DNA from: Seongchinamella unica
Lineage (GTDB): Bacteria > Pseudomonadota > Gammaproteobacteria > Pseudomonadales > Halieaceae
NCBI RefSeq assembly: GCF_004354085.1
Contig: NZ_SMSE01000001.1
Location: forward strand, 983,724-1,047,723
Direction of reading: 5' to 3'
DNA length: 64,000 nt
Positions within the stretch are counted from its first letter, which is position 1. Each line of letters begins with the position of its first letter. A model generated the notes under the pieces. The model worked only from the letters and a program-made list of their open reading frames with translations, was not told where the DNA came from and ran no database searches. A program made the translations under genes and the position numbers. Below are positions 1 to 64,000 of the stretch, piece by piece.

Positions 1-1408
1 CGATAGCCTCCAGTCCGGAGTGATCGCATACCCGCGAGTCGGCAAAGTCGATCACCACATCGTCATTAGCTTCCATGGGATCAAACTGCTCAAGGAAGGA
101 GGTGACCGAACCGAAGAACAGCGGGCCGCTGACGGCGTAGACGGTGGAACCCTTGTGGTCCTGCTGGGCCCTGACCTGGACCTGTTTGGCGTGCTCCCAG
201 GCGAAGACCAGGGCGGAGACAATCACCCCCACCACCACGGCCACCGCCAGGTCGGTGGCCACGGTCACCGCGGACACCAGCACCAGCACCAGCGCGTCGG
301 ACTTGGGTACCTTGCGCAACACCCGGAAGCTGGACCATTCGAAGGTGCCGATCACCACGATAAACATCACCCCGATCAGGGCTGCCAGCGGAATCTGTTC
401 GATCAACGGCGACGCCACCAGGATGAAGGCCAACAGGAACAGGGCGGCGGAGATGCCGGACAGCCGCCCGCGACCACCGGAATTCACATTAATCATGCTC
501 TGGCCGATCATGGCGCAACCGCCCATGCCGCCAAAGAAACCGGTGGCCACGTTGGCGACGCCCTGGCCCACACACTCCTTGTTTCCGCGGCCGCGGGTTT
601 CGGTGATTTCATCCACCAGGCGCAGGGTCAGCAGTGACTCGATCAGGCCGATGGCGGCGAGGATCACCGAATAGGGAAAGATGATAGTCAGGGTTTCCCA
701 GTTCAGCGGCACCATGGGAATGTGGAACTGGGGCAGGCCGCCCTTGATGGAGGCCACATCGCCCACGACCTTCGTGTCCAGGCTCAATCCCACCACTAAC
801 AGGCTCACCACGACAATGGCCGCCAGTGAGGAGGGGATGGCAGTAGTCAACCGGGGCAGGAAGTGGATGATCGCCATGGTCAACGCCACCAGGCCCAACA
901 GCATGTACAGTTGCTGGCCTTCCAGCCAGGCCACGTCGATGATGGAGCCTTCCATGAAGGTGCCGGCCAGCCAGCCGGGCTCGCCGGGGTTGCCAAACTG
1001 CCCCAGTTGGGCAAGGAAAATCACAATCGCCAGGCCGTTCACAAAGCCCAGCATCACCGGATGGGGCACCATGCGGATAAACTTGCCCAGGCGCATGGCG
1101 CCAGCGGTGATCTGCAGCACACCCATCAGCACCACCGCGGCAAACAGGTATTCCACGCCGTGATCGGCCACCAGGGCGACCATCACCACCGCCAGGGCGC
1201 CGGTGGCGCCAGAGATCATGCCCGGACGACCACCGATACAGGCGGTGATCAGGCCCACCATAAAGGCGGCGTATAAACCCACCAACGGCTCCACGCCCGC
1301 GACGAAGGCAAAGGCCACCGCTTCCGGCACCAGGGCCAGGGCCACGGTGAGGCCGGACAGCACGTCATTTTTGACGGACGTGACGTTACTGGGATGGATC
1401 TCGAACAT
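1..1408 (-). CDS. SulP family anion permease with STAS domain (3' end outside window)
   Basis: The protein reads [19 protein letters not shown] at its start, then many hydrophobic segments typical of SulP permeases, including the motif [15 protein letters not shown] in the first membrane segment. Near the window edge it enters a STAS-type domain with a DHSG loop, where the sequence is cut, so roughly 469 codons are visible. SulP proteins move sulfate, bicarbonate or other anions across the inner membrane, usually with Na+ or H+; the substrate cannot be told from sequence. The start ATG is at 1406-1408, just after an AT-rich stretch. The gene is divergent from the NnrU-like gene. His/Gln-rich plus-strand reading frames over it are antisense shadows. 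Confidence 0.93.
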
Positions 1409-1651
1409 CGGACTACTCACCTAATAGTGTAAAGCGGACCATTTGGGCACGCGGGGTCGGGAACCGATCGGCGGAGTCGTTGTTATGCGCAGACAGGGAA
1501 GGGCGCGAATTTTACGGGAGTTGGCGGTGCTTAGCCAGCGATCGCGGAGCGTGAAAAATCACACCAGGCGTGAGCCCGCAGGTGAGCACGGCGGTGGCAA
1601 TCCACGACCAAGGCACTACACTTGAATCAAAACCAGCAAATCAGGCCAGCT

Positions 1652-2215
1652 ATGATTCTACTCACACTCGGCGTTCTGCTCTGGGCAGGCACCCACCTCA
1701 TGCCATCGATCTCGCCATCGACCCGGGAGGCGCTGGTCGCCCGGCTCGGGGAGAATGGCTACAAGGGTATGTTCAGCGCACTCATGCTACTTGCCCTGGC
1801 GCTGATTATTTTCGGCTGGCGAAGCATTGATCAACCCACCTACCTGTATACCCTGCCGCTGTGGACGCGCCACCTCGGCATGCTGATTGTGTTACTGGCC
1901 TTTATCCTGTTCGTGGCCTCTGGCCAGCCAAGCCGGATCAAGCAGTACCTGCGACATCCACAGCTCACCGGCCTGATCCTCTGGGCCGGGGCCCACCTGA
2001 TGATGAACGGAGATACCCGCGCCCTGGTGCTGTTCGGCGGACTGGGACTGTGGGCGATACTGGAAATTATTTTTATCAATCGCCGCGATGGCCAGTGGGT
2101 GAAACCAGAAGTGCCGGGCCCAGCACAGGACCTGAAGATACTCGTGGTCTCGCTGGTGGTTTTTGCGGGCGTGGCCTGGGCCCACCCGTGGCTGGCCGGG
2201 GTGGCGATATTCTGA
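1652..2215 (+). CDS. NnrU family membrane protein
   Basis: A 187-residue integral membrane protein with about six hydrophobic segments and the family signature around HPQLTGLILWAGAHLM. NnrU-like proteins were first noted next to nitric-oxide-responsive denitrification genes, but their biochemical role is unknown and no denitrification genes are seen here. I chose the ATG at 1652 because MILLTLGVLLWAGTHLMP forms the first membrane helix; an in-frame TTG at 1622 would add ten polar residues. No strong ribosome-binding site precedes either start. It converges on bepA, with 79 bases between. Confidence 0.8.
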   Translation: MILLTLGVLLWAGTHLMPSISPSTREALVARLGENGYKGMFSALMLLALALIIFGWRSIDQPTYLYTLPLWTRHLGMLIVLLAFILFVASGQPSRIKQYLRHPQLTGLILWAGAHLMMNGDTRALVLFGGLGLWAILEIIFINRRDGQWVKPEVPGPAQDLKILVVSLVVFAGVAWAHPWLAGVAIF

Positions 2216-2294
2216 ATCGCTGGCCGCCCCGGACAGCGGTATCCCGACCGGCTGAAAGCACTTTTCTAGTCAACTGACGGTACGGGGCGACTAC

Positions 2295-3749
2295 TCACAA
2301 CTGCCCCAGCGCTTTACCCACCTGGTGAAAGAAAGCCAGGCGCCGGTTGATGCGCTCCACGGCGACATTGTCCGGCGCCAGCTTGAGGGCCAGGTTCAAC
2401 TGCTCCAGCGCCGGTTTCATGGCGCCGTTAAGAAAAAAGTATTCCGCCCGCGACTGGTGCAGGCCGAAGCGATTGCCGGCCAGCCCCTGTACTTCCGCCA
2501 GCCAGTACCAGAGCGTCACGTTGGTTGGCTTCAATTTGGCATGGGCGGTTAACAGCTGGTCCGCCTCGGTGTAACGCCCGGCCTTGAAGTAGGCCTTGCC
2601 CAACTGAATGGTGATCGGGTGGTTGCCCGGCACCAGTTTTACCCCGCGTTCCAGCTTTTCGATGGCCAGGTCGTACTGTTCTTCTGCCAGGTCAATCTCG
2701 GTCTCGGCCAGCGCATAAGTCATGTTTTCCGGTTTGAACTCGCGCATTGGCGCCAGCAGTTGGCGAGCCTCCCCATAGTTGCCATTGTCGGTCAGGGCCA
2801 GTACCAGCCCATATTGCGCGGCGACCGCCTCCGCGCCGCGGCTTTCCTTGCGCTTCTTGCGGAAGTGGGCGACGGCTACCGCCGGGTCGTCGATAAAGCT
2901 GAGCTCGACACGTGCCCGCACCAGGTGAAACCCGGGATTGTCCTGGTACATCCTGGGTGGAAACTGGCCGGCGCGGTTGCGGGCATCGGCAATCCGGCTT
3001 TCGGTTAAGGGGTGCGTCAGCAGGAACTCCGGGGGCCGGCTGCCGTACTTGCGCGACTCGGCCTGCATGACCTCGAACATTCCCGCCGAGCCTCTCGGGT
3101 CCCAACCGGCCGCTACCAGATTCTGCATGCCGATCCGGTCAGCCTCCTGCTCGTGCAGGCGACTGTAACGCAGTGACGCGTCCTGGGACGCCGCCTGGGA
3201 ACCGGCGATGGCCGCCATGCCGGCTTCACCGCCACCGGCGGCAACCGCCACCATCCCGGCGAGCAGCCCGGCCAGGGCCAGCTTGCCGGATGTTTTCGCA
3301 TTTTCCTGACTGCGGGAAAAGTGGCGCTGGCTCAGGTGGGCCAACTCGTGACCCAGCACCGAGGCCATCTGGGCCTCACTCTGCGCCGCCAGGATCAGGC
3401 CGTTGTGTACACCCACCACCCCACCGGGCACCGCAAAGGCGTTAATGCTTTTTGCATTGACCAGCACCACTTCCAGTCGCCGGTCGCGCAACTGGCTGCT
3501 GGCCGCCAGTCGGTAGATAAGATTTTCCGTGTAGTCCTGAATAAGCGGATCGCTGAGAATCGGCGCCTGGCGCCGGAACTGCATCAGCCAGGCCCGGCCC
3601 ATCACGTATTCCTGGGACAGGGGGACCGCGTTGCCCTCGCCAAAGTCAGGGATGGCGGCGGTCTGGCCACGGCTATGGGCCGCAACCTGCAGCAGGCACA
3701 GGCCGAGAATGAACGCCGCCAGGTAACGGTTCATACGCTTAGATCGCAT
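2295..3749 (-). CDS. bepA: BepA-like periplasmic M48 metalloprotease with TPR region
   Basis: A 484-residue exported protein with a hydrophobic leader ([19 protein letters not shown]). The zinc motif HELAH lies near residue 134 and the third-ligand region HEQEADRIG near residue 200, followed by a C-terminal TPR-type helical region. This order matches BepA (YfgC), which degrades or assists misassembled outer-membrane proteins such as LptD in the periplasm. The ATG at 3749 overlaps the pldA stop codon; a second ATG at 3734 gives a more compact signal peptide and is equally possible. Last gene of a four-gene minus-strand unit, so probably made from the same mRNA as pldA, asmA-like and glpD-like. 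Confidence 0.9.
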
Positions 3750-4743
3750 CGGTCAACACAAAACCGACGCCAATCCGATTGGTGGCCTCATCGTAGTCGA
3801 TCAGGCTCTCGCCATAGCCGTTGAAATACTGCACATAGCCCCGGAAGCGGTTGTTGATCGGGAAGGTCCAGTCGAGCTGGATCGCGCCCTTGTTGTCACT
3901 ACTGAGGTTATTGCGCAGGGTGAAGCCCAGGGTATGGTCCTGCAACTTCCAGTAGCCTCCCAGGTCGCCATAGCCCATATAGTGATACATACGGGGATTG
4001 TCGTCGTCTTCCTCATCCTCCGGCAGTCGGTACCAGGCACGCATCCCCAGGCTGAAGTTACCGCGTTCAAATGCAGCCAGACCCATGACCCGGTTCCAAC
4101 TGCGCGAGAGTATTTTGCCACGGCCATTGGACTGGTGGTTGAGGCTCAGGCCCAACAGGGTATTGGTGAAGCCCAGCACGTCCCAGTCGTTCTCCACCGT
4201 CAGCATCAGTTCCGGCTGGTAATTGGTTTCACGAAAAGGGGAAGAGGCATCCGTGTTATACACCTGCCACCAGTTTTCCTGAGTATAGGCGCCCCAGAGA
4301 TTCGTGCCTTCGCCAAGAATGTCTTGCCACAGTACGGCCTTGAAACTGATCTGTAACTTGGCCTCGATGTTATCCATATCGGCTTCAGGGTAAATCTCAG
4401 CCCAGGCCGCTTCGTTCGGGTTGTTGTTGTAGGTCGCCGGCAGCAGGTAATTGCGATGATGGGGGATAATGGCCCAGGCCGACGACATAGCGCCCTCTTC
4501 CACCGCCAGCCGGTCCGCCAGCAGGCCGGTCTCTACCGCGGCCTGTTGGCGGACCTCGTTCCCGGCGATCCCCGGAGGCGCCTCACCGGGTACCGCGCCC
4601 GCAGCCTCCGCCAGCTTGTCGTAGCAGGCCAGGCGTTCCAGCCCATCACCTATCGCTGCGCAATCCAGGAGCGTTGCCGCACTCGATAGCGGCAGCTGGG
4701 TCATGGCCCCGAAAAGTACCAGTGCGGGGAACGTTTTATTCAT
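3739..4743 (-). CDS. pldA: Outer-membrane phospholipase A1
   Basis: A 334-residue precursor with a signal peptide. The catalytic motif NHQSNGRG supplies His203 and Ser205, and SRSWN supplies Asn217; the 14-residue His-Asn spacing equals that of E. coli OMPLA. The C-terminal region alternates polar and apolar residues, as expected for a beta barrel. Before the barrel lies a segment of about 70 residues with a [19 protein letters not shown] motif, seen in other exported gammaproteobacterial proteins and absent from E. coli PldA. The enzyme hydrolyses phospholipids that reach the outer leaflet. ATG 4743 follows AGGA; a GTG sits one codon upstream. It lies 22 bases after the asmA-like gene and overlaps bepA. 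Confidence 0.93.
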
Positions 4744-4765
4744 CACGATAGGTCCTTGCTAGATA

Positions 4766-7357
4766 TTACAGGGGACGGCCAAACAGCTTTTTAAATTCGC
4801 TTTCCGCTTTTTTGCTCTCATCAAACAGGGCTTCACAAGGGTTGGCCGAGGTCGCAATCCAGCGATCCCACATGCCCTCGGCCAGAATGGATAAGCCACC
4901 GGTTGCGAACGCCGCACCGCCCGAGATAACGACACCCTTGGCGTTCACACCCAGTCGCGGGTAACTGAAGTTACCCTCCAGTTTCAGGTAGGGAGTCAGG
5001 GCCTTGGAAGCACTGATACCCACGCCAGTACGCGAGCGGGTATTGAACACCAGGTCCAGTCCCTCGGTGTCCAGGTCGACCGTGCCACCGAGGGCAATAT
5101 CAACCTTGTCAGTGCGCATTACCATGCCCGGATCCAGGGTGGCCAGGCCATCCTCAAAGACAATAATGCCGGAATGACACTCCACCTGGGTGTAGGGTTC
5201 CTGCTGGCTCATTGGGTTGATACTGGCAAAAATCTCGCCAATGACATCGCCAAAGAACAGGTTCAGTCCCTGGTTGTTAATCCTGCCGCCACCGCCGCGC
5301 AGGTAAACAGTGCCGTTGAGGCTGGTGGCCAGCTCCCTTACGCTGGCACCGCGGGCGGCGATCGTCGCCCGGTAATTGGATTGCTGTTCAGCAGTCGGAT
5401 CGCCGGTAAACAACCAGAACAGCGGCAGACGATGGCTTTGCATTTGCAGGTTAACGGCGGCCCCCGCATCCAGATGCTCCAGGACCAGGGAGGCCTCACC
5501 GCTGGAGAATCCGCCACCCCACTGCAGACTCTCACTGACCAGCTTGCCTTCGGCCAGGGTAAAACTGAAATCGCCCTGGCTGCGCAGGTCGTCCCGGGCG
5601 ATCAGCTCTTCTACCACCAGGCTGAACTTGCCCTCGTAATTTTTCAGCCAGCGGAAGTCCAGCGACGTAGCGGGAATCATGCGCTCAGCCAGCTGCGCCT
5701 TGCTCAACGGTGTGCTGGCGTCAAACGGCCTTTTCCCGGCCCCGGGACCCGCCTGCTCCACTTCACGGTCAAATGACCGCGACAGGAAGCGCATGTCCAG
5801 GGTTTTCGCGGTCAGCTCAGCCTGCAATTGCGCCGGCTCGCCCGGCCGGTAGTAAAACTGGCCGGCGAGGTCACTGCCCCCCAACTGGAGGTCCAGGTCG
5901 CTGAGTCGCAGTTCGCCCTCCGCGGAACGCGCCAGTTCGGTCCTCAACAGGTAGGCATCGTCCGGCAGCCGCACATGGAAACCCAGCGCCTCGAGGGCAC
6001 GGTGGGCCCGCCGGCCACTGAGATTGACCTGTCCCGTTGCCGCGGTTCCGCCTTCCTCCGGCATCAGGGCGAGCACTGCCTCAAGCCTGTTACTGCCCAA
6101 CTGCAGGTGCAGTTTCTCCACATGCCAGACCGGATCCCGCCAGTGACCTTCCACATCCAGCTCGAAGGGCGCATCCTCCGCGCCATCCCCGGTCCAGGGC
6201 GAGAGCGCTTCGGCCACCGAATCACCGTGGGCAAACAGTGATATCTCTGTGCCCTTCAGGCCGCCGGCGAGGGGCAAGACAAGGTCTCCCTGCAGGCGCA
6301 CACCCCCGCTGCGGCCGACGATTTTTTCCAGCCGGAGCATTTTACCGTCGCTCCGCAGGCGTCCTTCCAGGGCCGCCTGCACCGGCCGATCGCTGGCGGC
6401 CTCCAGGGGCAGCAATGGCTTGATATCGGGGGAATCGAACACCAGGTCCAGGTCGAGGCCACGGAGCGTCGCCGGATTGCCGATCTCGCCATTAAGGGTC
6501 AACTGGCTCTCACCGGATACCAGCAGCCCGCGAGAGAGACTCAGGCTGCGCCCGGAACCGCCCAGGTGCACATCCAGGTGCAGGGGCAGTTGCCTCGCCG
6601 GTTGCTGGCGGGACGGCGGCATCGGCAGCTGACCCTGCAATTCGAGCTGGAAATCCAGCCCGCGAAACGCCAGCGGGTCGGCAAGCGTGCCATCCGCGTT
6701 GAGCTGCCACCCCCGATACTCACCCATGCCTGACAGGCTCAAACCGCCGCCCTCATATGACGTGTGGCCAGTGAACTGCAACGGCTGCTTCTGCCAGTGG
6801 CCACCGACCTCCAGCAGCAATCCCCTGCCGCCAGTGAGCTGACCCGACAGATTTGCCTGTATTTCCGCTCCCGGCGCCTCATAGGTCACCACACTGTCGC
6901 TGACATGGGCCTGTTTTAGCAGCAGCGGCAACGTGAGCGACTCCCTGCCCAGGTCGCCACTTTCGGCAGCCGGCTCAGCGAACTGCCAGTTGGGGGGATT
7001 CTCCTCCGCTTCACTCAGGGCAAGCCGGAGCCCGACCAGCGTCAAGTCACTGATGACAACCGGACCATCACCCCACAGTGACGGTACATGCAGGTGCACT
7101 CTGGCCCGGGAAAGTTGCAGCAGATAGGGATCCGGCGCCCACGCCGGATTGGCGATGGTGAGGTCTTCAATCAATACCGTGGAGCTGACGCCCAGGCTCA
7201 GCTCACGAAGCTTGCCAATGCGCACCTCCCGTTCCAGGGTGTTGCTGAGAACGTTCTCCAGCATTGCCGTGTCCTGCAGCAGCCGATTGACCGCCACCGC
7301 CATTGCCACACCGAGCACCAGCAACAAGCACAGCAGCCCGATAGCGGCTTTTTTCAC
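4766..7357 (-). CDS. AsmA family protein (bridge-like envelope protein)
   Basis: An 863-residue protein with one N-terminal membrane anchor (KKAAIGLLCLLLVLGVAMAV), followed by the AsmA N-terminal domain, long beta-rich repeats and the AsmA C-terminal region (residues about 600-810). AsmA-family proteins such as TamB and YhdP span the periplasm and are linked to phospholipid transport to the outer membrane or to outer-membrane protein assembly. The start is GTG at 7357, overlapping the TGA of the glpD-like gene by four bases (GTGA), so translation is probably coupled. Its position between a glycerophosphate dehydrogenase and an outer-membrane phospholipase supports a lipid-related role. Confidence 0.88.
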   Translation of the reverse strand: MKKAAIGLLCLLLVLGVAMAVAVNRLLQDTAMLENVLSNTLEREVRIGKLRELSLGVSSTVLIEDLTIANPAWAPDPYLLQLSRARVHLHVPSLWGDGPVVISDLTLVGLRLALSEAEENPPNWQFAEPAAESGDLGRESLTLPLLLKQAHVSDSVVTYEAPGAEIQANLSGQLTGGRGLLLEVGGHWQKQPLQFTGHTSYEGGGLSLSGMGEYRGWQLNADGTLADPLAFRGLDFQLELQGQLPMPPSRQQPARQLPLHLDVHLGGSGRSLSLSRGLLVSGESQLTLNGEIGNPATLRGLDLDLVFDSPDIKPLLPLEAASDRPVQAALEGRLRSDGKMLRLEKIVGRSGGVRLQGDLVLPLAGGLKGTEISLFAHGDSVAEALSPWTGDGAEDAPFELDVEGHWRDPVWHVEKLHLQLGSNRLEAVLALMPEEGGTAATGQVNLSGRRAHRALEALGFHVRLPDDAYLLRTELARSAEGELRLSDLDLQLGGSDLAGQFYYRPGEPAQLQAELTAKTLDMRFLSRSFDREVEQAGPGAGKRPFDASTPLSKAQLAERMIPATSLDFRWLKNYEGKFSLVVEELIARDDLRSQGDFSFTLAEGKLVSESLQWGGGFSSGEASLVLEHLDAGAAVNLQMQSHRLPLFWLFTGDPTAEQQSNYRATIAARGASVRELATSLNGTVYLRGGGGRINNQGLNLFFGDVIGEIFASINPMSQQEPYTQVECHSGIIVFEDGLATLDPGMVMRTDKVDIALGGTVDLDTEGLDLVFNTRSRTGVGISASKALTPYLKLEGNFSYPRLGVNAKGVVISGGAAFATGGLSILAEGMWDRWIATSANPCEALFDESKKAESEFKKLFGRPL

Positions 7358-8985
7358 GGCGCCGCGCCCGGCCCCGGCCCATGTCCGGCCAGGTATTCAC
7401 GCAGGCGAGACTGCGCTGCGTCTGCAAACAGGATTTCGCAGGCTTCTGCGAGGCCGGGGGCTTTTTCGATATCAGACCAGCGCAACACCTGCTCGATCTT
7501 CGACCGCCGGCGCATAAAGTCTTCCAGCTTGACGATCATTTCCCGGCGGGCTGCCAACTCAATCTCACAGCGGGTGTACTCAGCGTTTTCGATCAACAGC
7601 TCGACACAGCTTTCATCCTCGCGGATATGCTCCAGCAGGCCGAAGGCGGCGGTGCCATAACGCCGCCAGAAGCGCTCCGACAGCGGCTCGGAAGAACTCG
7701 GGTCGGTGAGCGCATCCAGGTTCATCAGCCTGGCCTGCAGCATGAATTCCTCGCGCTGGCTCGCCGAGGGCTCACCGTACCAGCAGTTGTCCGGGAGCGG
7801 CACGACCACGCCCATGGCGGCAACCTTGTCAACGATCTCATTGCCCACGTTAAGGCAGTCAGTGAGCTTGCCACCGAAAATCGTCAGGTGCCGATGGTGC
7901 TCGCTCTGCTCGATCACATGCTTGCGGGAAAGCTGCACCCAGTCGGCCTCGCCGCCCTCGCCCTTGACCGCGAGCGGCCTCACCCCGACCCGCTCGGCAA
8001 TGATACTGTCCATGGACAGGGGGGGATCGATGTCCAGCAGGGCGTTAACATTGTCGAGTACGAATCGCCTGTCCTCGTCGGTCACCCCTACCTCGGGATC
8101 CGCCACCTGGGTGTCGGTGGTACCGATGCAGGTTTTCGGTCCCATGGGAATCAGGAAAAACAGGCGCCCGTCGCTGGCGAAAAAGGTCAGCACCCGTTTG
8201 TTATCGGTCACCCGGTCGACAATCAGGTGTATGCCCTTGGAAAACAGGTGGCGGTATTCGGTGTGCTCGCCTGACAGCCGGTTATGGGCGTCGGCGTAGG
8301 GGCCACAGGCGTTGATGAGCACCCGGGAGCGAATCTGCAGCTCCCCGCCATCGATACTGTCCCGGGCCCGGGTGTACCACAGCTCTCCCACCCGGCGGTT
8401 GTCTATCGATTCCACATAGTTGGCCGCAATACAGCCGTAGTTCAGTGCCGTCCTGATGAAGTTGAAAACAAAGCGGGCGTCGTTGTCGTAGAGGTAGCAG
8501 TCGGAGTACTCCAGGCCGCCGGCGGCATTGCTGGTATTGACCACCGGCTCGCGCCGTTCCAGGTCACGGGCACTGTAATACCGGGGTGCAGCGGTCTTGA
8601 AGCGCCCCATCAGCCAGTACACCACGGCGCCCAGGTAGACAACAAACGGCCAGAAGCGGAAGCCCTTCTGGATAGTAGTAAAAAAGCGGATTTCCTTCAC
8701 GGTGGACGGATAGGCGCGCATCAGCTCGTTGCGCGACTTGCACAGCTTGTTGACCAGCAGGTACTCATGGCTTTCCAGGTACTTGATGCCACCCCAGGCA
8801 AGATTGGAGGAGTTTGAACTGACGCCGCTGGCGAAATCCTCGCGCTCAATCAGCGCCACTTTCACCCCCCGGCCCGCCAGCGCCGCGGCTGCCACCGCGC
8901 CATTGATGCCGCCGCCGACGATCAGCACATCGTAGACCTGCTCGCCCAGCTTCTGCAGATTGCTGCTGCGCAGACTTATTGCCAT
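7354..8985 (-). CDS. FAD-dependent glycerol-3-phosphate dehydrogenase (GlpD-like)
   Basis: A 543-residue flavoprotein. The N-terminal dinucleotide-binding motif VGGGINGAVAAAALAGRG is at residues about 22-39, and the conserved GlpD-type segment SSNLAWGGIKYLE follows. Family members oxidise glycerol-3-phosphate to dihydroxyacetone phosphate and pass electrons to quinone at the inner membrane. It lacks the usual glp neighbours (glpF, glpK, glpR) and instead heads a unit with asmA-like, pldA and bepA, so it may use glycerophosphate released by phospholipid turnover; that is inference. The ATG is preceded by a strong GGAGGGGG ribosome-binding site. Confidence 0.87.
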   Translation of the reverse strand: MAISLRSSNLQKLGEQVYDVLIVGGGINGAVAAAALAGRGVKVALIEREDFASGVSSNSSNLAWGGIKYLESHEYLLVNKLCKSRNELMRAYPSTVKEIRFFTTIQKGFRFWPFVVYLGAVVYWLMGRFKTAAPRYYSARDLERREPVVNTSNAAGGLEYSDCYLYDNDARFVFNFIRTALNYGCIAANYVESIDNRRVGELWYTRARDSIDGGELQIRSRVLINACGPYADAHNRLSGEHTEYRHLFSKGIHLIVDRVTDNKRVLTFFASDGRLFFLIPMGPKTCIGTTDTQVADPEVGVTDEDRRFVLDNVNALLDIDPPLSMDSIIAERVGVRPLAVKGEGGEADWVQLSRKHVIEQSEHHRHLTIFGGKLTDCLNVGNEIVDKVAAMGVVVPLPDNCWYGEPSASQREEFMLQARLMNLDALTDPSSSEPLSERFWRRYGTAAFGLLEHIREDESCVELLIENAEYTRCEIELAARREMIVKLEDFMRRRSKIEQVLRWSDIEKAPGLAEACEILFADAAQSRLREYLAGHGPGPGAAP

Positions 8986-9012
8986 GTTGTCCCCCTCCCG
9001 GAACGCAACACT

Positions 9013-9900
9013 CTACAAGTTCCAGTGTTGCTCGCAAAGGGCGACAAATTCACCGGCACTCGCATTGAGCTGCTTGCCGCTGCGGTAATAAAGACCCACC
9101 TGCTTGTCGATGGTGCTGAATGACACGTCATCAATCACGTGGAAGTTGGCGCAGTCATCGTCCTCGCGCAGCAGCTTCCGGTCGATAAATGTTACCCCCA
9201 TACCCTCTTTCACCATGTGAATGCGCAGCAACAGGCTGCTCACTTCCCAGACCGTACTGAACTGGTCTCGCAGCCGCAGAATAGACGGCCGCAGGTCGGG
9301 ATTATCCAGGGCGGAGGTGATCAGCGGGGTCTGCCTGAGGGCTTCCGCGTCGCCCTTCTTCATGTCCTCGTAGCGCGGGTGGCCGGGGCTCACCACGAGA
9401 TGGCGGCTGTCCGTGTACAGCGGCACGGTGGTAAAGGCCTGCATGTCTTTCTGGAAGGGGCCGAAGCCCAGCTCAACGTTACCCGCCAGCACCGCGTAGA
9501 TGATATTGCGGGCCGGCATCTCGGAGATCTTCATCCGCACCTGCGGGTTGCGCCGGTAGTACTCGCTGATCAGCGCCGGTGCGTAAAAGCGGTTGATCGA
9601 GGCGCTCAGCGCCAGGTTGAGTGTCTCCGACTGTCCCTGGCGCAGCTGGGCGATATCTTCCAGGGTCTGCTGCTCACCGGTCAACACCTCAAAGGCGTGG
9701 TCGAACAGCCGCCGGCCGGCGTCAGTCAGCCGCAGTTCCTTGCCGCGGCGGATCAGCGTTGTGCCCAGCTTGCTTTCGAGGCCGGCCACAGCCTGGCTCA
9801 CGGCGGACTGGCTCAGGTGCAGGGATTCTGCAGCCCGGCGAAAGCCGCCGTCCTCGATCACAGCCCGGAACGCCCGTAACTCACTGTTTTCCAAGCGCAT
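9013..9900 (-). CDS. LysR family transcriptional regulator
   Basis: A 295-residue LysR-type protein. The winged helix-turn-helix occupies residues 1-60 (AAESLHLSQSAVSQAVAGLE), followed by a type 2 periplasmic-binding-like effector domain. I chose the ATG at 9900 because the family alignment begins at MRLENSELRAFRAV. The frame stays open another 218 codons upstream, but that part is antisense to the citrate-synthase gene. It is transcribed divergently from that gene, and a T-N11-A palindrome touches its start codon, so it probably controls both itself and the citrate-synthase-like gene. Confidence 0.93.
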   Translation of the reverse strand: MRLENSELRAFRAVIEDGGFRRAAESLHLSQSAVSQAVAGLESKLGTTLIRRGKELRLTDAGRRLFDHAFEVLTGEQQTLEDIAQLRQGQSETLNLALSASINRFYAPALISEYYRRNPQVRMKISEMPARNIIYAVLAGNVELGFGPFQKDMQAFTTVPLYTDSRHLVVSPGHPRYEDMKKGDAEALRQTPLITSALDNPDLRPSILRLRDQFSTVWEVSSLLLRIHMVKEGMGVTFIDRKLLREDDDCANFHVIDDVSFSTIDKQVGLYYRSGKQLNASAGEFVALCEQHWNL

Positions 9901-9915
9901 ATAAGCCTGCCTTAT
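9901..9915. promoter_or_regulatory. LysR-type operator (T-N11-A palindrome)
   Basis: The sequence ATAAGCCTGCCTTAT is an exact inverted repeat (ATAAG-N5-CTTAT) and contains the T-N11-A core of LysR-type boxes at 9902 and 9914. It lies in the only gap between the LysR gene and the divergent citrate-synthase gene. Its centre is about 62 bases before the transcription start implied by the TATACT box at 9958, the usual position of a LysR recognition site. Confidence 0.7.
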
Positions 9916-9957
9916 AGTTTGATAAGTAAAATTAACCCAACTAATCAAGACCGCGAG

Positions 9958-9963
9958 TATACT
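9958..9963 (+). promoter_or_regulatory. Putative -10 box of the citrate-synthase-like gene
   Basis: TATACT matches five of six consensus bases and lies 34 bases before the ATG at 9997. No good -35 box is present at 16-18 bases, as expected of a promoter that depends on a LysR activator. Confidence 0.45.
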
Positions 9964-9996
9964 GTGAAAAATTACCAAAAGCAGGAAGCCGCAAGC

Positions 9997-11133
9997 ATGT
10001 CTGACACCCAATCCGTATTTTCCTATGACCTTGCAGGGGTCGTTGTCGGCGAAACCGCCATCTCCGACGTGCAGGGCGACTCCGGCCTGCTGTCCTACCG
10101 CGGTATCGATATCAATGACCTGATCGGTGTGCCTTTCCTCCACGTGGCCTGGCTGGTGGTGTTCGGCGAGTGGCCCGACGAGCAGGAAAAGAGCCGGCTG
10201 AAGAGCTTCATGTGTCGTCACGCGCGCCTCACCCACAGCGAACAGGACCTGCTGGGGCAGGTGCCACGGGACCTTCATCCCATGCTGATGCTGCAGGGCA
10301 TGATTCCCCTGCTGCAAATGCCCGAGGAAGACACCCTGGGCAAGGGGCTGGACGCCGAGCAGGGCCTGTTTATCGCCGCCAAGATATCCGGGCTGATCGC
10401 CGCCCACCATCGGTTGGGGCAGAACAAGGTGATTCTCCATCCCATCGCCGGCAAGCTGCGCCATGAAAACTTCCTGACCATGTTCCATGGCAAGGCCCCC
10501 TCGCCGGATCAGGTGCGCATGCTGGACGCGGCCCAGATCCTGCAAATGGAACACAGCTTCAATGCCGGCACCTTTGCCGGCCGGGTATGCGCCAGTACCC
10601 TGGCCCCCATCCAGTCGGCCATTTCTGCCTCAATCGGCACCCTGTTCGGCAGGCTGCACGGCGGCGCCGACCAGGCGGCCCTGGAAATGGCGATGGAGAT
10701 CGGCAGCCCCGACAAGGCCGACGCCTACGTCAGGGAATGCCTGGCCAACAAGGTCAAGATCATGGGTATGGGCCACCGCGAGTACCGCACGGTCGATCCA
10801 CGCGCCAAGATTCTCAAGCCGATGGCCGTCGAACTGTGCCAGGACGAGGACAGCAGAAACCTGCTGGCTACGCTGATCGCCGTGGAAGAAGCCTGCCAGC
10901 GCGAGTTCGGCGAGCGCGGCAAGGAAATCTGGGCCAACGTGGAGTTCTACAAGGGCGCCGTGTTCCACAGCCTCGGCATTCCCAGCCACTACTTCACCGC
11001 CATGTTCGCCATGGCCCGGGTTTACGGTTACATCGCCCACTTCCTGGAATTCCGCCAGGAGAATCGCCTGATTCGACCGCGCGCCGCCTACGTCGGCAAA
11101 CCGCCGGTGGCGGCGGACCAGTCGGCGGCCTGA
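9997..11133 (+). CDS. Citrate synthase family protein (citrate or 2-methylcitrate synthase-like)
   Basis: A 378-residue protein with the citrate-synthase fold. Catalytic histidines are retained at residue 186 (QMEHSFNAG) and 221 (GRLHGGAD), and the substrate-binding GHREYRTVDPRA loop is present. The catalytic Asp of the usual NVDFY motif is replaced by Glu316 (NVEFYKG, codon GAG at 10942). The family condenses acetyl- or propionyl-CoA with oxaloacetate, but the substitution and the dedicated LysR regulator argue against calling it the housekeeping gltA. I chose ATG 9997, preceded by AGGAAG, rather than the in-frame ATG at 9919, which would lie in the operator region. Confidence 0.85.
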   Translation: MSDTQSVFSYDLAGVVVGETAISDVQGDSGLLSYRGIDINDLIGVPFLHVAWLVVFGEWPDEQEKSRLKSFMCRHARLTHSEQDLLGQVPRDLHPMLMLQGMIPLLQMPEEDTLGKGLDAEQGLFIAAKISGLIAAHHRLGQNKVILHPIAGKLRHENFLTMFHGKAPSPDQVRMLDAAQILQMEHSFNAGTFAGRVCASTLAPIQSAISASIGTLFGRLHGGADQAALEMAMEIGSPDKADAYVRECLANKVKIMGMGHREYRTVDPRAKILKPMAVELCQDEDSRNLLATLIAVEEACQREFGERGKEIWANVEFYKGAVFHSLGIPSHYFTAMFAMARVYGYIAHFLEFRQENRLIRPRAAYVGKPPVAADQSAA

Positions 11134-11140
11134 GTCACTT

Positions 11141-11252
11141 CCGTCATCCCCGCGCAAGCGGGGATCCAGCCGGCCAATATCCTCCCGGCCTAGCTGATCA
11201 TCCTGTGATGGACCTTTTACTGTGATCCCCGCTAGCGCCGGGACCACGGTGC
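11141..11252. repeat. Interspersed hairpin repeat (GTCATCCCCGC type)
   Basis: The first arm is a perfect 8-bp stem (ATCCCCGC/GCGGGGAT at 11146-11153 and 11158-11165) closed by a GCAA tetraloop. A second, imperfect hairpin of related sequence and opposite sense lies at about 11224-11247. Sequences of this type are scattered through many proteobacterial genomes; reverse translations typically contain LDPRLRGDD-like strings, as here. It follows the citrate-synthase stop and may also end transcription or protect the mRNA, though no T-run follows. Confidence 0.65.
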
Positions 11253-11346
11253 ATGCCTGTCACAATGAGTCTCTCCTCCACAGTTGCGCTATGCTGTTCA
11301 CCGGACCCGAACCAGAAACAACCATCCCCAAAGGAGCCCGACGTCC

Positions 11347-12372
11347 GTGATTCGGCTACTTGCTCTGTGCCTGTCTCTCAACCTGCTCACCGCCTGCGGT
11401 GACCAGGCCTCCAACCAGGCCCTGGGCACCCTGGAGCGCGACAGGGTCGTCCTGAAAGCCACCGACAATGAAATCATCACCGCCCAACCGGTAGCCGAAG
11501 GCACCATGGTCACCGCAGGCACCCTGCTGGTGCAGCTGGATGACAGTCGACAGAAAGCCATCGTTGCCCGCGCGCAGGCGGAGGTGGGGCGTGCCGCAGC
11601 ACAGCTGGATGAACTGCGCAACGGTGCCCGCCCCGAGGACATTGCCGCCGCCACCGCCCGGGTAGCCGGCGCCAGGGCCACCCTGGTGGAGACAACCGCA
11701 AGCTATGAGCGAATGGTCTCGCTGGTGCAACAGAAGCTGGCGGCCCAGGCCCAGCTCGATCGCGCACGGGCGGGCCGCGACGCGGCGGAAGCCAACCTGG
11801 AATCCGCCGAGGAAGAGCTGCTGCGATTGACCAACGGCACCCGCAAGGAACAGCTTGATGCCGGGGCCGCTACCCTGCAGGCGGCACAAGCGCAGCTGGC
11901 TTTGGAGCAACACCGGCTCTCCGAGCTGTCAGTGGTTGCTACCCGGGATGCCTACCTGGACAGCCTGCCCTGGAACGTGGGTGAACGGGTCAACCTGGGC
12001 GCGACGCTGGCCATCATGCTCGCCGGCGACAAGCCCTTCGCCCGGGTATACGTGCCTGAACCCTGGCGGGCACGACTGAGGGTGGGCGACGAATACCCGG
12101 TGCATATCGATGGCCTGGACCGCATGTATACCGGCATCTTGCGCTGGATCGCCACTGACCCCGCCTTCACCCCCTACTATGCACTGAACGCCTCCGACCG
12201 CGCCCGCCTGGTCTACCTGGCCGAGTTCGACCTGCTGGAGGGCGCGGACCTGCCCACGGGAGTGCCGGTACAGGTCATGCTCGCCGACGAGGTGAATGGC
12301 GAAGCCAGAGAGGGTGCCCTGGGGCACAAGGTGAATGGCGAAGCCAGAGAGGGTGCCCTGGGGCATGACTGA
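11347..12372 (+). CDS. HlyD-type membrane fusion lipoprotein of an ABC exporter
   Basis: A 341-residue protein starting at GTG 11347, ten bases after a clear AAGGAG. The leader ends in the lipobox LLTAC, so it is probably a lipoprotein. It has the split lipoyl-like beta domain (PVAEGTMVTAGTLLVQLD), a long alanine-rich coiled coil of about residues 75-190, and a beta-barrel part. Such proteins join an inner-membrane ABC exporter to the outer membrane, as YbhG does in E. coli. The C-terminus ends in two copies of a 13-residue unit encoded by a 39-bp tandem duplication. The stop overlaps the ATPase start codon by eight bases. Confidence 0.88.
   Translation: MIRLLALCLSLNLLTACGDQASNQALGTLERDRVVLKATDNEIITAQPVAEGTMVTAGTLLVQLDDSRQKAIVARAQAEVGRAAAQLDELRNGARPEDIAAATARVAGARATLVETTASYERMVSLVQQKLAAQAQLDRARAGRDAAEANLESAEEELLRLTNGTRKEQLDAGAATLQAAQAQLALEQHRLSELSVVATRDAYLDSLPWNVGERVNLGATLAIMLAGDKPFARVYVPEPWRARLRVGDEYPVHIDGLDRMYTGILRWIATDPAFTPYYALNASDRARLVYLAEFDLLEGADLPTGVPVQVMLADEVNGEAREGALGHKVNGEAREGALGHD
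12291..12366. repeat. 39-bp tandem duplication across a gene junction
   Basis: Copy one starts at 12291 and copy two at 12330, each beginning GGTGAATGGCGAAGCC and ending near GGGGCA. They are identical for 36 bases before diverging. The period of 39 keeps frame and adds VNGEAREGALGHK to the membrane fusion protein. The second copy runs up to the start codon of the ATPase gene and carries the GAGAGGG that may serve as its ribosome-binding site. Confidence 0.9.
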
Positions 12373-13297
12373 GCTCGCCATCGAGACCCGGGGGCTCAGC
12401 AAGCAGTTCGGCGACCTGACGGCCGTAAGCGGGCTGGATCTGGAAATTCCCCGGGGCGAGATTTACGGGTTTCTGGGGCCAAACGGCTCCGGGAAAACCA
12501 CCGCCATACGCATGCTGTGCGGCCTGCTGACCCCCAGCGCCGGCGACATTTCGGTACTCGGACTGGAGATTCCCCGCGATGCCGAGCAACTGCGGCGCCG
12601 TATCGGCTACATGACACAGAAGTTCTCGCTCTACGACGACCTGAGCGTCAGCGAGAACATGCACTTCATGGCGCGCATTTACGGCATGGCTCGGAGCGCA
12701 GCCCGGGACAGGGTCAGCCAGCTGCTGGACCGCTACTCGCTGGGCAGTATGCGGGGGCGTCTCGCCGGCGCCATGAGCGGCGGCCAGCGCCAGCGACTGG
12801 CGCTGGCGGTGGCAACCCTGCACCAGCCCGACCTGTTGATTCTGGACGAACCGACCTCGGCGGTCGATCCGGAGAACCGACGGGATTTCTGGGAAAAGCT
12901 GTTTGACCTGATCGACGAGGGGGCTACGGTGCTCGTCTCCACCCATTACATGGACGAGGCCGAGCGCTGCCACCAGCTGGCGATACTGGAAACCGGCCAC
13001 CTGCGCAAGCACGGCGCCCCCCAGGACCTGATGGAGGCGCTGGCGGGCAGGGTGATTGAAATCGAGGGTGCAGACCTGCGCCAGGTGAAAGAGAGGCTGT
13101 TGCGCATTGACGGTGTCCAGTCGGCCGCCCAACAGGGCCTGCACCTGAGGATACTGATGGCAGAAAACGGCCATACCGGCGATGCCGCCATCAGTCGCCT
13201 GCACCAGGAACTGGCCGGCGAGGAGCTGCGCATTCATGTCGGCAAACCCAGCCTGGAAGATGTGTTCGTGGCCTGTACCCGGGGAGAAGTTCGCTGA
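12365..13297 (+). CDS. ABC exporter ATP-binding protein (YbhF/CcmA type)
   Basis: A single-domain ATPase of 310 residues. The Walker A motif is GPNGSGKTT, the ABC signature is SGGQRQRLAL, and Walker B is LLILDEPTSAVDP, followed by the H-loop STHYMDEAERC. The C-terminal 80 residues match the extension typical of ABC-2 multidrug exporters. I chose ATG 12365 because the family alignment starts at MTELAIETRGLSKQF; the frame is open ten codons further back into the duplicated DNA. It overlaps the fusion-protein gene at the start and the permease gene (ATGA) at the end, so the three are translationally coupled. Confidence 0.93.
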   Translation: MTELAIETRGLSKQFGDLTAVSGLDLEIPRGEIYGFLGPNGSGKTTAIRMLCGLLTPSAGDISVLGLEIPRDAEQLRRRIGYMTQKFSLYDDLSVSENMHFMARIYGMARSAARDRVSQLLDRYSLGSMRGRLAGAMSGGQRQRLALAVATLHQPDLLILDEPTSAVDPENRRDFWEKLFDLIDEGATVLVSTHYMDEAERCHQLAILETGHLRKHGAPQDLMEALAGRVIEIEGADLRQVKERLLRIDGVQSAAQQGLHLRILMAENGHTGDAAISRLHQELAGEELRIHVGKPSLEDVFVACTRGEVR

Positions 13298-14403
13298 TGA
13301 GCAGCCTGCAGCGTATGAGCGCCGTCGCCACCAAGGAGCTGCGCCAGTTGTCCCGCGACCGTGTGACCTTCAGCATGGTGGTCATGATTCCTCTCATCCA
13401 GTTATTGCTGTTCGGCTTCGCCATCAACACCATGGTACGCGGCATACCGGTGGCGGTAGTGGATCTCAGCGACAGCGCCGCTGCCAGAGTGATCAGCGAA
13501 CAGGTACGGGTAAGCCAGGTGGTCGATATCGTCGCCCAGTACGACACCCCGGCGGAGGCCGAGGCCGCCATCGTCGCCGGCAAGGTGCGCGCCGCCCTGG
13601 TACTGCCGCGCGACCTGCCGCAACGACTGGCCAATGGCGCGACCGTGGGCCAATGGATGGTCGACGGTTCAGACACCATGGTCGGTTCCGCCCTGCTGGG
13701 CCTGCGTACCATGCCGCTGAAACTCGAGGCGGGCGTACCCCCGGGGGCTTATACCCAGCGTGTGCCCAGTTTCGAAGTGGCGCTGTTTTTTAACCCGGAG
13801 CGACGCTCGGAAGTTAACATCGTGCCCGGCCTGACCGCGATCATACTCACCATGACCATGATCCTGTTCACCTCGGTGGCGCTGGTCAGGGAGCGCGAGC
13901 GGGGCAACATGGAGCTACTGATTACCACGCCCATCCGCCCGCTGGAACTGATGCTGGGCAAGTTACTGCCCTACGTGTTTGTAGGGCTCATCCAGATCAC
14001 TATCATTCTCGGCCTGGGCAGACTGGTGTTCAACGTGCCGTTCCAGGGCGCCCTGTTCGACCTGTCTGTCGTCACCCTGGCCTTTATCGGCGCCAGCCTT
14101 GCCCTCGGGCTGCTGATCTCCACCATCGCCAAAACCCAGATGGAAGCGATGCAGATGACAGTGTTCATACTCATGCCCTCCATATTGCTGAGCGGCTTCA
14201 TGTTTCCCTTCGATGCGATGCCACGGGCCGCCCAGCATATCGCCGAGCTGTTACCGGCCACGCATTTCATGCGTCTGATTCGTGGCGTTTACCTCCGCGG
14301 GGCGACGGCCGGCCAGATGTGGGCTGAACTGTTATGGCTGCTGGCATTCGCCGCCATCATGCTGACCATCGCGACCAAACGTTTTCACAAGAGCCTCGAC
14401 TGA
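13297..14403 (+). CDS. ABC-2 type exporter permease (YbhR type)
   Basis: A 368-residue inner-membrane protein. It has one N-terminal helix, a periplasmic domain of about 140 residues, and five further helices from about residue 175. The conserved RERERGNMELLITTPI segment of ABC-2 permeases is present. It pairs with the ATPase and fusion protein to form a tripartite export system for drugs or lipophilic compounds. Only one permease is present, where the E. coli ybh system has two, so a homodimer is likely. The start ATG overlaps the ATPase stop. Confidence 0.91.
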   Translation: MSSLQRMSAVATKELRQLSRDRVTFSMVVMIPLIQLLLFGFAINTMVRGIPVAVVDLSDSAAARVISEQVRVSQVVDIVAQYDTPAEAEAAIVAGKVRAALVLPRDLPQRLANGATVGQWMVDGSDTMVGSALLGLRTMPLKLEAGVPPGAYTQRVPSFEVALFFNPERRSEVNIVPGLTAIILTMTMILFTSVALVRERERGNMELLITTPIRPLELMLGKLLPYVFVGLIQITIILGLGRLVFNVPFQGALFDLSVVTLAFIGASLALGLLISTIAKTQMEAMQMTVFILMPSILLSGFMFPFDAMPRAAQHIAELLPATHFMRLIRGVYLRGATAGQMWAELLWLLAFAAIMLTIATKRFHKSLD

Positions 14404-14493
14404 GTTTTCCTTCGGGGCAGGAGCAGCGTGGGCGCCAGCCACGATAACATTCCAATGGATTTCGGCTCCGCCGGTAACAACGCTTTTACCCAA

Positions 14494-14507
14494 CCAGATC
14501 AATCTGG
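14494..14507. promoter_or_regulatory. Possible operator palindrome before the persulfide dioxygenase gene
   Basis: CCAGAT-CA-ATCTGG is a 6+6 inverted repeat 53 bases before the start codon. A TAGAAT sequence at 14525 could be a -10 box. No regulator gene is adjacent, so the role is a guess. Confidence 0.3.
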
Positions 14508-14559
14508 CGCAAGCAGAGTGATGCTAGAATCGTCATGCCGAAAGCCCGGGGAGCGCAGC

Positions 14560-15615
14560 ATGATTTTTCGCCAACTGTTCGATTCCGATTCGTCTACCTA
14601 CACCTACCTGCTGGGATGCCCCGACACCCGCGAGGCAGTAGTGATTGATACGGTTTTCGAACAGCACGCACGGGATGCCGCATTGATCCGCGAGCTGGAC
14701 TTGAAGGTGCGCTACGCCCTGGATACCCACGTACACGCGGATCACGTGACCGGTGCCTGGCTGATGCGGAAAACCTTCGGCGCGCAGACGGTGATCTCCG
14801 GCCAGGCGGGCGTCGATGAGGCGGATATCGAGGTCAATGATGGTGACGTGCTGGCTTTCGGCAACCAGTCGGTCTCGGTGCGGGCGACCCCCGGCCACAC
14901 CGATGGCTGCCTTACCTACGTGACCCGGGACAAGGATATGGCCTTTACCGGCGACTGCCTGCTGATCCGGGGCGCCGGGCGCACCGACTTCCAGGCCGGT
15001 GATGCCCACCGCATGTGGCGCAGTATCCGCGAGCAGATTTTCTCCCTGCCGGAGGACTGCCTGCTGTACCCCGGTCACGACTATGACGGTCGCACGGTTT
15101 CCACCGTCGCCGAGGAAAAGGCCTTCAATCCGCGCATTGGCGGGGAGGCCAGGGAGGAGGACTTCGTCGGTTACATGGAGAACATGGCACTGCCCCACCC
15201 CCGGCTGATCGATATCGCGGTACCCGCCAACCTGCGCGGCGGCAAGCCCGAGGACGGTGTGGTACCGGACACCCCCGACTGGGGCCCGGTAACGAAAAGT
15301 TTTGCCGGCATCCCCGAGGTGCCGCCGGACTGGGTAGCCAGGCACAGCCGTGAACTGTGCCTGCTGGACGTTCGCGGCCCCGGTGAATACGCTGGCGAGT
15401 TGGGACATCTGGCAAACGCGCTACTGATTCCACTGGATCAGCTACGGGACCGCCTGCACGAGATACCCGACAACCGGCCGGTAATCACTATCTGCCAGTC
15501 CGGCAAACGCTCGGCAATGGCGACACAGATCCTGCTCAAGTCAGGTGTCGACAGGGCCGCCAACCTCGCGGGAGGTATGATCCAGTGGAATCGCCTGGGT
15601 TTACCGGTGGCCTGA
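14560..15615 (+). CDS. Persulfide dioxygenase-rhodanese fusion (ETHE1-like MBL protein)
   Basis: A 351-residue two-domain protein. The metallo-beta-lactamase domain carries THVHADH (His57, His59, Asp61, His62), PGHTDG, TGDCLLIRGAGRTDF and LYPGHDY, matching ETHE1-type glutathione persulfide dioxygenases. From about residue 255 a rhodanese domain follows, with active Cys312 in ICQSGKRS. The fusion can oxidise glutathione persulfide to sulfite and transfer sulfur to make thiosulfate in the cytoplasm. I chose ATG 14560, preceded by GGGGAG and matching the family start MIFRQLFD; the frame extends 44 codons upstream without family similarity. Confidence 0.92.
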   Translation: MIFRQLFDSDSSTYTYLLGCPDTREAVVIDTVFEQHARDAALIRELDLKVRYALDTHVHADHVTGAWLMRKTFGAQTVISGQAGVDEADIEVNDGDVLAFGNQSVSVRATPGHTDGCLTYVTRDKDMAFTGDCLLIRGAGRTDFQAGDAHRMWRSIREQIFSLPEDCLLYPGHDYDGRTVSTVAEEKAFNPRIGGEAREEDFVGYMENMALPHPRLIDIAVPANLRGGKPEDGVVPDTPDWGPVTKSFAGIPEVPPDWVARHSRELCLLDVRGPGEYAGELGHLANALLIPLDQLRDRLHEIPDNRPVITICQSGKRSAMATQILLKSGVDRAANLAGGMIQWNRLGLPVA

Positions 15616-15646
15616 GCCGCCGCGGCGCGAAAGCAGGTGATTTCTG

Positions 15647-15652
15647 TATAAT
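15647..15652 (+). promoter_or_regulatory. Putative -10 box of the peptide-ABC operon
   Basis: A perfect TATAAT lies 30 bases before the first binding-protein ATG at 15683. No convincing -35 box is seen 16-18 bases upstream, so an activator may be needed. Confidence 0.5.
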
Positions 15653-15682
15653 AAGCGCTTGAATCCATACCGGGCACCACCC

Positions 15683-17317
15683 ATGATCCGCAATCTCGCC
15701 ACTGTCGTTCTCGCACTACTGCTCGCCGCCTGCGGCGGCGGTGAATCCAACGTGGTCCAGGGTAACCGCGAGGGAATTCTTCATTACGGCAATGGCTCTG
15801 AGCCACAGGGACTGGATCCGCACGTGGTCACCGGGGTGCCGGAAAACAAGCTGATACGCGCCCTGTTCGAAGGCCTGGCGGTCAAAAACCCCTACACCCT
15901 GGAGCCCGAACCCGGAGTCGCCGAATCCTGGGATATTTCCGCTGACGGCAAGGTGGTCACCTTCCACATCAATCCCGAGGCACGCTGGTCCAACGGTGAA
16001 CCGGTGACCGCCGGAGACTTTGTCTGGTCCTGGGAGCGGGCACTTAACCCGGCCATGGGTAATCTCTATGCCTACATGCTGTTCCCCATCGTCAACGCCG
16101 AGGCCTATGCCAAGGGCGAACTGGAGGATTTCGAGCAGGTAGGCATCAAGGCGCCGGACGACCAGACCCTGGTGGTGAATCTCAACGCCCCTACCCCCTA
16201 TTTCATCCAACTGATGGACCACTACTCCACTTTTGCCGTTCACCCGGAAACGATTCTCAAGCACGGCAAGAAAACCGATCGATTCACCCGTTGGACCCGG
16301 GTGGAAAACATGGTCAACAACGGGCCTTTCAACCTCAAGGAATGGAAGCTCAACCGCCGCATCAGCATGGAAAAAAGCGATACCTACTGGGATCGCGACA
16401 AGGTCAGGCTCAATGGGGTGATCTTCTACCCCACAGAAAACCTGGTTTCCGAGGAACGGATGTTCCGGGTGGGCCAGCTGCATTACACCCAGACCATTCC
16501 CCTGGACAAGATTCCGGTGTACCAGGCCATGGAGGACACGCCCTACGTCCAGGCGCCCTACCTGGGGACCTACTTTTACCTGATCAACACCAGGCGTCCG
16601 CCGGTGGATGATGTGCGGGTACGCAAGGCCCTGTCCATGGCCATCGACCGGCACAAGCTCAATGACACGGTACTGCAGAAGTCCAATGTGCCGGCCTACA
16701 GCATCACGCCACCGGATACCCTGGGATACTACCCGCCCAAACTGTTCGAGTACGACCCGCAGCAGGCTCGCCAGTTGCTGGCGGATGCCGGCTACCCCAA
16801 TGGCGAAGGCTGGCCCGGGCTGGAGTTGATTTACAACACCTCGGAGAGCCACCGGAAAATCGCCGTCGCCCTGCAGCAGATGTGGAAGGACGTCCTCAAC
16901 ATTGCGGTGACCATTTCCAACCAGGAGTGGAAGGTCTACCTCGATTCCGTCACCCAGATGGATTTCCAGATTGCCCGTCGCGGCTGGATCGGCGACTACG
17001 TCGATCCCAACAACTTCCTCGACCTCTACCTTACTGACGGCGGCAACAACAACACCGGCTTCGCCGACCCCCGCTATGATGAAATGATTCTCGAGCTGGC
17101 CCCGCAGGCCGAGACCCAGGAAGAGCGCTACAGAATCTTTTACGAGGCCGAAACCATGCTGATGGAGCAGATGCCCATCCTGCCGATCTACACCTATACC
17201 AGCAAACACCTGATTCACCCCAGCGTGAAGGGCCTGCCGTCCAACCTCATGGACTCACTCAACCTCAAGTACGTCTGGCTGGATCCGGACTGGGACCAGC
17301 AGAAGCGGGCAGAATAA
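15683..17317 (+). CDS. Peptide-type ABC transporter substrate-binding lipoprotein 1 (OppA-like)
   Basis: A 544-residue family 5 solute-binding protein. The leader ends in the lipobox LLAAC, giving a lipid-anchored mature protein. The body has the conserved opening HYGNGSEPQGLDPHV and the TRWTRVENMVNNGPFNLKEW segment of OppA-like proteins. It captures oligopeptides or related molecules in the periplasm. ATG 15683 fits the signal peptide; an in-frame TTG lies eight codons upstream. It is followed after four bases by a paralogue, and about half of aligned residues agree by eye, so the pair arose by duplication. Confidence 0.93.
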   Translation: MIRNLATVVLALLLAACGGGESNVVQGNREGILHYGNGSEPQGLDPHVVTGVPENKLIRALFEGLAVKNPYTLEPEPGVAESWDISADGKVVTFHINPEARWSNGEPVTAGDFVWSWERALNPAMGNLYAYMLFPIVNAEAYAKGELEDFEQVGIKAPDDQTLVVNLNAPTPYFIQLMDHYSTFAVHPETILKHGKKTDRFTRWTRVENMVNNGPFNLKEWKLNRRISMEKSDTYWDRDKVRLNGVIFYPTENLVSEERMFRVGQLHYTQTIPLDKIPVYQAMEDTPYVQAPYLGTYFYLINTRRPPVDDVRVRKALSMAIDRHKLNDTVLQKSNVPAYSITPPDTLGYYPPKLFEYDPQQARQLLADAGYPNGEGWPGLELIYNTSESHRKIAVALQQMWKDVLNIAVTISNQEWKVYLDSVTQMDFQIARRGWIGDYVDPNNFLDLYLTDGGNNNTGFADPRYDEMILELAPQAETQEERYRIFYEAETMLMEQMPILPIYTYTSKHLIHPSVKGLPSNLMDSLNLKYVWLDPDWDQQKRAE

Positions 17318-17321
17318 CGCC

Positions 17322-18983
17322 ATGGCTACCGACAACAGCGCAACGCGGTGGGTCGGTCCTCTCCTCGCAGCCCTGCTGGCGCTGTGCGTCGGCAGCTGCG
17401 GCTTCAACGAATCCAACGTCGCCGCGGGCAACCGCGACGGCGTATTCCACTTCGGCAACGGCACCGAACCCCAGAGCATCGACCCGCACGTGATGAGCGG
17501 CTCTCCCGAGGTCAACATCGCCCGGGCGCTGTTCGAGGGGCTGGTCACCCGCCACCCCCACACCATGGAAATGGTGCCAGGCGTTGCCGAACGCTGGGAC
17601 ATTTCGGAAGACGGCAAGGTCTACACCTTTTACCTCAATCCCCGGGCCCGCTGGTCCAATCGCGACCCGGTCACCGCCGAAGACTTCCGCTGGTCACTGC
17701 ATCGCTCCCTCCACCCGCAGCTGGGCAACCAGCTGGCCTATACCCTGTTCGGTATTGTCGGCGCCCAGGATTTTGCCACCGGCAGGAACACCGACCCGGA
17801 GTCTGTGGGTATAGACGTGCTGGACGACCTGACCCTGCGTATCCGCCTGAACAACCCCGACCCTTACTTCCTCAGCACCATGGGCACCTATCCCACCTAC
17901 CCGGTGCATCGCGCCACCGTGGAAGCCCATGGACAATGGACTGACCGTTTTGCCCAGTGGACCCGGGTGGGCAATTTTGTCGGCAACGGTCCCTTTGTTC
18001 TCAGCGAGTGGAAGCTCAACCGGCGCCTGGTGGTCACGCGCAGCGAGACCTACTGGGACCGCGAAAAGGTGACATTGAATGCCGTGGTGTTTCACCCCAT
18101 TGAGAGCGCAACCGCCGAGGAAAAGATGTTCCGGGCCGGGCAGTTGCACTTCACCCAGTTGGTGCCGCTGAGCAAAATTCCCGGCTACCAGGCGATGGAC
18201 AACTCCCCCTACCAGCAACACCGCTGGCAGGGGACCTACTTCCTCCAGTTGAACGTCAGGCGTGACCCGCTGGACGACAAGCGGGTGCGACAGGCACTGG
18301 CGCTGGCCACCGACCGGCAGAAAATCGTCAATACTGTATTGCTGAAAACCGAGGTACCCAATTCCGCACTGGTACCGGTCAACACACCGGGCTACCAGTC
18401 TCCCCCCGCCCCGGATTACGACCCGCAACGGGCGCGCCAGCTCCTGGCAGCGGCCGGCTACCCCGGCGGCGAGGGCTGGCCCGGGATGGAGTTTGTTTTC
18501 AATACCAGCGAGAACCACCGGAAAATCGCCGTTGTCCTGCAGCAAATGTGGCAGGAAGCCCTGGGTATCAGCATCACCCTGGCCAACCAGGAGTGGAAAG
18601 TCTACCTGGACACAATCAACGAGGGGGACTACACCCTGTCCCGGATGGGCTGGATTGCCTCGAACCTGGATCCGGCGACCTACCTGAACATTTTCACCAG
18701 CGAGAGCGGTATCAACCGCACCGGCTTCTCCAATGCGCGATATGATGAAATAATGCTCGAACTGGCGCCCGCCGAGGCGGACCCGGAGAAACGTAACGCG
18801 CTGATGCGGGAAGCGGAAGCCATCCTGCTGGAGGAAGTTCCGCTGCTGCCACTTTATACCTATAACAGCAAGCACCTGGTTCAACCCAGCGTTAAAGGAG
18901 CACCACCCAACGTGCTCGACGTACAGAACTACAAATACATCAGCCTGGACCCGGCGATCCCGGTCTGGAAAGGCGAGGGTTAG
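17322..18983 (+). CDS. Peptide-type ABC transporter substrate-binding lipoprotein 2 (OppA-like)
   Basis: A 553-residue paralogue of the preceding protein, with lipobox CVGSC and the same landmarks (HFGNGTEPQSIDPHV, TRVGNFVGNGPFVLSEW). Divergence is spread along the whole length, including the central and late ligand-contacting regions, so it may bind a different ligand and share the same permeases. The genes for the permeases and ATPase follow directly, with eight bases to the first permease gene. Confidence 0.93.
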   Translation: MATDNSATRWVGPLLAALLALCVGSCGFNESNVAAGNRDGVFHFGNGTEPQSIDPHVMSGSPEVNIARALFEGLVTRHPHTMEMVPGVAERWDISEDGKVYTFYLNPRARWSNRDPVTAEDFRWSLHRSLHPQLGNQLAYTLFGIVGAQDFATGRNTDPESVGIDVLDDLTLRIRLNNPDPYFLSTMGTYPTYPVHRATVEAHGQWTDRFAQWTRVGNFVGNGPFVLSEWKLNRRLVVTRSETYWDREKVTLNAVVFHPIESATAEEKMFRAGQLHFTQLVPLSKIPGYQAMDNSPYQQHRWQGTYFLQLNVRRDPLDDKRVRQALALATDRQKIVNTVLLKTEVPNSALVPVNTPGYQSPPAPDYDPQRARQLLAAAGYPGGEGWPGMEFVFNTSENHRKIAVVLQQMWQEALGISITLANQEWKVYLDTINEGDYTLSRMGWIASNLDPATYLNIFTSESGINRTGFSNARYDEIMLELAPAEADPEKRNALMREAEAILLEEVPLLPLYTYNSKHLVQPSVKGAPPNVLDVQNYKYISLDPAIPVWKGEG

Positions 18984-18991
18984 TAGACAAC

Positions 18992-19924
18992 ATGTGGCGA
19001 TTTATCGGCTACCGCCTGTTACAGGCAATCCCGGTGATACTGGCAGTGATCACCGTTACCTTCTTCCTGGTGCGCATCGCGCCCGGTGGGCCATTCGACA
19101 GCGAAAAAGCCGTGATGCCGGAGGTGAAAGCGGCGCTGGAGGCCCAGTACCGGCTGGACCAGCCGCTGTTTTCCCAGTACACCGCCTACCTGGGGGACCT
19201 GGCCCGGGGAGAGTTCGGCCCGTCCTTCAAGTACCCCGGTCGCAGCGTTAATGAACTGATCGGCGCCGGGCTGCCGGTAACCGCGGAGCTTGGCTTCTAC
19301 GCCCTGCTGGTGGCGGTCGTCATCGGCGGCCTCGCCGGCGTGATCGCCTCACTCAAGCCCAATACCGCCCAGGACTACATACCGATGACGGCGGCAATGA
19401 TCGGTATCTGCATGCCTTCGTTCCTGCTGGGACCGCTACTGGTGCTGGTGTTTGGCATCCACCTGGACTGGCTGCCGGTATCCGGGTGGGGCGATATTCC
19501 CGGGGACAAGCTGCTGCCGTCCATCACCCTCGGCTCCGCCTATGCCGCCTATATTGCCCGCCTGTCCCGGGCCGGCATGCTGGAAGTCATGTCCCAGGAT
19601 TATATTCGCACCGCCCGGGCCAAGGGTCTGCCGGAATGGCAGGTGGTCACCCGACACGCCCTGCGTGGCGGCCTGATCCCGGTGGTGGCTTTCCTCGGTC
19701 CTGCCTTTGCCGGCCTGCTCGCCGGCTCCTTCGTGGTCGAGACCATTTTCCAGATTCCCGGGCTGGGCCGCTTTTATGTGCAGGCCGCCTTTAACCGCGA
19801 CTACACCATGATCCTCGGGACCACCGTGTTCCTGTCTACCCTGATCGTGCTGTTTAACCTGCTGTCGGACATCCTCGCCGCCTGGATGAACCCCCGACTG
19901 CGGGCACAATTCGGGGAGCAGTAA
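18992..19924 (+). CDS. Peptide-type ABC transporter permease, OppB family
   Basis: A 310-residue inner-membrane protein with six predicted helices. It has the family N-terminus (WRFIGYRLLQAIPVILAVI) and the EAA coupling loop near RTARAKGLPEWQVVTRHALR. It forms half of the membrane channel, with the OppC-like protein encoded four bases downstream. Confidence 0.95.
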   Translation: MWRFIGYRLLQAIPVILAVITVTFFLVRIAPGGPFDSEKAVMPEVKAALEAQYRLDQPLFSQYTAYLGDLARGEFGPSFKYPGRSVNELIGAGLPVTAELGFYALLVAVVIGGLAGVIASLKPNTAQDYIPMTAAMIGICMPSFLLGPLLVLVFGIHLDWLPVSGWGDIPGDKLLPSITLGSAYAAYIARLSRAGMLEVMSQDYIRTARAKGLPEWQVVTRHALRGGLIPVVAFLGPAFAGLLAGSFVVETIFQIPGLGRFYVQAAFNRDYTMILGTTVFLSTLIVLFNLLSDILAAWMNPRLRAQFGEQ

Positions 19925-19928
19925 TAAG

Positions 19929-20816
19929 ATGACCACCGAAGTGATTACCGACATTACCGAAGCGGAACAGGGTTCCTCCCTGTGGCACGACGCCTGGCTG
20001 CGGCTGCGCAAAAACAAGTTGGCGCTGTTTGGCGGCATTACCCTGATCCTGTTCGTGATCATTGCCATTCTCACACCCTGGATCGCACCCTATTCCTACG
20101 AGACCCAGAACCTGGACCTTGGCGCTACCCCGCCCTCGGCGGCCCACTGGCTGGGCACCGACATTTTCGGCCGCGACCTGCTGACCCAGATCATGTATGG
20201 CGGCCGGATCTCCCTGGCCGTCGGCTTTGTAGCAACCTCGGTGGCGCTGATTATCGGTATCAGCTGGGGCGCCGTCGCCGGCTACGTCGGCGGCCGGGTG
20301 GACGCTGCGATGATGCGCTTCGTGGATATCCTCTACGCCCTGCCCTTCATGATTTTCATCGTGTTGCTGATGGTGGTGTTTGGCCGCAATATCCTGCTGC
20401 TGTTCCTGGCTATTGGCGCCGTGGAATGGCTGACCATGGCCCGTATCATGCGCTCACAGGTACAACAGCTGCGGCAACAGGAGTTTGTAGAGGCGGCCAT
20501 TTCCCTCGGACTGCCGCCCAGCACCATTATCCGCCGGCACCTGATACCCAATGCGCTGGGACCGATCATTGTTTACACCACCCTGACCATTCCCTCGGTC
20601 ATGCTGCTGGAGGCCTTTCTCAGTTTCCTGGGCCTGGGTATCCAGCCGCCGCAAACCTCCTGGGGCCTGCTGATTTCCTACGGAGCGGAAACCATGGAAG
20701 AGTTCCCCTGGCTGCTGATCTTCCCCGGCCTGGCACTGACGCTGACCCTGTTCTCACTCAACTTCCTCGGTGACGGCCTGCGCGACGCTCTCGACGTAAG
20801 GAGGTCCAAGGACTGA
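19929..20816 (+). CDS. Peptide-type ABC transporter permease, OppC family
   Basis: A 295-residue permease with the OppC N-terminal segment (RLRKNKLALFGG), the motif HWLGTDIFGRDLLTQIMYGG and an EAA loop (EAAISLGLPPSTIIRRHLIP). It pairs with the OppB-like subunit. The stop codon overlaps the ATPase start (TGATG), so the downstream gene is probably translated by reinitiation. Confidence 0.95.
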   Translation: MTTEVITDITEAEQGSSLWHDAWLRLRKNKLALFGGITLILFVIIAILTPWIAPYSYETQNLDLGATPPSAAHWLGTDIFGRDLLTQIMYGGRISLAVGFVATSVALIIGISWGAVAGYVGGRVDAAMMRFVDILYALPFMIFIVLLMVVFGRNILLLFLAIGAVEWLTMARIMRSQVQQLRQQEFVEAAISLGLPPSTIIRRHLIPNALGPIIVYTTLTIPSVMLLEAFLSFLGLGIQPPQTSWGLLISYGAETMEEFPWLLIFPGLALTLTLFSLNFLGDGLRDALDVRRSKD

Positions 20817-22405
20817 TGGCACTACTGGAAGTCAATAACCTGCAGGTCAGCTTCGTGACCCGCATGGGCACCAACAGGGCCGTGGACGGTATTTCCTTCT
20901 CGGTCGAGACAGGGAAGATCACCGCCATCATCGGCGAATCGGGTTCCGGCAAATCGGTAGCCTGTTATTCCATGCTCGGGCTGATACCCCAGCCGCCGGG
21001 ACGCATTGACGGCGGTGAGGCGCTATTTGAAGGGCGGGACCTATTGCAAATGAGCGAGGCCCAGTTGCGGGAGATTCGCGGTCGGGATGTGGCGATGATC
21101 TTCCAGGACCCGATGACCTGCCTCAATCCCTATATGACCATCGGCAAGCAGCTGATGGAACCGCTGCTCTACCACAAGCACGTCAGTAAGGAACAGGCAA
21201 AAAATCGCGCGCTGGAGCTGTTGGAGGAAGTCGGTATTCGTGACCCCGAGAGCACGTTTGAAAACTTTCCCCACCAGTTTTCCGGCGGCATGCGCCAGCG
21301 GGTCATGATCGCCATGGCGCTGATCAATGAGCCCAAGCTGCTGATCGCCGACGAGCCGACCACCGCCCTGGATGTAACCATCCAGGCGCAGATTCTCAAG
21401 CTGATCGCTGACCTGCAGACCAAGCGGGACATCGGTGTGATCTTTATCTCCCACGACCTGGCGGTGGTGGCTGACATCGCGGACCAGATTATTGTGATGC
21501 AGCAGGGCAAGGTGGTCGAGGGCGGCGACAGCCAGCACATCTTCCACAACGCCGAGCATCCCTACACCCGCAAGCTGCTGGCCGCCATCCCCGCGGGCAG
21601 CAAAACGCCGATGGCGGGGGAAACCCGGCCACTGATACAGGTGCGCGAGCTCTGTACCTGGTTCGAGCAGGGCAGGCACAAGGAACCGGTGAAGGCCGTC
21701 AACGACGTCAGCTTCGACATCAACCGCGGCGAGGTGCTGGGGCTGGTGGGCGAGTCCGGCTCAGGCAAGTCCACCATAGGACGCTCGATCCTCCGGCTGG
21801 TGCACGTCACCTCGGGATCGGTCACCTTCGACGGCACCGATGTCACCCGGCTGGAGGGCGGCGACCTGAAGAACTTCCGCAGCCGCATGCAGATGATCTT
21901 CCAGGACCCCTTCGCTTCACTGAACCCCAGAATGACCGTATTCGATACCCTGGCGGAACCGTTACTGCTACACGGCATCGAGAATCGCAAAACCGTTGCC
22001 AGCGGGGTGTTGAAGCTGATGGATGATGTGGGCCTGGCCCGCAACTTCGTCCGCAAGTATCCCCACGAATTCTCCGGCGGGCAGCGCCAGCGCATCGCCA
22101 TCGGCCGTGCCCTGGCCACCCACCCCGAGTTCGTGGTGGCCGACGAGCCGGTGTCCGCCCTGGATGTCACCATACAGGCGCAAATACTGGACCTGATGCA
22201 GGGACTGAGCCGCGAGTATGGCCTGACCATGCTGTTTGTCTCCCACGACCTGGCCGTGGTGCGCCACCTGGCGGACCGGATACTGGTGCTGTACAAGGGA
22301 GAAGTGGTGGAACAGGGCACCGGCGACGACCTGTTCGAGCGACCACAGCAGGAATACACCCGACAGTTACTGCAATCCATTCCCGGGCGAGCGCTCATCG
22401 CCTGA
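20816..22405 (+). CDS. Fused double ABC ATPase (OppD-OppF fusion, YejF-like)
   Basis: A 529-residue protein with two complete nucleotide-binding domains. The first has GESGSGKSV, SGGMRQRVMIAMAL and LLIADEPTTALDV. The second has GESGSGKST, SGGQRQRIAIGRAL and VVADEPVSALDV. This fused form is typical of YejF-type microcin C and peptide importers. It powers the permease pair encoded just upstream. One ATP site in each half appears intact. Confidence 0.95.
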   Translation: MALLEVNNLQVSFVTRMGTNRAVDGISFSVETGKITAIIGESGSGKSVACYSMLGLIPQPPGRIDGGEALFEGRDLLQMSEAQLREIRGRDVAMIFQDPMTCLNPYMTIGKQLMEPLLYHKHVSKEQAKNRALELLEEVGIRDPESTFENFPHQFSGGMRQRVMIAMALINEPKLLIADEPTTALDVTIQAQILKLIADLQTKRDIGVIFISHDLAVVADIADQIIVMQQGKVVEGGDSQHIFHNAEHPYTRKLLAAIPAGSKTPMAGETRPLIQVRELCTWFEQGRHKEPVKAVNDVSFDINRGEVLGLVGESGSGKSTIGRSILRLVHVTSGSVTFDGTDVTRLEGGDLKNFRSRMQMIFQDPFASLNPRMTVFDTLAEPLLLHGIENRKTVASGVLKLMDDVGLARNFVRKYPHEFSGGQRQRIAIGRALATHPEFVVADEPVSALDVTIQAQILDLMQGLSREYGLTMLFVSHDLAVVRHLADRILVLYKGEVVEQGTGDDLFERPQQEYTRQLLQSIPGRALIA

Positions 22406-22420
22406 CAGAGGGCCAGGCAC

Positions 22421-23275
22421 ATGGACTTGAACGGCAAGCACATTGTTATCACCGGCGCGACCGCCGGCATCGGGCGCAGCAGCGCACTGACCCTGGGGCA
22501 ACTGGGCGCAGACCTGACACTGCTCAACCGCAATCCTGAGAAAGCCGAAGCGCTGGCCGAGGAGGTGATGGCCGCCGGCGGCAGCGAGCCCACCCTCATC
22601 ACCATGGACATGGCACGGTTGGACAGCGTCCGCGAGGCGGCCGCCGCAACCCTGGCCCTGGGCAAGCCGATCGACGTGCTGCTGAACAATGCCGGGTTGG
22701 TGAATACCGAGCGCAGGGTGACCGCGGATGGCTTCGAGGAAACCCTGGCGGTCAATCATTTCGCCCCCTTCCTGCTCACCGGGTTGCTCCTGCCCGCCCT
22801 GCAACAGGCGCCCGCGGCGCGCATCGTCAACGTTGCTTCCGATGCCCACGCCTTCGTCAAAGGCATGGGCTTTGAGGATATGCAGGCCGAGCAGAGCTAC
22901 AAAACATTTCGAGAGTACGGCCGCTCCAAACTGGCCAATATCCTGTTTACCCGCAGCCTGGCGACTCGACTTGCAGACAGCAACATTACCGTCAACTGCC
23001 TGCACCCCGGTGCAGTGGCAACCTCCCTGGGCTCGCAGAATGAAGGCCTGCTGGCGAACCTGCTGCCGAAACTGCTGAAACCCTTTTTCCGCAACCCGGA
23101 CAAGGGCGCGGAAACCTCGATCTACCTGTGCCAGAGCGATGCGGTGGCCGGCATCAGCGGCGCCTACTTCGCCAACTGCAAACAGGCCAAACCCAAACCC
23201 TGGGCCAGGGACGATGCAGCCGCCGCCAGGCTCTGGGAGATCAGCGAAGACTGTACCGGGTTTCACTATCCCTGA
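22421..23275 (+). CDS. Short-chain dehydrogenase/reductase (retinol dehydrogenase-like)
   Basis: A 284-residue NAD(P)-dependent SDR. The cofactor motif TGATAGIGR is at residues 11-19, then NNAG near residue 91 and the catalytic YGRSK near residue 167. It resembles the retinol dehydrogenase and protochlorophyllide-reductase-like branch, which acts on lipophilic alcohols or ketones. It begins 15 bases after the importer ATPase, so it probably belongs to the same transcript. The substrate is unknown. Confidence 0.9.
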   Translation: MDLNGKHIVITGATAGIGRSSALTLGQLGADLTLLNRNPEKAEALAEEVMAAGGSEPTLITMDMARLDSVREAAAATLALGKPIDVLLNNAGLVNTERRVTADGFEETLAVNHFAPFLLTGLLLPALQQAPAARIVNVASDAHAFVKGMGFEDMQAEQSYKTFREYGRSKLANILFTRSLATRLADSNITVNCLHPGAVATSLGSQNEGLLANLLPKLLKPFFRNPDKGAETSIYLCQSDAVAGISGAYFANCKQAKPKPWARDDAAAARLWEISEDCTGFHYP

Positions 23276-23289
23276 ACCGCCGGGATGTC

Positions 23290-24099
23290 ATGAACATTGA
23301 TCACCAGGCAATCACGGGCATTCTCCGCGAAGCGGCGACACGGGAGATTCTCCCCCTCTGGCAAAATCTTCACCAGCACCACATTGAGCAGAAACAGCCC
23401 GGGGACCTGGTAACTGTGGCCGACCGGGCCTGCGAGGAATTCATCAGCCGTGAGCTGCTCTCCCTGATGCCCGGTTCCCTGGTCATTGGCGAGGAAGCGG
23501 TGCACCATGACCCCGGCCTGATGCTTGCACTGGAGTCAACGCGGCCGGTGTGGGTCATCGATCCGCTGGACGGCACCGGTAATTTTGCTGCCGGGGAGGG
23601 GCCCATCGCAGTGATGGTCTGCCTTGTCCACCAGCGGGAGACGCTGGCGGCGTGGATTTTCGATCCGGTGGAGAATACCATGCTGGAGGCTGAACTCGGC
23701 GCCGGCGCGCAGCTGGATGGAAGCCACCTTGCGATAGACGCTTATACCGGAGAGACCGGGGATATTTGCGGCGCCCTGTCCACCAAATACCTGCCAGGGA
23801 AACTTCGCGACCCGGCAATAAAGGGCGCGAGGCAGCTGGGTATGACGGTGGCCAGTGGTTGCGCCGGCAGCGATTACCGGGCACTGGCGCGGGGCGAATA
23901 CCAGTTCGTGTTTTACTACCGTACCCTGGTTTGGGATCACGCGCCCGGTGTGCTTATCGTCAGCGAAGCGGGTGCCCATGCCGGGCGCTACGATGGTGCG
24001 AACTATCGACCGGGCCCTGGCGGCACCGGGCTGATCTGCGCGGCAGACCGGACCACCTGGAATACCGTCAGGAACCTGCTGGTGCCTTCGGAGATGTGA
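23290..24099 (+). CDS. Inositol monophosphatase family protein
   Basis: A 269-residue member of the Li+-sensitive phosphatase family. Metal ligands are seen in GEEAV (residues about 66-70), in VIDPLDGTGNF (about 91-101) and in the C-terminal VWDHAPG. Members remove phosphate from inositol phosphate, histidinol phosphate or adenosine 3',5'-bisphosphate, and the substrate here is not clear. I chose ATG 23290, which fits the family length; the frame is open 54 codons upstream inside the SDR gene. The next gene starts one base after its stop. Confidence 0.87.
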   Translation: MNIDHQAITGILREAATREILPLWQNLHQHHIEQKQPGDLVTVADRACEEFISRELLSLMPGSLVIGEEAVHHDPGLMLALESTRPVWVIDPLDGTGNFAAGEGPIAVMVCLVHQRETLAAWIFDPVENTMLEAELGAGAQLDGSHLAIDAYTGETGDICGALSTKYLPGKLRDPAIKGARQLGMTVASGCAGSDYRALARGEYQFVFYYRTLVWDHAPGVLIVSEAGAHAGRYDGANYRPGPGGTGLICAADRTTWNTVRNLLVPSEM

Positions 24100-24100
24100 T

Positions 24101-24400
24101 ATGTATGCAGTGATTTTCAGGGCTGACATCCGGCAACTTAACCCGGAATATGTCCAACTGGCCGAGCAATTGCGTACACTGGCGATGGAACGCTACGGTT
24201 GCCGGGAATTTTTTTCCTGTACCGAGGGAAACCAGGAAGTGGCGATTTCTTACTGGGACAGTGAGCAGCAGATCAGCCGCTGGAAGCAGGACCCCTTGCA
24301 CCAGCGGGCCCAGCAGCTGGGCCGCGAACAGTGGTACGCGTCCTACCGGGTACAGGTTGTGGAACTGAAGCGGGAATACGCAGGCACCGGAAGCGGGTAA
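24101..24400 (+). CDS. ABM-fold monooxygenase-like small protein
   Basis: A 99-residue protein with the dimeric ferredoxin-like ABM fold signature (EVAISYWDSEQQISRWKQDP followed by HQRAQQLG). Similar proteins act on quinones or haem, or have unknown roles. It starts one base after the phosphatase-like gene, so the two are almost certainly co-translated. Confidence 0.8.
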   Translation: MYAVIFRADIRQLNPEYVQLAEQLRTLAMERYGCREFFSCTEGNQEVAISYWDSEQQISRWKQDPLHQRAQQLGREQWYASYRVQVVELKREYAGTGSG

Positions 24401-24453
24401 ACAGCCTCTGCCGAATCAGCGGGCAACAGCTCAACACTATTTGGGAACCGGGT

Positions 24454-24888
24454 ATGTCAGTACAACAGAACCGCGAAATCGTCGAGAAAATGTGGCTCGC
24501 CCTCAGTAAGATGGACTGGGAAACCATGAAAAGCTGCATGCACCCGGATATCCATTATCGCGATGTGCCCAGCGATGACCCGGGGGCCCATGGGCCGGAC
24601 AATTGCGTCAGGCGGCTGCAGATCGCGTTCAGGCACCTGAGCAAACAGGAGCAGGAAACGCACCATCTGGTCGCCGAAGGTGACGTGGTGTTTCTCGACC
24701 ACACTGAAACCTGGACCTTCACCAGCGGTGAAACGGCCTCGCACAATTTTGCCACCATGCACGAGATCCGGGATGGGCTGATCTATCGCTGGAGCGACTA
24801 CTGGGACATGCAGAAGTTCGTCGGCCAGTTTCCGGTCTGGTTCCTGGAAGAAATGATGCAAGCCAGCGCCGGGGACTTCAGTGACTGA
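24454..24888 (+). CDS. SnoaL-like / NTF2-fold protein
   Basis: A 144-residue cone-shaped alpha-beta barrel protein of the SnoaL and limonene-epoxide-hydrolase type. It begins NREIVEKMWLALSKMDWETM and carries the HPDIHYRDVP strand. Family members are epoxide hydrolases, cyclases or isomerases, and the active site cannot be assigned. I chose ATG 24454, where the similarity begins. It lies 53 bases after the ABM gene. Confidence 0.75.
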   Translation: MSVQQNREIVEKMWLALSKMDWETMKSCMHPDIHYRDVPSDDPGAHGPDNCVRRLQIAFRHLSKQEQETHHLVAEGDVVFLDHTETWTFTSGETASHNFATMHEIRDGLIYRWSDYWDMQKFVGQFPVWFLEEMMQASAGDFSD

Positions 24889-24977
24889 CGGATTCACAGG
24901 GCAATTGCACCCGGGGTCGGCAGGCCGCAAGCTGGGCCGCCTCCCGCTCGCAGCGAATCTCAGCAGGTAAGCCGCAC

Positions 24978-26552
24978 ATGTCCCTGGATATCATTATTAT
25001 CGGCGGTGGCCACAATGGCCTGGTCTGCGCCAGCTACCTGGCCCGGGCCGGCCGTAAAGTGCGCATCCTCGAGCGTGCCCCTGTTGTGGGCGGCGCCGCC
25101 ATCACCGAGGAATTCCATCCGGGCTTTCGCAACTCGGTAGCCTCATACACCGTCAGCCTGCTCAACCCGAAAATTATCAGCGACCTGGACCTGTATCGCC
25201 ACGGCCTGAAGATCGTGGAGCGCAAGGTTAACAACCTGTGGCCCAACGACAGCGGCGACTTTATCGCCTTCCCTGCGGGCAGTGAGGCCCTGAAAGCCGA
25301 ACTTGCCCGCTACTCCCGGGCTGACGCCGACGCCCTTGAGCGTTACAACAGGGACACGGGCATGGTCGCGGACCTGATCCGCGACTATCTGCTGAAAACA
25401 CCGCCCAACGCCGGCGGCGGTCTCCGCGACCTGTTCAGGATGGCCGGCTTCGCCAACCGACTGCGCAAGCTCCCGCTGGAAGACGAACGCATCGTCATGG
25501 ATATCTTTACCAAAAGCGTGGCGGATTTCCTGGCGCTGTATTTCGAGAACGATTTCGTCAGGGGTGCCTTCGCCTTCGACGGCCTGGTGGGAAACTACGC
25601 CGACACCCGGACGCCCGGCTCAGCCTACGTGTTAATGCACCACGCCTTCGGCGAGGTCAATGGCAAGAAAGGCCTCTGGGGCCATGCCATCGGCGGCATG
25701 GGCGCCATCACCCAGGCCATGGCGGCTGCCGCGAGGGAGCGCGGCGTGCAAATCGAGGTCAATCGCGAGGTTGAACAGGTGCTGGTGGAAAACGGCCGGG
25801 CGGTTGGCGTCCAGCTGGCCGACGGGGAGACCGTTCGCGCCAGAGCCGTGGTGTCCAACGTCAATCCTTCATTACTGTACGGCCGCCTGGTCGACCCGGC
25901 TGAGCTGCCGGCTGAGTTTTCCCGCCGTATCCGCCAGTACCGGAACGGTTCGGGTACCTTCCGTATGAACGTGGCACTCGATTCCCTGCCGCGGTTCAGC
26001 TGCCTGCAGCAACAGGCGCGGGCCACTGAAGACCACCTCACAGGTGGCATCGTCATCGGTCCTACCATGGACTACCTGGACAAGTCCTACCGCGATGCCC
26101 GAGAGCACGGCTGGTCCCGGGAGCCGCTGGTGGAAATGCTGATCCCCTCCCTGCTGGACGACAGCCTCGCCCCGCCCGGGCAGCATGTCGCCAGCCTGTT
26201 CTGCCAGCAATTCGATCCCGATGTGGACTGGGACCAGCACCGGGACGCTGCCGCAGAGCAAATACTCGACCAGGTGGAAAAGTACGCCCCGGGTTTCAAG
26301 CAAAGTATCGTCGGCAAACAGGTGCTCAGCCCCCTGGACCTGGAACGCAAGTTTGGCCTCACCCGCGGCGACATCATGCACGGGGCGCTCAGTATCGACC
26401 AGATGTTCAGTGCCAGGCCCATGCTGGGCCACGGCGACTACCGGGGACCGATCAGTGGCCTGTACATGTGCGGCGCCGGCACCCATCCTGGCGGCGGCGT
26501 CACCGGGGCGCCAGGGCACAACGCGGCCAGGGAGATATTGCGCGACGTCTGA
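24978..26552 (+). CDS. Phytoene desaturase-like FAD oxidoreductase (PYROXD2-like)
   Basis: A 524-residue flavoprotein. The FAD-binding motif IIIGGGHNGLVCASYLARAG is at residues 5-24, and the C-terminal motif MCGAGTHPGGGVTGAPGHNA closes the FAD site. This matches the PYROXD2 branch of the phytoene-desaturase family, oxidoreductases with poorly defined substrates, rather than true carotenoid desaturases. No carotenoid genes are nearby. It follows the importer and enzyme chain at 89 bases and is probably its last large enzyme. Confidence 0.88.
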   Translation: MSLDIIIIGGGHNGLVCASYLARAGRKVRILERAPVVGGAAITEEFHPGFRNSVASYTVSLLNPKIISDLDLYRHGLKIVERKVNNLWPNDSGDFIAFPAGSEALKAELARYSRADADALERYNRDTGMVADLIRDYLLKTPPNAGGGLRDLFRMAGFANRLRKLPLEDERIVMDIFTKSVADFLALYFENDFVRGAFAFDGLVGNYADTRTPGSAYVLMHHAFGEVNGKKGLWGHAIGGMGAITQAMAAAARERGVQIEVNREVEQVLVENGRAVGVQLADGETVRARAVVSNVNPSLLYGRLVDPAELPAEFSRRIRQYRNGSGTFRMNVALDSLPRFSCLQQQARATEDHLTGGIVIGPTMDYLDKSYRDAREHGWSREPLVEMLIPSLLDDSLAPPGQHVASLFCQQFDPDVDWDQHRDAAAEQILDQVEKYAPGFKQSIVGKQVLSPLDLERKFGLTRGDIMHGALSIDQMFSARPMLGHGDYRGPISGLYMCGAGTHPGGGVTGAPGHNAAREILRDV

Positions 26553-26694
26553 CTGTCGGTCGCCGCGAGGCGGGATCAAGCAGAGTCCCTGGCATTGGGC
26601 GACCTAACCTCTCAGAGCACACGCTGCCGATTCCGGCCAGGTCTTCACAAAGCTGCTACGCTGATGCTTTGCAATACCATCGAGAGGCGCTCCC

Positions 26695-27117
26695 GTGGCA
26701 GACATCAGCGGCATGGCACACCTGCAGCTCACCGTATCGGACATGGCCCGATCCCGGCCTTTCTACGAGCGGCTCCTGCACAGCATGAACATGGTCACCC
26801 TGCTTGACGACCCCAATTATTTTTACTGTATCGGCGGCAAGACCGGGCTCGCCATCGCTCCCGCCGACCCGGACCTGGCGGGCGACGGTTTCCACCAGCG
26901 ACGCCCCGGGCTGCACCACCTGTGCTTTCGGGCGCGGAGCCGTGAAGACGTGGACGAGTTGTATCGCACCGCAGTGGACCTCGGCGCGGTAATCGTGCGC
27001 GAGCCACAGGAGGCGGAGTGGGCCCCGGGCTATTACTCCACCCTGTTCGAAGATCCGGACGGTATTCGCATCGAGGTCAATTACGTACCCGGCAAGGGCC
27101 ATTTACAGCAGCCGTAG
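26695..27117 (+). CDS. VOC family (glyoxalase-fold) protein
   Basis: A 140-residue vicinal-oxygen-chelate protein with one repeated beta-alpha-beta pair. Candidate metal ligands are His9 in MAHLQLTVSDM, His79 in GLHHLCFRA and Glu128 near FEDPDGIRIEVNY. The start GTG 26695 follows GAGAGG; an ATG six codons later is possible. A gap of 142 bases separates it from the desaturase-like gene, so it may have its own promoter. Confidence 0.82.
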   Translation: MADISGMAHLQLTVSDMARSRPFYERLLHSMNMVTLLDDPNYFYCIGGKTGLAIAPADPDLAGDGFHQRRPGLHHLCFRARSREDVDELYRTAVDLGAVIVREPQEAEWAPGYYSTLFEDPDGIRIEVNYVPGKGHLQQP

Positions 27118-27209
27118 ACCGGGTTTCCAGCAGCATCAGACAGCGGGCGGTTGCTCCGGCAATCCCTCGGTGGCCGGCCCGGGCGCGACGGCACTCCGGC
27201 AACGCGAGC

Positions 27210-28121
27210 TCAGCCGTAGCCCCGGACCTTCAGTCTTCGCGCCTCAAGAAAAAGCCCCGCCGCGTTGCCGGCAACAATCAGTGCCGAGCCCGCTACCAGC
27301 GACAGAGTGACGGTTTCGCCGTATATCAGCCAGGCCAGCAACATGATCAATGGCAGTCGCAGGTAATCCATTGGCATGACCACCGCGGCATCCGCCAGCG
27401 ACAGGGCACGACTCAGGCAATAATGTGCCGCCAGCGCCGTGATCGCCGCAACCAGCAACCAGAGCCAGTTGCGTGAATCTGGCAATTGCATCTCACCGAT
27501 AACAGGCAGCAGGGAAAAACAGGCCTGCATGGCGGTCATATAGAACAGGATAATCAGGAACGTCTGCCCGTTCCCGTGCAACAACTGGGTGAGTCGGCGG
27601 GTAGAGATAACGCTGACACCAAAGCCGATAGCGCCCGCCAGCAGAACCAGGCTGGCGGGATTAATGACCGCAGCTCCTGGCCTGAGAATAAACAGCACGC
27701 CCAGCAGGCCAAGCACCAGCGATATCCAGCGCCCGCGACTCAGGGACTCGCCCATAAACAGCGCTGCCAGCAGCGCAGCCCAGAGCGGGGTGGTGAACTC
27801 CAGGGCAAACACTTCAGCGAGGGGCAACGCGGCGATCGCCATCAGCCAGGCACACTGGCCGAAAAAATGACTGCTGTTGCGCAGTAGATGCCAGCCCATG
27901 ACCCGACGGGGCATGCGCACGGCAGCAAGCCCTCCCGAGCTGAGCAGCAGGGTGGTCACAATGACCCAGCCCAGCAGGCTGCGCCAGAACAGGATGTCCA
28001 GGGTGCCCAGACTGGCCGTTAGCTCCCTGCTGGCAATCGCCAGCAGGCAGAAGCAGGCCAGTGCAACAATCATCCACAACACAGCCAACGCGGTGTTGTG
28101 GCCCGTTTCAGCCCGGCTCAA
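27210..28121 (-). CDS. EamA/DMT family transporter
   Basis: A 303-residue protein with ten predicted membrane helices in two EamA repeats. The start appears to be TTG at 28121, since ALAVLWMIVALACFCLLAIA forms the first helix; the first ATG (28073) lies within that helix. The family exports amino acids or other metabolites. The gene begins five bases after the stop of the gamma-glutamyltransferase gene, so they are probably one operon and it may export products of that enzyme. Confidence 0.86.
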   Translation of the reverse strand: MSRAETGHNTALAVLWMIVALACFCLLAIASRELTASLGTLDILFWRSLLGWVIVTTLLLSSGGLAAVRMPRRVMGWHLLRNSSHFFGQCAWLMAIAALPLAEVFALEFTTPLWAALLAALFMGESLSRGRWISLVLGLLGVLFILRPGAAVINPASLVLLAGAIGFGVSVISTRRLTQLLHGNGQTFLIILFYMTAMQACFSLLPVIGEMQLPDSRNWLWLLVAAITALAAHYCLSRALSLADAAVVMPMDYLRLPLIMLLAWLIYGETVTLSLVAGSALIVAGNAAGLFLEARRLKVRGYG

Positions 28122-28126
28122 TCAAG

Positions 28127-29944
28127 TCACCAGGCGGCAACAGTTCCGTCCTTGCGCATTTCGGTGGCGCCTGCGTAGCTGCCTGTTTCCCTGTCGACCC
28201 TGATCGCCTGGTAGCCGCCGAAGCGCACACCGCTTGGATCCACCTCGACATGGTGACCCATGGCGCGCAGCCGCTCCACCGTCTCGGCGGGCACGCCGGG
28301 CTCAACATACAGGGTACCCAGCGGGTCACCATGCTTACCCGTGGGTTGTCGTCCGCCGTCGTGCAGGAAGCGGGCAGCGTCACCCGCTTCTTGTACATTC
28401 ATGCCGTAGTCGATCATGTTCACCAGAACCTGCACATGGCCCTGGGGCTGCATGCCGCCGCCCATCAGGCCAAAGCTCATGACCGGCTCACCGTCTTGCA
28501 TCAGGAAGGCAGGGATGATGGTGTGAAAGGGACGCTTGCCCGGCGCATAGGCATTGGGGTGCTCCGGGTCCAGGGAGAACAGCTCACCGCGGTTTTGCAA
28601 CATGAAGCCGGTACCGTCGGCGACCATGCCGGAGCCCATGCCGCGGTAGTTGGACTGGATCAACGACACCATCATGCCGCTCTCATCGGCAACAGTCAGG
28701 TAGGTGGTATCGCCCTCGCCTTCCAGCCTGGGCTCGCCCGGGCCGAATTCAGGCGAGGCCCGTAGCGGATCGATTTCAGCAAATCGCTGCCGGCCGTAGT
28801 CATCGGACAGCAAACCGTTCAGGGGGATGTCGGCAAAGTCCGGATCGGCGTAGTAGCGCGCCACATCTTCAAAGGCGAGGCGCTTGGCCTCCACCAGGTA
28901 GTGGAATACCTCGGCGGAGCCGCGGGACCACTGCCTGAGGTCGATGTTTTTGAGGATGGAGAGCATCTGCAGGGCCGCGTACCCCTGGCCATTGGGTGGC
29001 AATTCGTAAAGGTCGTAGCCCCGGTAATTGACGCTGCCCGGCTCGACCCACTCGCCCTGGTGTTGGCTGAAGTCCTCGTAGGCCAGGCCCCCTTCCATAC
29101 CCTCGAAGTAGCCTGCCATGCGCCGGGCAATACTGCCCTTGTAGAACGCGTCGCGACCCTCAAGAGCAAGGGTTTCCAGGGTATCAGCCAGGTCTTGATT
29201 GGTCAGCAGTTCCCCCGGCTCCACCGCCCGGCCCTGCGGAAACCAGGTGCTGCGGATGTTGTCGAGATAGGGGGTGCCAGCAAACCGTTGGCTGAAAAAC
29301 TTCCAGCTGCGGTCGAAGTAGTAGGAAATCACCGGGCTGACCGGAAACCCCTCCCGGGCGTAGTCGATGGTGGGCGCCAACAACTGGTTCATGGGCAGCT
29401 TGCCAAAGCGCTCATGCAGGGCGAACCAACCGTCCACGGTCCCGGGCACCGTCACCGGCAGCGGTCCGTGCGAGGGAATACCCCGCGCGTCCGCGGGTAA
29501 CTGTCCCTGCGCCTTGAGCGCATCGATACGAGACTTGAGCTCGGCCAGGTTCTGCCCCCTCGGAGAGCGCCCGGAGCCGTTGTAACCATGCAGTTGCCTG
29601 CTGGCGGGATCCCAGACGATAACAAAAATATCACCGCCAATTCCGTTGCCGGTAGGCTCCATCAGGCCCAGCGCCGCATTGGCGGCAATGGCCGCATCCA
29701 CCGCGGTACCGCCCTGTTTGAGGATATCCAGGGCGACCTGGGACGCCAGGGGCTGTGCGGTGGCCGCCATCCCCTTGCTGCCGTACACCGGGCTCCGGGA
29801 CCAGATCTCCCCGACCGGGCGGCCCCCGGCCCCCAACTCAGCAGTCACGGGAGTCGCCATCGGCTGCGGCGCCGGGGACGCGCAGGCCTGGAGCAGGAAC
29901 AGGGTTGAAACAGTCACCAGGAATCTGCATGTAAACGATCTCAT
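28127..29944 (-). CDS. ggt: Gamma-glutamyltransferase, lipoprotein form
   Basis: A 605-residue precursor of an N-terminal nucleophile hydrolase. The leader ends in the lipobox LLQAC, so the enzyme is probably lipid-anchored. The self-cleavage and nucleophile region is DTTYLTVADESG (first Thr near residue 415), and the glutamate-binding GMGSG motif follows. The family hydrolyses glutathione and gamma-glutamyl compounds in the periplasm. The ATG at 29944 was chosen; a GTG lies three codons upstream. Confidence 0.9.
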   Translation of the reverse strand: MRSFTCRFLVTVSTLFLLQACASPAPQPMATPVTAELGAGGRPVGEIWSRSPVYGSKGMAATAQPLASQVALDILKQGGTAVDAAIAANAALGLMEPTGNGIGGDIFVIVWDPASRQLHGYNGSGRSPRGQNLAELKSRIDALKAQGQLPADARGIPSHGPLPVTVPGTVDGWFALHERFGKLPMNQLLAPTIDYAREGFPVSPVISYYFDRSWKFFSQRFAGTPYLDNIRSTWFPQGRAVEPGELLTNQDLADTLETLALEGRDAFYKGSIARRMAGYFEGMEGGLAYEDFSQHQGEWVEPGSVNYRGYDLYELPPNGQGYAALQMLSILKNIDLRQWSRGSAEVFHYLVEAKRLAFEDVARYYADPDFADIPLNGLLSDDYGRQRFAEIDPLRASPEFGPGEPRLEGEGDTTYLTVADESGMMVSLIQSNYRGMGSGMVADGTGFMLQNRGELFSLDPEHPNAYAPGKRPFHTIIPAFLMQDGEPVMSFGLMGGGMQPQGHVQVLVNMIDYGMNVQEAGDAARFLHDGGRQPTGKHGDPLGTLYVEPGVPAETVERLRAMGHHVEVDPSGVRFGGYQAIRVDRETGSYAGATEMRKDGTVAAW

Positions 29945-30049
29945 TTCACTCACGGGTCGGTATTGAATCAGTGGCTAGCATAGCCCAGATTGTAAGCGCC
30001 CTGGACGCGACTTACACTGCTGCAAACGTTTTTGCCAGGAGACCCACCA

Positions 30050-30667
30050 GTGAACGCCCTCGTCGCGGGCTTCTCCCTCAGCCTGTCACTCATCCTGGCA
30101 ATCGGCGCCCAGAATGCATTTGTGCTCAAACAGGGTTTAAAAAAACACCATGTGTTCATGGTGTGTGGTATTTGCGCCCTGTCGGATGCCATCCTGATCG
30201 TCGCCGGCGTGGCGGGGTTCGGCGCGCTCATCGCCAGCTTTCCGGCGATAGAATCGATCGCCAGCCTGGGCGGAGCCGCCTTCCTGATCGCTTACGGCAG
30301 CCGCAGCCTGATCTCGGCATTTACCGCGGAGCATGCGCTGGACCCCGCCGGCGATGCCACCGCCAGCGCCTGGAAAACTGCCCTGGCCTGCCTGGCGTTC
30401 ACCTGGCTCAATCCCCATGTCTACCTGGATACTTTGGTATTGATCGGTTCGATCTCCACCCAGTACAGTGACAAATTGATGTTCACGGCCGGCGCGGTTG
30501 CCGCCTCACTGACATTTTTTTTCAGCCTCGGTTACGGCGCGCGCCTGCTGACCCCGATCTTCCAGCAACCCCGGGCCTGGAAGATGCTCGATGGGCTGAT
30601 CGCCCTGATTATGTATGCGATTGCCGCATCACTGCTGCTTCGCGTACTGGACTGGGGTCCCGGCTGA
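30050..30667 (+). CDS. LysE/ArgO family amino acid exporter
   Basis: A 205-residue inner-membrane protein with six predicted helices. It has the family N-terminus (FSLSLSLILAIGAQNAFVLK) and an ALSDAILI motif in the second helix. Family members export arginine or lysine. The GTG at 30050 sits eight bases after AGGAG, which decides the start over a TTG six codons upstream. It is divergent from ggt. The related argP regulator is not adjacent. Confidence 0.88.
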   Translation: MNALVAGFSLSLSLILAIGAQNAFVLKQGLKKHHVFMVCGICALSDAILIVAGVAGFGALIASFPAIESIASLGGAAFLIAYGSRSLISAFTAEHALDPAGDATASAWKTALACLAFTWLNPHVYLDTLVLIGSISTQYSDKLMFTAGAVAASLTFFFSLGYGARLLTPIFQQPRAWKMLDGLIALIMYAIAASLLLRVLDWGPG

Positions 30668-30762
30668 CCGCGAATCCAATAATTTGTGGCCCTAGCGACC
30701 ATTGCCCCCGGGGGCTCAGCAACGAAAACTATGATTCACAGTGACCAGATAACGGAGCGACC

Positions 30763-32343
30763 ATGAGCAACGATGCCCTGTACCAACCGACCCTGATGCC
30801 GCACCTGCTGGTGGAAGGACTGAACCGTTACGATGACAGGCCCTGCCTGCACCTCGGGGACAAGGTTGCCAGTTACCGGGAAATGCGCGAACTGACCAGT
30901 CGCCTGCAGCAGGCACTGCGCTCAAAGGGCATTGGCAAAGGCAGTCGGGTGGCGATTATCTCCACCAACCGGCCCGAGGTACTGGCCAATACCGCCGCCA
31001 TGCAACTCAACGGCTGCATCGGTACGCCACTGCACCCACTGGGCTCGATCGACGATCACGCCTATGTACTGGAAGCGGCGGACATCGAGGCGCTGGTTTT
31101 CGATGCCCCGGCGTTTGCGGAGCTGGCCGCCGCGCTGAAAGCCAGGGTACCGGGCCTGAAACACCTGCTGGGCTTTGGCCCCAACGAAGTGGGCGATGAC
31201 TACCTGGCTCTGGCGGAAGGCTTCAGCCCGCAAGCGCTGGTGGCTCCCGATATTTCCGCCGAGGATATCGCCTCGGTCAATTTCACCGGCGGCACGACCG
31301 GCAAGCCCAAGGGTGTAATGAGTCCCCACCGGGTCAGCGCCTATATGACCCAGATCCAGTTGGCGGAATGGGAATTCCCCGATGAGTTGCGGATGCTGAT
31401 GGCCACCCCGCTATCCCACGCAGCGGCGGCGTTCTTTATCCCGGTGCTGCAACGCGGCGGCGCCTTTTACGTGATGCAGGGCTTCAGCCCGGACGAATTT
31501 TTCGACGTGGTGCGCGACCACAAAATCACCTGCACCATGCTGGTACCGGTCATGCTCTATTTCCTGCTGGACTCACCCCGCGCCAGCGATGGCTCCATGG
31601 ACAGCATGGAAACTATTTTTTACGGCGCCTCGCCCATAAGCCCCGCCCGCCTGCGGGAGGGCATTGAAAAGTGGGGGCCGATCTTCTACCAGTTCTTCGG
31701 CCAGTCCGAATGCCCGATGGTCATTGCCAACATGCGCAAGGCTGACCACGACCTGTCCAAACCCGAACGTCTGGCGTCCTGCGGTAGACCCAGCCCGTGG
31801 ATACATCTCGCCCTGCTCGACAATGACTGCCAGCCGGTCGCGGCGGGTGAACCCGGTGAAATCTGCGTGCGCGGCCCGCTGGTCATGAAAGGTTACAAGG
31901 ACATGCCGGAGCAGACTGCGGAGGCCTTCGCGGGGGACTGGTTGCACACCGGTGATGTCGGCAGGCTGGACGAGGACGGTTTCCTCTATATCGTCGACCG
32001 CACCAAGGACATGATAGTCACCGGCGGCTTCAACGTATTTCCCCGGGAGGTAGAGGATGTGCTGGGCAGCCATGAAGCCGTCGCCCAGGTGGTTGTGGTC
32101 GGCGTACCGGACGAACAGTGGGGCGAGGCCGTCAAGGCCGTCATCGTACCCAGGCCCGGCGTGGAGGCCAGCGAGGAACTCAGCGCCGAACTACAGGCGC
32201 TGGTCAAGGAGAAAAAGGGCTCGGTGCAGTCTCCCAAGTCGGTGGACTTTGTCGACGCCTTGCCGCTGACACCGGTGGGCAAGCCCGACAAGAAGGCCGT
32301 AAAGGCCCGCTACTGGGGCGATCACGCGCGCAACGTGAGCTGA
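30763..32343 (+). CDS. Acyl-CoA synthetase (AMP-dependent ligase)
   Basis: A 526-residue class I adenylate-forming enzyme. The P-loop VNFTGGTTGKPKGVM is near residue 175, then the YGASP and GQSE motifs. The C-terminal domain has the hinge VDRTKDMIVTGGFNVFPREVE and the catalytic lysine region PVGKPDKKAVKARYW. It activates a carboxylic acid as its CoA thioester; chain type cannot be read from sequence. The MBL gene follows after 108 bases, possibly as part of the same unit. Confidence 0.92.
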   Translation: MSNDALYQPTLMPHLLVEGLNRYDDRPCLHLGDKVASYREMRELTSRLQQALRSKGIGKGSRVAIISTNRPEVLANTAAMQLNGCIGTPLHPLGSIDDHAYVLEAADIEALVFDAPAFAELAAALKARVPGLKHLLGFGPNEVGDDYLALAEGFSPQALVAPDISAEDIASVNFTGGTTGKPKGVMSPHRVSAYMTQIQLAEWEFPDELRMLMATPLSHAAAAFFIPVLQRGGAFYVMQGFSPDEFFDVVRDHKITCTMLVPVMLYFLLDSPRASDGSMDSMETIFYGASPISPARLREGIEKWGPIFYQFFGQSECPMVIANMRKADHDLSKPERLASCGRPSPWIHLALLDNDCQPVAAGEPGEICVRGPLVMKGYKDMPEQTAEAFAGDWLHTGDVGRLDEDGFLYIVDRTKDMIVTGGFNVFPREVEDVLGSHEAVAQVVVVGVPDEQWGEAVKAVIVPRPGVEASEELSAELQALVKEKKGSVQSPKSVDFVDALPLTPVGKPDKKAVKARYWGDHARNVS

Positions 32344-32451
32344 ATCCAGTCCCTCTGGAGACCCGGTACCGGCACCGCCGCGGAATTGCAAGTCTGGACA
32401 GGCGGCTCGCAGAAGCCGAACATAGCCTTCCACTGTCACTCCGGACGGACC

Positions 32452-33531
32452 ATGATCACGGACACCAGCGAAACCTACCGCGGACTCAATTACCCCTTCG
32501 GCCGCAGACCCGACCTACCGCCGGGGCAACCGGTAAAAGTCGCCGAAGGCGTTTACTGGGTCAGGTTTGCCATGCCCATGTCGCTGGATCATATCAACCT
32601 CTGGCTGCTGGAAGACGGCGATGGCTGGACTGTCATTGACACCTGCCTGAACATCGACAGCGCCCGGGACACCTGGGAGCAGCTGTTCAGCGGTTTTCTG
32701 CACAACAAACCCGTCAAGCGGGTGATCTGCACCCACCTGCACCCGGACCACGTGGGTCTCGCGGGCTGGCTCTGCGAGCGCTTTGACGCCGAATTGTGGA
32801 TGTCGCGGGAAGAGTTCCTGATGTGCCATACCATGGCCGACGATACTGGCAAGCCGGCCCCGGATGTGGCCCTGCGCTTTTACAAGGCTGCAGGCTGGGA
32901 AGAAGACTGGCTGGAGGGATACAAGGAAAGGTTCGGCAATTTCGGCCGTGCGATCTATGCCCTGCCGGAAAGTTTTCGCCGTATCGTCGACCGGGAGACC
33001 ATTACCATTGGCGGCCACTACTGGCAGGTGATTGTCGGCAGGGGCCATTCCCCGGAACATGCCGCACTCTACTGCCCGGGGCTGAAACTGCTGATCTCCG
33101 GCGACCAGGTACTGCCGCGCATCTCCCCCAATGTCAGCGTATTCCCCACCGAACCCAAAGGCGACCCACTCAAGGAATGGCTGCGCACCCAGAGCGTAAT
33201 CCGGGAAATTCTGCCCGACGACCTGCTGGTACTGCCCGCCCACGAGGCGCCCTTTTACGGTCTCGACGTGCGCCTCAGCCAGATTATCGAGGGTCACAAG
33301 CGCGACCTGATCACCCTGTTCAATTTCCTGCAACAACCCTGTCGGGCGGTGGACTGCTTTCCAGCCCTGTTCAAGCGGGAAATAGACGGCCATAACATCA
33401 ACCTCGCCACCGGTGAAACTCTCGCCCACCTCAACTGCCTGCTGGGCAGACACCGGATTACCCGTACCCGCGACGAGCATGGGGTGGACTGGTATCAGCA
33501 GATACCTGAAACCGCGGAATTCGACGAATAG
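32452..33531 (+). CDS. MBL-fold hydrolase (LACTB2-like)
   Basis: A 359-residue metallo-beta-lactamase-fold protein. The zinc motif THLHPDHVG is near residue 92, followed by GRGHSPEH and SGDQVLPRISPNVSV, a combination seen in the LACTB2-like thioesterase or hydrolase branch. A C-terminal winged-helix part of about 70 residues follows. Next to the acyl-CoA ligase it may act as a thioesterase or lactonase; that is inference. ATG 32452 was chosen because the family alignment begins soon after. Its stop is one base from the stop of the convergent monooxygenase gene. Confidence 0.88.
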   Translation: MITDTSETYRGLNYPFGRRPDLPPGQPVKVAEGVYWVRFAMPMSLDHINLWLLEDGDGWTVIDTCLNIDSARDTWEQLFSGFLHNKPVKRVICTHLHPDHVGLAGWLCERFDAELWMSREEFLMCHTMADDTGKPAPDVALRFYKAAGWEEDWLEGYKERFGNFGRAIYALPESFRRIVDRETITIGGHYWQVIVGRGHSPEHAALYCPGLKLLISGDQVLPRISPNVSVFPTEPKGDPLKEWLRTQSVIREILPDDLLVLPAHEAPFYGLDVRLSQIIEGHKRDLITLFNFLQQPCRAVDCFPALFKREIDGHNINLATGETLAHLNCLLGRHRITRTRDEHGVDWYQQIPETAEFDE

Positions 33532-33532
33532 C

Positions 33533-35029
33533 TCAGGCCGCCGGCCTCAGGGGCTCTTCTTCTGCCGGGGGCTGGCGCACAAAGTCGTCGAGCACCGGCT
33601 GCTCATGTTCCCGCACCCACTGTTGCCAGGAGTAGGGCCACATGGCCGGGTCGCCATCTGCATCCAGGTACCAGCTCTGGCAACCCCGCACCCAGACCGT
33701 CTTGCCCATACCGGCTTTCAGGTAGTCATTGTAACGCTGCTTGGCTTCCTCCGTTGCCTCCACCGTTGGCAACTCGCGGCGGCGCCACAGGTCGATCAGC
33801 TTTAACACGTAGTCGGTTTGCACTTCGCTCATGGCAATAACCGAGTAGTTGCCGATGGGCGAGTTCGGCCCCAGCATCAGGAAGAAATTGGGAAAACCGG
33901 GAATGCACAGCGAGCGGTAAGCCTGCACTTTTTTCTTCCATGCTTCATCAATGGTGACCCCGTCGCGGCCGCGTAAATCCATCGGCCGCATGAAATCGAA
34001 CGGCCTGAACCCGGTGGCCAGGATCAATACATCCAGTTCGTGGGTGCGGCCATCGGCTGTCACCACGCCCTGCTCGCTGATGCGCTCGATCGCGGTTGTT
34101 TCGAGGTGTACGTTGTCGCGCTGCATGGCCTCGTAGAAGTGGCTGCTGATAATCAGGCGCTTGCATCCCACCGGGTAATCCGGCGTCAGCCTGGCGCGGA
34201 GCTCGGGGTCGCGCACGCTCTTGCGCAGGTTCCGTTTTGCCAGCCAGCTCACATAGGCATGAGGGAGTTTGCTGCCCGTGACTGCCTTGCTGAAGGTATG
34301 ACGCAGGGCGAAGGCATACCAGCGGCGCAGGGCCGCCAGTCGGGAGGGCTTGCGGCTCAACCTGGCCTTTTCCTGCTCGCTGTATTCCTTGTCGGGTACA
34401 GACACCACCCACTGGGCAGTGCGCTGAAAAACCGTCAGCTCACAGTCCAGCCCGGATATCTCGGCAATGACCTGGCAGGCGGTGGAACCGGTACCGATGA
34501 TTCCCACCCGCTTGCCGCGCAGGTCCACGTCGTGATTCCAGCGTGCCGTATGCCACAGGTCACCAGCAAAGCTGTCCAGACCGGGAATGTCGGGATAGGC
34601 AGGGTGATGGAGAATGCCGGTGGCAGAGACGACAAAATCCACCACCCGTTCAGCACCCTTGCTGGTCTTCAGCCGCCACTTGCCGTCGACATAGTGACAC
34701 TGCTCCACGGCCTCATTGAAGCGCACCATTTCGCGGATACCCTGCTCCTCAGCGACCTGTTCGAAGTAGCGCTGGATCTCGTCGCCATGGGCAAATCGGT
34801 GACTCCACCAGGGGTTGGCCCGAAAACTGTAGGTATACATATGAGCGGGCACGTCGCAGGCCACCCCCGGGTAGGTATTTTCCCGCCAGGTGCCCCCAAC
34901 CCTGTCGGCTTTCTCCAGGATGTGGATGTCGGCAATGCCCGCCTCGCGCAGCCTGATCGCCATCAGAATGCCGGTCATGCCCGCACCAATAACGGCGACC
35001 GAAGGATTCTGTCTTTTTTCATCGCTCAT
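33533..35029 (-). CDS. Flavin-containing monooxygenase, Baeyer-Villiger type
   Basis: A 498-residue flavoprotein with two Rossmann motifs: VIGAGMTGILMAIRLREAG for FAD near residue 12, and GIIGTGSTACQV for NADPH near residue 180. Between them is the Baeyer-Villiger fingerprint FAGDLWHTARW (FxGxxxHxxxW). These enzymes insert oxygen next to a ketone to make an ester or lactone. ATG 35029 was chosen; a TTG lies three codons upstream. It is divergent from an AraC gene that overlaps an esterase gene, which could hydrolyse the ester product. Confidence 0.91.
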   Translation of the reverse strand: MSDEKRQNPSVAVIGAGMTGILMAIRLREAGIADIHILEKADRVGGTWRENTYPGVACDVPAHMYTYSFRANPWWSHRFAHGDEIQRYFEQVAEEQGIREMVRFNEAVEQCHYVDGKWRLKTSKGAERVVDFVVSATGILHHPAYPDIPGLDSFAGDLWHTARWNHDVDLRGKRVGIIGTGSTACQVIAEISGLDCELTVFQRTAQWVVSVPDKEYSEQEKARLSRKPSRLAALRRWYAFALRHTFSKAVTGSKLPHAYVSWLAKRNLRKSVRDPELRARLTPDYPVGCKRLIISSHFYEAMQRDNVHLETTAIERISEQGVVTADGRTHELDVLILATGFRPFDFMRPMDLRGRDGVTIDEAWKKKVQAYRSLCIPGFPNFFLMLGPNSPIGNYSVIAMSEVQTDYVLKLIDLWRRRELPTVEATEEAKQRYNDYLKAGMGKTVWVRGCQSWYLDADGDPAMWPYSWQQWVREHEQPVLDDFVRQPPAEEEPLRPAA

Positions 35030-35079
35030 TGGGGTCAATTCCCGCCTTATGAAGTGACTGACAGGCTGACTTTACCCCC

Positions 35080-35107
35080 TGATCGGGACTGATCAAATAG
35101 CGATCAA
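35080..35107. promoter_or_regulatory. Helically phased GATC direct repeats, candidate AraC operator
   Basis: GATC occurs at 35081, 35091 and 35102, within TGATCGG, TGATCAA and CGATCAA; the last two share GATCAA. The 10- and 11-base spacing is about one helical turn, as in AraC-family direct-repeat sites. The array lies between the divergent monooxygenase and AraC genes. Confidence 0.5.
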
Positions 35108-35194
35108 GGACAAAAACTTATGAAATTCGGACAGAACCTGCTAGCCTGCGGACGTAGTCACGGGGCTTGCGGCCCGGGGAGAAAGCAGTACGGC

Positions 35195-36217
35195 ATGGCG
35201 CGTAAAGTCGATACCACACATCACATCAGGGCTATTCCACCGGCCCTGGATGCCATGAAAACCATGGGCTTCGCCCCGCAGGACTGCCTCCAGGGAACCG
35301 ATCTCAGGCTCTCGGATCTCGGCCGACCCGGGGCCGACATTGACTTTACGCTGGAGCAGGAATTCCAGTTTCATCGCAACCTGCTGGCGCTCAGCGACAA
35401 CCCGATGCTCGGTCTGCTGCTGGGTAAATCCTACCTGCTGGAAAGCTATGGGCTACTCGGTTATGCCTTCATGAGTGCCCCTACATTGCGCCATGCACTG
35501 ATCGTGTTGCGTAACTACGGCCCGCTCACCTTCACCCTGTTCCAGGTGAACTTTCTCAGCGAGGGCAACAAGGGCACCCTGCGCCTGTCGCCAGACATTC
35601 CGGTGCCCGACGACCTGCTTCAATACTATGTGGACCGCGACCTGACCGCCGCCGTCAATGGCGGACGCGGGGCACTGCGCGTGCCACTGGAGCCCCGACA
35701 CATACAGGTCATGCACGGCACACAGAGGCTGCGCAACACCTACGAGCGTCACTTCGGTTGTTCTATTTCCTTCTCCGCCGAATGCTCGGAACTGCAGCTT
35801 GATGCATCACTGCTGGACGTGCCGATGCCCCTGGGCGACAGCGAAACCAGCGCCACCTGCCAGCAACAGTGCCGCCTGTTACTGGCCCGGATGCGGGCCG
35901 GCAGTACCTTTGTCGACAAGGTACGCGGGCTGATCCTGGCCCGACCGGGCTACTTTCCCGATATCGATTACGTGGCCGAGCGACTGAATATGACCAGCCG
36001 TACCCTGCGCCGACGGCTGTCCGCAGAGGACAGCAGTTACCAGGACATCCTGGCCGAAGTTCGCTACGAACTGGCCCGCGAATACCTGGCGACCTCGACC
36101 CTGCCTATGGAGGAGATTTCAACCCTGCTGGGCTACAGTGCGCCAGGCAATTTCAGCAACGCCTTCAAACGCTGGCACGGCTGCTCCCCCCGCGCATTCC
36201 GGCAGGTGTCGCGGTGA
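35195..36217 (+). CDS. AraC family transcriptional regulator
   Basis: A 340-residue regulator. The N-terminal 'arabinose-binding' ligand domain spans about residues 20-210. The C-terminal AraC DNA-binding domain contains the helices VAERLNMTSRTLRRRLSAE and SAPGNFSNAFKRWHGCSPRA. This domain order matches the OruR/VirF-like group that responds to small organic molecules. ATG 35195 follows GGGGAGAAAG. The stop overlaps the esterase start (TGATG), so regulator and esterase are co-produced. Confidence 0.91.
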   Translation: MARKVDTTHHIRAIPPALDAMKTMGFAPQDCLQGTDLRLSDLGRPGADIDFTLEQEFQFHRNLLALSDNPMLGLLLGKSYLLESYGLLGYAFMSAPTLRHALIVLRNYGPLTFTLFQVNFLSEGNKGTLRLSPDIPVPDDLLQYYVDRDLTAAVNGGRGALRVPLEPRHIQVMHGTQRLRNTYERHFGCSISFSAECSELQLDASLLDVPMPLGDSETSATCQQQCRLLLARMRAGSTFVDKVRGLILARPGYFPDIDYVAERLNMTSRTLRRRLSAEDSSYQDILAEVRYELAREYLATSTLPMEEISTLLGYSAPGNFSNAFKRWHGCSPRAFRQVSR

Positions 36218-37092
36218 TGTGGCTGGACAAGGTACAAGCCCGGCTACTTAGGCTTGGTTACCGGCTCAGTAACCAGTATGTCTGGCGCGGAAAATTCATC
36301 GATCACGCCACCTCATTGCTACAGATCCCCGGCCCGTCAGGGCCGCTGGCAGCGCGACTGTACAGCAACACAGCCAGTGGCAGGCTGCCGCTGATTCTGT
36401 ATTTCCACGGCGGTGGCTGGGTGATCGGCGACCTCGACACCCACCACCCTTTTTGCCAGGTGCTGGCCGAACGCAGCGGGGCTACGGTACTGGCCCTGGA
36501 CTACCGGCTGGCGCCGGAACACCCCTGGCCGGCGGCGCAAGCGGATTGCCTGGCCGCGTCCGAATGGGTAGCCGGCCACCTGTCGGAACTGGGCCCCAAC
36601 AACGGGCGGCTGGTGATCGCCGGCGACAGTGCCGGAGGTAACCTGACTGCCTGCAGCGCGCTGGATCTGGGCGCAGATGCCCGGCAGCGACTTGCTGGTG
36701 CGGCCACCCTCTATCCGGCGGCAGACCACCCGCAGCAGGCCTGGCCGTCGTACCGGGAAGAGGCCCGCAGCGGCCTTCTTACCACCGGGCTGATGCGCTG
36801 GTTCTGGGGGACATACCTGGGCGGCACCCCGCTTGCGCAGGCCGCAAACGCCCGCCCGCTGCGCTCTACACGGCTGGGCCAGCTGCCTCCCCTGTTTGCC
36901 GTCACCGCCGAGCGCGACCCCCTGCGGGACGAAGGCCAGGCCTTTGCCGATGCGGTCAGGCAGTGCGGGGTGGATGTGCGTCACCGGCACTTCGCCGGTG
37001 CCGCCCACGGCTTCGCCTGCTCCGAGGGTCCCACGGATGATTTCAATGAATTCATCGAAGAATTCTGCGACTGGCTGGATTCGCTGGAGTGA
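36217..37092 (+). CDS. Alpha/beta hydrolase, hormone-sensitive-lipase family esterase
   Basis: A 291-residue esterase. The oxyanion-hole motif YFHGGGWVIGD is near residue 63, the nucleophile motif GDSAGGN near residue 138, and the catalytic acid and histidine lie in ERDPL and GAAHGF toward the C-terminus. HSL-type enzymes cleave carboxylic esters. Translation probably couples to the AraC gene through the TGATG overlap. With the Baeyer-Villiger enzyme it may form a ketone-to-ester-to-acid route. Confidence 0.92.
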   Translation: MWLDKVQARLLRLGYRLSNQYVWRGKFIDHATSLLQIPGPSGPLAARLYSNTASGRLPLILYFHGGGWVIGDLDTHHPFCQVLAERSGATVLALDYRLAPEHPWPAAQADCLAASEWVAGHLSELGPNNGRLVIAGDSAGGNLTACSALDLGADARQRLAGAATLYPAADHPQQAWPSYREEARSGLLTTGLMRWFWGTYLGGTPLAQAANARPLRSTRLGQLPPLFAVTAERDPLRDEGQAFADAVRQCGVDVRHRHFAGAAHGFACSEGPTDDFNEFIEEFCDWLDSLE

Positions 37093-37263
37093 AAAGGCGC
37101 TAAATTACCCGAGACTCGGGCATGGAGATTCTGTTATCATCCACTGCTCTCCAGCAGCCAGAGAACGCTGCGGACCGAATCACCGCTATAACACCTGTCT
37201 GCGCCCGCAGACATGTTACGACACACAAAATAATTACTACTCAGTCTTGAGGAAGCTTTTTAT

Positions 37264-38710
<1,447 letters not shown>

Positions 38711-38718
<8 letters not shown>

Positions 38719-39394
38719 GCAACACAGTTTCAGCGACCGACCAGCACTGGATACGGCATTGGCAGCGCACATCGCCGAACGGCTGGCGGCGGACATTGCA
38801 AGCCGCGGCAAAGCCAGCCTGGCAGTCTCTGGCGGCAGCACACCCCAGGGAATGTTTGCGGCACTCTCACGCCAGCACCTGCCCTGGGACCAGGTGTGGA
38901 TTACGCTGGTTGATGAACGCTGGGTGGATGCCGACAGTCCCGATTCCAATGAAAAGCTGGTACGCGAGAATCTGCTGCAGAACGCCGCCGCAGAGGCCCA
39001 TTTTATCGGCCTCAAAGGCAATGCGGCAGATGCCGCCGCAGGACTGCAGGAGGTAACCGCCCGTCTGGATGAACTACCGCTGCCACTGAGCTGCGCTGTT
39101 CTGGGCATGGGTGGCGATGGCCATACCGCTTCCTGGTTTCCCCAGGCCAGCAACCTGCAGCAGTTGATCGATCCGCGGGGCGAAGCGTTGCTGGGTTGCT
39201 GCGACCCGGTCACCGCGCCGCACCAGCGCATTACCTTTACACTCCCGGCCATTCTCGCCGCCGGCGAGATTATTCTCCACATCACCGGCGAGGAAAAGCG
39301 CGCGATACTGGCCGAGGCCAGTGAAAAACGCTATCCCATTGCCGCAATTACCGAACAGCAGAGCAATCCTGCAAGTATCTGGTGGGCCCCCTGA
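38711..39394 (+). CDS. pgl: 6-phosphogluconolactonase
   Basis: A 227-residue DevB-type lactonase with [12 protein letters not shown], the VDERWV motif and [14 protein letters not shown]. It hydrolyses 6-phosphogluconolactone. The start ATG overlaps the zwf stop (ATGAGTAA), and its own stop overlaps the edd start, so the three are translationally coupled. Confidence 0.95.
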
Positions 39395-41220
39395 TGACCG
39401 ATTCTAGACTGACAACCATAACCCAACGAATTGCCAGCCGCAGCGCCGACACCCGCGCCGCCTACCTGGAAAAAATAGACCGCATGCGCGGCCAGGGCCC
39501 CCTGCGCGGCGGCCTCTCCTGCTCCAACCTGGCCCACGGTTTCGCTGCCTGCAGCGAGCGGGACAAGCAGACCCTGAAACTGACCGAGTCGGCCAATATC
39601 GGTGTCGTCAACGCCTACAACGATATGCTGTCCGCGCACCAGCCACTGGAGAGCTACCCGGCACTGATCAGGCAGGCCGCCCACGAAGTGGGCTGTACCG
39701 CCCAGGTCGCCGGTGGCGTGCCCGCCATGTGCGACGGCGTGACCCAGGGTATGCCAGGTATGGAACTGAGCCTGTTCAGCCGCGATGTGATCGCCGGGGC
39801 CACCGCCATTGCCCTGTCCCACAATATGTTCGATGGCGCCCTATGCCTGGGCGTGTGCGACAAGATTGTACCCGGCCTGCTGATCGGCGCCCTGTCCTTC
39901 GGTCACCTGCCGGTTATATTTGCCCCGGCCGGCCCCATGACGTCGGGAATATCCAACAAGGAAAAAGCCGCCGTCCGCCAGCAGTACGCCGAGGGCAAGG
40001 TGGGCCGGGACGCCCTGCTGGAGTCAGAGTCCGCCGCCTACCACGGCGAGGGCACCTGTACTTTTTACGGCACCGCCAACAGCAACCAGATGCTGATGGA
40101 GGTGATGGGCATTCATATTCCCGGAGCGGCCTTTGAACCGCCGGGGACCGAACTGCGCAACGAACTCACCCGCGCTGCCGCCCAGCGGCTTTGCAAGATC
40201 ACCGCGCTGGGCACTGAATACACCCCGCTGGCCAATGTTGTCGATGAAAAGTGCATCGTCAACGCGATTGTCGGCCTGCTGGCGACCGGCGGATCCACCA
40301 ATCACAGTATTCACTGGATCGCCATTGCCAGGGCGGCGGGTATCCTCATCAACTGGCAGGATTTCAGCGACCTGTCGGCGATCACCCCGCTGGTCGCCCG
40401 GGTGTACCCCAACGGCAGCGCCGACGTTAACCACTTTCACGCCGCCGGGGGCACCGGTTACGTGATCCGCACACTGCTGGAGAACGGCCTGCTGCACGAA
40501 GACGTGAATACCAACTGGGGGCCGGGGCTGTCCCGCTACAGCCAGGAACCCCAGCTCGAAGGCGGCAAGCTCCACTACGTGCCCGGCGTGGCCGAGAGCG
40601 CGGATACCGAGGTGCTGCGGCCCGCCGACCAACCCTTCTCCCCGGAGGGTGGTCTCAGGCTGCTCAAGGGCAATCTCGGCCGCAGTGTGATCAAGGTATC
40701 AGCCGTTGCCCCCGAGCACCGTGTGGTGGAGGCACCGGCCAAGGTGTTCTCCGACCAGGCTGAACTCTTCGCCGCATTCGAGGCCGGGGAGCTGGAACAG
40801 GATCTCATCGCCGTTGTGCGCTTCCAGGGTCCCGCTGCCAACGGTATGCCCGAACTGCACAAGATGACCCCCTACCTGGGTGTTCTGCAGGACCGGGGCT
40901 TCAAGGTCGCGCTGGTCACCGACGGCCGTATGTCAGGCGCTTCCGGCAAGGTGCCGGCAGCGATTCACCTGACCCCGGAGGCATTGCACGGTGGCCCTAT
41001 CAGCCGCGTGCAGGACGGCGACCTGCTGCGCCTTGACGCGGACAAGGGGGAACTCAGCGTGCTGGTGGCCGAGGACGAGTGGCAGGCCAGGGAGAATGCC
41101 GTCCGTGACTCGCTTGAAAGCGAGAGCGGCATGGGCCGGGAGCTGTTCGCCCACATGCGCCGTTCGGTGACCGAGGCCGAATCCGGAGCCAGCGTCTTCC
41201 AGGGCACCCCGCTATCCTGA
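39394..41220 (+). CDS. edd: Phosphogluconate dehydratase
   Basis: A 608-residue iron-sulfur dehydratase of the IlvD/Edd family. Conserved cysteines appear in [13 protein letters not shown] and in the [12 protein letters not shown] region. The position after zwf and pgl, the length and the Edd-type motifs support edd over ilvD. It converts 6-phosphogluconate to KDPG. The aldolase gene eda is not in this window. It is convergent with the alcohol dehydrogenase gene. Confidence 0.95.
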
Positions 41221-41227
41221 GGCCCTG

Positions 41228-42433
41228 CTACTCGGTTATCTGGCTGAGGATCGCCAGGGTGCTGGCCTCGTCAAGCAGCCGCGGCACCGGGTAACCCAGG
41301 CTCTCGGCAATGGCCGCATCGGCCAGGGCGGTGTGATCCTCGCGCCGAATCAGGTCCGAGCGATCGGGTATGCCCACCTGGGTGCGTAGCTCGCGCACCG
41401 CCGCGATGAACTTGAAAGCCAGCTGCGCCTCGGCCTCACCGGGTTCACCAGCACCGACCACCAGCGCAAGCTCCGCCAGCCTCGGCTGCGCTTCTTCCCG
41501 GCAGTACTCCAGCACGTGGGGCAGTATCAGCGCGTTGGCCAGACCGTGGGGAATCCCGTACCTGCCACCCACCTGGTGGGCTATCGCATGTACGTTACCG
41601 ACATTGACCTGATTGATCGCCTTACCACCGTAAAAGGCGGCCATGGCCATACCCTCCCTGGCCTCTGAGTCGCCACCATCCTCGTAAGCATTGACCAGGT
41701 GCTGGAAGACCAGCTGCACCGCGATTCGCCCGTCTTCCAGCCGGGTACCCCGCTCCCAGACCCCGATATAGGCCTCGATGGCATGGGTCAGCGCATCCAT
41801 CCCGGTGGCGGCGGTTATGTGCGGGGGCAGCCCCGCCATCAGTGAGGCGTCAAGGGCGGCGGCCCGGGGTAACATTCCCGGCCCCGAAACCACGACTTTC
41901 TCCAGGGTTTGCGAATCCTTCACCACCGCCCCCGAAGTCGCCTCGGAGCCAGTGCCGGCGGTCGTCGGAATGGCATAAATAGGCAGCAACTCATGCTTGA
42001 CCTTACCCATCCCGACCCAGTCCCGCGGTGACTCGTCGGACGTCGCACAGGCGGAGATAAGCTTGGCGCAATCCATTACCGAGCCACCGCCAATCGCCAG
42101 CAGGGTGTCGCAGTTCTCTCGCTTTAACACGGCCAGACCGGCATCGACCTGCTCGTGCGTGGGATCGGGCAGCACACCGTCAAACCAGGCGCAGTCCACC
42201 CCCGCCTCCAGCAGGCCCGCCGCAGCGGTGTCGGCAACACCCAGTTCCCGCAGGGGCTTATCGGTGACGATCAAGACCTTGCGGGGCGACAGGCTGGCAA
42301 TATGCTGGCCCAGTTGCCGGCTGCTGCCCTGGCCGACAAAGGCCATGTGACTTGCAGCGGGCAGAATTCCTGTCATGGCACGTAACATGAGCAGGTAAAA
42401 GCGGTGGCGGAGCTTGCGAATGAAAGCGGACAT
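41228..42433 (-). CDS. Iron-containing alcohol dehydrogenase
   Basis: A 401-residue group III dehydrogenase. NAD-binding GGGSVMDCAK lies near residue 123. Iron ligands are seen as Asp in ALDASLMAGLP, His in HAIAHQVGG, and His in GIPHGLANALILPH. It has about 35 extra N-terminal residues before the domain. ATG 42433 follows GGAA; the open frame extends 19 codons further upstream without support. Substrate is unknown. Confidence 0.9.
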   Translation of the reverse strand: MSAFIRKLRHRFYLLMLRAMTGILPAASHMAFVGQGSSRQLGQHIASLSPRKVLIVTDKPLRELGVADTAAAGLLEAGVDCAWFDGVLPDPTHEQVDAGLAVLKRENCDTLLAIGGGSVMDCAKLISACATSDESPRDWVGMGKVKHELLPIYAIPTTAGTGSEATSGAVVKDSQTLEKVVVSGPGMLPRAAALDASLMAGLPPHITAATGMDALTHAIEAYIGVWERGTRLEDGRIAVQLVFQHLVNAYEDGGDSEAREGMAMAAFYGGKAINQVNVGNVHAIAHQVGGRYGIPHGLANALILPHVLEYCREEAQPRLAELALVVGAGEPGEAEAQLAFKFIAAVRELRTQVGIPDRSDLIRREDHTALADAAIAESLGYPVPRLLDEASTLAILSQITE

Positions 42434-42514
42434 CAGTGGTTTCCTTATTCTCTGGCAGGCTAATACTAGCAGACAGGCCGCCTCGGTCACCGAAGCCCGG
42501 AACGCAAAATCAGA

Positions 42515-43369
42515 CTACTGGCGCTGAATGCGCAAGATCTGCCGGATAAGGCGAATGGCGTCGGCGCTTAACTGCTCGCGACTGTCGAAGTTATCGCGCC
42601 AGATGTTCTCCGGGCTCGCGGTGCCGGACCCGACCGCCAGTGCCTGCACAACCAGCCAGCCACGATAGTCGAGGAAATCCAGGGTGGCAAAGGTCTCCTG
42701 CCATTGCACCTGACCACGGCCCAGTTCGCCGCGATGACTTTCGCTCAGGCGCACGTGCAGCAGTTGCTCGCCTGCGGCTGGCAGAGCCCGGGCGGGATTG
42801 AATTCCTCCAGGTGCGCGTGGAAGGTGTTGTACAACACACCGACGTTGCCCAGGCCAATATCCCGGCACATGCGGGCAGCGTCGGCGGCAGTATTGATCA
42901 GGTGGGCATCGAACCTGCACTGGAATTCCAGGGCCAGGGAAATGCCCATACCGGCGGCGTACTCCGCCGCGGCGCGCAGGCACTGCCTGCTCCATTCCCA
43001 CTCGCGGTCGGTAGGGGGTTTACCGGTAAACACACCCTGGGATTGAAACAGGCCACCGGACAATACCGTGCTGCCGAGGATCGCCGACTCGTCCAGCCGG
43101 GCGCGCAGGAAATCAAGCGCAGCCTGGCGCTCGGCGGGGTCGCTCGAAACGGGATTGGCCGCGGGCGGCAGCCGGGTGCTGGTGGTGACATCGAAATCCA
43201 GATTATCCAGGGCCACCCGCAACAGCTTCAGTGCGGAGCTGCCCTGGCCACAGACCGGAATTTCCACGCCCTCATAGCCCTGAGCGGCCAGCATTTCCAG
43301 TACCGGCAGCTGCTCGACCCCGGGGTTGTCTCCCCACAGTCGCATGTCCATGCCAATCCTGACGTCCAC
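42515..43369 (-). CDS. Sugar phosphate isomerase/epimerase family TIM-barrel protein
   Basis: A 284-residue protein of the AP-endonuclease-2/xylose-isomerase fold. The family landmarks are GYEGVEIPV at the first strands, LALEFQCRFDAHLI with a metal-ligand Glu, VGVLYNTFHAHLEEFNP, and a C-terminal GWLVVQAL. The start is GTG 43369, preceded by GGAG. It could be a ketose epimerase or isomerase; the exact sugar is not clear. Confidence 0.8.
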   Translation of the reverse strand: MDVRIGMDMRLWGDNPGVEQLPVLEMLAAQGYEGVEIPVCGQGSSALKLLRVALDNLDFDVTTSTRLPPAANPVSSDPAERQAALDFLRARLDESAILGSTVLSGGLFQSQGVFTGKPPTDREWEWSRQCLRAAAEYAAGMGISLALEFQCRFDAHLINTAADAARMCRDIGLGNVGVLYNTFHAHLEEFNPARALPAAGEQLLHVRLSESHRGELGRGQVQWQETFATLDFLDYRGWLVVQALAVGSGTASPENIWRDNFDSREQLSADAIRLIRQILRIQRQ

Positions 43370-43502
43370 AGGCTCTCCACTACGCTAGTCACGGCTAGAT
43401 TATCAAGCATGACAGGTACCGGCATTTTTGTCATCGCATTGGCAAAAGTGCCGATTCAGGCTCTGCTACACTGAAACTGCAGTCACCGGGGAGATTAATA
43501 AC

Positions 43503-43841
43503 ATGAGCAAGTCTATTGCGGCCACCATCACCACCGCCGTGCTTCTGGCCGTGGCGCAGGGCGCCACCAGCTCGGAGCGCCTGGACGATGGCAAGCGCTC
43601 CTATGAGCTCATCTGCGCGAAGTGCCACGAAACCGGCGTTGAGGGTGCACCCGTGGCAGGCAACCAGGAAGACTGGGCCGGTCGCTCCCACCTGTGGGAC
43701 GCGGTGCTGACCGAACACGCGCAAAAAGGCTACCTGAAAATGCCGGCCCGGGGAAACGCCGGTCATGCCACTGACTATGATATTGGCGCTGCCGCGGAAT
43801 ACATGCTGACCATTACCCATCCGGAGATGGCACCGGACTGA
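43503..43841 (+). CDS. Cytochrome c5-like protein
   Basis: A 112-residue exported mono-haem cytochrome. The signal peptide of about 23 residues ends near GATSSERL. The haem motif is CAKCH (Cys38, Cys41, His42), and the distal Met80 lies in LKMPARGN. This matches class I cytochrome c5, a soluble or membrane-attached electron carrier. The ATG is preceded by GGGGAG. It converges on the MFS gene. Confidence 0.9.
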   Translation: MSKSIAATITTAVLLAVAQGATSSERLDDGKRSYELICAKCHETGVEGAPVAGNQEDWAGRSHLWDAVLTEHAQKGYLKMPARGNAGHATDYDIGAAAEYMLTITHPEMAPD

Positions 43842-43856
43842 GTCCAGCGGCCGCTA

Positions 43857-45026
43857 TCAATACCGCGAGCGCGGCAGGATCAGCACAACAACCACCGCCA
43901 GCAGCATGATTGCCGCCAGCCCCGCCACCACCAGGTCGTAACTGCCGGTCCTGTCGTAGACATAACCGGCCAGTGGCGGCCCGACAAGCCCCAGCGGCAG
44001 GAACAGGGGACCCTGGGCGCCATTGACCTGGCCGATGACCCCGGCGGGGAAGTAACGACTGTTGAGGTAGGGGTGCATGGGCAGAAAAGCCCCACCGCTG
44101 AACCCCATCACGGCAACGCTGACGGCCACCAGCACGGTGGTATCGGCCTGCAGCAACATCAGCAGTCCCAGCATGTTCAGCAGCAGTAACGCCGCCGCGA
44201 AGAAGCGCGCATGGGGCCGGAACAGGTCCGCCAGCAGGGCCACGATGAGCTTGCCCAGCGCGCCACCGGAACCTGCCACGGCCAGGAACAGTCCGGCCTC
44301 GATAGCACTGAAGCCCCGGTTGGAAAACAGCGGCGGGTAGCAGATGGTCATGATGACCATGACGTTCAGCGTCAACGCCACGGTGATGCCCACCAGCCAG
44401 AACTCACGCTGGCGGTAAAAGCCACGGTCGAGCTTGCGCTCCACCGCGTCCACGACGGCGCCGGCATCGGCAGGGATGGCCAGTAAAATCCACAACCAGA
44501 GTACCGCCAGCAGTGACAGTGACATCAGCGCCAGGGTCTGGCGCCAGTCAAGCCACTCAAAGGAAGCGCCGATCACCGGCGGCAGCGTTACCGATGCCAC
44601 GCTGATGCCCAGCGCGGCGACCGCCAGGGCCCGCCCCTGCTGGTTGGCATACAGCTTCACCATCAGGCCATTGACCACCACCGGACCGTAAAAGGTAATG
44701 CCTATGGCGAATCCGAGGAAGCCCAGGCCGGCCTGCCAGAGGCTGGAGGACAGGCTGATGGCAAACAGGGACAGCATGGCGAACGCGCAGCCGCCGAGCA
44801 GCATGCGCCGGATGGGCCAACTGTCCACCAGCCGACCCACCATGGGCGCGATGAGGCCGGGCACCAGCAACAGCGCCACTGGTGCGATATTGATCGTTGC
44901 CACACCGACAGCAAACTCTGCGGCCACCGGCTCGACAAAAAAACCGAACAGGGAGATCAGGCCCGCGCCCAAACCCAGGCAAGTCATCCCCGCCATGGCG
45001 GGGAGCCAGGCTCTCAGCGAGCGCAT
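43857..45026 (-). CDS. MFS transporter
   Basis: A 389-residue major facilitator with about 12 helices, of the MCT-like or oxalate/formate-antiporter-like group. It starts MRSLRAWLPAMAGMTCLG. The first helix overlaps an 18-bp perfect palindrome (44987-45004) of the same GTCATCCCCGC type as the repeat at 11141. It lies 33 bases after the acetoacetate-decarboxylase-like gene, so it is likely the transporter for the minus-strand catabolic unit. Confidence 0.88.
   Translation of the reverse strand: MRSLRAWLPAMAGMTCLGLGAGLISLFGFFVEPVAAEFAVGVATINIAPVALLLVPGLIAPMVGRLVDSWPIRRMLLGGCAFAMLSLFAISLSSSLWQAGLGFLGFAIGITFYGPVVVNGLMVKLYANQQGRALAVAALGISVASVTLPPVIGASFEWLDWRQTLALMSLSLLAVLWLWILLAIPADAGAVVDAVERKLDRGFYRQREFWLVGITVALTLNVMVIMTICYPPLFSNRGFSAIEAGLFLAVAGSGGALGKLIVALLADLFRPHARFFAAALLLLNMLGLLMLLQADTTVLVAVSVAVMGFSGGAFLPMHPYLNSRYFPAGVIGQVNGAQGPLFLPLGLVGPPLAGYVYDRTGSYDLVVAGLAAIMLLAVVVVLILPRSRY
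44987..45004. repeat. 18-bp palindrome inside the MFS coding region
   Basis: TCCCCGCCATGGCGGGGA is a perfect palindrome. With flanks (GTCA before, GCCAGG after) it resembles the interspersed repeat arm at 11143-11170. It encodes part of WLPAMAGMT in the MFS protein. It may be a repeat copy captured into the gene, or a chance match. Confidence 0.55.
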
Positions 45027-45059
45027 GTCAGGACTCTGTCAGCGGGCACAGCGCAGCAG

Positions 45060-45839
45060 TCAGCTGCGCTTCGGTCCTCCGTTCTCACCGGGCCAGCGGG
45101 AGCCGGAAATCGTATCGGCGTAGGGTAAAAAGGCCTCCGCATCCAGTTCGCCGGCGAGGGTAATCTGGCGGTCGAGGAAGATGGGCCACCACAGGTGGGC
45201 CGATACCTGCTCGCGCAGGGGCAACAGACTGGCCAGCGGATCCCAGGGGCTGTCACGCAATACCAGTTCGCCCTGGACCTCTTCTTTCCACGCGGTACCG
45301 TACTTGCTCATCACGTGCACCACGTGGGGCGGGAAATCGAAACCCGTGGCCGGCCCCCCGACGCTGACCGCGCGGGAGTATTTCAGCCACCACTCGTTCT
45401 GCACCCACTCCTCGGCAGCTTCCACCGGGCCGGTGGACACGCCCTTGAATTCCACAAACGTGTAGCCCTGGTGGATGCAGCGGGCGCTGACCTGGGGCCC
45501 CAGCCGATAGTACTCGGTGGTACAGGGGTACTTGGGCTGGCCGTTGGTTTCCTGGCTGATGAAAATCGCCGACTCCTGGTCGATACCATAGCCCAGGGTG
45601 TATTCACCGGCGGTGCCCTGGTAGTCGGCATCAACGGTGGTGACGATACCGAACTCGGGCTCGTCGGGAACCGGGAAGTTATAAATGGTCAGATTCACGT
45701 GCGGATTTGCGCCCGGATCTATACCGGGGGGAAGCAGTTTGGCAATCGCCTCCGGATCGGTCCGGTAGACGATCTTGAGCATGGGCCAGTTGACGATATC
45801 GCCGGGGTTGCCCTGGGGTGCACCTGATTCATTTGTCAT
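45060..45839 (-). CDS. Acetoacetate decarboxylase family protein
   Basis: A 259-residue protein of the ADC fold. The likely Schiff-base lysine lies in QETNGQPKYP, with the family Glu upstream. True acetoacetate decarboxylases make acetone, but many relatives act on other substrates or are aldolase-dehydratases, so the reaction is not assigned. ATG 45839 follows AGGA. It is the fourth gene of the minus unit, 56 bases after the SDR. Confidence 0.82.
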   Translation of the reverse strand: MTNESGAPQGNPGDIVNWPMLKIVYRTDPEAIAKLLPPGIDPGANPHVNLTIYNFPVPDEPEFGIVTTVDADYQGTAGEYTLGYGIDQESAIFISQETNGQPKYPCTTEYYRLGPQVSARCIHQGYTFVEFKGVSTGPVEAAEEWVQNEWWLKYSRAVSVGGPATGFDFPPHVVHVMSKYGTAWKEEVQGELVLRDSPWDPLASLLPLREQVSAHLWWPIFLDRQITLAGELDAEAFLPYADTISGSRWPGENGGPKRS

Positions 45840-45895
45840 AGTTTTTTCCTTTGCTTGTCGTTCAGAGTTTGTGGAGTGCGGCTGCTCGGGCGGCC

Positions 45896-46774
45896 CTACC
45901 CCACCATCGCCGGCACAGGCGTTGTGCGATTGAGGATCATGTCGGCCCGGGCCCGTATCTTGGCATCCGTGTCCTCGGTGGTTGCCAGCAGCCAGAAGGC
46001 GTCCTGTTCCAGGCCTTTCACCGCCATCTCGGCCACTTCATCCGGGTGGGTGGTCTGTAGCTCAATGCCGTATTCGGCGGCCATCTTCTTCATGTCCTCG
46101 ACGGAATTGATGCCGGACTCGTTGCCCGCTACCGCTTTTTGCAGCGCCTCAGGGCGTACCCTGCCGGAATTGAACAGGCCGGTGTCCACCACATGGGGAC
46201 CCGGGAACAGGGCGCTGACTTTCACCGGCAGCCCGCCGGCCTGGCACTGGTAATGCAGGTTTTCGGTAATCGCGTGCACGGCGGCTTTACTGGCGGTATA
46301 GATCGGGGCATCGGGCAGGATGATATAGGCGCCGTTGCCGGAGCCGGTCACCACAAAGTGCGCCTCCTTGCCGGAGGCCACCAGGCGGGGCATAAAGGCG
46401 CGGATACTGTTAATCACCCCCCACACATTGACGTTGAGGCACCACTGCCAGTCTTTCTCGGAGTAGTCCCACATGGCGCCGCTCTCGCCGGCGCCAATAC
46501 CGGCGTTGGCAAACACCAGGTCCAGGCCGCCAAAGGCTTTCTCCGCCGCGTCGGCCAGGGCGTTGAGGCTGTCTACGGAAGTCACGTCGCAGTGCTCGAC
46601 CAGGTGATCGATACCCTCGGCGGCGAGATCCGCCGCGATCTGCTCCATGGCACTTTTATCCACATCGCCCACCACGATCCGGGCGCCCCTGCGTCCGAGG
46701 GCGAAGGCCAGTGAACGGCCCACACCGCTCGCTCCGCCGGTGATAAGCGCTACTTTACCGCTGAAATCCTGCAC
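45896..46774 (-). CDS. Short-chain dehydrogenase/reductase
   Basis: A 292-residue SDR. The cofactor motif TGGASGVGRSLAFALG is near residue 11, NAG in VFANAGIG near residue 90, and catalytic YTASK near residue 160. The start is GTG 46774, directly after the TAA of the Rieske gene and nine bases after GCAGGAG, so translation is coupled. In context it may oxidise the hydroxyl made by the Rieske enzyme. Confidence 0.9.
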   Translation of the reverse strand: MQDFSGKVALITGGASGVGRSLAFALGRRGARIVVGDVDKSAMEQIAADLAAEGIDHLVEHCDVTSVDSLNALADAAEKAFGGLDLVFANAGIGAGESGAMWDYSEKDWQWCLNVNVWGVINSIRAFMPRLVASGKEAHFVVTGSGNGAYIILPDAPIYTASKAAVHAITENLHYQCQAGGLPVKVSALFPGPHVVDTGLFNSGRVRPEALQKAVAGNESGINSVEDMKKMAAEYGIELQTTHPDEVAEMAVKGLEQDAFWLLATTEDTDAKIRARADMILNRTTPVPAMVG

Positions 46775-47749
46775 TTATGCAATCTCCTGCTTGTCCTGGG
46801 ACGTGATGTAAAACTGGCGCACCCACTTGCGGAAGGTGACCAGGGTTTTATCTTCCCGGCAGAACACCGGGCGATGCTTGTGCACCTTGTTGGCCCAGAT
46901 TGGGTAGTCGTCACCCAGCCCATCGATGATGCCTTTCATCACGTCGTCACCGGCCAGATCTTCGATCTCCCTGCGCACAATCAGGGTCCAGCGCATCAGC
47001 GTCTGGTTACGGTCGATCGGCTGCGGGCTGTTGTACATGATCATCTCCGCATTGGGGCCGTAGGTGGTGCGCACCAGGGCAAAGCCGGGGCTGTAGGTGG
47101 TGGCATGGAGGTGACTGGGATAGTCGTTGTTTTTCATGTCCGAGTGCAGGTGCATGGTGCGACCGTCCGGATCGATGGTGACCTCGGAGTCGGGTATTTC
47201 CATCTGGCTGTGAACGTAGGCGAAGTGCACCGGGTCGCAGGAATTTTCGCAGATGTCCTGGACATGGGCCGGCACCAGGTGCTCGGTGTAACGCGGCGCC
47301 GTCCAGGCCGGGTCACCGAGCTCCGGGAGGTCTGGAAGCTGCCACTGGGGAGGCGTATTCTCCGGGTGGAACCAGACGTAAACCTCGCCGTTTTTTTCCT
47401 CGGTGTGCCAGGTACGCACCCGGGCCCGCTCGGGTATATCGTCACAGTAGGGAATGCTGGAACACTTGCCGTCCTCGGCATTGAACTGCCAGCCATGGAA
47501 GGGGCAGCGCACGGTTTCGCCAATCACCCGTCCCTCATGCCCCAGGTGGGCACCCAGATGGGGGCAGAAAGCGTCCTGCAGGGCTACCCTGCCCGAGCGG
47601 GTTCGGTAAAGCACCAGTTCCCGGTCAAAGGCCTTGACCGGCTTGACCTCGCCGATGGCCAGTTGGTGCGAACGCTCCACCGAGTACCAGCCCATGGGAA
47701 ATTCAGGGGTGGTGTTGGTCTTGGATTCACAGGCTTCCACGATAGTCAT
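46775..47749 (-). CDS. Rieske non-haem iron oxygenase, KshA-like
   Basis: A 324-residue oxygenase component. The Rieske cluster is bound by Cys62/His64 (CPHLGAH) and Cys82/His85 (CPFHGW). The mononuclear iron site is Asp172, His175 and His180 in DPVHFAYVH. The layout follows 3-ketosteroid 9-alpha-hydroxylase KshA and related sterol oxygenases more than classic aromatic dioxygenases, but sequence alone does not fix the substrate. No reductase is encoded nearby. ATG 47749 follows GGAGA; the open frame upstream has no family similarity. Confidence 0.88.
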   Translation of the reverse strand: MTIVEACESKTNTTPEFPMGWYSVERSHQLAIGEVKPVKAFDRELVLYRTRSGRVALQDAFCPHLGAHLGHEGRVIGETVRCPFHGWQFNAEDGKCSSIPYCDDIPERARVRTWHTEEKNGEVYVWFHPENTPPQWQLPDLPELGDPAWTAPRYTEHLVPAHVQDICENSCDPVHFAYVHSQMEIPDSEVTIDPDGRTMHLHSDMKNNDYPSHLHATTYSPGFALVRTTYGPNAEMIMYNSPQPIDRNQTLMRWTLIVRREIEDLAGDDVMKGIIDGLGDDYPIWANKVHKHRPVFCREDKTLVTFRKWVRQFYITSQDKQEIA

Positions 47750-47795
47750 GATGGGTCTCCGTCGCCTTGCTGTCGTCTGTTCAGGGTTGCGTGTT

Positions 47796-49010
47796 TCAGT
47801 TGAAAATGGATACGTCAGGGCCGATTTCTTCGGCCACCTGCTGCAGGCGGGCCCGGTCCAGGCGGTAAAACTCGACGGCGTTCTCACCGAGAATCTTGCG
47901 CCCGTCCTGCTCCGGCAGGTTGCTGAAGGTGTCGCGTAAATACTGGGCCGTGTTGGGCCAACTGCCCTCCGGGTGCGGATAGTCGCTACCCCACATGATT
48001 TTTTCCAGGCCAATGTCATCTCGGATGTCGATGTCGGGACGCAACACGCAGGACGCGCCGATCCCGATATTGCGCTGGTAGTATTCGCTGGGCTTCATTG
48101 ACAGGTGCTCGCGGAAATTGCCCAGCTTGGCGGAAATCTGGCCCTCGCTGTAATGGAAGTCCATCAACCGCAGCCAGGGCGGTAACATGAACATCGTTCC
48201 GCCTTCGACAATCATCACCTTGAGCCGCGGAAAGCGCTCGAATACACCGCCCCAGATCATGAAGGTCAGCGGGCGGTACAGCCACCACATCACCTCGGAA
48301 ACATAAACGCCCATGGCGCCGGGCAATTGTTCGCGGTTGTCCTCGGCGGGGAAGCCGGCACCGAAATATTCGGCGTGGGGCGCGGGACCGGAGTGGAAGT
48401 GAACGATGACGCCCAGGTCTTCGCACACCTCCCAGAAGGGGTCGTACTTCACGTGGTGGTAGGCGTCCTGCTCGTACCACAGGGTGGGAATCATTACCGC
48501 CCGCAGGCCGTTGTCCACGCACCAGCGCACCGCTTCCACGGCCTGATCTACGTCCCACAGCAGGGGAATGGAGGCCACGCCGATGTGCCGCGCGGGATCA
48601 TTGCCGCACAATTCCACCAGCCAGCGGTTGTGGGCCATGGCACCGGCCCATTGCAGCTCGGGCACCATGTCCTTGGGCGACAGCCCCAGCCCGGCGCCAA
48701 AAGGGGGAGTATTCTTTTCGGTAATCCCGTCGGGGAAGATGACCTCGGCAGCAATGCCGTCATTGGCCAGCATTTTCACCCGCTCCCGGTAATCCCATGC
48801 CCCGGTGAGCTCCTGCTGGATCGGTGCCCGCCAGGCGTCGTTGATGTCCTTGATCAGGAATTGCGACTCGGACTTCTCCATCATCTCCACGGTGATGGGA
48901 ACCGCCATATCCAGCATTTCGTGGTATTTCGATTCCACGTAGGGCTTGTAGTCGGCGATGGGCAGACCGGCATGGCAATCGGTGGAGACCACCAACAATT
49001 TATCTGACAT
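47796..49010 (-). CDS. Amidohydrolase family (ACMSD-like) protein
   Basis: A 404-residue TIM-barrel metal-dependent hydrolase. It starts MSDKLLVVSTDCHAG; the usual N-terminal HxH metal pair is reduced to one His. Later landmarks are VIVHFHSG (His) and KIMWGSDYPHPEG (Asp). Relatives include decarboxylases and hydrolases of ring-cleavage products. It is the first gene of the minus unit. ATG 49010 was chosen; a GTG lies four codons upstream. Confidence 0.83.
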   Translation of the reverse strand: MSDKLLVVSTDCHAGLPIADYKPYVESKYHEMLDMAVPITVEMMEKSESQFLIKDINDAWRAPIQQELTGAWDYRERVKMLANDGIAAEVIFPDGITEKNTPPFGAGLGLSPKDMVPELQWAGAMAHNRWLVELCGNDPARHIGVASIPLLWDVDQAVEAVRWCVDNGLRAVMIPTLWYEQDAYHHVKYDPFWEVCEDLGVIVHFHSGPAPHAEYFGAGFPAEDNREQLPGAMGVYVSEVMWWLYRPLTFMIWGGVFERFPRLKVMIVEGGTMFMLPPWLRLMDFHYSEGQISAKLGNFREHLSMKPSEYYQRNIGIGASCVLRPDIDIRDDIGLEKIMWGSDYPHPEGSWPNTAQYLRDTFSNLPEQDGRKILGENAVEFYRLDRARLQQVAEEIGPDVSIFN

Positions 49011-49029
49011 GGTTGAATTCACGCTTCAG

Positions 49030-49087
49030 TTTTATCGACAAAATAACGCTACAAACGGGCAAGCTTGCACATTTGTATACAAAATAG
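49030..49087. promoter_or_regulatory. Twin operator in the TetR divergent promoter region
   Basis: TTTTATCGACAAAATAA (49030-49046) and ATTTGTATACAAAATAG (49071-49087) agree at 12 of 17 positions. The second contains the perfect 12-bp palindrome TTTGTATACAAA (49072-49083). Both lie in the only gap between the divergent units and are 41 bases apart, about four helical turns. They are the best candidates for TetR binding and for joint control of both units. Confidence 0.6.
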
Positions 49088-49127
49088 TTTAATGCCCTGA
49101 CGAATGCAACTGCATTACGGTTTATTC

Positions 49128-49751
49128 ATGGACACTATTGAGGCCCCTCTGGGGCGTCGCGAAAAGCGCAAGCAAGAGATCCGCCAGCGCATCGAGGACG
49201 CCGCCTACCGCCTGTTCCAGCAACACGGCATCGAGGACACCAGCATCGAACAGATCTGTGTCGAGGCGGACGTTGCCCGGCGCACCTTTTACGGCCACTT
49301 CAACAACAAGCACGCCCTGCTCGGCGGGCTGGGCATCAACCGGCTGTACAGCCGTTCCGAACCGATGCTGGCTGAGTTGATGGCTGCCCACAGCACCACC
49401 CGTGGTCGTCTCGAGGCAATGATCGACTACATTGAATCCAGTTTTTCCGGCATGACGGACATCGACCGCCAGCTTATTCTGGTGGGCCCGACAGCGTTCG
49501 CCGAGGACCCGGACAAGCAACGGGAAATCGGCCTTTCCGCCATGGCCAGCTTTACCCGGCTGTTTGAAGCCGGGGTGGCACAGGGCGATGTCAACACCCG
49601 CTTTTCCCCGGAAACGCTCGCCACTAACGTGGTGGGCACCCTGAACATGCTGACCATCAGCTGGTGCCTGGATAGCAGCTACCCCGTGTTTGCCAAATTG
49701 GAAGAAGCCCGCTGCCTGTTCGAGTACCTGATCTGTAAGGACAGCCAGTAA
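49128..49751 (+). CDS. TetR family transcriptional regulator
   Basis: A 207-residue regulator. The N-terminal helix-turn-helix occupies residues about 12-58 (TSIEQICVEADVARRTFYGH), followed by an all-helical ligand domain. ATG 49128 was chosen over the in-frame ATG at 49104, as MDTIEAPLGRREKRK gives the usual basic start. It is divergent from the amidohydrolase-Rieske unit and upstream of the racemase, cupin and P450 genes, so it probably senses a pathway intermediate. Confidence 0.92.
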   Translation: MDTIEAPLGRREKRKQEIRQRIEDAAYRLFQQHGIEDTSIEQICVEADVARRTFYGHFNNKHALLGGLGINRLYSRSEPMLAELMAAHSTTRGRLEAMIDYIESSFSGMTDIDRQLILVGPTAFAEDPDKQREIGLSAMASFTRLFEAGVAQGDVNTRFSPETLATNVVGTLNMLTISWCLDSSYPVFAKLEEARCLFEYLICKDSQ

Positions 49752-49822
49752 GCCCAGTCTCGCCATTGTTCATCGCTCTGGCGAAGGGCAAGCTGCACCC
49801 CCGATGACACGGAGCAACACGC

Positions 49823-50974
49823 ATGGGTCCACTGACAGGCACTACCATCATCGAAATCGCCGGCCTTGGGCCGGGCCCGTTCGCCGCCATGTCACTGGCC
49901 GACATGGGTGCCGACGTTATCCGCGTGGAGCGCCCCGGCGGCGGCCTGTTCGCCGACCAGCAGGACCCCTGCCTCGATGTGCTCAACCGCGGCAAGCGCT
50001 GCATCGCGGCAGACCTCAAAACCGTCGAGGGCGTTAATATCGTACTGACCCTGGTGGAAAAGGCCGACGCCCTGCTGGAGGGCAATCGCCCCGGGGTGAT
50101 GGAGCGCCTCGGGCTGGGCCCGGATACCTGTCTGGCACGCAACCCGCGACTGGTCTACGGGCGAATGACCGGCTGGGGCCAGGAGGGCCCGCTGGCAGGC
50201 GAAGTGGGGCATGACCTCAACTACGTGGCCCTGAGCGGCGCTCTGCACGCTATGGGCCGGGCGGGAGAAAAGCCGGCTATCCCATTAAACCTGGTGGGCG
50301 ACTTTGGCGGTGGCGGGATGATGCTGGCATACGGCATCGTCTGCGCTCTACTCGAAATGAAAACCTCCGGCAAAGGCCAGGTGGTCGATGCGGCCATGGT
50401 GGACGGAGCCGCCACCCTCATGGCGAGTACCTACGCCGCACTGCAGGCGGGCTTCTGGTCAGACGAGCGCGGGACCAACGTGCTCGATTCCGGCTCCCAT
50501 TTTTACGAGGTCTACGAAACTGCCGATGGCAAGTACATCAGCATCGCGCCGGTAGAGCCGCAGTTCTACGCCGCTTTCCTGGAGCGACTGGGCGAGGATA
50601 CCGCGGGCCTGGAAAATCAGTGGGACATGGCAAACTGGCCGGCCTTCAAAGCCCAGTTGGCCGATCTCTTCAAACAGCGCAGCCGGGACGAGTGGGATTC
50701 ATTCTTCGCCGGCGCGGACATTTGCTACGCGCCGGTGCTGTCCCTGTCAGAGGTCCGTCACCATCCCCACCATCAGGCCAGGGCCACCTATCTCGACGAT
50801 GGCAACAGCTGGCAACCGGCGCCGGCGCCCCGGTTCAGCCGGACCCCGGGGGAGATCCGGCGCCCGCCCGCCAGGACAGGCGCGCACTCAAGGGAAATAC
50901 TGGCGGAATTCGGCTTCGCCGAGACAGAAATCGAGGCCCTGATCGACAAGGGCGCAGTTAAGCAGAGTGATTAA
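49823..50974 (+). CDS. Alpha-methylacyl-CoA racemase-like CoA-transferase III family enzyme
   Basis: A 383-residue family III protein. The catalytic pair His130-Asp131 (GHDLNYVALSG) and Asp160 (VGDFGGGG) keep the 30-residue spacing of mycobacterial alpha-methylacyl-CoA racemase, together with the conserved PLNLVGDFGGGGMMLAYGI region. Such racemases interconvert 2R and 2S methyl-branched acyl-CoAs from isoprenoid or sterol side chains. Gene order with a P450 supports that role. It begins 71 bases after the TetR gene. Confidence 0.9.
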   Translation: MGPLTGTTIIEIAGLGPGPFAAMSLADMGADVIRVERPGGGLFADQQDPCLDVLNRGKRCIAADLKTVEGVNIVLTLVEKADALLEGNRPGVMERLGLGPDTCLARNPRLVYGRMTGWGQEGPLAGEVGHDLNYVALSGALHAMGRAGEKPAIPLNLVGDFGGGGMMLAYGIVCALLEMKTSGKGQVVDAAMVDGAATLMASTYAALQAGFWSDERGTNVLDSGSHFYEVYETADGKYISIAPVEPQFYAAFLERLGEDTAGLENQWDMANWPAFKAQLADLFKQRSRDEWDSFFAGADICYAPVLSLSEVRHHPHHQARATYLDDGNSWQPAPAPRFSRTPGEIRRPPARTGAHSREILAEFGFAETEIEALIDKGAVKQSD

Positions 50975-50984
50975 GGAGAGAGCA

Positions 50985-51431
50985 ATGACCCTACCCGAAG
51001 CGGTCCACTTTGGAGAAAACGACCTGCCATTTATCGATATTGGCGATGGCAGCCAGCTCAAGGTCCTGCAGGTAAAGCGTGGCGAGGGACTGTGGATTAT
51101 CGAGAATATTTTCCAGGCCGGCTACGAGGTGGAACAGCACAAACACACCGGGCCCGTTTGGGGCTATACCTCATCCGGCGCCTGGAAGTACCGGGAATAT
51201 GACTACGTTAACCGTGCCGGCTCCTTTCTCTATGAGCCGGCAGGCTCAGTGCATACCCTGCAATGTGTCGAGGACAACACCCGGGTCTGGTTCCAGATGT
51301 ATGGCAGCAACATCAACCTCGGTCCCGACGGCAACATCACCTCCGTCGTCGATGGCCAACTAACCCTGGATTTCTATCTCGCCATGTGTGAAGAGCAGGG
51401 CCTGCCCCGGCCCAATGTGCTGGTGGAATAG
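50985..51431 (+). CDS. Cupin-domain protein (2,4'-dihydroxyacetophenone dioxygenase-like)
   Basis: A 148-residue single-cupin protein. Metal ligands are suggested by EQHKHTG and the later SVHTLQ histidine. It resembles the DAD-type cupin dioxygenases, which cleave a carbon-carbon bond beside a ketone, but function is only inferred. ATG 50985 follows AAGGAGAG; the upstream start at 50967 overlaps the racemase end. The P450 start follows its stop after two bases. Confidence 0.8.
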   Translation: MTLPEAVHFGENDLPFIDIGDGSQLKVLQVKRGEGLWIIENIFQAGYEVEQHKHTGPVWGYTSSGAWKYREYDYVNRAGSFLYEPAGSVHTLQCVEDNTRVWFQMYGSNINLGPDGNITSVVDGQLTLDFYLAMCEEQGLPRPNVLVE

Positions 51432-51433
51432 CC

Positions 51434-52633
51434 GTGTTGATCGATATTTACAGCCCCGGGATCTACACTGCCGGCATACCTCACCGCCAGTTTGCCTGGC
51501 TGCGGGAAAACGCACCCGTGTACTGGCATGAGCATCCCGACGGCGGCGGCTACTGGGTCGTGAGCCGGCACCGGGAGGTGGTCCAGGTATCGAAAGACTT
51601 CAAGACCTACTCCGCCGAGCGCGGCTTCGTCATGGTCGACGACATGGAACCCGACGTGCTGGACATGGTGCGAAACCAGTTGCTGGGCATGGATCCGCCC
51701 CGTCACGCTCCCCTGCGGCGGGCCGTGATCACCCGCTTTACATCGAAGCGACTGGCGGCACTGGAGCCCCGGGTACGGGCCATTGCCCGCGGCATCATGG
51801 CGCGGGTCGGCGCGTTGGAGGACATCAATTTCGTCGAAGACCTGGCCGGCGACCTGCCTACCGCGGTGATCTGCTCGCTGCTGGATATACCCGAGGACAT
51901 GTGGCCGCAGATTCGCCGCTGGTCAGACCTGTGCACCTCCGCCACCGACCCGGACCTCGGCGGCACTCCCGAGGAGGTCAACCAGGCCAGCATCGAAATG
52001 GGTACCTACGGTTTTCAGCTCGCCTCACAGCGCAAGGACGGTGGCGGCGATGACCTGATTTCCCTGCTGATCAACCAGGAGGTCGATGGTGAGAAAGTAT
52101 CAGAGGCGGAATTCGCCTCTCTGTTTGTGCAAATTGCCGTCGCCGGCAACGAAACCACCCGTGGACTGATCAGCAGCGGTATGTACCTGCTGGCACAACA
52201 CCCGCAGGCCTATGCTGAGCTGGAACGCGATTATTCGCTCATTCCCTCGGCGGTGGAAGAAATGCTGCGCTGGACCTGCCCGCTGCACTATTTCCGCCGC
52301 ACCGCTACCTGTGATACGGAACTGGGTGGGGAAAAAATTGCCGCCGGTGACCGGGTGGTCATGCTATACAGCTCGGCCAACTTCGATGAAAGCGTCTTCC
52401 ACCAGCCAATGAAGTTCGATATTCGGCGCAATCCCAACCCCCACCTCGCCTTCGGCTACGGCATTCACCTGTGCCTGGGCGCCAACCTGGCGCGGATGGA
52501 AGCCAGACTGTTCCTGGAGGAGTTCTTCCGGGCTTTCAGTGGCCTTGAGCTCACCGGGACGCCCAGCTACATCGAGTCAAATATTGTGCACGGATTCAAG
52601 CAGATGCCAGCACGGCTGACGCGCCGTCACTGA
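51434..52633 (+). CDS. Cytochrome P450
   Basis: A 399-residue soluble class I P450. The I-helix AGNETTRG lies near residue 236, the ExxR motif in VEEMLRW near 274, and the haem ligand Cys347 in FGYGIHLCLG. The sequence is of the bacterial CYP124/125/142-like type, enzymes that hydroxylate terminal methyl groups of sterol or isoprenoid chains; that assignment is tentative. Start is GTG 51434, two bases after the cupin stop. No ferredoxin or ferredoxin reductase gene is in the window. Confidence 0.92.
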   Translation: MLIDIYSPGIYTAGIPHRQFAWLRENAPVYWHEHPDGGGYWVVSRHREVVQVSKDFKTYSAERGFVMVDDMEPDVLDMVRNQLLGMDPPRHAPLRRAVITRFTSKRLAALEPRVRAIARGIMARVGALEDINFVEDLAGDLPTAVICSLLDIPEDMWPQIRRWSDLCTSATDPDLGGTPEEVNQASIEMGTYGFQLASQRKDGGGDDLISLLINQEVDGEKVSEAEFASLFVQIAVAGNETTRGLISSGMYLLAQHPQAYAELERDYSLIPSAVEEMLRWTCPLHYFRRTATCDTELGGEKIAAGDRVVMLYSSANFDESVFHQPMKFDIRRNPNPHLAFGYGIHLCLGANLARMEARLFLEEFFRAFSGLELTGTPSYIESNIVHGFKQMPARLTRRH

Positions 52634-52651
52634 CGGTCTGGTACTCCCCGC

Positions 52652-52670
52652 TCACAGCGGTCGGCTGTGA
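52652..52670 (+). terminator. Hairpin after the P450 gene
   Basis: TCACAGC-GGTCG-GCTGTGA forms a 7-bp stem with a 5-base loop, followed by an AT-rich CATATTTCTGTCTATTTTT. It could be a terminator with an imperfect T-tract, or an operator for ilvE. Confidence 0.4.
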
Positions 52671-52766
52671 CATATTTCTGTCTATTTTTGACCGCCAACT
52701 GCTCCATAGGCGTGCGTCTCGGGGTATTATTGAACGTTTCAGCAAAAGAACTTTGAGACCTAGGCG

Positions 52767-53762
52767 ATGGCGGCATTTGGCACGAAATTTACCGGGAAGA
52801 TGATACTGGGTACCTACCAGGACGGGCACTGGTCCGACCTGGAGCTGGTGCCCGTGGCGCCCTTCTCCCTGCATCCGGCCACTCACGTGCTGCACTATGC
52901 CAGCGAATGCTTCGAGGGCCTCAAGGCCTACCGCACGGACAGCGGCGAGGTTCACCTGTTCCGTCCCGACCGGCATGTGGCCCGGATGCTCAACAGCGCC
53001 GCGCAACTGCTGCTGCCCATACCCGACGGCGACACCCTTACTCGCGCCCTGCATATGGCAGTTGCCGCGGTAAAAGATGAAATTCCTGCCTATCCCGGTG
53101 CTCTCTACCTGCGCCCCACCCTGTTCGGTACCGAGGAAGATATCGGCGCTGCAGCCCGGCCCACCCAGAAGGCTATCTTCTACGTGCTGACGTCACCCGT
53201 TGGCGACTACTTCGCCGGCGGCCTCAAGCCCCTGCGGGTCAAGGTGGATGACCAGGCCCAGCGCTCCACTCCGAATTTCGGCGAGGTAAAAACCGGCGGT
53301 AATTACGCCGCCGCCATGCGCCAGGTCGTCCGTGCCCGCGAGGAACTGGGGGCGGACCAGGTACTGTTTGCCCCCGGCGGCATTGTGCAGGAAACCGGGG
53401 CTGCCAACTTTGTGCTCATTGAAGGTGATGAATTGTTGACCAAGCCGCTGGACGGCTCAATTCTGCCGGGTGTCACCCGCGACAGCATACTCACCCTGGC
53501 AGCGGACGCCGGCCTGAAAGTGACAGAACGGGACTTCACGGTGGAAGAGCTCCTGCGCCGGGCTCCCAATGGCGAGGCCGCGCTGACCGGCACCGCGGCA
53601 GTACTCACCCCGGTCGGCGAACTGCTCTACAACGGTGACACGATACAAGTGGGCGATGGGCAGATGGGGCCCTGGTCCAGCCGCCTGCGGGAGCAGCTGT
53701 GTGCCATCCAGAGTGGCGAGGCAGACGACCCCCATGGATGGCGGGTGGCCCTGGCTGAATGA
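52767..53762 (+). CDS. ilvE: Branched-chain amino acid aminotransferase
   Basis: A 331-residue class IV aminotransferase. The PLP lysine is Lys175 in EVKTGGNYAAAM, with family motifs YASECFEGLKAYR and ETGAANFVLIEGDEL. It transaminates leucine, isoleucine and valine with 2-oxoglutarate. ATG 52767 is preceded by a short purine run. It heads a three-gene unit with the quinone oxidoreductase (ATGA overlap) and an SDR. Confidence 0.93.
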   Translation: MAAFGTKFTGKMILGTYQDGHWSDLELVPVAPFSLHPATHVLHYASECFEGLKAYRTDSGEVHLFRPDRHVARMLNSAAQLLLPIPDGDTLTRALHMAVAAVKDEIPAYPGALYLRPTLFGTEEDIGAAARPTQKAIFYVLTSPVGDYFAGGLKPLRVKVDDQAQRSTPNFGEVKTGGNYAAAMRQVVRAREELGADQVLFAPGGIVQETGAANFVLIEGDELLTKPLDGSILPGVTRDSILTLAADAGLKVTERDFTVEELLRRAPNGEAALTGTAAVLTPVGELLYNGDTIQVGDGQMGPWSSRLREQLCAIQSGEADDPHGWRVALAE

Positions 53763-54748
53763 GCATGTCGCATCCACGCCGCTACATCGACATCAATCCC
53801 GAAGACCGCAGCCTTAAGGTGGCCACTGACACCCTTGCCGACCCGGCCCCCGGGCAGATATTGATCAAGGTCGCCGCGGCGGGAATCAACCGCGCCGACC
53901 TGCTGCAACGGGCGGGGCTCTATCCGCCGCCGGAGGACGCCTCACCGATCATGGGCCTTGAAGTGTCCGGTACCGTGCTCGCCCTCGGCGACGGTGTGGA
54001 GGGCTGGCAGGTCGGTGATCCCATTTGCGCCCTGACCCACGGCGGCGGTTACGCGGACCTGGCGATCGCGCCCCAGGGCCAGTGCCTGCCCATTCCCGGC
54101 GGCCTGAGCATGGAAGGGGCAGCGGCCCTGCCGGAGGCCCTGCTGACCGTATGGCACAATATTTTCCAACGGGCCGCGATGCAGCCCGGCGAAAAAGTAC
54201 TGATCCATGGCGGCGCCAGCGGCATCGGCACTTTGGGTGTCCAGATGGCCAGCGCCATGGGTGGCGAGGTCTATACCACGGCGGGGAGCGACGAAAAGTG
54301 TGCGGCGCTGGAAGCCCTCGGCGCGCGCAGGGCGTTCAACTACAAGACCCAGGACTTCGAAACCGCCTGCAGCGAGGCCGGCCTGCGGGACCGTATCAAC
54401 GTGATCCTGGACCTGGCCGGTGGTGACTTCATCCAGAAGAACCTGAACCTGGCGGCGCCGGAAGGCCGCATCGTATACATCGCCTTTATTCGCGGCTTCA
54501 AGGCCGAAGTCAACTTCGCCCCGCTGTTGCTGAAGCGCCTGACACTGACCGGCTCGACACTCAGGGCGCAGAGTTTCGCCCAGAAGACAGTCATGTGCGA
54601 GGAGCTGCGCCAGCATATTTATCCACTGCTGGATAACGGCAGCATCAAACCGGTAGTCGACCGGGTATTTGAACTGGCAGACGTGGCCAAAGCCCACGAT
54701 TACATGCAAAGTGGCGCTCACATGGGCAAGATCATTCTCCGACCCTGA
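53759..54748 (+). CDS. Zinc-free NADPH quinone oxidoreductase (MDR family)
   Basis: A 329-residue medium-chain dehydrogenase/reductase. It has the quinone-oxidoreductase segment GINRADLLQRAGLYPPP, the NADPH motif IHGGASGIGTLGVQMA near residue 150, and no zinc-binding cysteine cluster. It resembles the PIG3/TP53I3 branch. Start ATG overlaps the ilvE stop; a second ATG two codons later is possible. Confidence 0.91.
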   Translation: MSMSHPRRYIDINPEDRSLKVATDTLADPAPGQILIKVAAAGINRADLLQRAGLYPPPEDASPIMGLEVSGTVLALGDGVEGWQVGDPICALTHGGGYADLAIAPQGQCLPIPGGLSMEGAAALPEALLTVWHNIFQRAAMQPGEKVLIHGGASGIGTLGVQMASAMGGEVYTTAGSDEKCAALEALGARRAFNYKTQDFETACSEAGLRDRINVILDLAGGDFIQKNLNLAAPEGRIVYIAFIRGFKAEVNFAPLLLKRLTLTGSTLRAQSFAQKTVMCEELRQHIYPLLDNGSIKPVVDRVFELADVAKAHDYMQSGAHMGKIILRP

Positions 54749-54757
54749 GGAGCCACA

Positions 54758-55507
54758 ATGCAGAGATTCGACGACAAGGTCGCACTGGTTACCGGTGCGG
54801 CCTCCGGTATTGGCCGCGCCACCGCTATTAGACTGGCCTCAGAGGGGGCCGCCGTATTCCTCGCTGACATCAACCCCGCCGGGCTCGCCGAGACCGTCGC
54901 CGCATTGCCGGCAGACGGTCGCAGCCGCAGTTTCCAACTCAACGTCAGCGATTCCGCTGACTGCAACAACGCGGTAGCGGCCTGCGTGGAGGCCTTTGGC
55001 AAGCTTGATATCCTCTGCAACATCGCCGGTGTCGCGATCTGCGACAACCTCTCCAACATTACCGACGAACAATGGCACCGGGCGGTAGGCATCAACCTGG
55101 ACGGAGTGTTTTTCATGTGTCGGGCCGCCATGCCGCACCTGCTTGAAAGTGGGGGCAACATCGTCAACATGTCTTCCTCTGCCGGCCTTGTCGGCCAGGC
55201 TTACAACTCAGCTTACTGTGCAACCAAGGCCGGTGTGCTGATGTTCAGCAAATCCCTGGCCCTGGAATACGCCAGGCAGGGCGTGCGGGTCAATGCGGTT
55301 TGTCCCGGTTTCGTGAAAACGCCGCTGTCCGCCAACTTCGCCATGCCACAACAGGTGGACACGGACCTGATGGCAAGGCTAATGCCCCTGTCCGAGGGGG
55401 CTGAGCCGGAAGAGATCGCCGCCAGTGTCGCCTACCTGGCGTCAGAGGAAGCGCGTTTTATCAACGGCATCGGCCTGCCCATCGACGGTGCCCAGACCGC
55501 CGGCTAG
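54758..55507 (+). CDS. Short-chain dehydrogenase/reductase
   Basis: A 249-residue classical SDR. TGAASGIGRATAIRLA near residue 12, NIAG near 88 and catalytic YCATK near 150 are all present. Residues 180-195 (VCPGFVKTPLSANFAM) fit the cofactor lid. ATG 54758 follows GAGGAG, nine bases after the quinone oxidoreductase stop. Substrate is unknown. Confidence 0.91.
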   Translation: MQRFDDKVALVTGAASGIGRATAIRLASEGAAVFLADINPAGLAETVAALPADGRSRSFQLNVSDSADCNNAVAACVEAFGKLDILCNIAGVAICDNLSNITDEQWHRAVGINLDGVFFMCRAAMPHLLESGGNIVNMSSSAGLVGQAYNSAYCATKAGVLMFSKSLALEYARQGVRVNAVCPGFVKTPLSANFAMPQQVDTDLMARLMPLSEGAEPEEIAASVAYLASEEARFINGIGLPIDGAQTAG

Positions 55508-55548
55508 TGATTGCTTGCTCTGACGCTGGCGTCGGGTAATATCCGGGC

Positions 55549-57402
55549 ATGAGCGATGCCATCATTTACCTCGATCCCGATTCGGAGCTTAATCTCCAGG
55601 CCCAGATCCGCCAGAAAATGGTGGAGGCTATCACCCTGGGCAACTTCCCCGAGGGAGAACGCCTGCCCTCTTCCCGCAAGCTGGCGGAACAACTGGGCGT
55701 TGCCCGCAACACCGTGGTTCTCGCCTACCAGCAACTGGTCGACGAAGGGTACCTGGTCAGTCGCGAGCGCAGCGGGCTCTACGTCAACGAGGAGATCCGC
55801 AGCGGACAGGTCGCGCCGGAGCAGTACAGCAGGCGCCAGCGGCAGGCCAGTGATCGCTGGCGGCAACGGTTTCGCAACTCGACCACTCCCGCCCAGGACT
55901 TTACCTGCCCGCCCAACTGGCAACAATATCCGTTCCCGTTCATCGAGGGGCAGTTCGATCACTCCCTCTACCCGGTGAGGGAGTGGCGAGAGGCCAGCCG
56001 GCTGGCGCTGGGGGTCAAGGAGATCAACACCTGGGCGGGTGAAACCGGGGACATCGACGACCCGATGCTGATTGAACAGATCCGCTCCCGTATCCTGCCC
56101 CGCCGGGGCATTCAGGCCCGGCCGGAGGAAATTCTGGTCACCGTGGGCACCCAGCAGGCGCTTTACCTTGCTACCGAACTGCTGGTGGATTCCAGCGTAG
56201 CGGTAGCCGTCGAGGAACCGGGCTACCCGGGTATGCGCCGGCTGCTGGCACAGCGCGGTGCCCCCATCGTCTACCAACCGGTGGATGAAGAGGGCCTGGT
56301 GGTGGATGACCGGCTGGACGACTGCCAATTGATTTACGTCACCCCCAGCCACCAGACGCCGACCGCGGTGACCATGTCCAGCGAACGCAGGAAGGCCCTG
56401 CTGGCCCGCGCCAACGACTCTGATGCGCTGATTATCGAGGACGACTTCGAATTTGAGAGCAATTACCTGAGCTCACCGCACCCGGCCCTGCGCAGCATGG
56501 ACAACGGGGACCGGGTGATTTACGTCTCCTGCCTGTCCAAGGTATTGTCCCCCGGCCTGCGCCTGGGCTTCATGGTGGCGGCGCCGGAGGTCATAGAGGA
56601 AGCGCGCAAGCTGCGCCGGTTGATGGTGCGCCACCCGCCACTGAACAACCAGCGTACTGCCGCGTTCTTCCTGTCCCTGGGACACTACGACAGCTTCCTG
56701 ATGCACCTGCACCGTATTTTCGAAGAGCGCTGGATTGCGCTGCGCCGCGCCCTTAATTACTACATGCTGTTCTACGTGGAAATGGCGCCGGCCCAGGGGG
56801 GCACATCCCTGTGGATCAAGGGGCCGGAAGACCTGGATGTGAAATTCGTTGCCCAGGAGGCAGCCAGGCGCGGCATACTGATCGAGCCAGTGGATCACTA
56901 CTACGCAACGTCCAACGCGCCCCGCAACTGCTTCCGCATGGGTGTGACCAGCATACCTCATGGCGCGATTCGCGACGGTGTGCTGGCACTGCGGGACCTG
57001 TTCCACGATCTCACTGAAAACAAGACCGAAACCTTTGACAGTGCCCGCGGCGAGCACCTCACCGGCGACGCCCTGCGCGAGGCCCTGGCGGGCAAGGTGA
57101 TGGTCAGCATTATCGCCTATGGCGACCCCTGCACGATAGAAGTCTGCGACGACGGCTCACTGATAGGCAAGGCCGGCTACGCCGCCGAGGACCAGGACGA
57201 AGGTCAGTGGTGGATAGAGCACGACCGCTGGCATCGCCAGTGGGGTCGTTGGGCCTGGGGCGAAATCGGGATATATGACGTACGCCGCGAGGGCAATATT
57301 CTCAAGCTGTTCGACGAGGACGGCTGGTTGATAGACCGTTATATTCCACAAAAATCCAGTGAACAGGATGCGCAGTTGGCATCTGGCCTAAAAAGCGGCT
57401 GA
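55549..57402 (+). CDS. MocR-type regulator (GntR-aminotransferase) with extra C-terminal domain
   Basis: A 617-residue fusion. Residues about 12-78 form a GntR winged helix (LPSSRKLAEQLGVARNTVVL). Residues about 115-485 form a fold-type I aminotransferase domain, with the PLP lysine Lys331 in SCLSKVLSPGLRLGF. From about 488 there is an additional domain of about 130 residues, rich in Trp (QWWIEHDRWHRQWGRWAWGE), which is not part of standard MocR proteins of roughly 470-500 residues. It may bind a small ligand. The regulator probably controls the next two genes, which share an upstream motif. Confidence 0.9.
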   Translation: MSDAIIYLDPDSELNLQAQIRQKMVEAITLGNFPEGERLPSSRKLAEQLGVARNTVVLAYQQLVDEGYLVSRERSGLYVNEEIRSGQVAPEQYSRRQRQASDRWRQRFRNSTTPAQDFTCPPNWQQYPFPFIEGQFDHSLYPVREWREASRLALGVKEINTWAGETGDIDDPMLIEQIRSRILPRRGIQARPEEILVTVGTQQALYLATELLVDSSVAVAVEEPGYPGMRRLLAQRGAPIVYQPVDEEGLVVDDRLDDCQLIYVTPSHQTPTAVTMSSERRKALLARANDSDALIIEDDFEFESNYLSSPHPALRSMDNGDRVIYVSCLSKVLSPGLRLGFMVAAPEVIEEARKLRRLMVRHPPLNNQRTAAFFLSLGHYDSFLMHLHRIFEERWIALRRALNYYMLFYVEMAPAQGGTSLWIKGPEDLDVKFVAQEAARRGILIEPVDHYYATSNAPRNCFRMGVTSIPHGAIRDGVLALRDLFHDLTENKTETFDSARGEHLTGDALREALAGKVMVSIIAYGDPCTIEVCDDGSLIGKAGYAAEDQDEGQWWIEHDRWHRQWGRWAWGEIGIYDVRREGNILKLFDEDGWLIDRYIPQKSSEQDAQLASGLKSG

Positions 57403-57429
57403 CAACTGGCCCTACCTCAACGCCGACTT
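57403..57429. promoter_or_regulatory. Shared regulatory motif, copy 1 (before the amidase gene)
   Basis: CAACTGGCCCTACCTC, then after five bases CCGACTT. The first 16 bases agree with copy 2 at 14 positions, and CCGACTT is identical. It begins at the mocR stop and ends 54 bases before the amidase ATG. Confidence 0.55.
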
Positions 57430-57483
57430 TTTTCCGTAGATTCAACTCTCAACCTTTCACCGGCTAACAACGGAGGACAGCCG

Positions 57484-58350
57484 ATGAGTCACTTTGCCAT
57501 TGCCGGGCTACAGCTGGAGGTATCCGGCAAGGACAACCGCTATCTCATCCAGAAAGAGATAGAAAAAACGATCCGCCTCTACCCCTGGATACAAATGGTG
57601 GTGATCGGAGAGTTGGCTACTTTTGGTGCCGATAAGTCCTTTGCCCAGGAGCTACCTGGCGACATCGAAAGCTTTTACTGCCGCATCGCCCACGACCTCG
57701 GTATCTGGCTGGTGCCTGGCAGCATTTACGAGAAAGACGGTGATGAGATCTATAACACCGCGATGGCCATCGACCCCGAAGGCAAGGTGGTCGGCCGTTA
57801 TCGCAAGATGTTCCCGTTCTGCCCCTACGAGGAAAACGTCACCGGCGGCACTGAATTTCTGGTGTTCGATGTGCCCGGGGCTGGTCGCTTCGGCATCCAC
57901 ATCTGTTATGACCAGTGGTTTCCGGAAACCGCACGACAACTGGCATGGATGGGAGCGGAAGTGTTGATCTGCCCCACCATGACCAACACCATCGACCGGG
58001 AGCTGGAGCTCTGTCTGGCACGGGCAAACGCAATCAGCAATCAGTGCTACGTATTCAACGTCAACGTGGCAGGCAAGCTCGGCAATGGCCGCTCTATTGT
58101 CATCGGCCCTGACGGCAAGGTTATCCATGAAGCGGGAGAACTCCAGGAAACGATTCCCATCGAGCTGGATATTGCCAGTGTCGCGCGGGTCAGGGAACGC
58201 GGCGTGCTGGGACTTGGGCAAACCCTGAAAAGCCTGCGTGACTCGGGGTCCGAATTCCCCGTCTACCGGGGTGCGGCTCCCGCCGGGGCTACCGCCACAC
58301 TGGGCCCGCTGGTCAAACCGGAGCCACACCGCAAAGACAAACTGGACTAA
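57484..58350 (+). CDS. Carbon-nitrogen hydrolase (nitrilase superfamily amidase)
   Basis: A 288-residue nitrilase-superfamily protein. The catalytic triad is Glu43 (IGELAT), Lys108 (RYRKMFPF) and Cys141 (HICYDQWFPE). It probably hydrolyses an amide or carbamoyl bond in the cytoplasm; it lacks a signal peptide. ATG 57484 follows CGGAGGA. The preceding regulator and following TonB receptor suggest it acts on a compound taken up from outside. Confidence 0.92.
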   Translation: MSHFAIAGLQLEVSGKDNRYLIQKEIEKTIRLYPWIQMVVIGELATFGADKSFAQELPGDIESFYCRIAHDLGIWLVPGSIYEKDGDEIYNTAMAIDPEGKVVGRYRKMFPFCPYEENVTGGTEFLVFDVPGAGRFGIHICYDQWFPETARQLAWMGAEVLICPTMTNTIDRELELCLARANAISNQCYVFNVNVAGKLGNGRSIVIGPDGKVIHEAGELQETIPIELDIASVARVRERGVLGLGQTLKSLRDSGSEFPVYRGAAPAGATATLGPLVKPEPHRKDKLD

Positions 58351-58361
58351 CGACGAATATG

Positions 58362-58391
58362 CAATTGGCCCTACGTCGCAGAAACCGACTT
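58362..58391. promoter_or_regulatory. Shared regulatory motif, copy 2 (before the TonB receptor gene)
   Basis: CAATTGGCCCTACGTC, then after seven bases CCGACTT. It matches copy 1 upstream of the amidase gene. It lies just before the putative -35 box at 58403, where an activator would bind. Confidence 0.55.
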
Positions 58392-58402
58392 AGGTAAGTT
58401 AA

Positions 58403-58430
58403 CTGACAGAAGCACAAATTAAGCTATTAC
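58403..58430 (+). promoter_or_regulatory. Putative promoter of the TonB receptor gene
   Basis: CTGACA (58403-58408) and TATTAC (58425-58430) are separated by 16 bases. The implied transcript starts about 30 bases before the ATG at 58467. Confidence 0.4.
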
Positions 58431-58466
58431 CGGAACAAAATCCTGTAAGTCATCCTGGGGGAATAC

Positions 58467-60965
58467 ATGAGTACACAGAGAACGTTTAGCAAGAAACTGC
58501 TGGCAACCGCCATCAGCGCGGCTTCAACGCTCACCGCCGCTACCGCACTGGCGCAACCCGACACGCTGGAGGAGGTCCTGGTTACCGCCTCCGCGCGCGA
58601 GCAATCCATGCAGGATATCCCATACAACATCTCGGCCATGAGCGGTACCGACATGGAAGCGCAGCAGATCACCGATCAGGCTGAGTTACTCAGGGCCATG
58701 TCGGGTGTTTCCGTCGTAGACCGTGGCTATCGCAACTCAGGTATGGTCAACAGCATCATCATTCGCGGCCTCAATGTGGACAACGGACTCAATGGCGACA
58801 TCGCCCTGAACGCGGTGCCCACAGTCTCCACCTACGTGGATAACACGCCGCTGTTCGCCAATTTCGTACTACGCGACATCCAACGCGTGGAAGTGCTGCG
58901 CGGTCCACAGGGCACCCTGTATGGATCGGGTTCCCTGGGCGGCACCGTTCGCTACATAACGAACAAGCCGACGTCGGAGGGAATCGAAGGACAGATCACA
59001 GCAGGATACAGCGAGACTTCCGGCTCGGACGGCAACAATGCCGACCTGTTCGGCATGATCAACGTACCGATTGGCGATTCCTTTGCGGTCCGGGGCTCTA
59101 TCGGTCGAATCGACAATGACGGCATCATCGACTACGTCAACGCCTACCAGCTCAACCAGTTTGGCGAGCCGCTGGTTGCCACCGACGGCGGCTGTGTCAG
59201 CCCCAGGGACGCCGCTGATGAGGCGGTGTTGAAAAACGGCGCCTGCTACACCAACAAAGAAGATGCCGATGATGTCAAGATCGACTACCTGCGCATTGCT
59301 GCAGGCTGGGATATTACCCAGAACCTGAGTGTGCTGGCGAGCTACCACCAGCAGGAAGATGAAGTCGGAGCGCGACGCGCAATTACCGAGGGCAATAACA
59401 ACCAGCCGGAAGATTCTGAGCTGTACTTCGAGTATGGCGACCACGAAAGCGGCCAGGTGCTGCTGGAACCCTCCGAACGGGAAGTGGACCTGCTCAGCCT
59501 CGATGTCGAATGGGACCTGGGCTTCGCAACGCTGACGTCCAACTCCTCCTGGTACGACAATGAAGGCTACGGCGAAAGCGACAACGGCGGCCTCTGGGTC
59601 AGCGGCGGCGAAGAAGTACCGGAAGCCAGCAGGGACTGGATTACCGCCTTCGGCTACTCAGGCTGGCCGCGGCCCGCGCAGCGCGCTGAACGCGGGTACA
59701 CCGACGAGACCTTTGTTCAGGAGTTGCGACTGGTATCCAACGAATCGGTTGCCAACTTCGACTGGCTGGTCGGCGCTTTCTACCTCGACCAGGATCAGAC
59801 CGTCTACCAGGACAGCTACAACCCGGGTATGAACGAGTTCAGTATTGCCTGCGCCGACACCGGCGATCCCGTGTGCGATAACTTCTGGCCGAAACTCTAT
59901 CCCGAGCTGAGCGAACGCGACCTGGAATACCGACGCGATGTCACCTTTGAAGAACTGGCGGTCTACGGCGAAGTGACCTACAACTTCAGCGAAGCCCTGC
60001 GCCTAACGGGTGGTTTCCGCTGGTTCGACAACGAAACGGTAAACGACACCATACTGGGCTTCCCCCTGGGCCTGGGGGCGACCTCACCGTCAGCCCCCCA
60101 GTCCAGGGATGAAGACGACGACGTGTTATTCAAGGTCAACCTTTCCTGGGACATGACTGACAGCAGTATGCTCTACGGCACCTACTCCGAAGGTTATCGC
60201 CGTGGCGGGGCCAACGCGATTCCCAGTTTCGAAAACGGCGACAATTTCGGCGAGCCCAATGCCGAGGCGATCCGCACCTTCGAGTCCGATTCTGTCAACA
60301 ACTACGAGATCGGCATCAAGGGCCAGCTTGATCGCACCGCCTATACGGTTTCGGTGTTCTACGTCGACTGGCAGGACCCGCAGCTTAACACCACCTCGGC
60401 CTGGTACGGTTTCTACATGGCCGACAACGGTGACGAGGCATCCACCTCGGGCATTGAACTGGAGCTGAACGGCAACCTCACCGACTCACTGGGTTACCAC
60501 CTCGGTTACACCTACGTGAAGGCGGAACTTGAGAAGGATTTCCTGAGCAGCCAGACCGGCGCCCTCATAGCACCCAAGGGATCGACATTGCCCGGCACTC
60601 CGGAAAACGTATTCAGCGGTTCAGTGGACTACGTCTGGCAGCTGTCCGGGGGAATGGACCTGGTATTGAGAGCCAACGCCTACTACCAGTCCGAGGCTGA
60701 AAACTTTATCGATGAAGACTCCCTCCTGAACCAGACCCATGACGACTTCTGGTTGTTCAGCGGTTCCCTGGGACTGGCAACGGAGCACTGGGATGTCACC
60801 CTGTACGGTAAAAACCTGGGTGACGAGGAAGGTGTGACCGGCGCCTTCCCCTCAAGTTACTGGAGCTACGATACCGGCAGCTTTGAAAACTGGTACGGCA
60901 ATGGCAACCGGCAGATGATCACCCAGCCGCGCACCATAGGGCTGTCCGCCAACTACCGGTTCTAA
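58467..60965 (+). CDS. TonB-dependent outer-membrane receptor
   Basis: An 832-residue precursor. A signal peptide of about 29 residues ends ALAQ, followed by a TonB-box-like segment (LEEVLVTASARE). The plug domain, about residues 40-150, has SIIIRGLNVDN and VEVLRGPQGTLYGSGSLGG, and then a 22-strand-type barrel ends in the aromatic YRF. No N-terminal anti-sigma signalling domain is present. The protein imports a large or scarce molecule; the neighbouring amidase suggests an amide-containing substrate. The ATG follows GGGGGAA. Confidence 0.95.
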   Translation: MSTQRTFSKKLLATAISAASTLTAATALAQPDTLEEVLVTASAREQSMQDIPYNISAMSGTDMEAQQITDQAELLRAMSGVSVVDRGYRNSGMVNSIIIRGLNVDNGLNGDIALNAVPTVSTYVDNTPLFANFVLRDIQRVEVLRGPQGTLYGSGSLGGTVRYITNKPTSEGIEGQITAGYSETSGSDGNNADLFGMINVPIGDSFAVRGSIGRIDNDGIIDYVNAYQLNQFGEPLVATDGGCVSPRDAADEAVLKNGACYTNKEDADDVKIDYLRIAAGWDITQNLSVLASYHQQEDEVGARRAITEGNNNQPEDSELYFEYGDHESGQVLLEPSEREVDLLSLDVEWDLGFATLTSNSSWYDNEGYGESDNGGLWVSGGEEVPEASRDWITAFGYSGWPRPAQRAERGYTDETFVQELRLVSNESVANFDWLVGAFYLDQDQTVYQDSYNPGMNEFSIACADTGDPVCDNFWPKLYPELSERDLEYRRDVTFEELAVYGEVTYNFSEALRLTGGFRWFDNETVNDTILGFPLGLGATSPSAPQSRDEDDDVLFKVNLSWDMTDSSMLYGTYSEGYRRGGANAIPSFENGDNFGEPNAEAIRTFESDSVNNYEIGIKGQLDRTAYTVSVFYVDWQDPQLNTTSAWYGFYMADNGDEASTSGIELELNGNLTDSLGYHLGYTYVKAELEKDFLSSQTGALIAPKGSTLPGTPENVFSGSVDYVWQLSGGMDLVLRANAYYQSEAENFIDEDSLLNQTHDDFWLFSGSLGLATEHWDVTLYGKNLGDEEGVTGAFPSSYWSYDTGSFENWYGNGNRQMITQPRTIGLSANYRF

Positions 60966-60974
60966 CCCATGCTG

Positions 60975-60999
60975 GCCACTCCGTCCTACCTGGAGTGGC
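60975..60999 (+). terminator. First hairpin after the TonB receptor gene
   Basis: GCCACTCC and GGAGTGGC form a perfect 8-bp stem with a 9-base loop. It lacks a T-run and stands just before the stronger terminator, so it may stabilise the 3' end of the mRNA. Confidence 0.5.
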
Positions 61000-61007
61000 A
61001 ATGCTTA

Positions 61008-61031
61008 CCGGGCCCTGCGCCCGGTTTTTTT
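61008..61031 (+). terminator. Rho-independent terminator of the TonB receptor gene
   Basis: CCGGGC-CCTGC-GCCCGG forms a 6-bp GC-rich stem with a 5-base loop, followed directly by seven T residues. It separates the receptor gene from the TPR-sulfotransferase gene. Confidence 0.9.
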
Positions 61032-61068
61032 ATGGCCAAGGATCGTCACGGACCGCATAATCGACACC

Positions 61069-62694
61069 ATGAGCAATACCGCAACAGGCAGCGAGGACGC
61101 CCCTGATCCCGCCCAGCTGGAAGCCAGGGTGCTTGCCGCGATCGCCAGGGGCAATACCCGACTGGCGATAGACGTCTGTCGACAGCTCAATAGCCGGTTC
61201 CCCGAGTTTGCCTCCGGCTGGTACACCACCAGCCAGCTGGCCGCCAGGGTGGGCAACGCCAGGGGGGCACTGCTGGCCATAGAGAAGGCCATTGCCCTGC
61301 AGCCAGAGAATCCGCGATGGCAGTTGCAAAAGGCGGCCTGCCTGATGCGTATGGGTGACACCCGGGGCGCCAGGCCACTGGTGGAAACGCTGGATAAAAT
61401 CGATTTGGACAGTGGCTTCCAGTGCGCCCAGCTCGCGCTGCAGCTGTCCAGGCTGGATATGCATGAGCGGGCCCTGTACCACTACCAGCGCGCGATCAGA
61501 CTGGAGCCCGGTGAGTCCGAGCACTACTACAACCTGGCAACCGTCCACCGTTTCCTGGGCAACTTCAGCGCCGCCGAGCAAGCGCTGGAAAGCGCCATCG
61601 AACTGAATCCCGGTGATTTTGAAGCCTATAAACTGCGCTCCGACCTGGGCACCCAGACCGCGCGGAAAAACCACCTGGACTCGCTACTCGCCGCTCTTGA
61701 ACGCCACCGGGATGACCCCAACGCCCGGGTGCAGCTTAACTTCACCCTGGCCAAGGAATATGAGGATCTGGAAGCCTGGCCTGAGGCCTTTGAGCACCTT
61801 CGGCATGGGGCAGCGGCGCGGCGCGAGCGCATGCGCTACGACGTCAACGGTGACGTGGAGACAATGCAGGCCATTGCGGCCTGTTACGACAGCGATTTCC
61901 TGCGCGAACACCAGGGCAGTTGCAGCAACGGGGAAGCCATATTCGTTCTCGGCATGCCGCGCACCGGTACCACACTGGTAGAGCGGATACTGGCCAGCCA
62001 CTCCAGGGTCACCAGTGCCGGTGAGCTCAACAACTTTGCCCTGCAGATGAGCAGCGCAGCAAAGCAGCAAATGCCAGCGGAAAAAGTACAGACCGGAATT
62101 TCGAAGCTCGACAGGGTGGTGGCCAGCACTAAAATCGATTTCACCAGGCTGGGGCAGCGGTACATCGATAGCACGCGGCCGCTCAGCGGCGATAGCAAAC
62201 GTTTCATCGACAAAATGCCGCTCAATTTTCTCTACGCCGGACTCATACGCCTGGCACTGCCGGAGGCGAAAATTGTTCACCTGCAGCGCCACCCCCTGGA
62301 CACCTGCTTTGCCATCTATAAAACCCTGTTTGCGGACGCCTACCCGTTCTCCTACGACCTGGTGGAACTGGGCCGCTACTACGCGGCCTATCGCCGGCTG
62401 ATGGCACACTGGAAGGAGGCTATGCCCGGTGTAATTTACCACCAGTCCTACGAGGCTTTGGTTGCGGACACCGAAGGCCAGGCGAGAAAACTGCTGCAAC
62501 ACTGCGAGCTGGACTGGGAAGATGCCTGCCTGGATTTCCACAAACACCGCCAGGCGTCCACAACCGCCAGCGCCACCCAGGTAAGGCAACCCGTTTACAC
62601 CAGCTCAGTGGGCAAATGGCGTCAATTCCGCAGTCAACTCTCACCATTGATCAGCACGCTAGAAGCCGAGGGCATCGATCCGCAGCTGGATTGA
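61069..62694 (+). CDS. TPR-sulfotransferase
   Basis: A 541-residue protein. The N-terminal 250 residues are tetratricopeptide-type helical repeats (for example ALYHYQRAIRLEPGESEHYY). The C-terminal domain has the PAPS-binding loop FVLGMPRTGTTLVERIL near residue 300, and further sulfotransferase landmarks. TPR-sulfotransferases transfer sulfate to peptides or small molecules. No signal peptide is seen. It is separated from the TonB receptor gene by a terminator. Confidence 0.88.
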   Translation: MSNTATGSEDAPDPAQLEARVLAAIARGNTRLAIDVCRQLNSRFPEFASGWYTTSQLAARVGNARGALLAIEKAIALQPENPRWQLQKAACLMRMGDTRGARPLVETLDKIDLDSGFQCAQLALQLSRLDMHERALYHYQRAIRLEPGESEHYYNLATVHRFLGNFSAAEQALESAIELNPGDFEAYKLRSDLGTQTARKNHLDSLLAALERHRDDPNARVQLNFTLAKEYEDLEAWPEAFEHLRHGAAARRERMRYDVNGDVETMQAIAACYDSDFLREHQGSCSNGEAIFVLGMPRTGTTLVERILASHSRVTSAGELNNFALQMSSAAKQQMPAEKVQTGISKLDRVVASTKIDFTRLGQRYIDSTRPLSGDSKRFIDKMPLNFLYAGLIRLALPEAKIVHLQRHPLDTCFAIYKTLFADAYPFSYDLVELGRYYAAYRRLMAHWKEAMPGVIYHQSYEALVADTEGQARKLLQHCELDWEDACLDFHKHRQASTTASATQVRQPVYTSSVGKWRQFRSQLSPLISTLEAEGIDPQLD

Positions 62695-62702
62695 CCGGGC
62701 GG

Positions 62703-62870
62703 ATGAAACGAATTGCCCTCGCAGTCATCAGCAACCTTGTCGCCGCCGTCGCCCTGGCCGGGGCGCCTGCTATCAACCCTGCGCGACTACGGCAGACTGG
62801 GGCTGTTCGCCCTCGGCGGCGGCGCGCTTGCCAAAGGCGAACAGGTCCTGAGCGAAAACTGGATGGCTGA
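62703..62870 (+). pseudogene. Possible broken small exported protein
   Basis: From ATG 62703 a signal-like leader MKRIALAVISNLVAAVALAG is read. The frame then becomes arginine-rich and stops at 62870. Near 62757, after GCCGGGG, the +1 frame reads LLSTLRDYGRLGLFALGGGA, which looks more protein-like. One frameshift would join the two. This could be a degenerate gene, a sequencing error or chance, and the +1 frame runs into the antisense end of the symporter gene. Confidence 0.25.
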
Positions 62871-62922
62871 TTCCGTGGCGCCGTCAGCAGTCAATGCCCG
62901 CTGCGGGTACCAGGAGCGGCCG

Positions 62923-64000
62923 CTAATCGCGCAAGCGGCCCGCAACCGCATCGGTGCGCACCAGCGGCAAGGTCCCCATCCGGTCGTGCAGATTCAGCGG
63001 CTGCCCGTCCACATCGGTCAGCAGCTTCGGTGGCGAACGTTTCTGGGTGGCCAGTGAAACCACCACCGCCACCACCAGTGACACCCAGAAACCCACGAAG
63101 TCTGCCGGCAGTTCAGGAAAAGCAAGTTTCAACACGGCAAACGTACCAAAGCCGGCGAAAATACCGCTGTAGCCACCGGCGCTGTTCAGTTTCGGCCACC
63201 AGATGTTGAGAATCCCCGGCGCGGAAAGACCGGCAAAGCCCAGCGAAATGGCCGCCGCGATGGCGGATATGACAGTGGCTGTGTTGAAGGCGGTGTAAAG
63301 CGCGATCAGGGCCATAACGGGCACCGACCAGCGGGCCACCCGAAGCTTCAGCGCTTCACTCGGGTTGGCATGAACCCTCGGCAGCAGGTTCACCGAAATG
63401 ATGGTGCCGCAGCCCAGCAGGATGCTGTCGGATGTGCTCATAATGGCGGAAACCACGGCGCCGACAAAAATGGCAACCAGCACCGGATGCAGATGCTCCA
63501 TCGCCAGCAGCGGAATAATGGCATTGGGGTCCTCAACGCCGGGCATGGCCACAGTGGCGATATAGCCAAGGGTGACCGGCACCATACCGAAGATCAGGTA
63601 CACCGTGCCGCCGATGTAGAAGGCGTTCTGGGCCACGTATTCATCCCGGGCTGCCATGGCCCGCTGCACCAGCGACATGGTGCCTATGGCAACCAGCCCG
63701 GAGGAGAACCAGACCTGCAGATAGCTGAACCAGTCGCTGAAACTGTCTCCCTGGGGGGTGAAATCAAAAGCGTGGGCGGGCAGTTGGGGGACCACTTCGG
63801 CCCAGCCTCCGGCGTCGAACAGCACCACCACGAACAGGACCAGCACACCGACCACGATGAACAGCATTTGCAGCACGTCGGTGGCGGCCACCGCCTGCAA
63901 CCCGCCGAACATGGTATAGACCACGATGACCGCGGTGCCTACCAGAATACCCATTGCGGCCGGCTGGCCGGTGAGCGTCTCGAACACCACGCCGAACGCG
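62923..64000 (-). CDS. Sodium:solute symporter family transporter (5' end outside window)
   Basis: At least 359 C-terminal codons of an SSS-family protein. Visible landmarks are YTMFGGLQAVAATDVLQ, the STSDSILLGCGTIISVN segment of the Na+ site region, and several further helices. It has a cytoplasmic C-terminal tail ending TDAVAGRLRD. The family co-transports Na+ with sugars, amino acids, organic acids or similar compounds. The substrate cannot be told, and the gene continues beyond the window's right edge. Confidence 0.9.
   Translation of the reverse strand, partial: AFGVVFETLTGQPAAMGILVGTAVIVVYTMFGGLQAVAATDVLQMLFIVVGVLVLFVVVLFDAGGWAEVVPQLPAHAFDFTPQGDSFSDWFSYLQVWFSSGLVAIGTMSLVQRAMAARDEYVAQNAFYIGGTVYLIFGMVPVTLGYIATVAMPGVEDPNAIIPLLAMEHLHPVLVAIFVGAVVSAIMSTSDSILLGCGTIISVNLLPRVHANPSEALKLRVARWSVPVMALIALYTAFNTATVISAIAAAISLGFAGLSAPGILNIWWPKLNSAGGYSGIFAGFGTFAVLKLAFPELPADFVGFWVSLVVAVVVSLATQKRSPPKLLTDVDGQPLNLHDRMGTLPLVRTDAVAGRLRD

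Follow-up and report, generated by a model that had tools for sequence, protein, structure and literature searches.

What is oxidized, and by which enzymes, at the divergent gene cluster found at positions 43857–52633 of a 64,000-nucleotide stretch of the Seongchinamella unica genome (hereafter the window)? The initial annotation described a TetR-controlled cluster suited to steroid or isoprenoid oxidation, naming an amidohydrolase, a KshA-like Rieske oxygenase, an SDR, an ADC-fold protein, and an MFS transporter on one side, and TetR, an alpha-methylacyl-CoA racemase, a cupin, and a P450 on the other. All of these genes are intact open reading frames, and each named family is backed by a Pfam match (MFS_1, ADC, adh_short, Rieske and KshA_C, Amidohydro_2, TetR_N, CoA_transf_3, Cupin_7, and p450; Table 1). 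The Pfam scan also agreed that thiolases and acyl-CoA dehydrogenases are lacking among the cluster's genes. The Rieske reading frame as originally listed (414 aa) likely starts too far upstream, and we use a 324-aa reading with an ATG start preceded by GGAG. Residue conservation was scored in alignments retaining only homologs that exceeded 80% of the window protein's length (59 of 60 matches for the "amidohydrolase", 71 of 79 for the Rieske protein, 57 of 59 for ADC, 54 of 54 for the SDR, 20 of 20 for the racemase, 5 of 5 for the cupin, and 18 of 20, mostly not orthologs, for the P450), plus the window protein itself.

Table 1. Features of the divergent cluster (window positions)
Feature	Position	Strand	Evidence and remarks
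MFS transporter	43857..45026	-	Pfam MFS_1, 90.6 bits; accessory
ADC-fold protein	45060..45839	-	Pfam ADC, 128.6 bits; K103 kept
SDR oxidoreductase	45896..46774	-	Pfam adh_short; Tyr159/Lys163
Rieske oxygenase, KshA_C type	46775..47749	-	Pfam Rieske + KshA_C; iron sites complete
"Amidohydrolase", assigned as probable ARO	47796..49022	-	Ligand set, profile, model; alternative ATG at 49010
Palindrome TACAAACGGGCAAG/CTTGCACATTTGTA, candidate TetR operator	49050..49077	.	Between divergent ARO and TetR genes
TetR-family regulator	49104..49751	+	Pfam TetR_N, 51.9 bits; alternative ATG at 49128
Alpha-methylacyl-CoA racemase homolog	49823..50974	+	MCR 1x74, 407 bits; H130, D160, E245
Cupin	50967..51431	+	Pfam Cupin_7; H58, H60, E77, H96
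Cytochrome P450	51434..52633	+	Near CYP125/CYP124 by score; heme Cys347

Our results suggest that this is probably a TetR-controlled, divergent catabolic locus with a four-gene oxidation cassette at its core, comprising the "amidohydrolase" (below assigned as a probable amidohydrolase-related dinuclear oxygenase, ARO), the terminal Rieske oxygenase, the SDR, and the ADC-fold protein. Comparative synteny, proposed initially as a check, brought out this unit, which had been missed. Across 60 loci whose Rieske relative shares at least 55% identity, and counting only those with enough flanking sequence, the ADC gene follows the Rieske gene in 49/49, the ARO gene precedes it in 49/53 (missing in 4), and the SDR gene is present in 41/49 (missing in 8). 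The grouping is beyond chance, and ARO-Rieske-SDR-ADC is an older conserved unit. A divergent TetR gene was found in 35 of 51 testable relatives and the MFS transporter gene in 20 of 49. The racemase occurs in 17/47 testable loci and the P450 and cupin in 4/47; this arm is a late, lineage-specific add-on. The families of the racemase and P450 stand, but their pairing does not hold as the basis for reading the whole cluster.

Among 140 family genomes, ADC was detected in 84 and ARO in 76, that is, in over half of Halieaceae genomes (both in 75, ARO only in 1, ADC only in 9, and neither in 55), although these counts lump the main and paralogous cassettes, and one genome (G195, 55% identity) may have the latter only. 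A deltaproteobacterial contig carries the same genes reordered as Rieske-ARO-ADC-SDR with unrelated flanks. Paralogous cassettes are also present in relatives, and one annotated case adjoins HsaA-, HsaD-, and HsaC-like genes (all scoring under curated cut-offs), which keeps a steroid- or terpenoid-like substrate plausible.

The Pfam label of the "amidohydrolase" was upheld, but probably not the function that it implies, as its ligand set indicates that the protein is most likely an ARO, i.e., an oxygenase. The six dinuclear ligands in the order D-x-H, H, E, D-x-x-H (D15, H17, H210, E273, D347, and H350), together with a carboxylate two residues past the last histidine (E352), are present in 60/60 rows, and the same set (7/7) is found in 4/4 paralogs from relatives. 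The corresponding ligands of AibH2 are Asp25, His27, His211, Glu265, Asp337, and His340, with a seventh (PtmU3 Glu313, AibH2 Asp342) absent from mononuclear AibH1, according to PMC7782822; the D342A substitution in AibH2 is published as reducing activity. The window protein thus shares fold, Pfam family, and metal ligands, including the seventh carboxylate, with PtmU3, AibH2, and SfbO at approximately 20% identity. It is approximately 22% identical to DitZ of Rhodococcus rhodochrous (PDB 8uyr), in which the ligand positions that align are occupied by H, E, D, H, and D; the best 10 of 910 papers matching its name included none about this enzyme. A small Rieske protein adjoins 90% of AibH2-like genes, a frequent rather than defining trait (published), whereas the neighbors of the window ARO are the other cassette members, namely a full Rieske oxygenase, the SDR, and the ADC-fold protein; no small Rieske protein, ferredoxin, or reductase was detected among the cluster's genes (open reading frames and Pfam). 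Among plasmid records, 10 encoded a distant relative of the ARO and 50 one of the Rieske enzyme (all <60% identical), and the annotations listed gave no functional clue.

An alternative is that the protein is an ordinary hydrolase or decarboxylase with a single metal, akin to ACMSD or resorcylate decarboxylase, in a conventional ring-cleavage route that includes one Rieske step. This is unlikely, although both kinds share a Pfam family and overall similarity cannot part them. The decarboxylase 4icm (8e-15) outranked SfbO (1e-13) and AibH2 (3.5e-13) among the profile matches, and Foldseek, with the predicted model (pLDDT 88), placed ACMSD above SfbO and AibH2, and ACMSD and dihydroxybenzoate decarboxylases close behind the top matches, DitZ and PtmU3. 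The case for an ARO therefore stands on the ligands. Nonetheless, the top profile ranks went to PtmU3, a dinuclear hydroxylase and the best solved relative (5e-29), followed by DitZ. Ordinary amidohydrolases have H-x-H where the ARO has D-x-H, and the DxxHxE motif in all rows completes a dinuclear site. As a control, we aligned ordinary PF04909 proteins (open reading frames of loci L115, L116, and L135–L163; 15 rows, E ≤ 0.05). The Glu273 position was histidine in 5/5 rows aligned there, the Glu352 position was acidic in 0/7, and the His350 position was histidine in 3/9. In these partial alignments, several rows come in pairs, as fragments of the same protein or as different reading frames of the same locus, and no row covers D15/H17.

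The ADC-fold protein retains the Schiff-base lysine (K103 in 58/58 rows), which aligns with the lysine of ADC structures. Arg29 and Lys116, which we take to be required for acetoacetate decarboxylation by the Clostridium acetobutylicum enzyme, are replaced by tryptophan (58/58) and by tyrosine (56) or phenylalanine (2), respectively. Foldseek matched the model to ADC, Swit_4259, and aldolase-dehydratase, and Swit_4259 and other ADC-fold aldolase-dehydratases share its fold at approximately 15%–16% identity; the model is weak at residues 84–102 beside the lysine. The SDR has Tyr159 and Lys163 in 55/55 rows.

Regarding the lineage-specific arm, the racemase aligns with Mycobacterium tuberculosis MCR (1x74) over residues 2–352. 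The initial annotation had described an intact His-Asp-Asp site; homology to 2-methylacyl-CoA racemase, His130, and Asp160 were borne out, but the third residue is Glu245. All three residues are present in 21/21 rows and align with the His, Asp, and Glu of MCR, presumably catalytic, although the genomic settings differ. The cupin keeps H58, H60, E77, and H96 in 6/6 rows, and its PDB matches are two cupins without an assigned function followed by 2,4'-dihydroxyacetophenone dioxygenase. The P450, with its heme-ligating Cys347 in 19/19 rows (mostly not orthologs), is nearest by score to CYP125MRCA (392 bits), CYP124 (266), and CYP125 (258), sterol and methyl-branched-lipid hydroxylases, in line with the initial reading.

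Control by TetR gained support from a conserved 28-bp palindrome in the gap separating the ARO gene from the divergent TetR gene; this palindrome is likely the operator, and to which TetR is predicted to bind. Its core recurs in 30/34 ARO-TetR gaps of relatives, and in the genome itself it occurs at a single place, allowing up to three mismatches. In a shuffle control, the best palindrome was equaled or beaten by at least 15 of 200 shuffles in 10 of these 34 gaps.

Taken from gene content, conservation, residues, and co-occurrence, a putative order of steps and substrate class can be proposed for the catabolic locus. The inducer that frees the palindrome of TetR would be a hydrophobic compound of ring or isoprenoid type, or its CoA ester. 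The Rieske enzyme and the ARO would each place one hydroxyl onto an unactivated carbon, and the SDR would oxidize one of these hydroxyls, yielding a ketone that the ADC-fold enzyme would split or dehydrate by means of its lysine. In this clade, the racemase, cupin, and P450 may add trimming of a methyl-branched side chain. A more specific version, which we regard as doubtful, is that the cassette stands in for beta-oxidation where acyl chains are blocked or ring-bound. In that case, a CoA ester would be hydroxylated at its beta carbon by the ARO, as reported for PtmU3 on diterpenoid-CoA, the SDR would form the beta-ketone, the ADC-fold lysine would cut the C-C bond, and the Rieske enzyme would open or mark the ring. 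Such an oxygenase-driven substitute would explain the absence of thiolase and acyl-CoA dehydrogenase genes and, if true, would constitute an unrecognized route by which isoprenoids or steroids are turned over in coastal seas.

A steroid pathway, with KshA-type ring hydroxylation by the Rieske enzyme and removal of a sterol side chain by the P450 and racemase, is possible but rather unlikely. The P450 scores, the presence of a racemase, and the Hsa-like surroundings of the paralogous cassette favor it, as does the core cassette in Halioglobus isolate BC5_1 (L051), which is probably, judging by its name, the cholesterol-growing isolate BC51 of PMC5790920. The window Rieske enzyme also shares with KshA (3-ketosteroid 9alpha-hydroxylase) both domains and all iron ligands (CxH, CxxH, and D190/H193/H198 in 72/72 rows, and D299 in 71/72 with one gap; numbering of the 342-aa reading from 47803). 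However, in a tree of 37 Rieske oxygenases, with long branches flagged, it falls in a 20-row clade of Halieaceae, Myxococcota, and a few others (support 100/99), while KshA5 groups with another enzyme of the same genome (L117; 100/98). That KshA candidate lies 283 kb from the cluster, adjoins an HsaA-like gene, and is 41.5% identical to KshA5, compared with 28.6% for the window enzyme. On the strength of the separate clade and the closer candidate, we rejected a KshA identity, and the initial view of a "KshA-like" steroid-ring enzyme is not supported. The distribution of the core was compared with that of KshA orthologs, because the HsaA family NF045629 did not discriminate steroid degraders (91/140 genomes match at 1e-60, and 0 pass the curated cut-off). 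KshA matches were found in 29/140 genomes at E ≤ 1e-90, and dropping G229 and G230 (45%–47% identity) left 27 with an ortholog. ARO is present in 26 of these 27 (Fisher P = 2e-7, uncorrected for kinship and genome quality). On the other hand, 50 of 76 ARO-bearing genomes, some incomplete, have no KshA match, near-complete genomes from the window's own genus (G158, G217, and G219) among them, and we therefore rejected the idea that the core is obligately part of a steroid pathway. Most clusters, including that of BC5_1, also lack the P450.

It appears very unlikely that the locus, instead of breaking down a nutrient, tailors a membrane terpenoid or secondary metabolite. PtmU3 does work in platensimycin and platencin biosynthesis (PMC7782822), and in HTCC2080 the cassette is followed by genes for a SnoaL-like protein and a sulfotransferase, but no terpene or polyketide synthase was found among the scanned neighbors, and the TetR switch, MFS transporter, CoA-ester racemase, and Hsa-like context of the paralog fit catabolism better.

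A literature search covering titles and abstract openings found no published description of the cassette. Halieaceae are abundant in coastal seawater according to PMC10100682, and a search of its text returned no mention of steroid, Rieske, P450, aromatic, terpen, or ring-hydroxyl. Studied examples of amidohydrolase-fold oxygenases are few, and most candidates are without an assigned substrate (published). The family-wide association of a probable ARO with Rieske, SDR, and ADC-fold enzymes offers a concrete four-enzyme pathway to test, with the TetR regulator as a handle for finding the inducer, and suggests that some genes annotated as "amidohydrolase family protein" in catabolic clusters may be oxygenases.

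The genes named in the initial annotation were all found, with undamaged reading frames, by ORF listing and Pfam search of the window (C1:983724-1047723 of a 4.19-Mb genome). The Rieske gene as first listed was overlong, its probable ATG lying at 47749. Its stop directly abuts the SDR start, and the racemase, cupin, and P450 genes overlap or are spaced by 2 bases. Among the matches listed, the nearest named relatives of the Rieske protein were from Seongchinamella, HTCC2148, Pseudohalioglobus, and Halioglobus (family Halieaceae).

Genes of the two divergent arms, in strand order
Gene	Position	Strand
ARO (amidohydrolase-related dinuclear oxygenase)	47796-49022	minus
Rieske oxygenase	46775-47749	minus
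SDR		minus
ADC-fold protein		minus
MFS		minus
TetR		plus
Racemase		plus
Cupin		plus
P450		plus

A single-sequence search of the PDB with the window "amidohydrolase" returned DitZ and PtmU3 as top matches. A profile built from 25 relatives ranked PtmU3 (5e-29) above DitZ (1.5e-27) and 4dzi (2.7e-19), but also the decarboxylase 4icm (8e-15) above SfbO (1e-13) and AibH2 (3.5e-13), so overall similarity is not decisive by itself. Foldseek with the confident structure model (pLDDT 88) placed DitZ and PtmU3 within the top three ranks, and ACMSD above SfbO and AibH2. PtmU3 and AibH2 are described as dinuclear hydroxylases sharing the amidohydrolase fold, with Asp25, His27, His211, Glu265, Asp337, and His340 as AibH2 ligands and Asp342 as the counterpart of PtmU3 Glu313, a residue that mononuclear AibH1 is described there as lacking (PMC7782822); the class name ARO is from PMC10811679. 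Because D342A diminishes AibH2 activity (PMC10401708), this seventh residue is an informative marker. The window protein matches all six metal ligands and, like AibH2 and PtmU3, carries a carboxylate at the seventh position (D15-x-H17, H210, E273, D347-x-x-H350-x-E352). All seven were invariant in 60/60 alignment rows, which reach down to ~50% identity in deltaproteobacterial/Myxococcota loci. As a control, PF04909 proteins from the same genome and a class-wide sample were aligned to the same profile, giving 15 partial rows, none covering the D15/H17 region; the Glu273 position was His in 5/5 aligned rows, the His350 position His in 3/9, and the Glu352 position acidic in 0/7. These ligands make an oxygenase, rather than the amidohydrolase first proposed, the most likely identity of the protein. 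The structural-genomics "amidohydrolase" 4dzi (MAP2389c) also carries Glu and DxxHxE where the ARO positions align, and hence may be an oxygenase as well.

The Rieske ligands and the Asp/His/His of the iron site were kept in 72/72 rows (the last Asp in 71/72), and given this near-invariance the enzyme should be an active terminal oxygenase. Its description as KshA-like was not supported. In a tree of 37 enzymes, with long branches flagged (including KshA5), it fell in a 20-row clade (support 100/99) that also holds Halieaceae, Myxococcota, and a handful of further relatives; KshA5 and the genome's own KshA candidate grouped together elsewhere (100/98). That candidate scored 296 bits against KshA5, compared with 150 for the window enzyme, and on clade placement and score a KshA identity was rejected for the latter. 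The candidate lies ~283 kb from the cluster and adjoins an HsaA-like gene whose 396 bits fall short of the 450 cut-off; this adjacent pair (L117:6972-9344; G000:C1:744971-747343) is a probable steroid locus.

The ADC-fold protein retains the Schiff-base lysine (58/58 rows) and has Trp at the Arg29 position and Tyr/Phe at the Lys116 position. Arg29 and Lys116 are functional positions of acetoacetate decarboxylase; with the lysine kept and both replaced, decarboxylation of acetoacetate is less likely than retro-aldol or dehydration chemistry. In the racemase, His130, Asp160, and Glu245 were present in 21/21 rows. The P450 scored 392 bits with CYP125MRCA, 266 with CYP124, and 258 with CYP125, and the genome holds eight more P450 matches at 1e-20.

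The 81-bp ARO-TetR gap contains a 28-bp palindrome (12/14 pairs matched) equalled in 1/200 shuffles, and the genome has no second match to the site with up to 3 mismatches. Its core occurred in 30/34 relatives' gaps, versus 43 occurrences in the loci as a whole (1.29 Mb, both strands counted), although this conservation may partly reflect kinship. The relatives' best palindromes were not rare against shuffles in 10/34 cases and differed in sequence in several. Even so, the palindrome, conserved and genome-unique between the divergent genes, is the likely operator of a local switch, in keeping with the TetR control initially suggested. The component families are all known; literature searches found no description of an ARO, full Rieske oxygenase, SDR, and ADC-fold enzyme under one TetR switch.

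Of 79 loci fetched by Rieske protein, 60 hold a relative with 55% identity or more, and synteny was assessed in these, counting only loci with flanks long enough to test. ADC (49/49) makes a constant pair with the Rieske gene in this set, and ARO (49/53) and SDR (41/49) are usually present too. Divergent TetR (35/51) and MFS (20/49) followed. Racemase (17/47), cupin (4/47), and P450 (4/47) were infrequent, so this arm looks like a recent addition. Across the family, ADC was found in 84/140 genomes (57/78 of good quality; 21/28 genera), ARO in 76/140, and both in 75/140 (Fisher 4e-28, kinship ignored). In a class-wide draw, with at most four candidates scored per genome, ARO at 1e-90 occurred in 2/369 genomes, including the window's own.

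Four loci (L057, L059, L068, L075) keep Rieske and ADC with no ARO beside the Rieske gene, natural dissections of use in picking test strains. A deltaproteobacterial contig (L095) carries Rieske-ARO-ADC-SDR flanked by ABC-transporter-type genes and a beta-lactamase-family gene. The ADC gene is split into two pieces in differing frames at L063:11902-12682 (Haliea salexigens) and G210:C10:128113-128887, a frameshift or an error of assembly. In a Luminiphilus-type locus (L079:12678-15471, HTCC2080), a SnoaL-like protein, a DUF1214 protein, and a sulfotransferase follow the cassette. In Parahaliea mediterranea, a PrnB-family protein (L072:5452-6786; 600 bits; monodechloroaminopyrrolnitrin synthase family) lies directly beside it, neighbored by a TonB receptor, M19 dipeptidase, bile-acid-symporter-family transporter, and class-V aminotransferase.

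A second ARO (48-53% identity) was among the listed matches in 17/140 genomes, often adjoined by a second ADC. Paralogous cassettes were fetched at four places, L129 (G314:C44:1-19000), L130, L131, and L132, each with ARO-Rieske-SDR and a complete ligand set (4/4 AROs). ADC adjoins ARO in L129 and L130 and is one gene off in L131; L132 has just a weak ADC-like ORF (25%) between Rieske and SDR. In L129, the only annotated one, the cassette is preceded by flavoprotein reductase, HsaA-, HsaD-, and HsaC-like genes, the latter three below cut-off (348/450, 171/400, and 305/450 bits). Two sulfotransferase-domain genes also lie beside it. ORFs of similar length follow the same order in L130; no reductase/Hsa-like set was found among the ORFs of L131 and L132.

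The initial annotation proposed a steroid or isoprenoid substrate, and the P450 and racemase, together with the Hsa-like context of L129, remain in its favor. ARO was also present in 26/27 KshA genomes of the family, and the cassette core occurs in isolate BC5_1, by its name probably BC51, reported to grow on cholesterol (PMC5790920). However, a KshA match was absent in 50/76 ARO genomes, a set that includes incomplete genomes. We keep the substrate as a hydrophobic ring or isoprenoid compound and name no single one. The best hint comes from L129, whose context suggests that such cassettes can feed phenol hydroxylation and meta-cleavage, the logic of steroid ring degradation.
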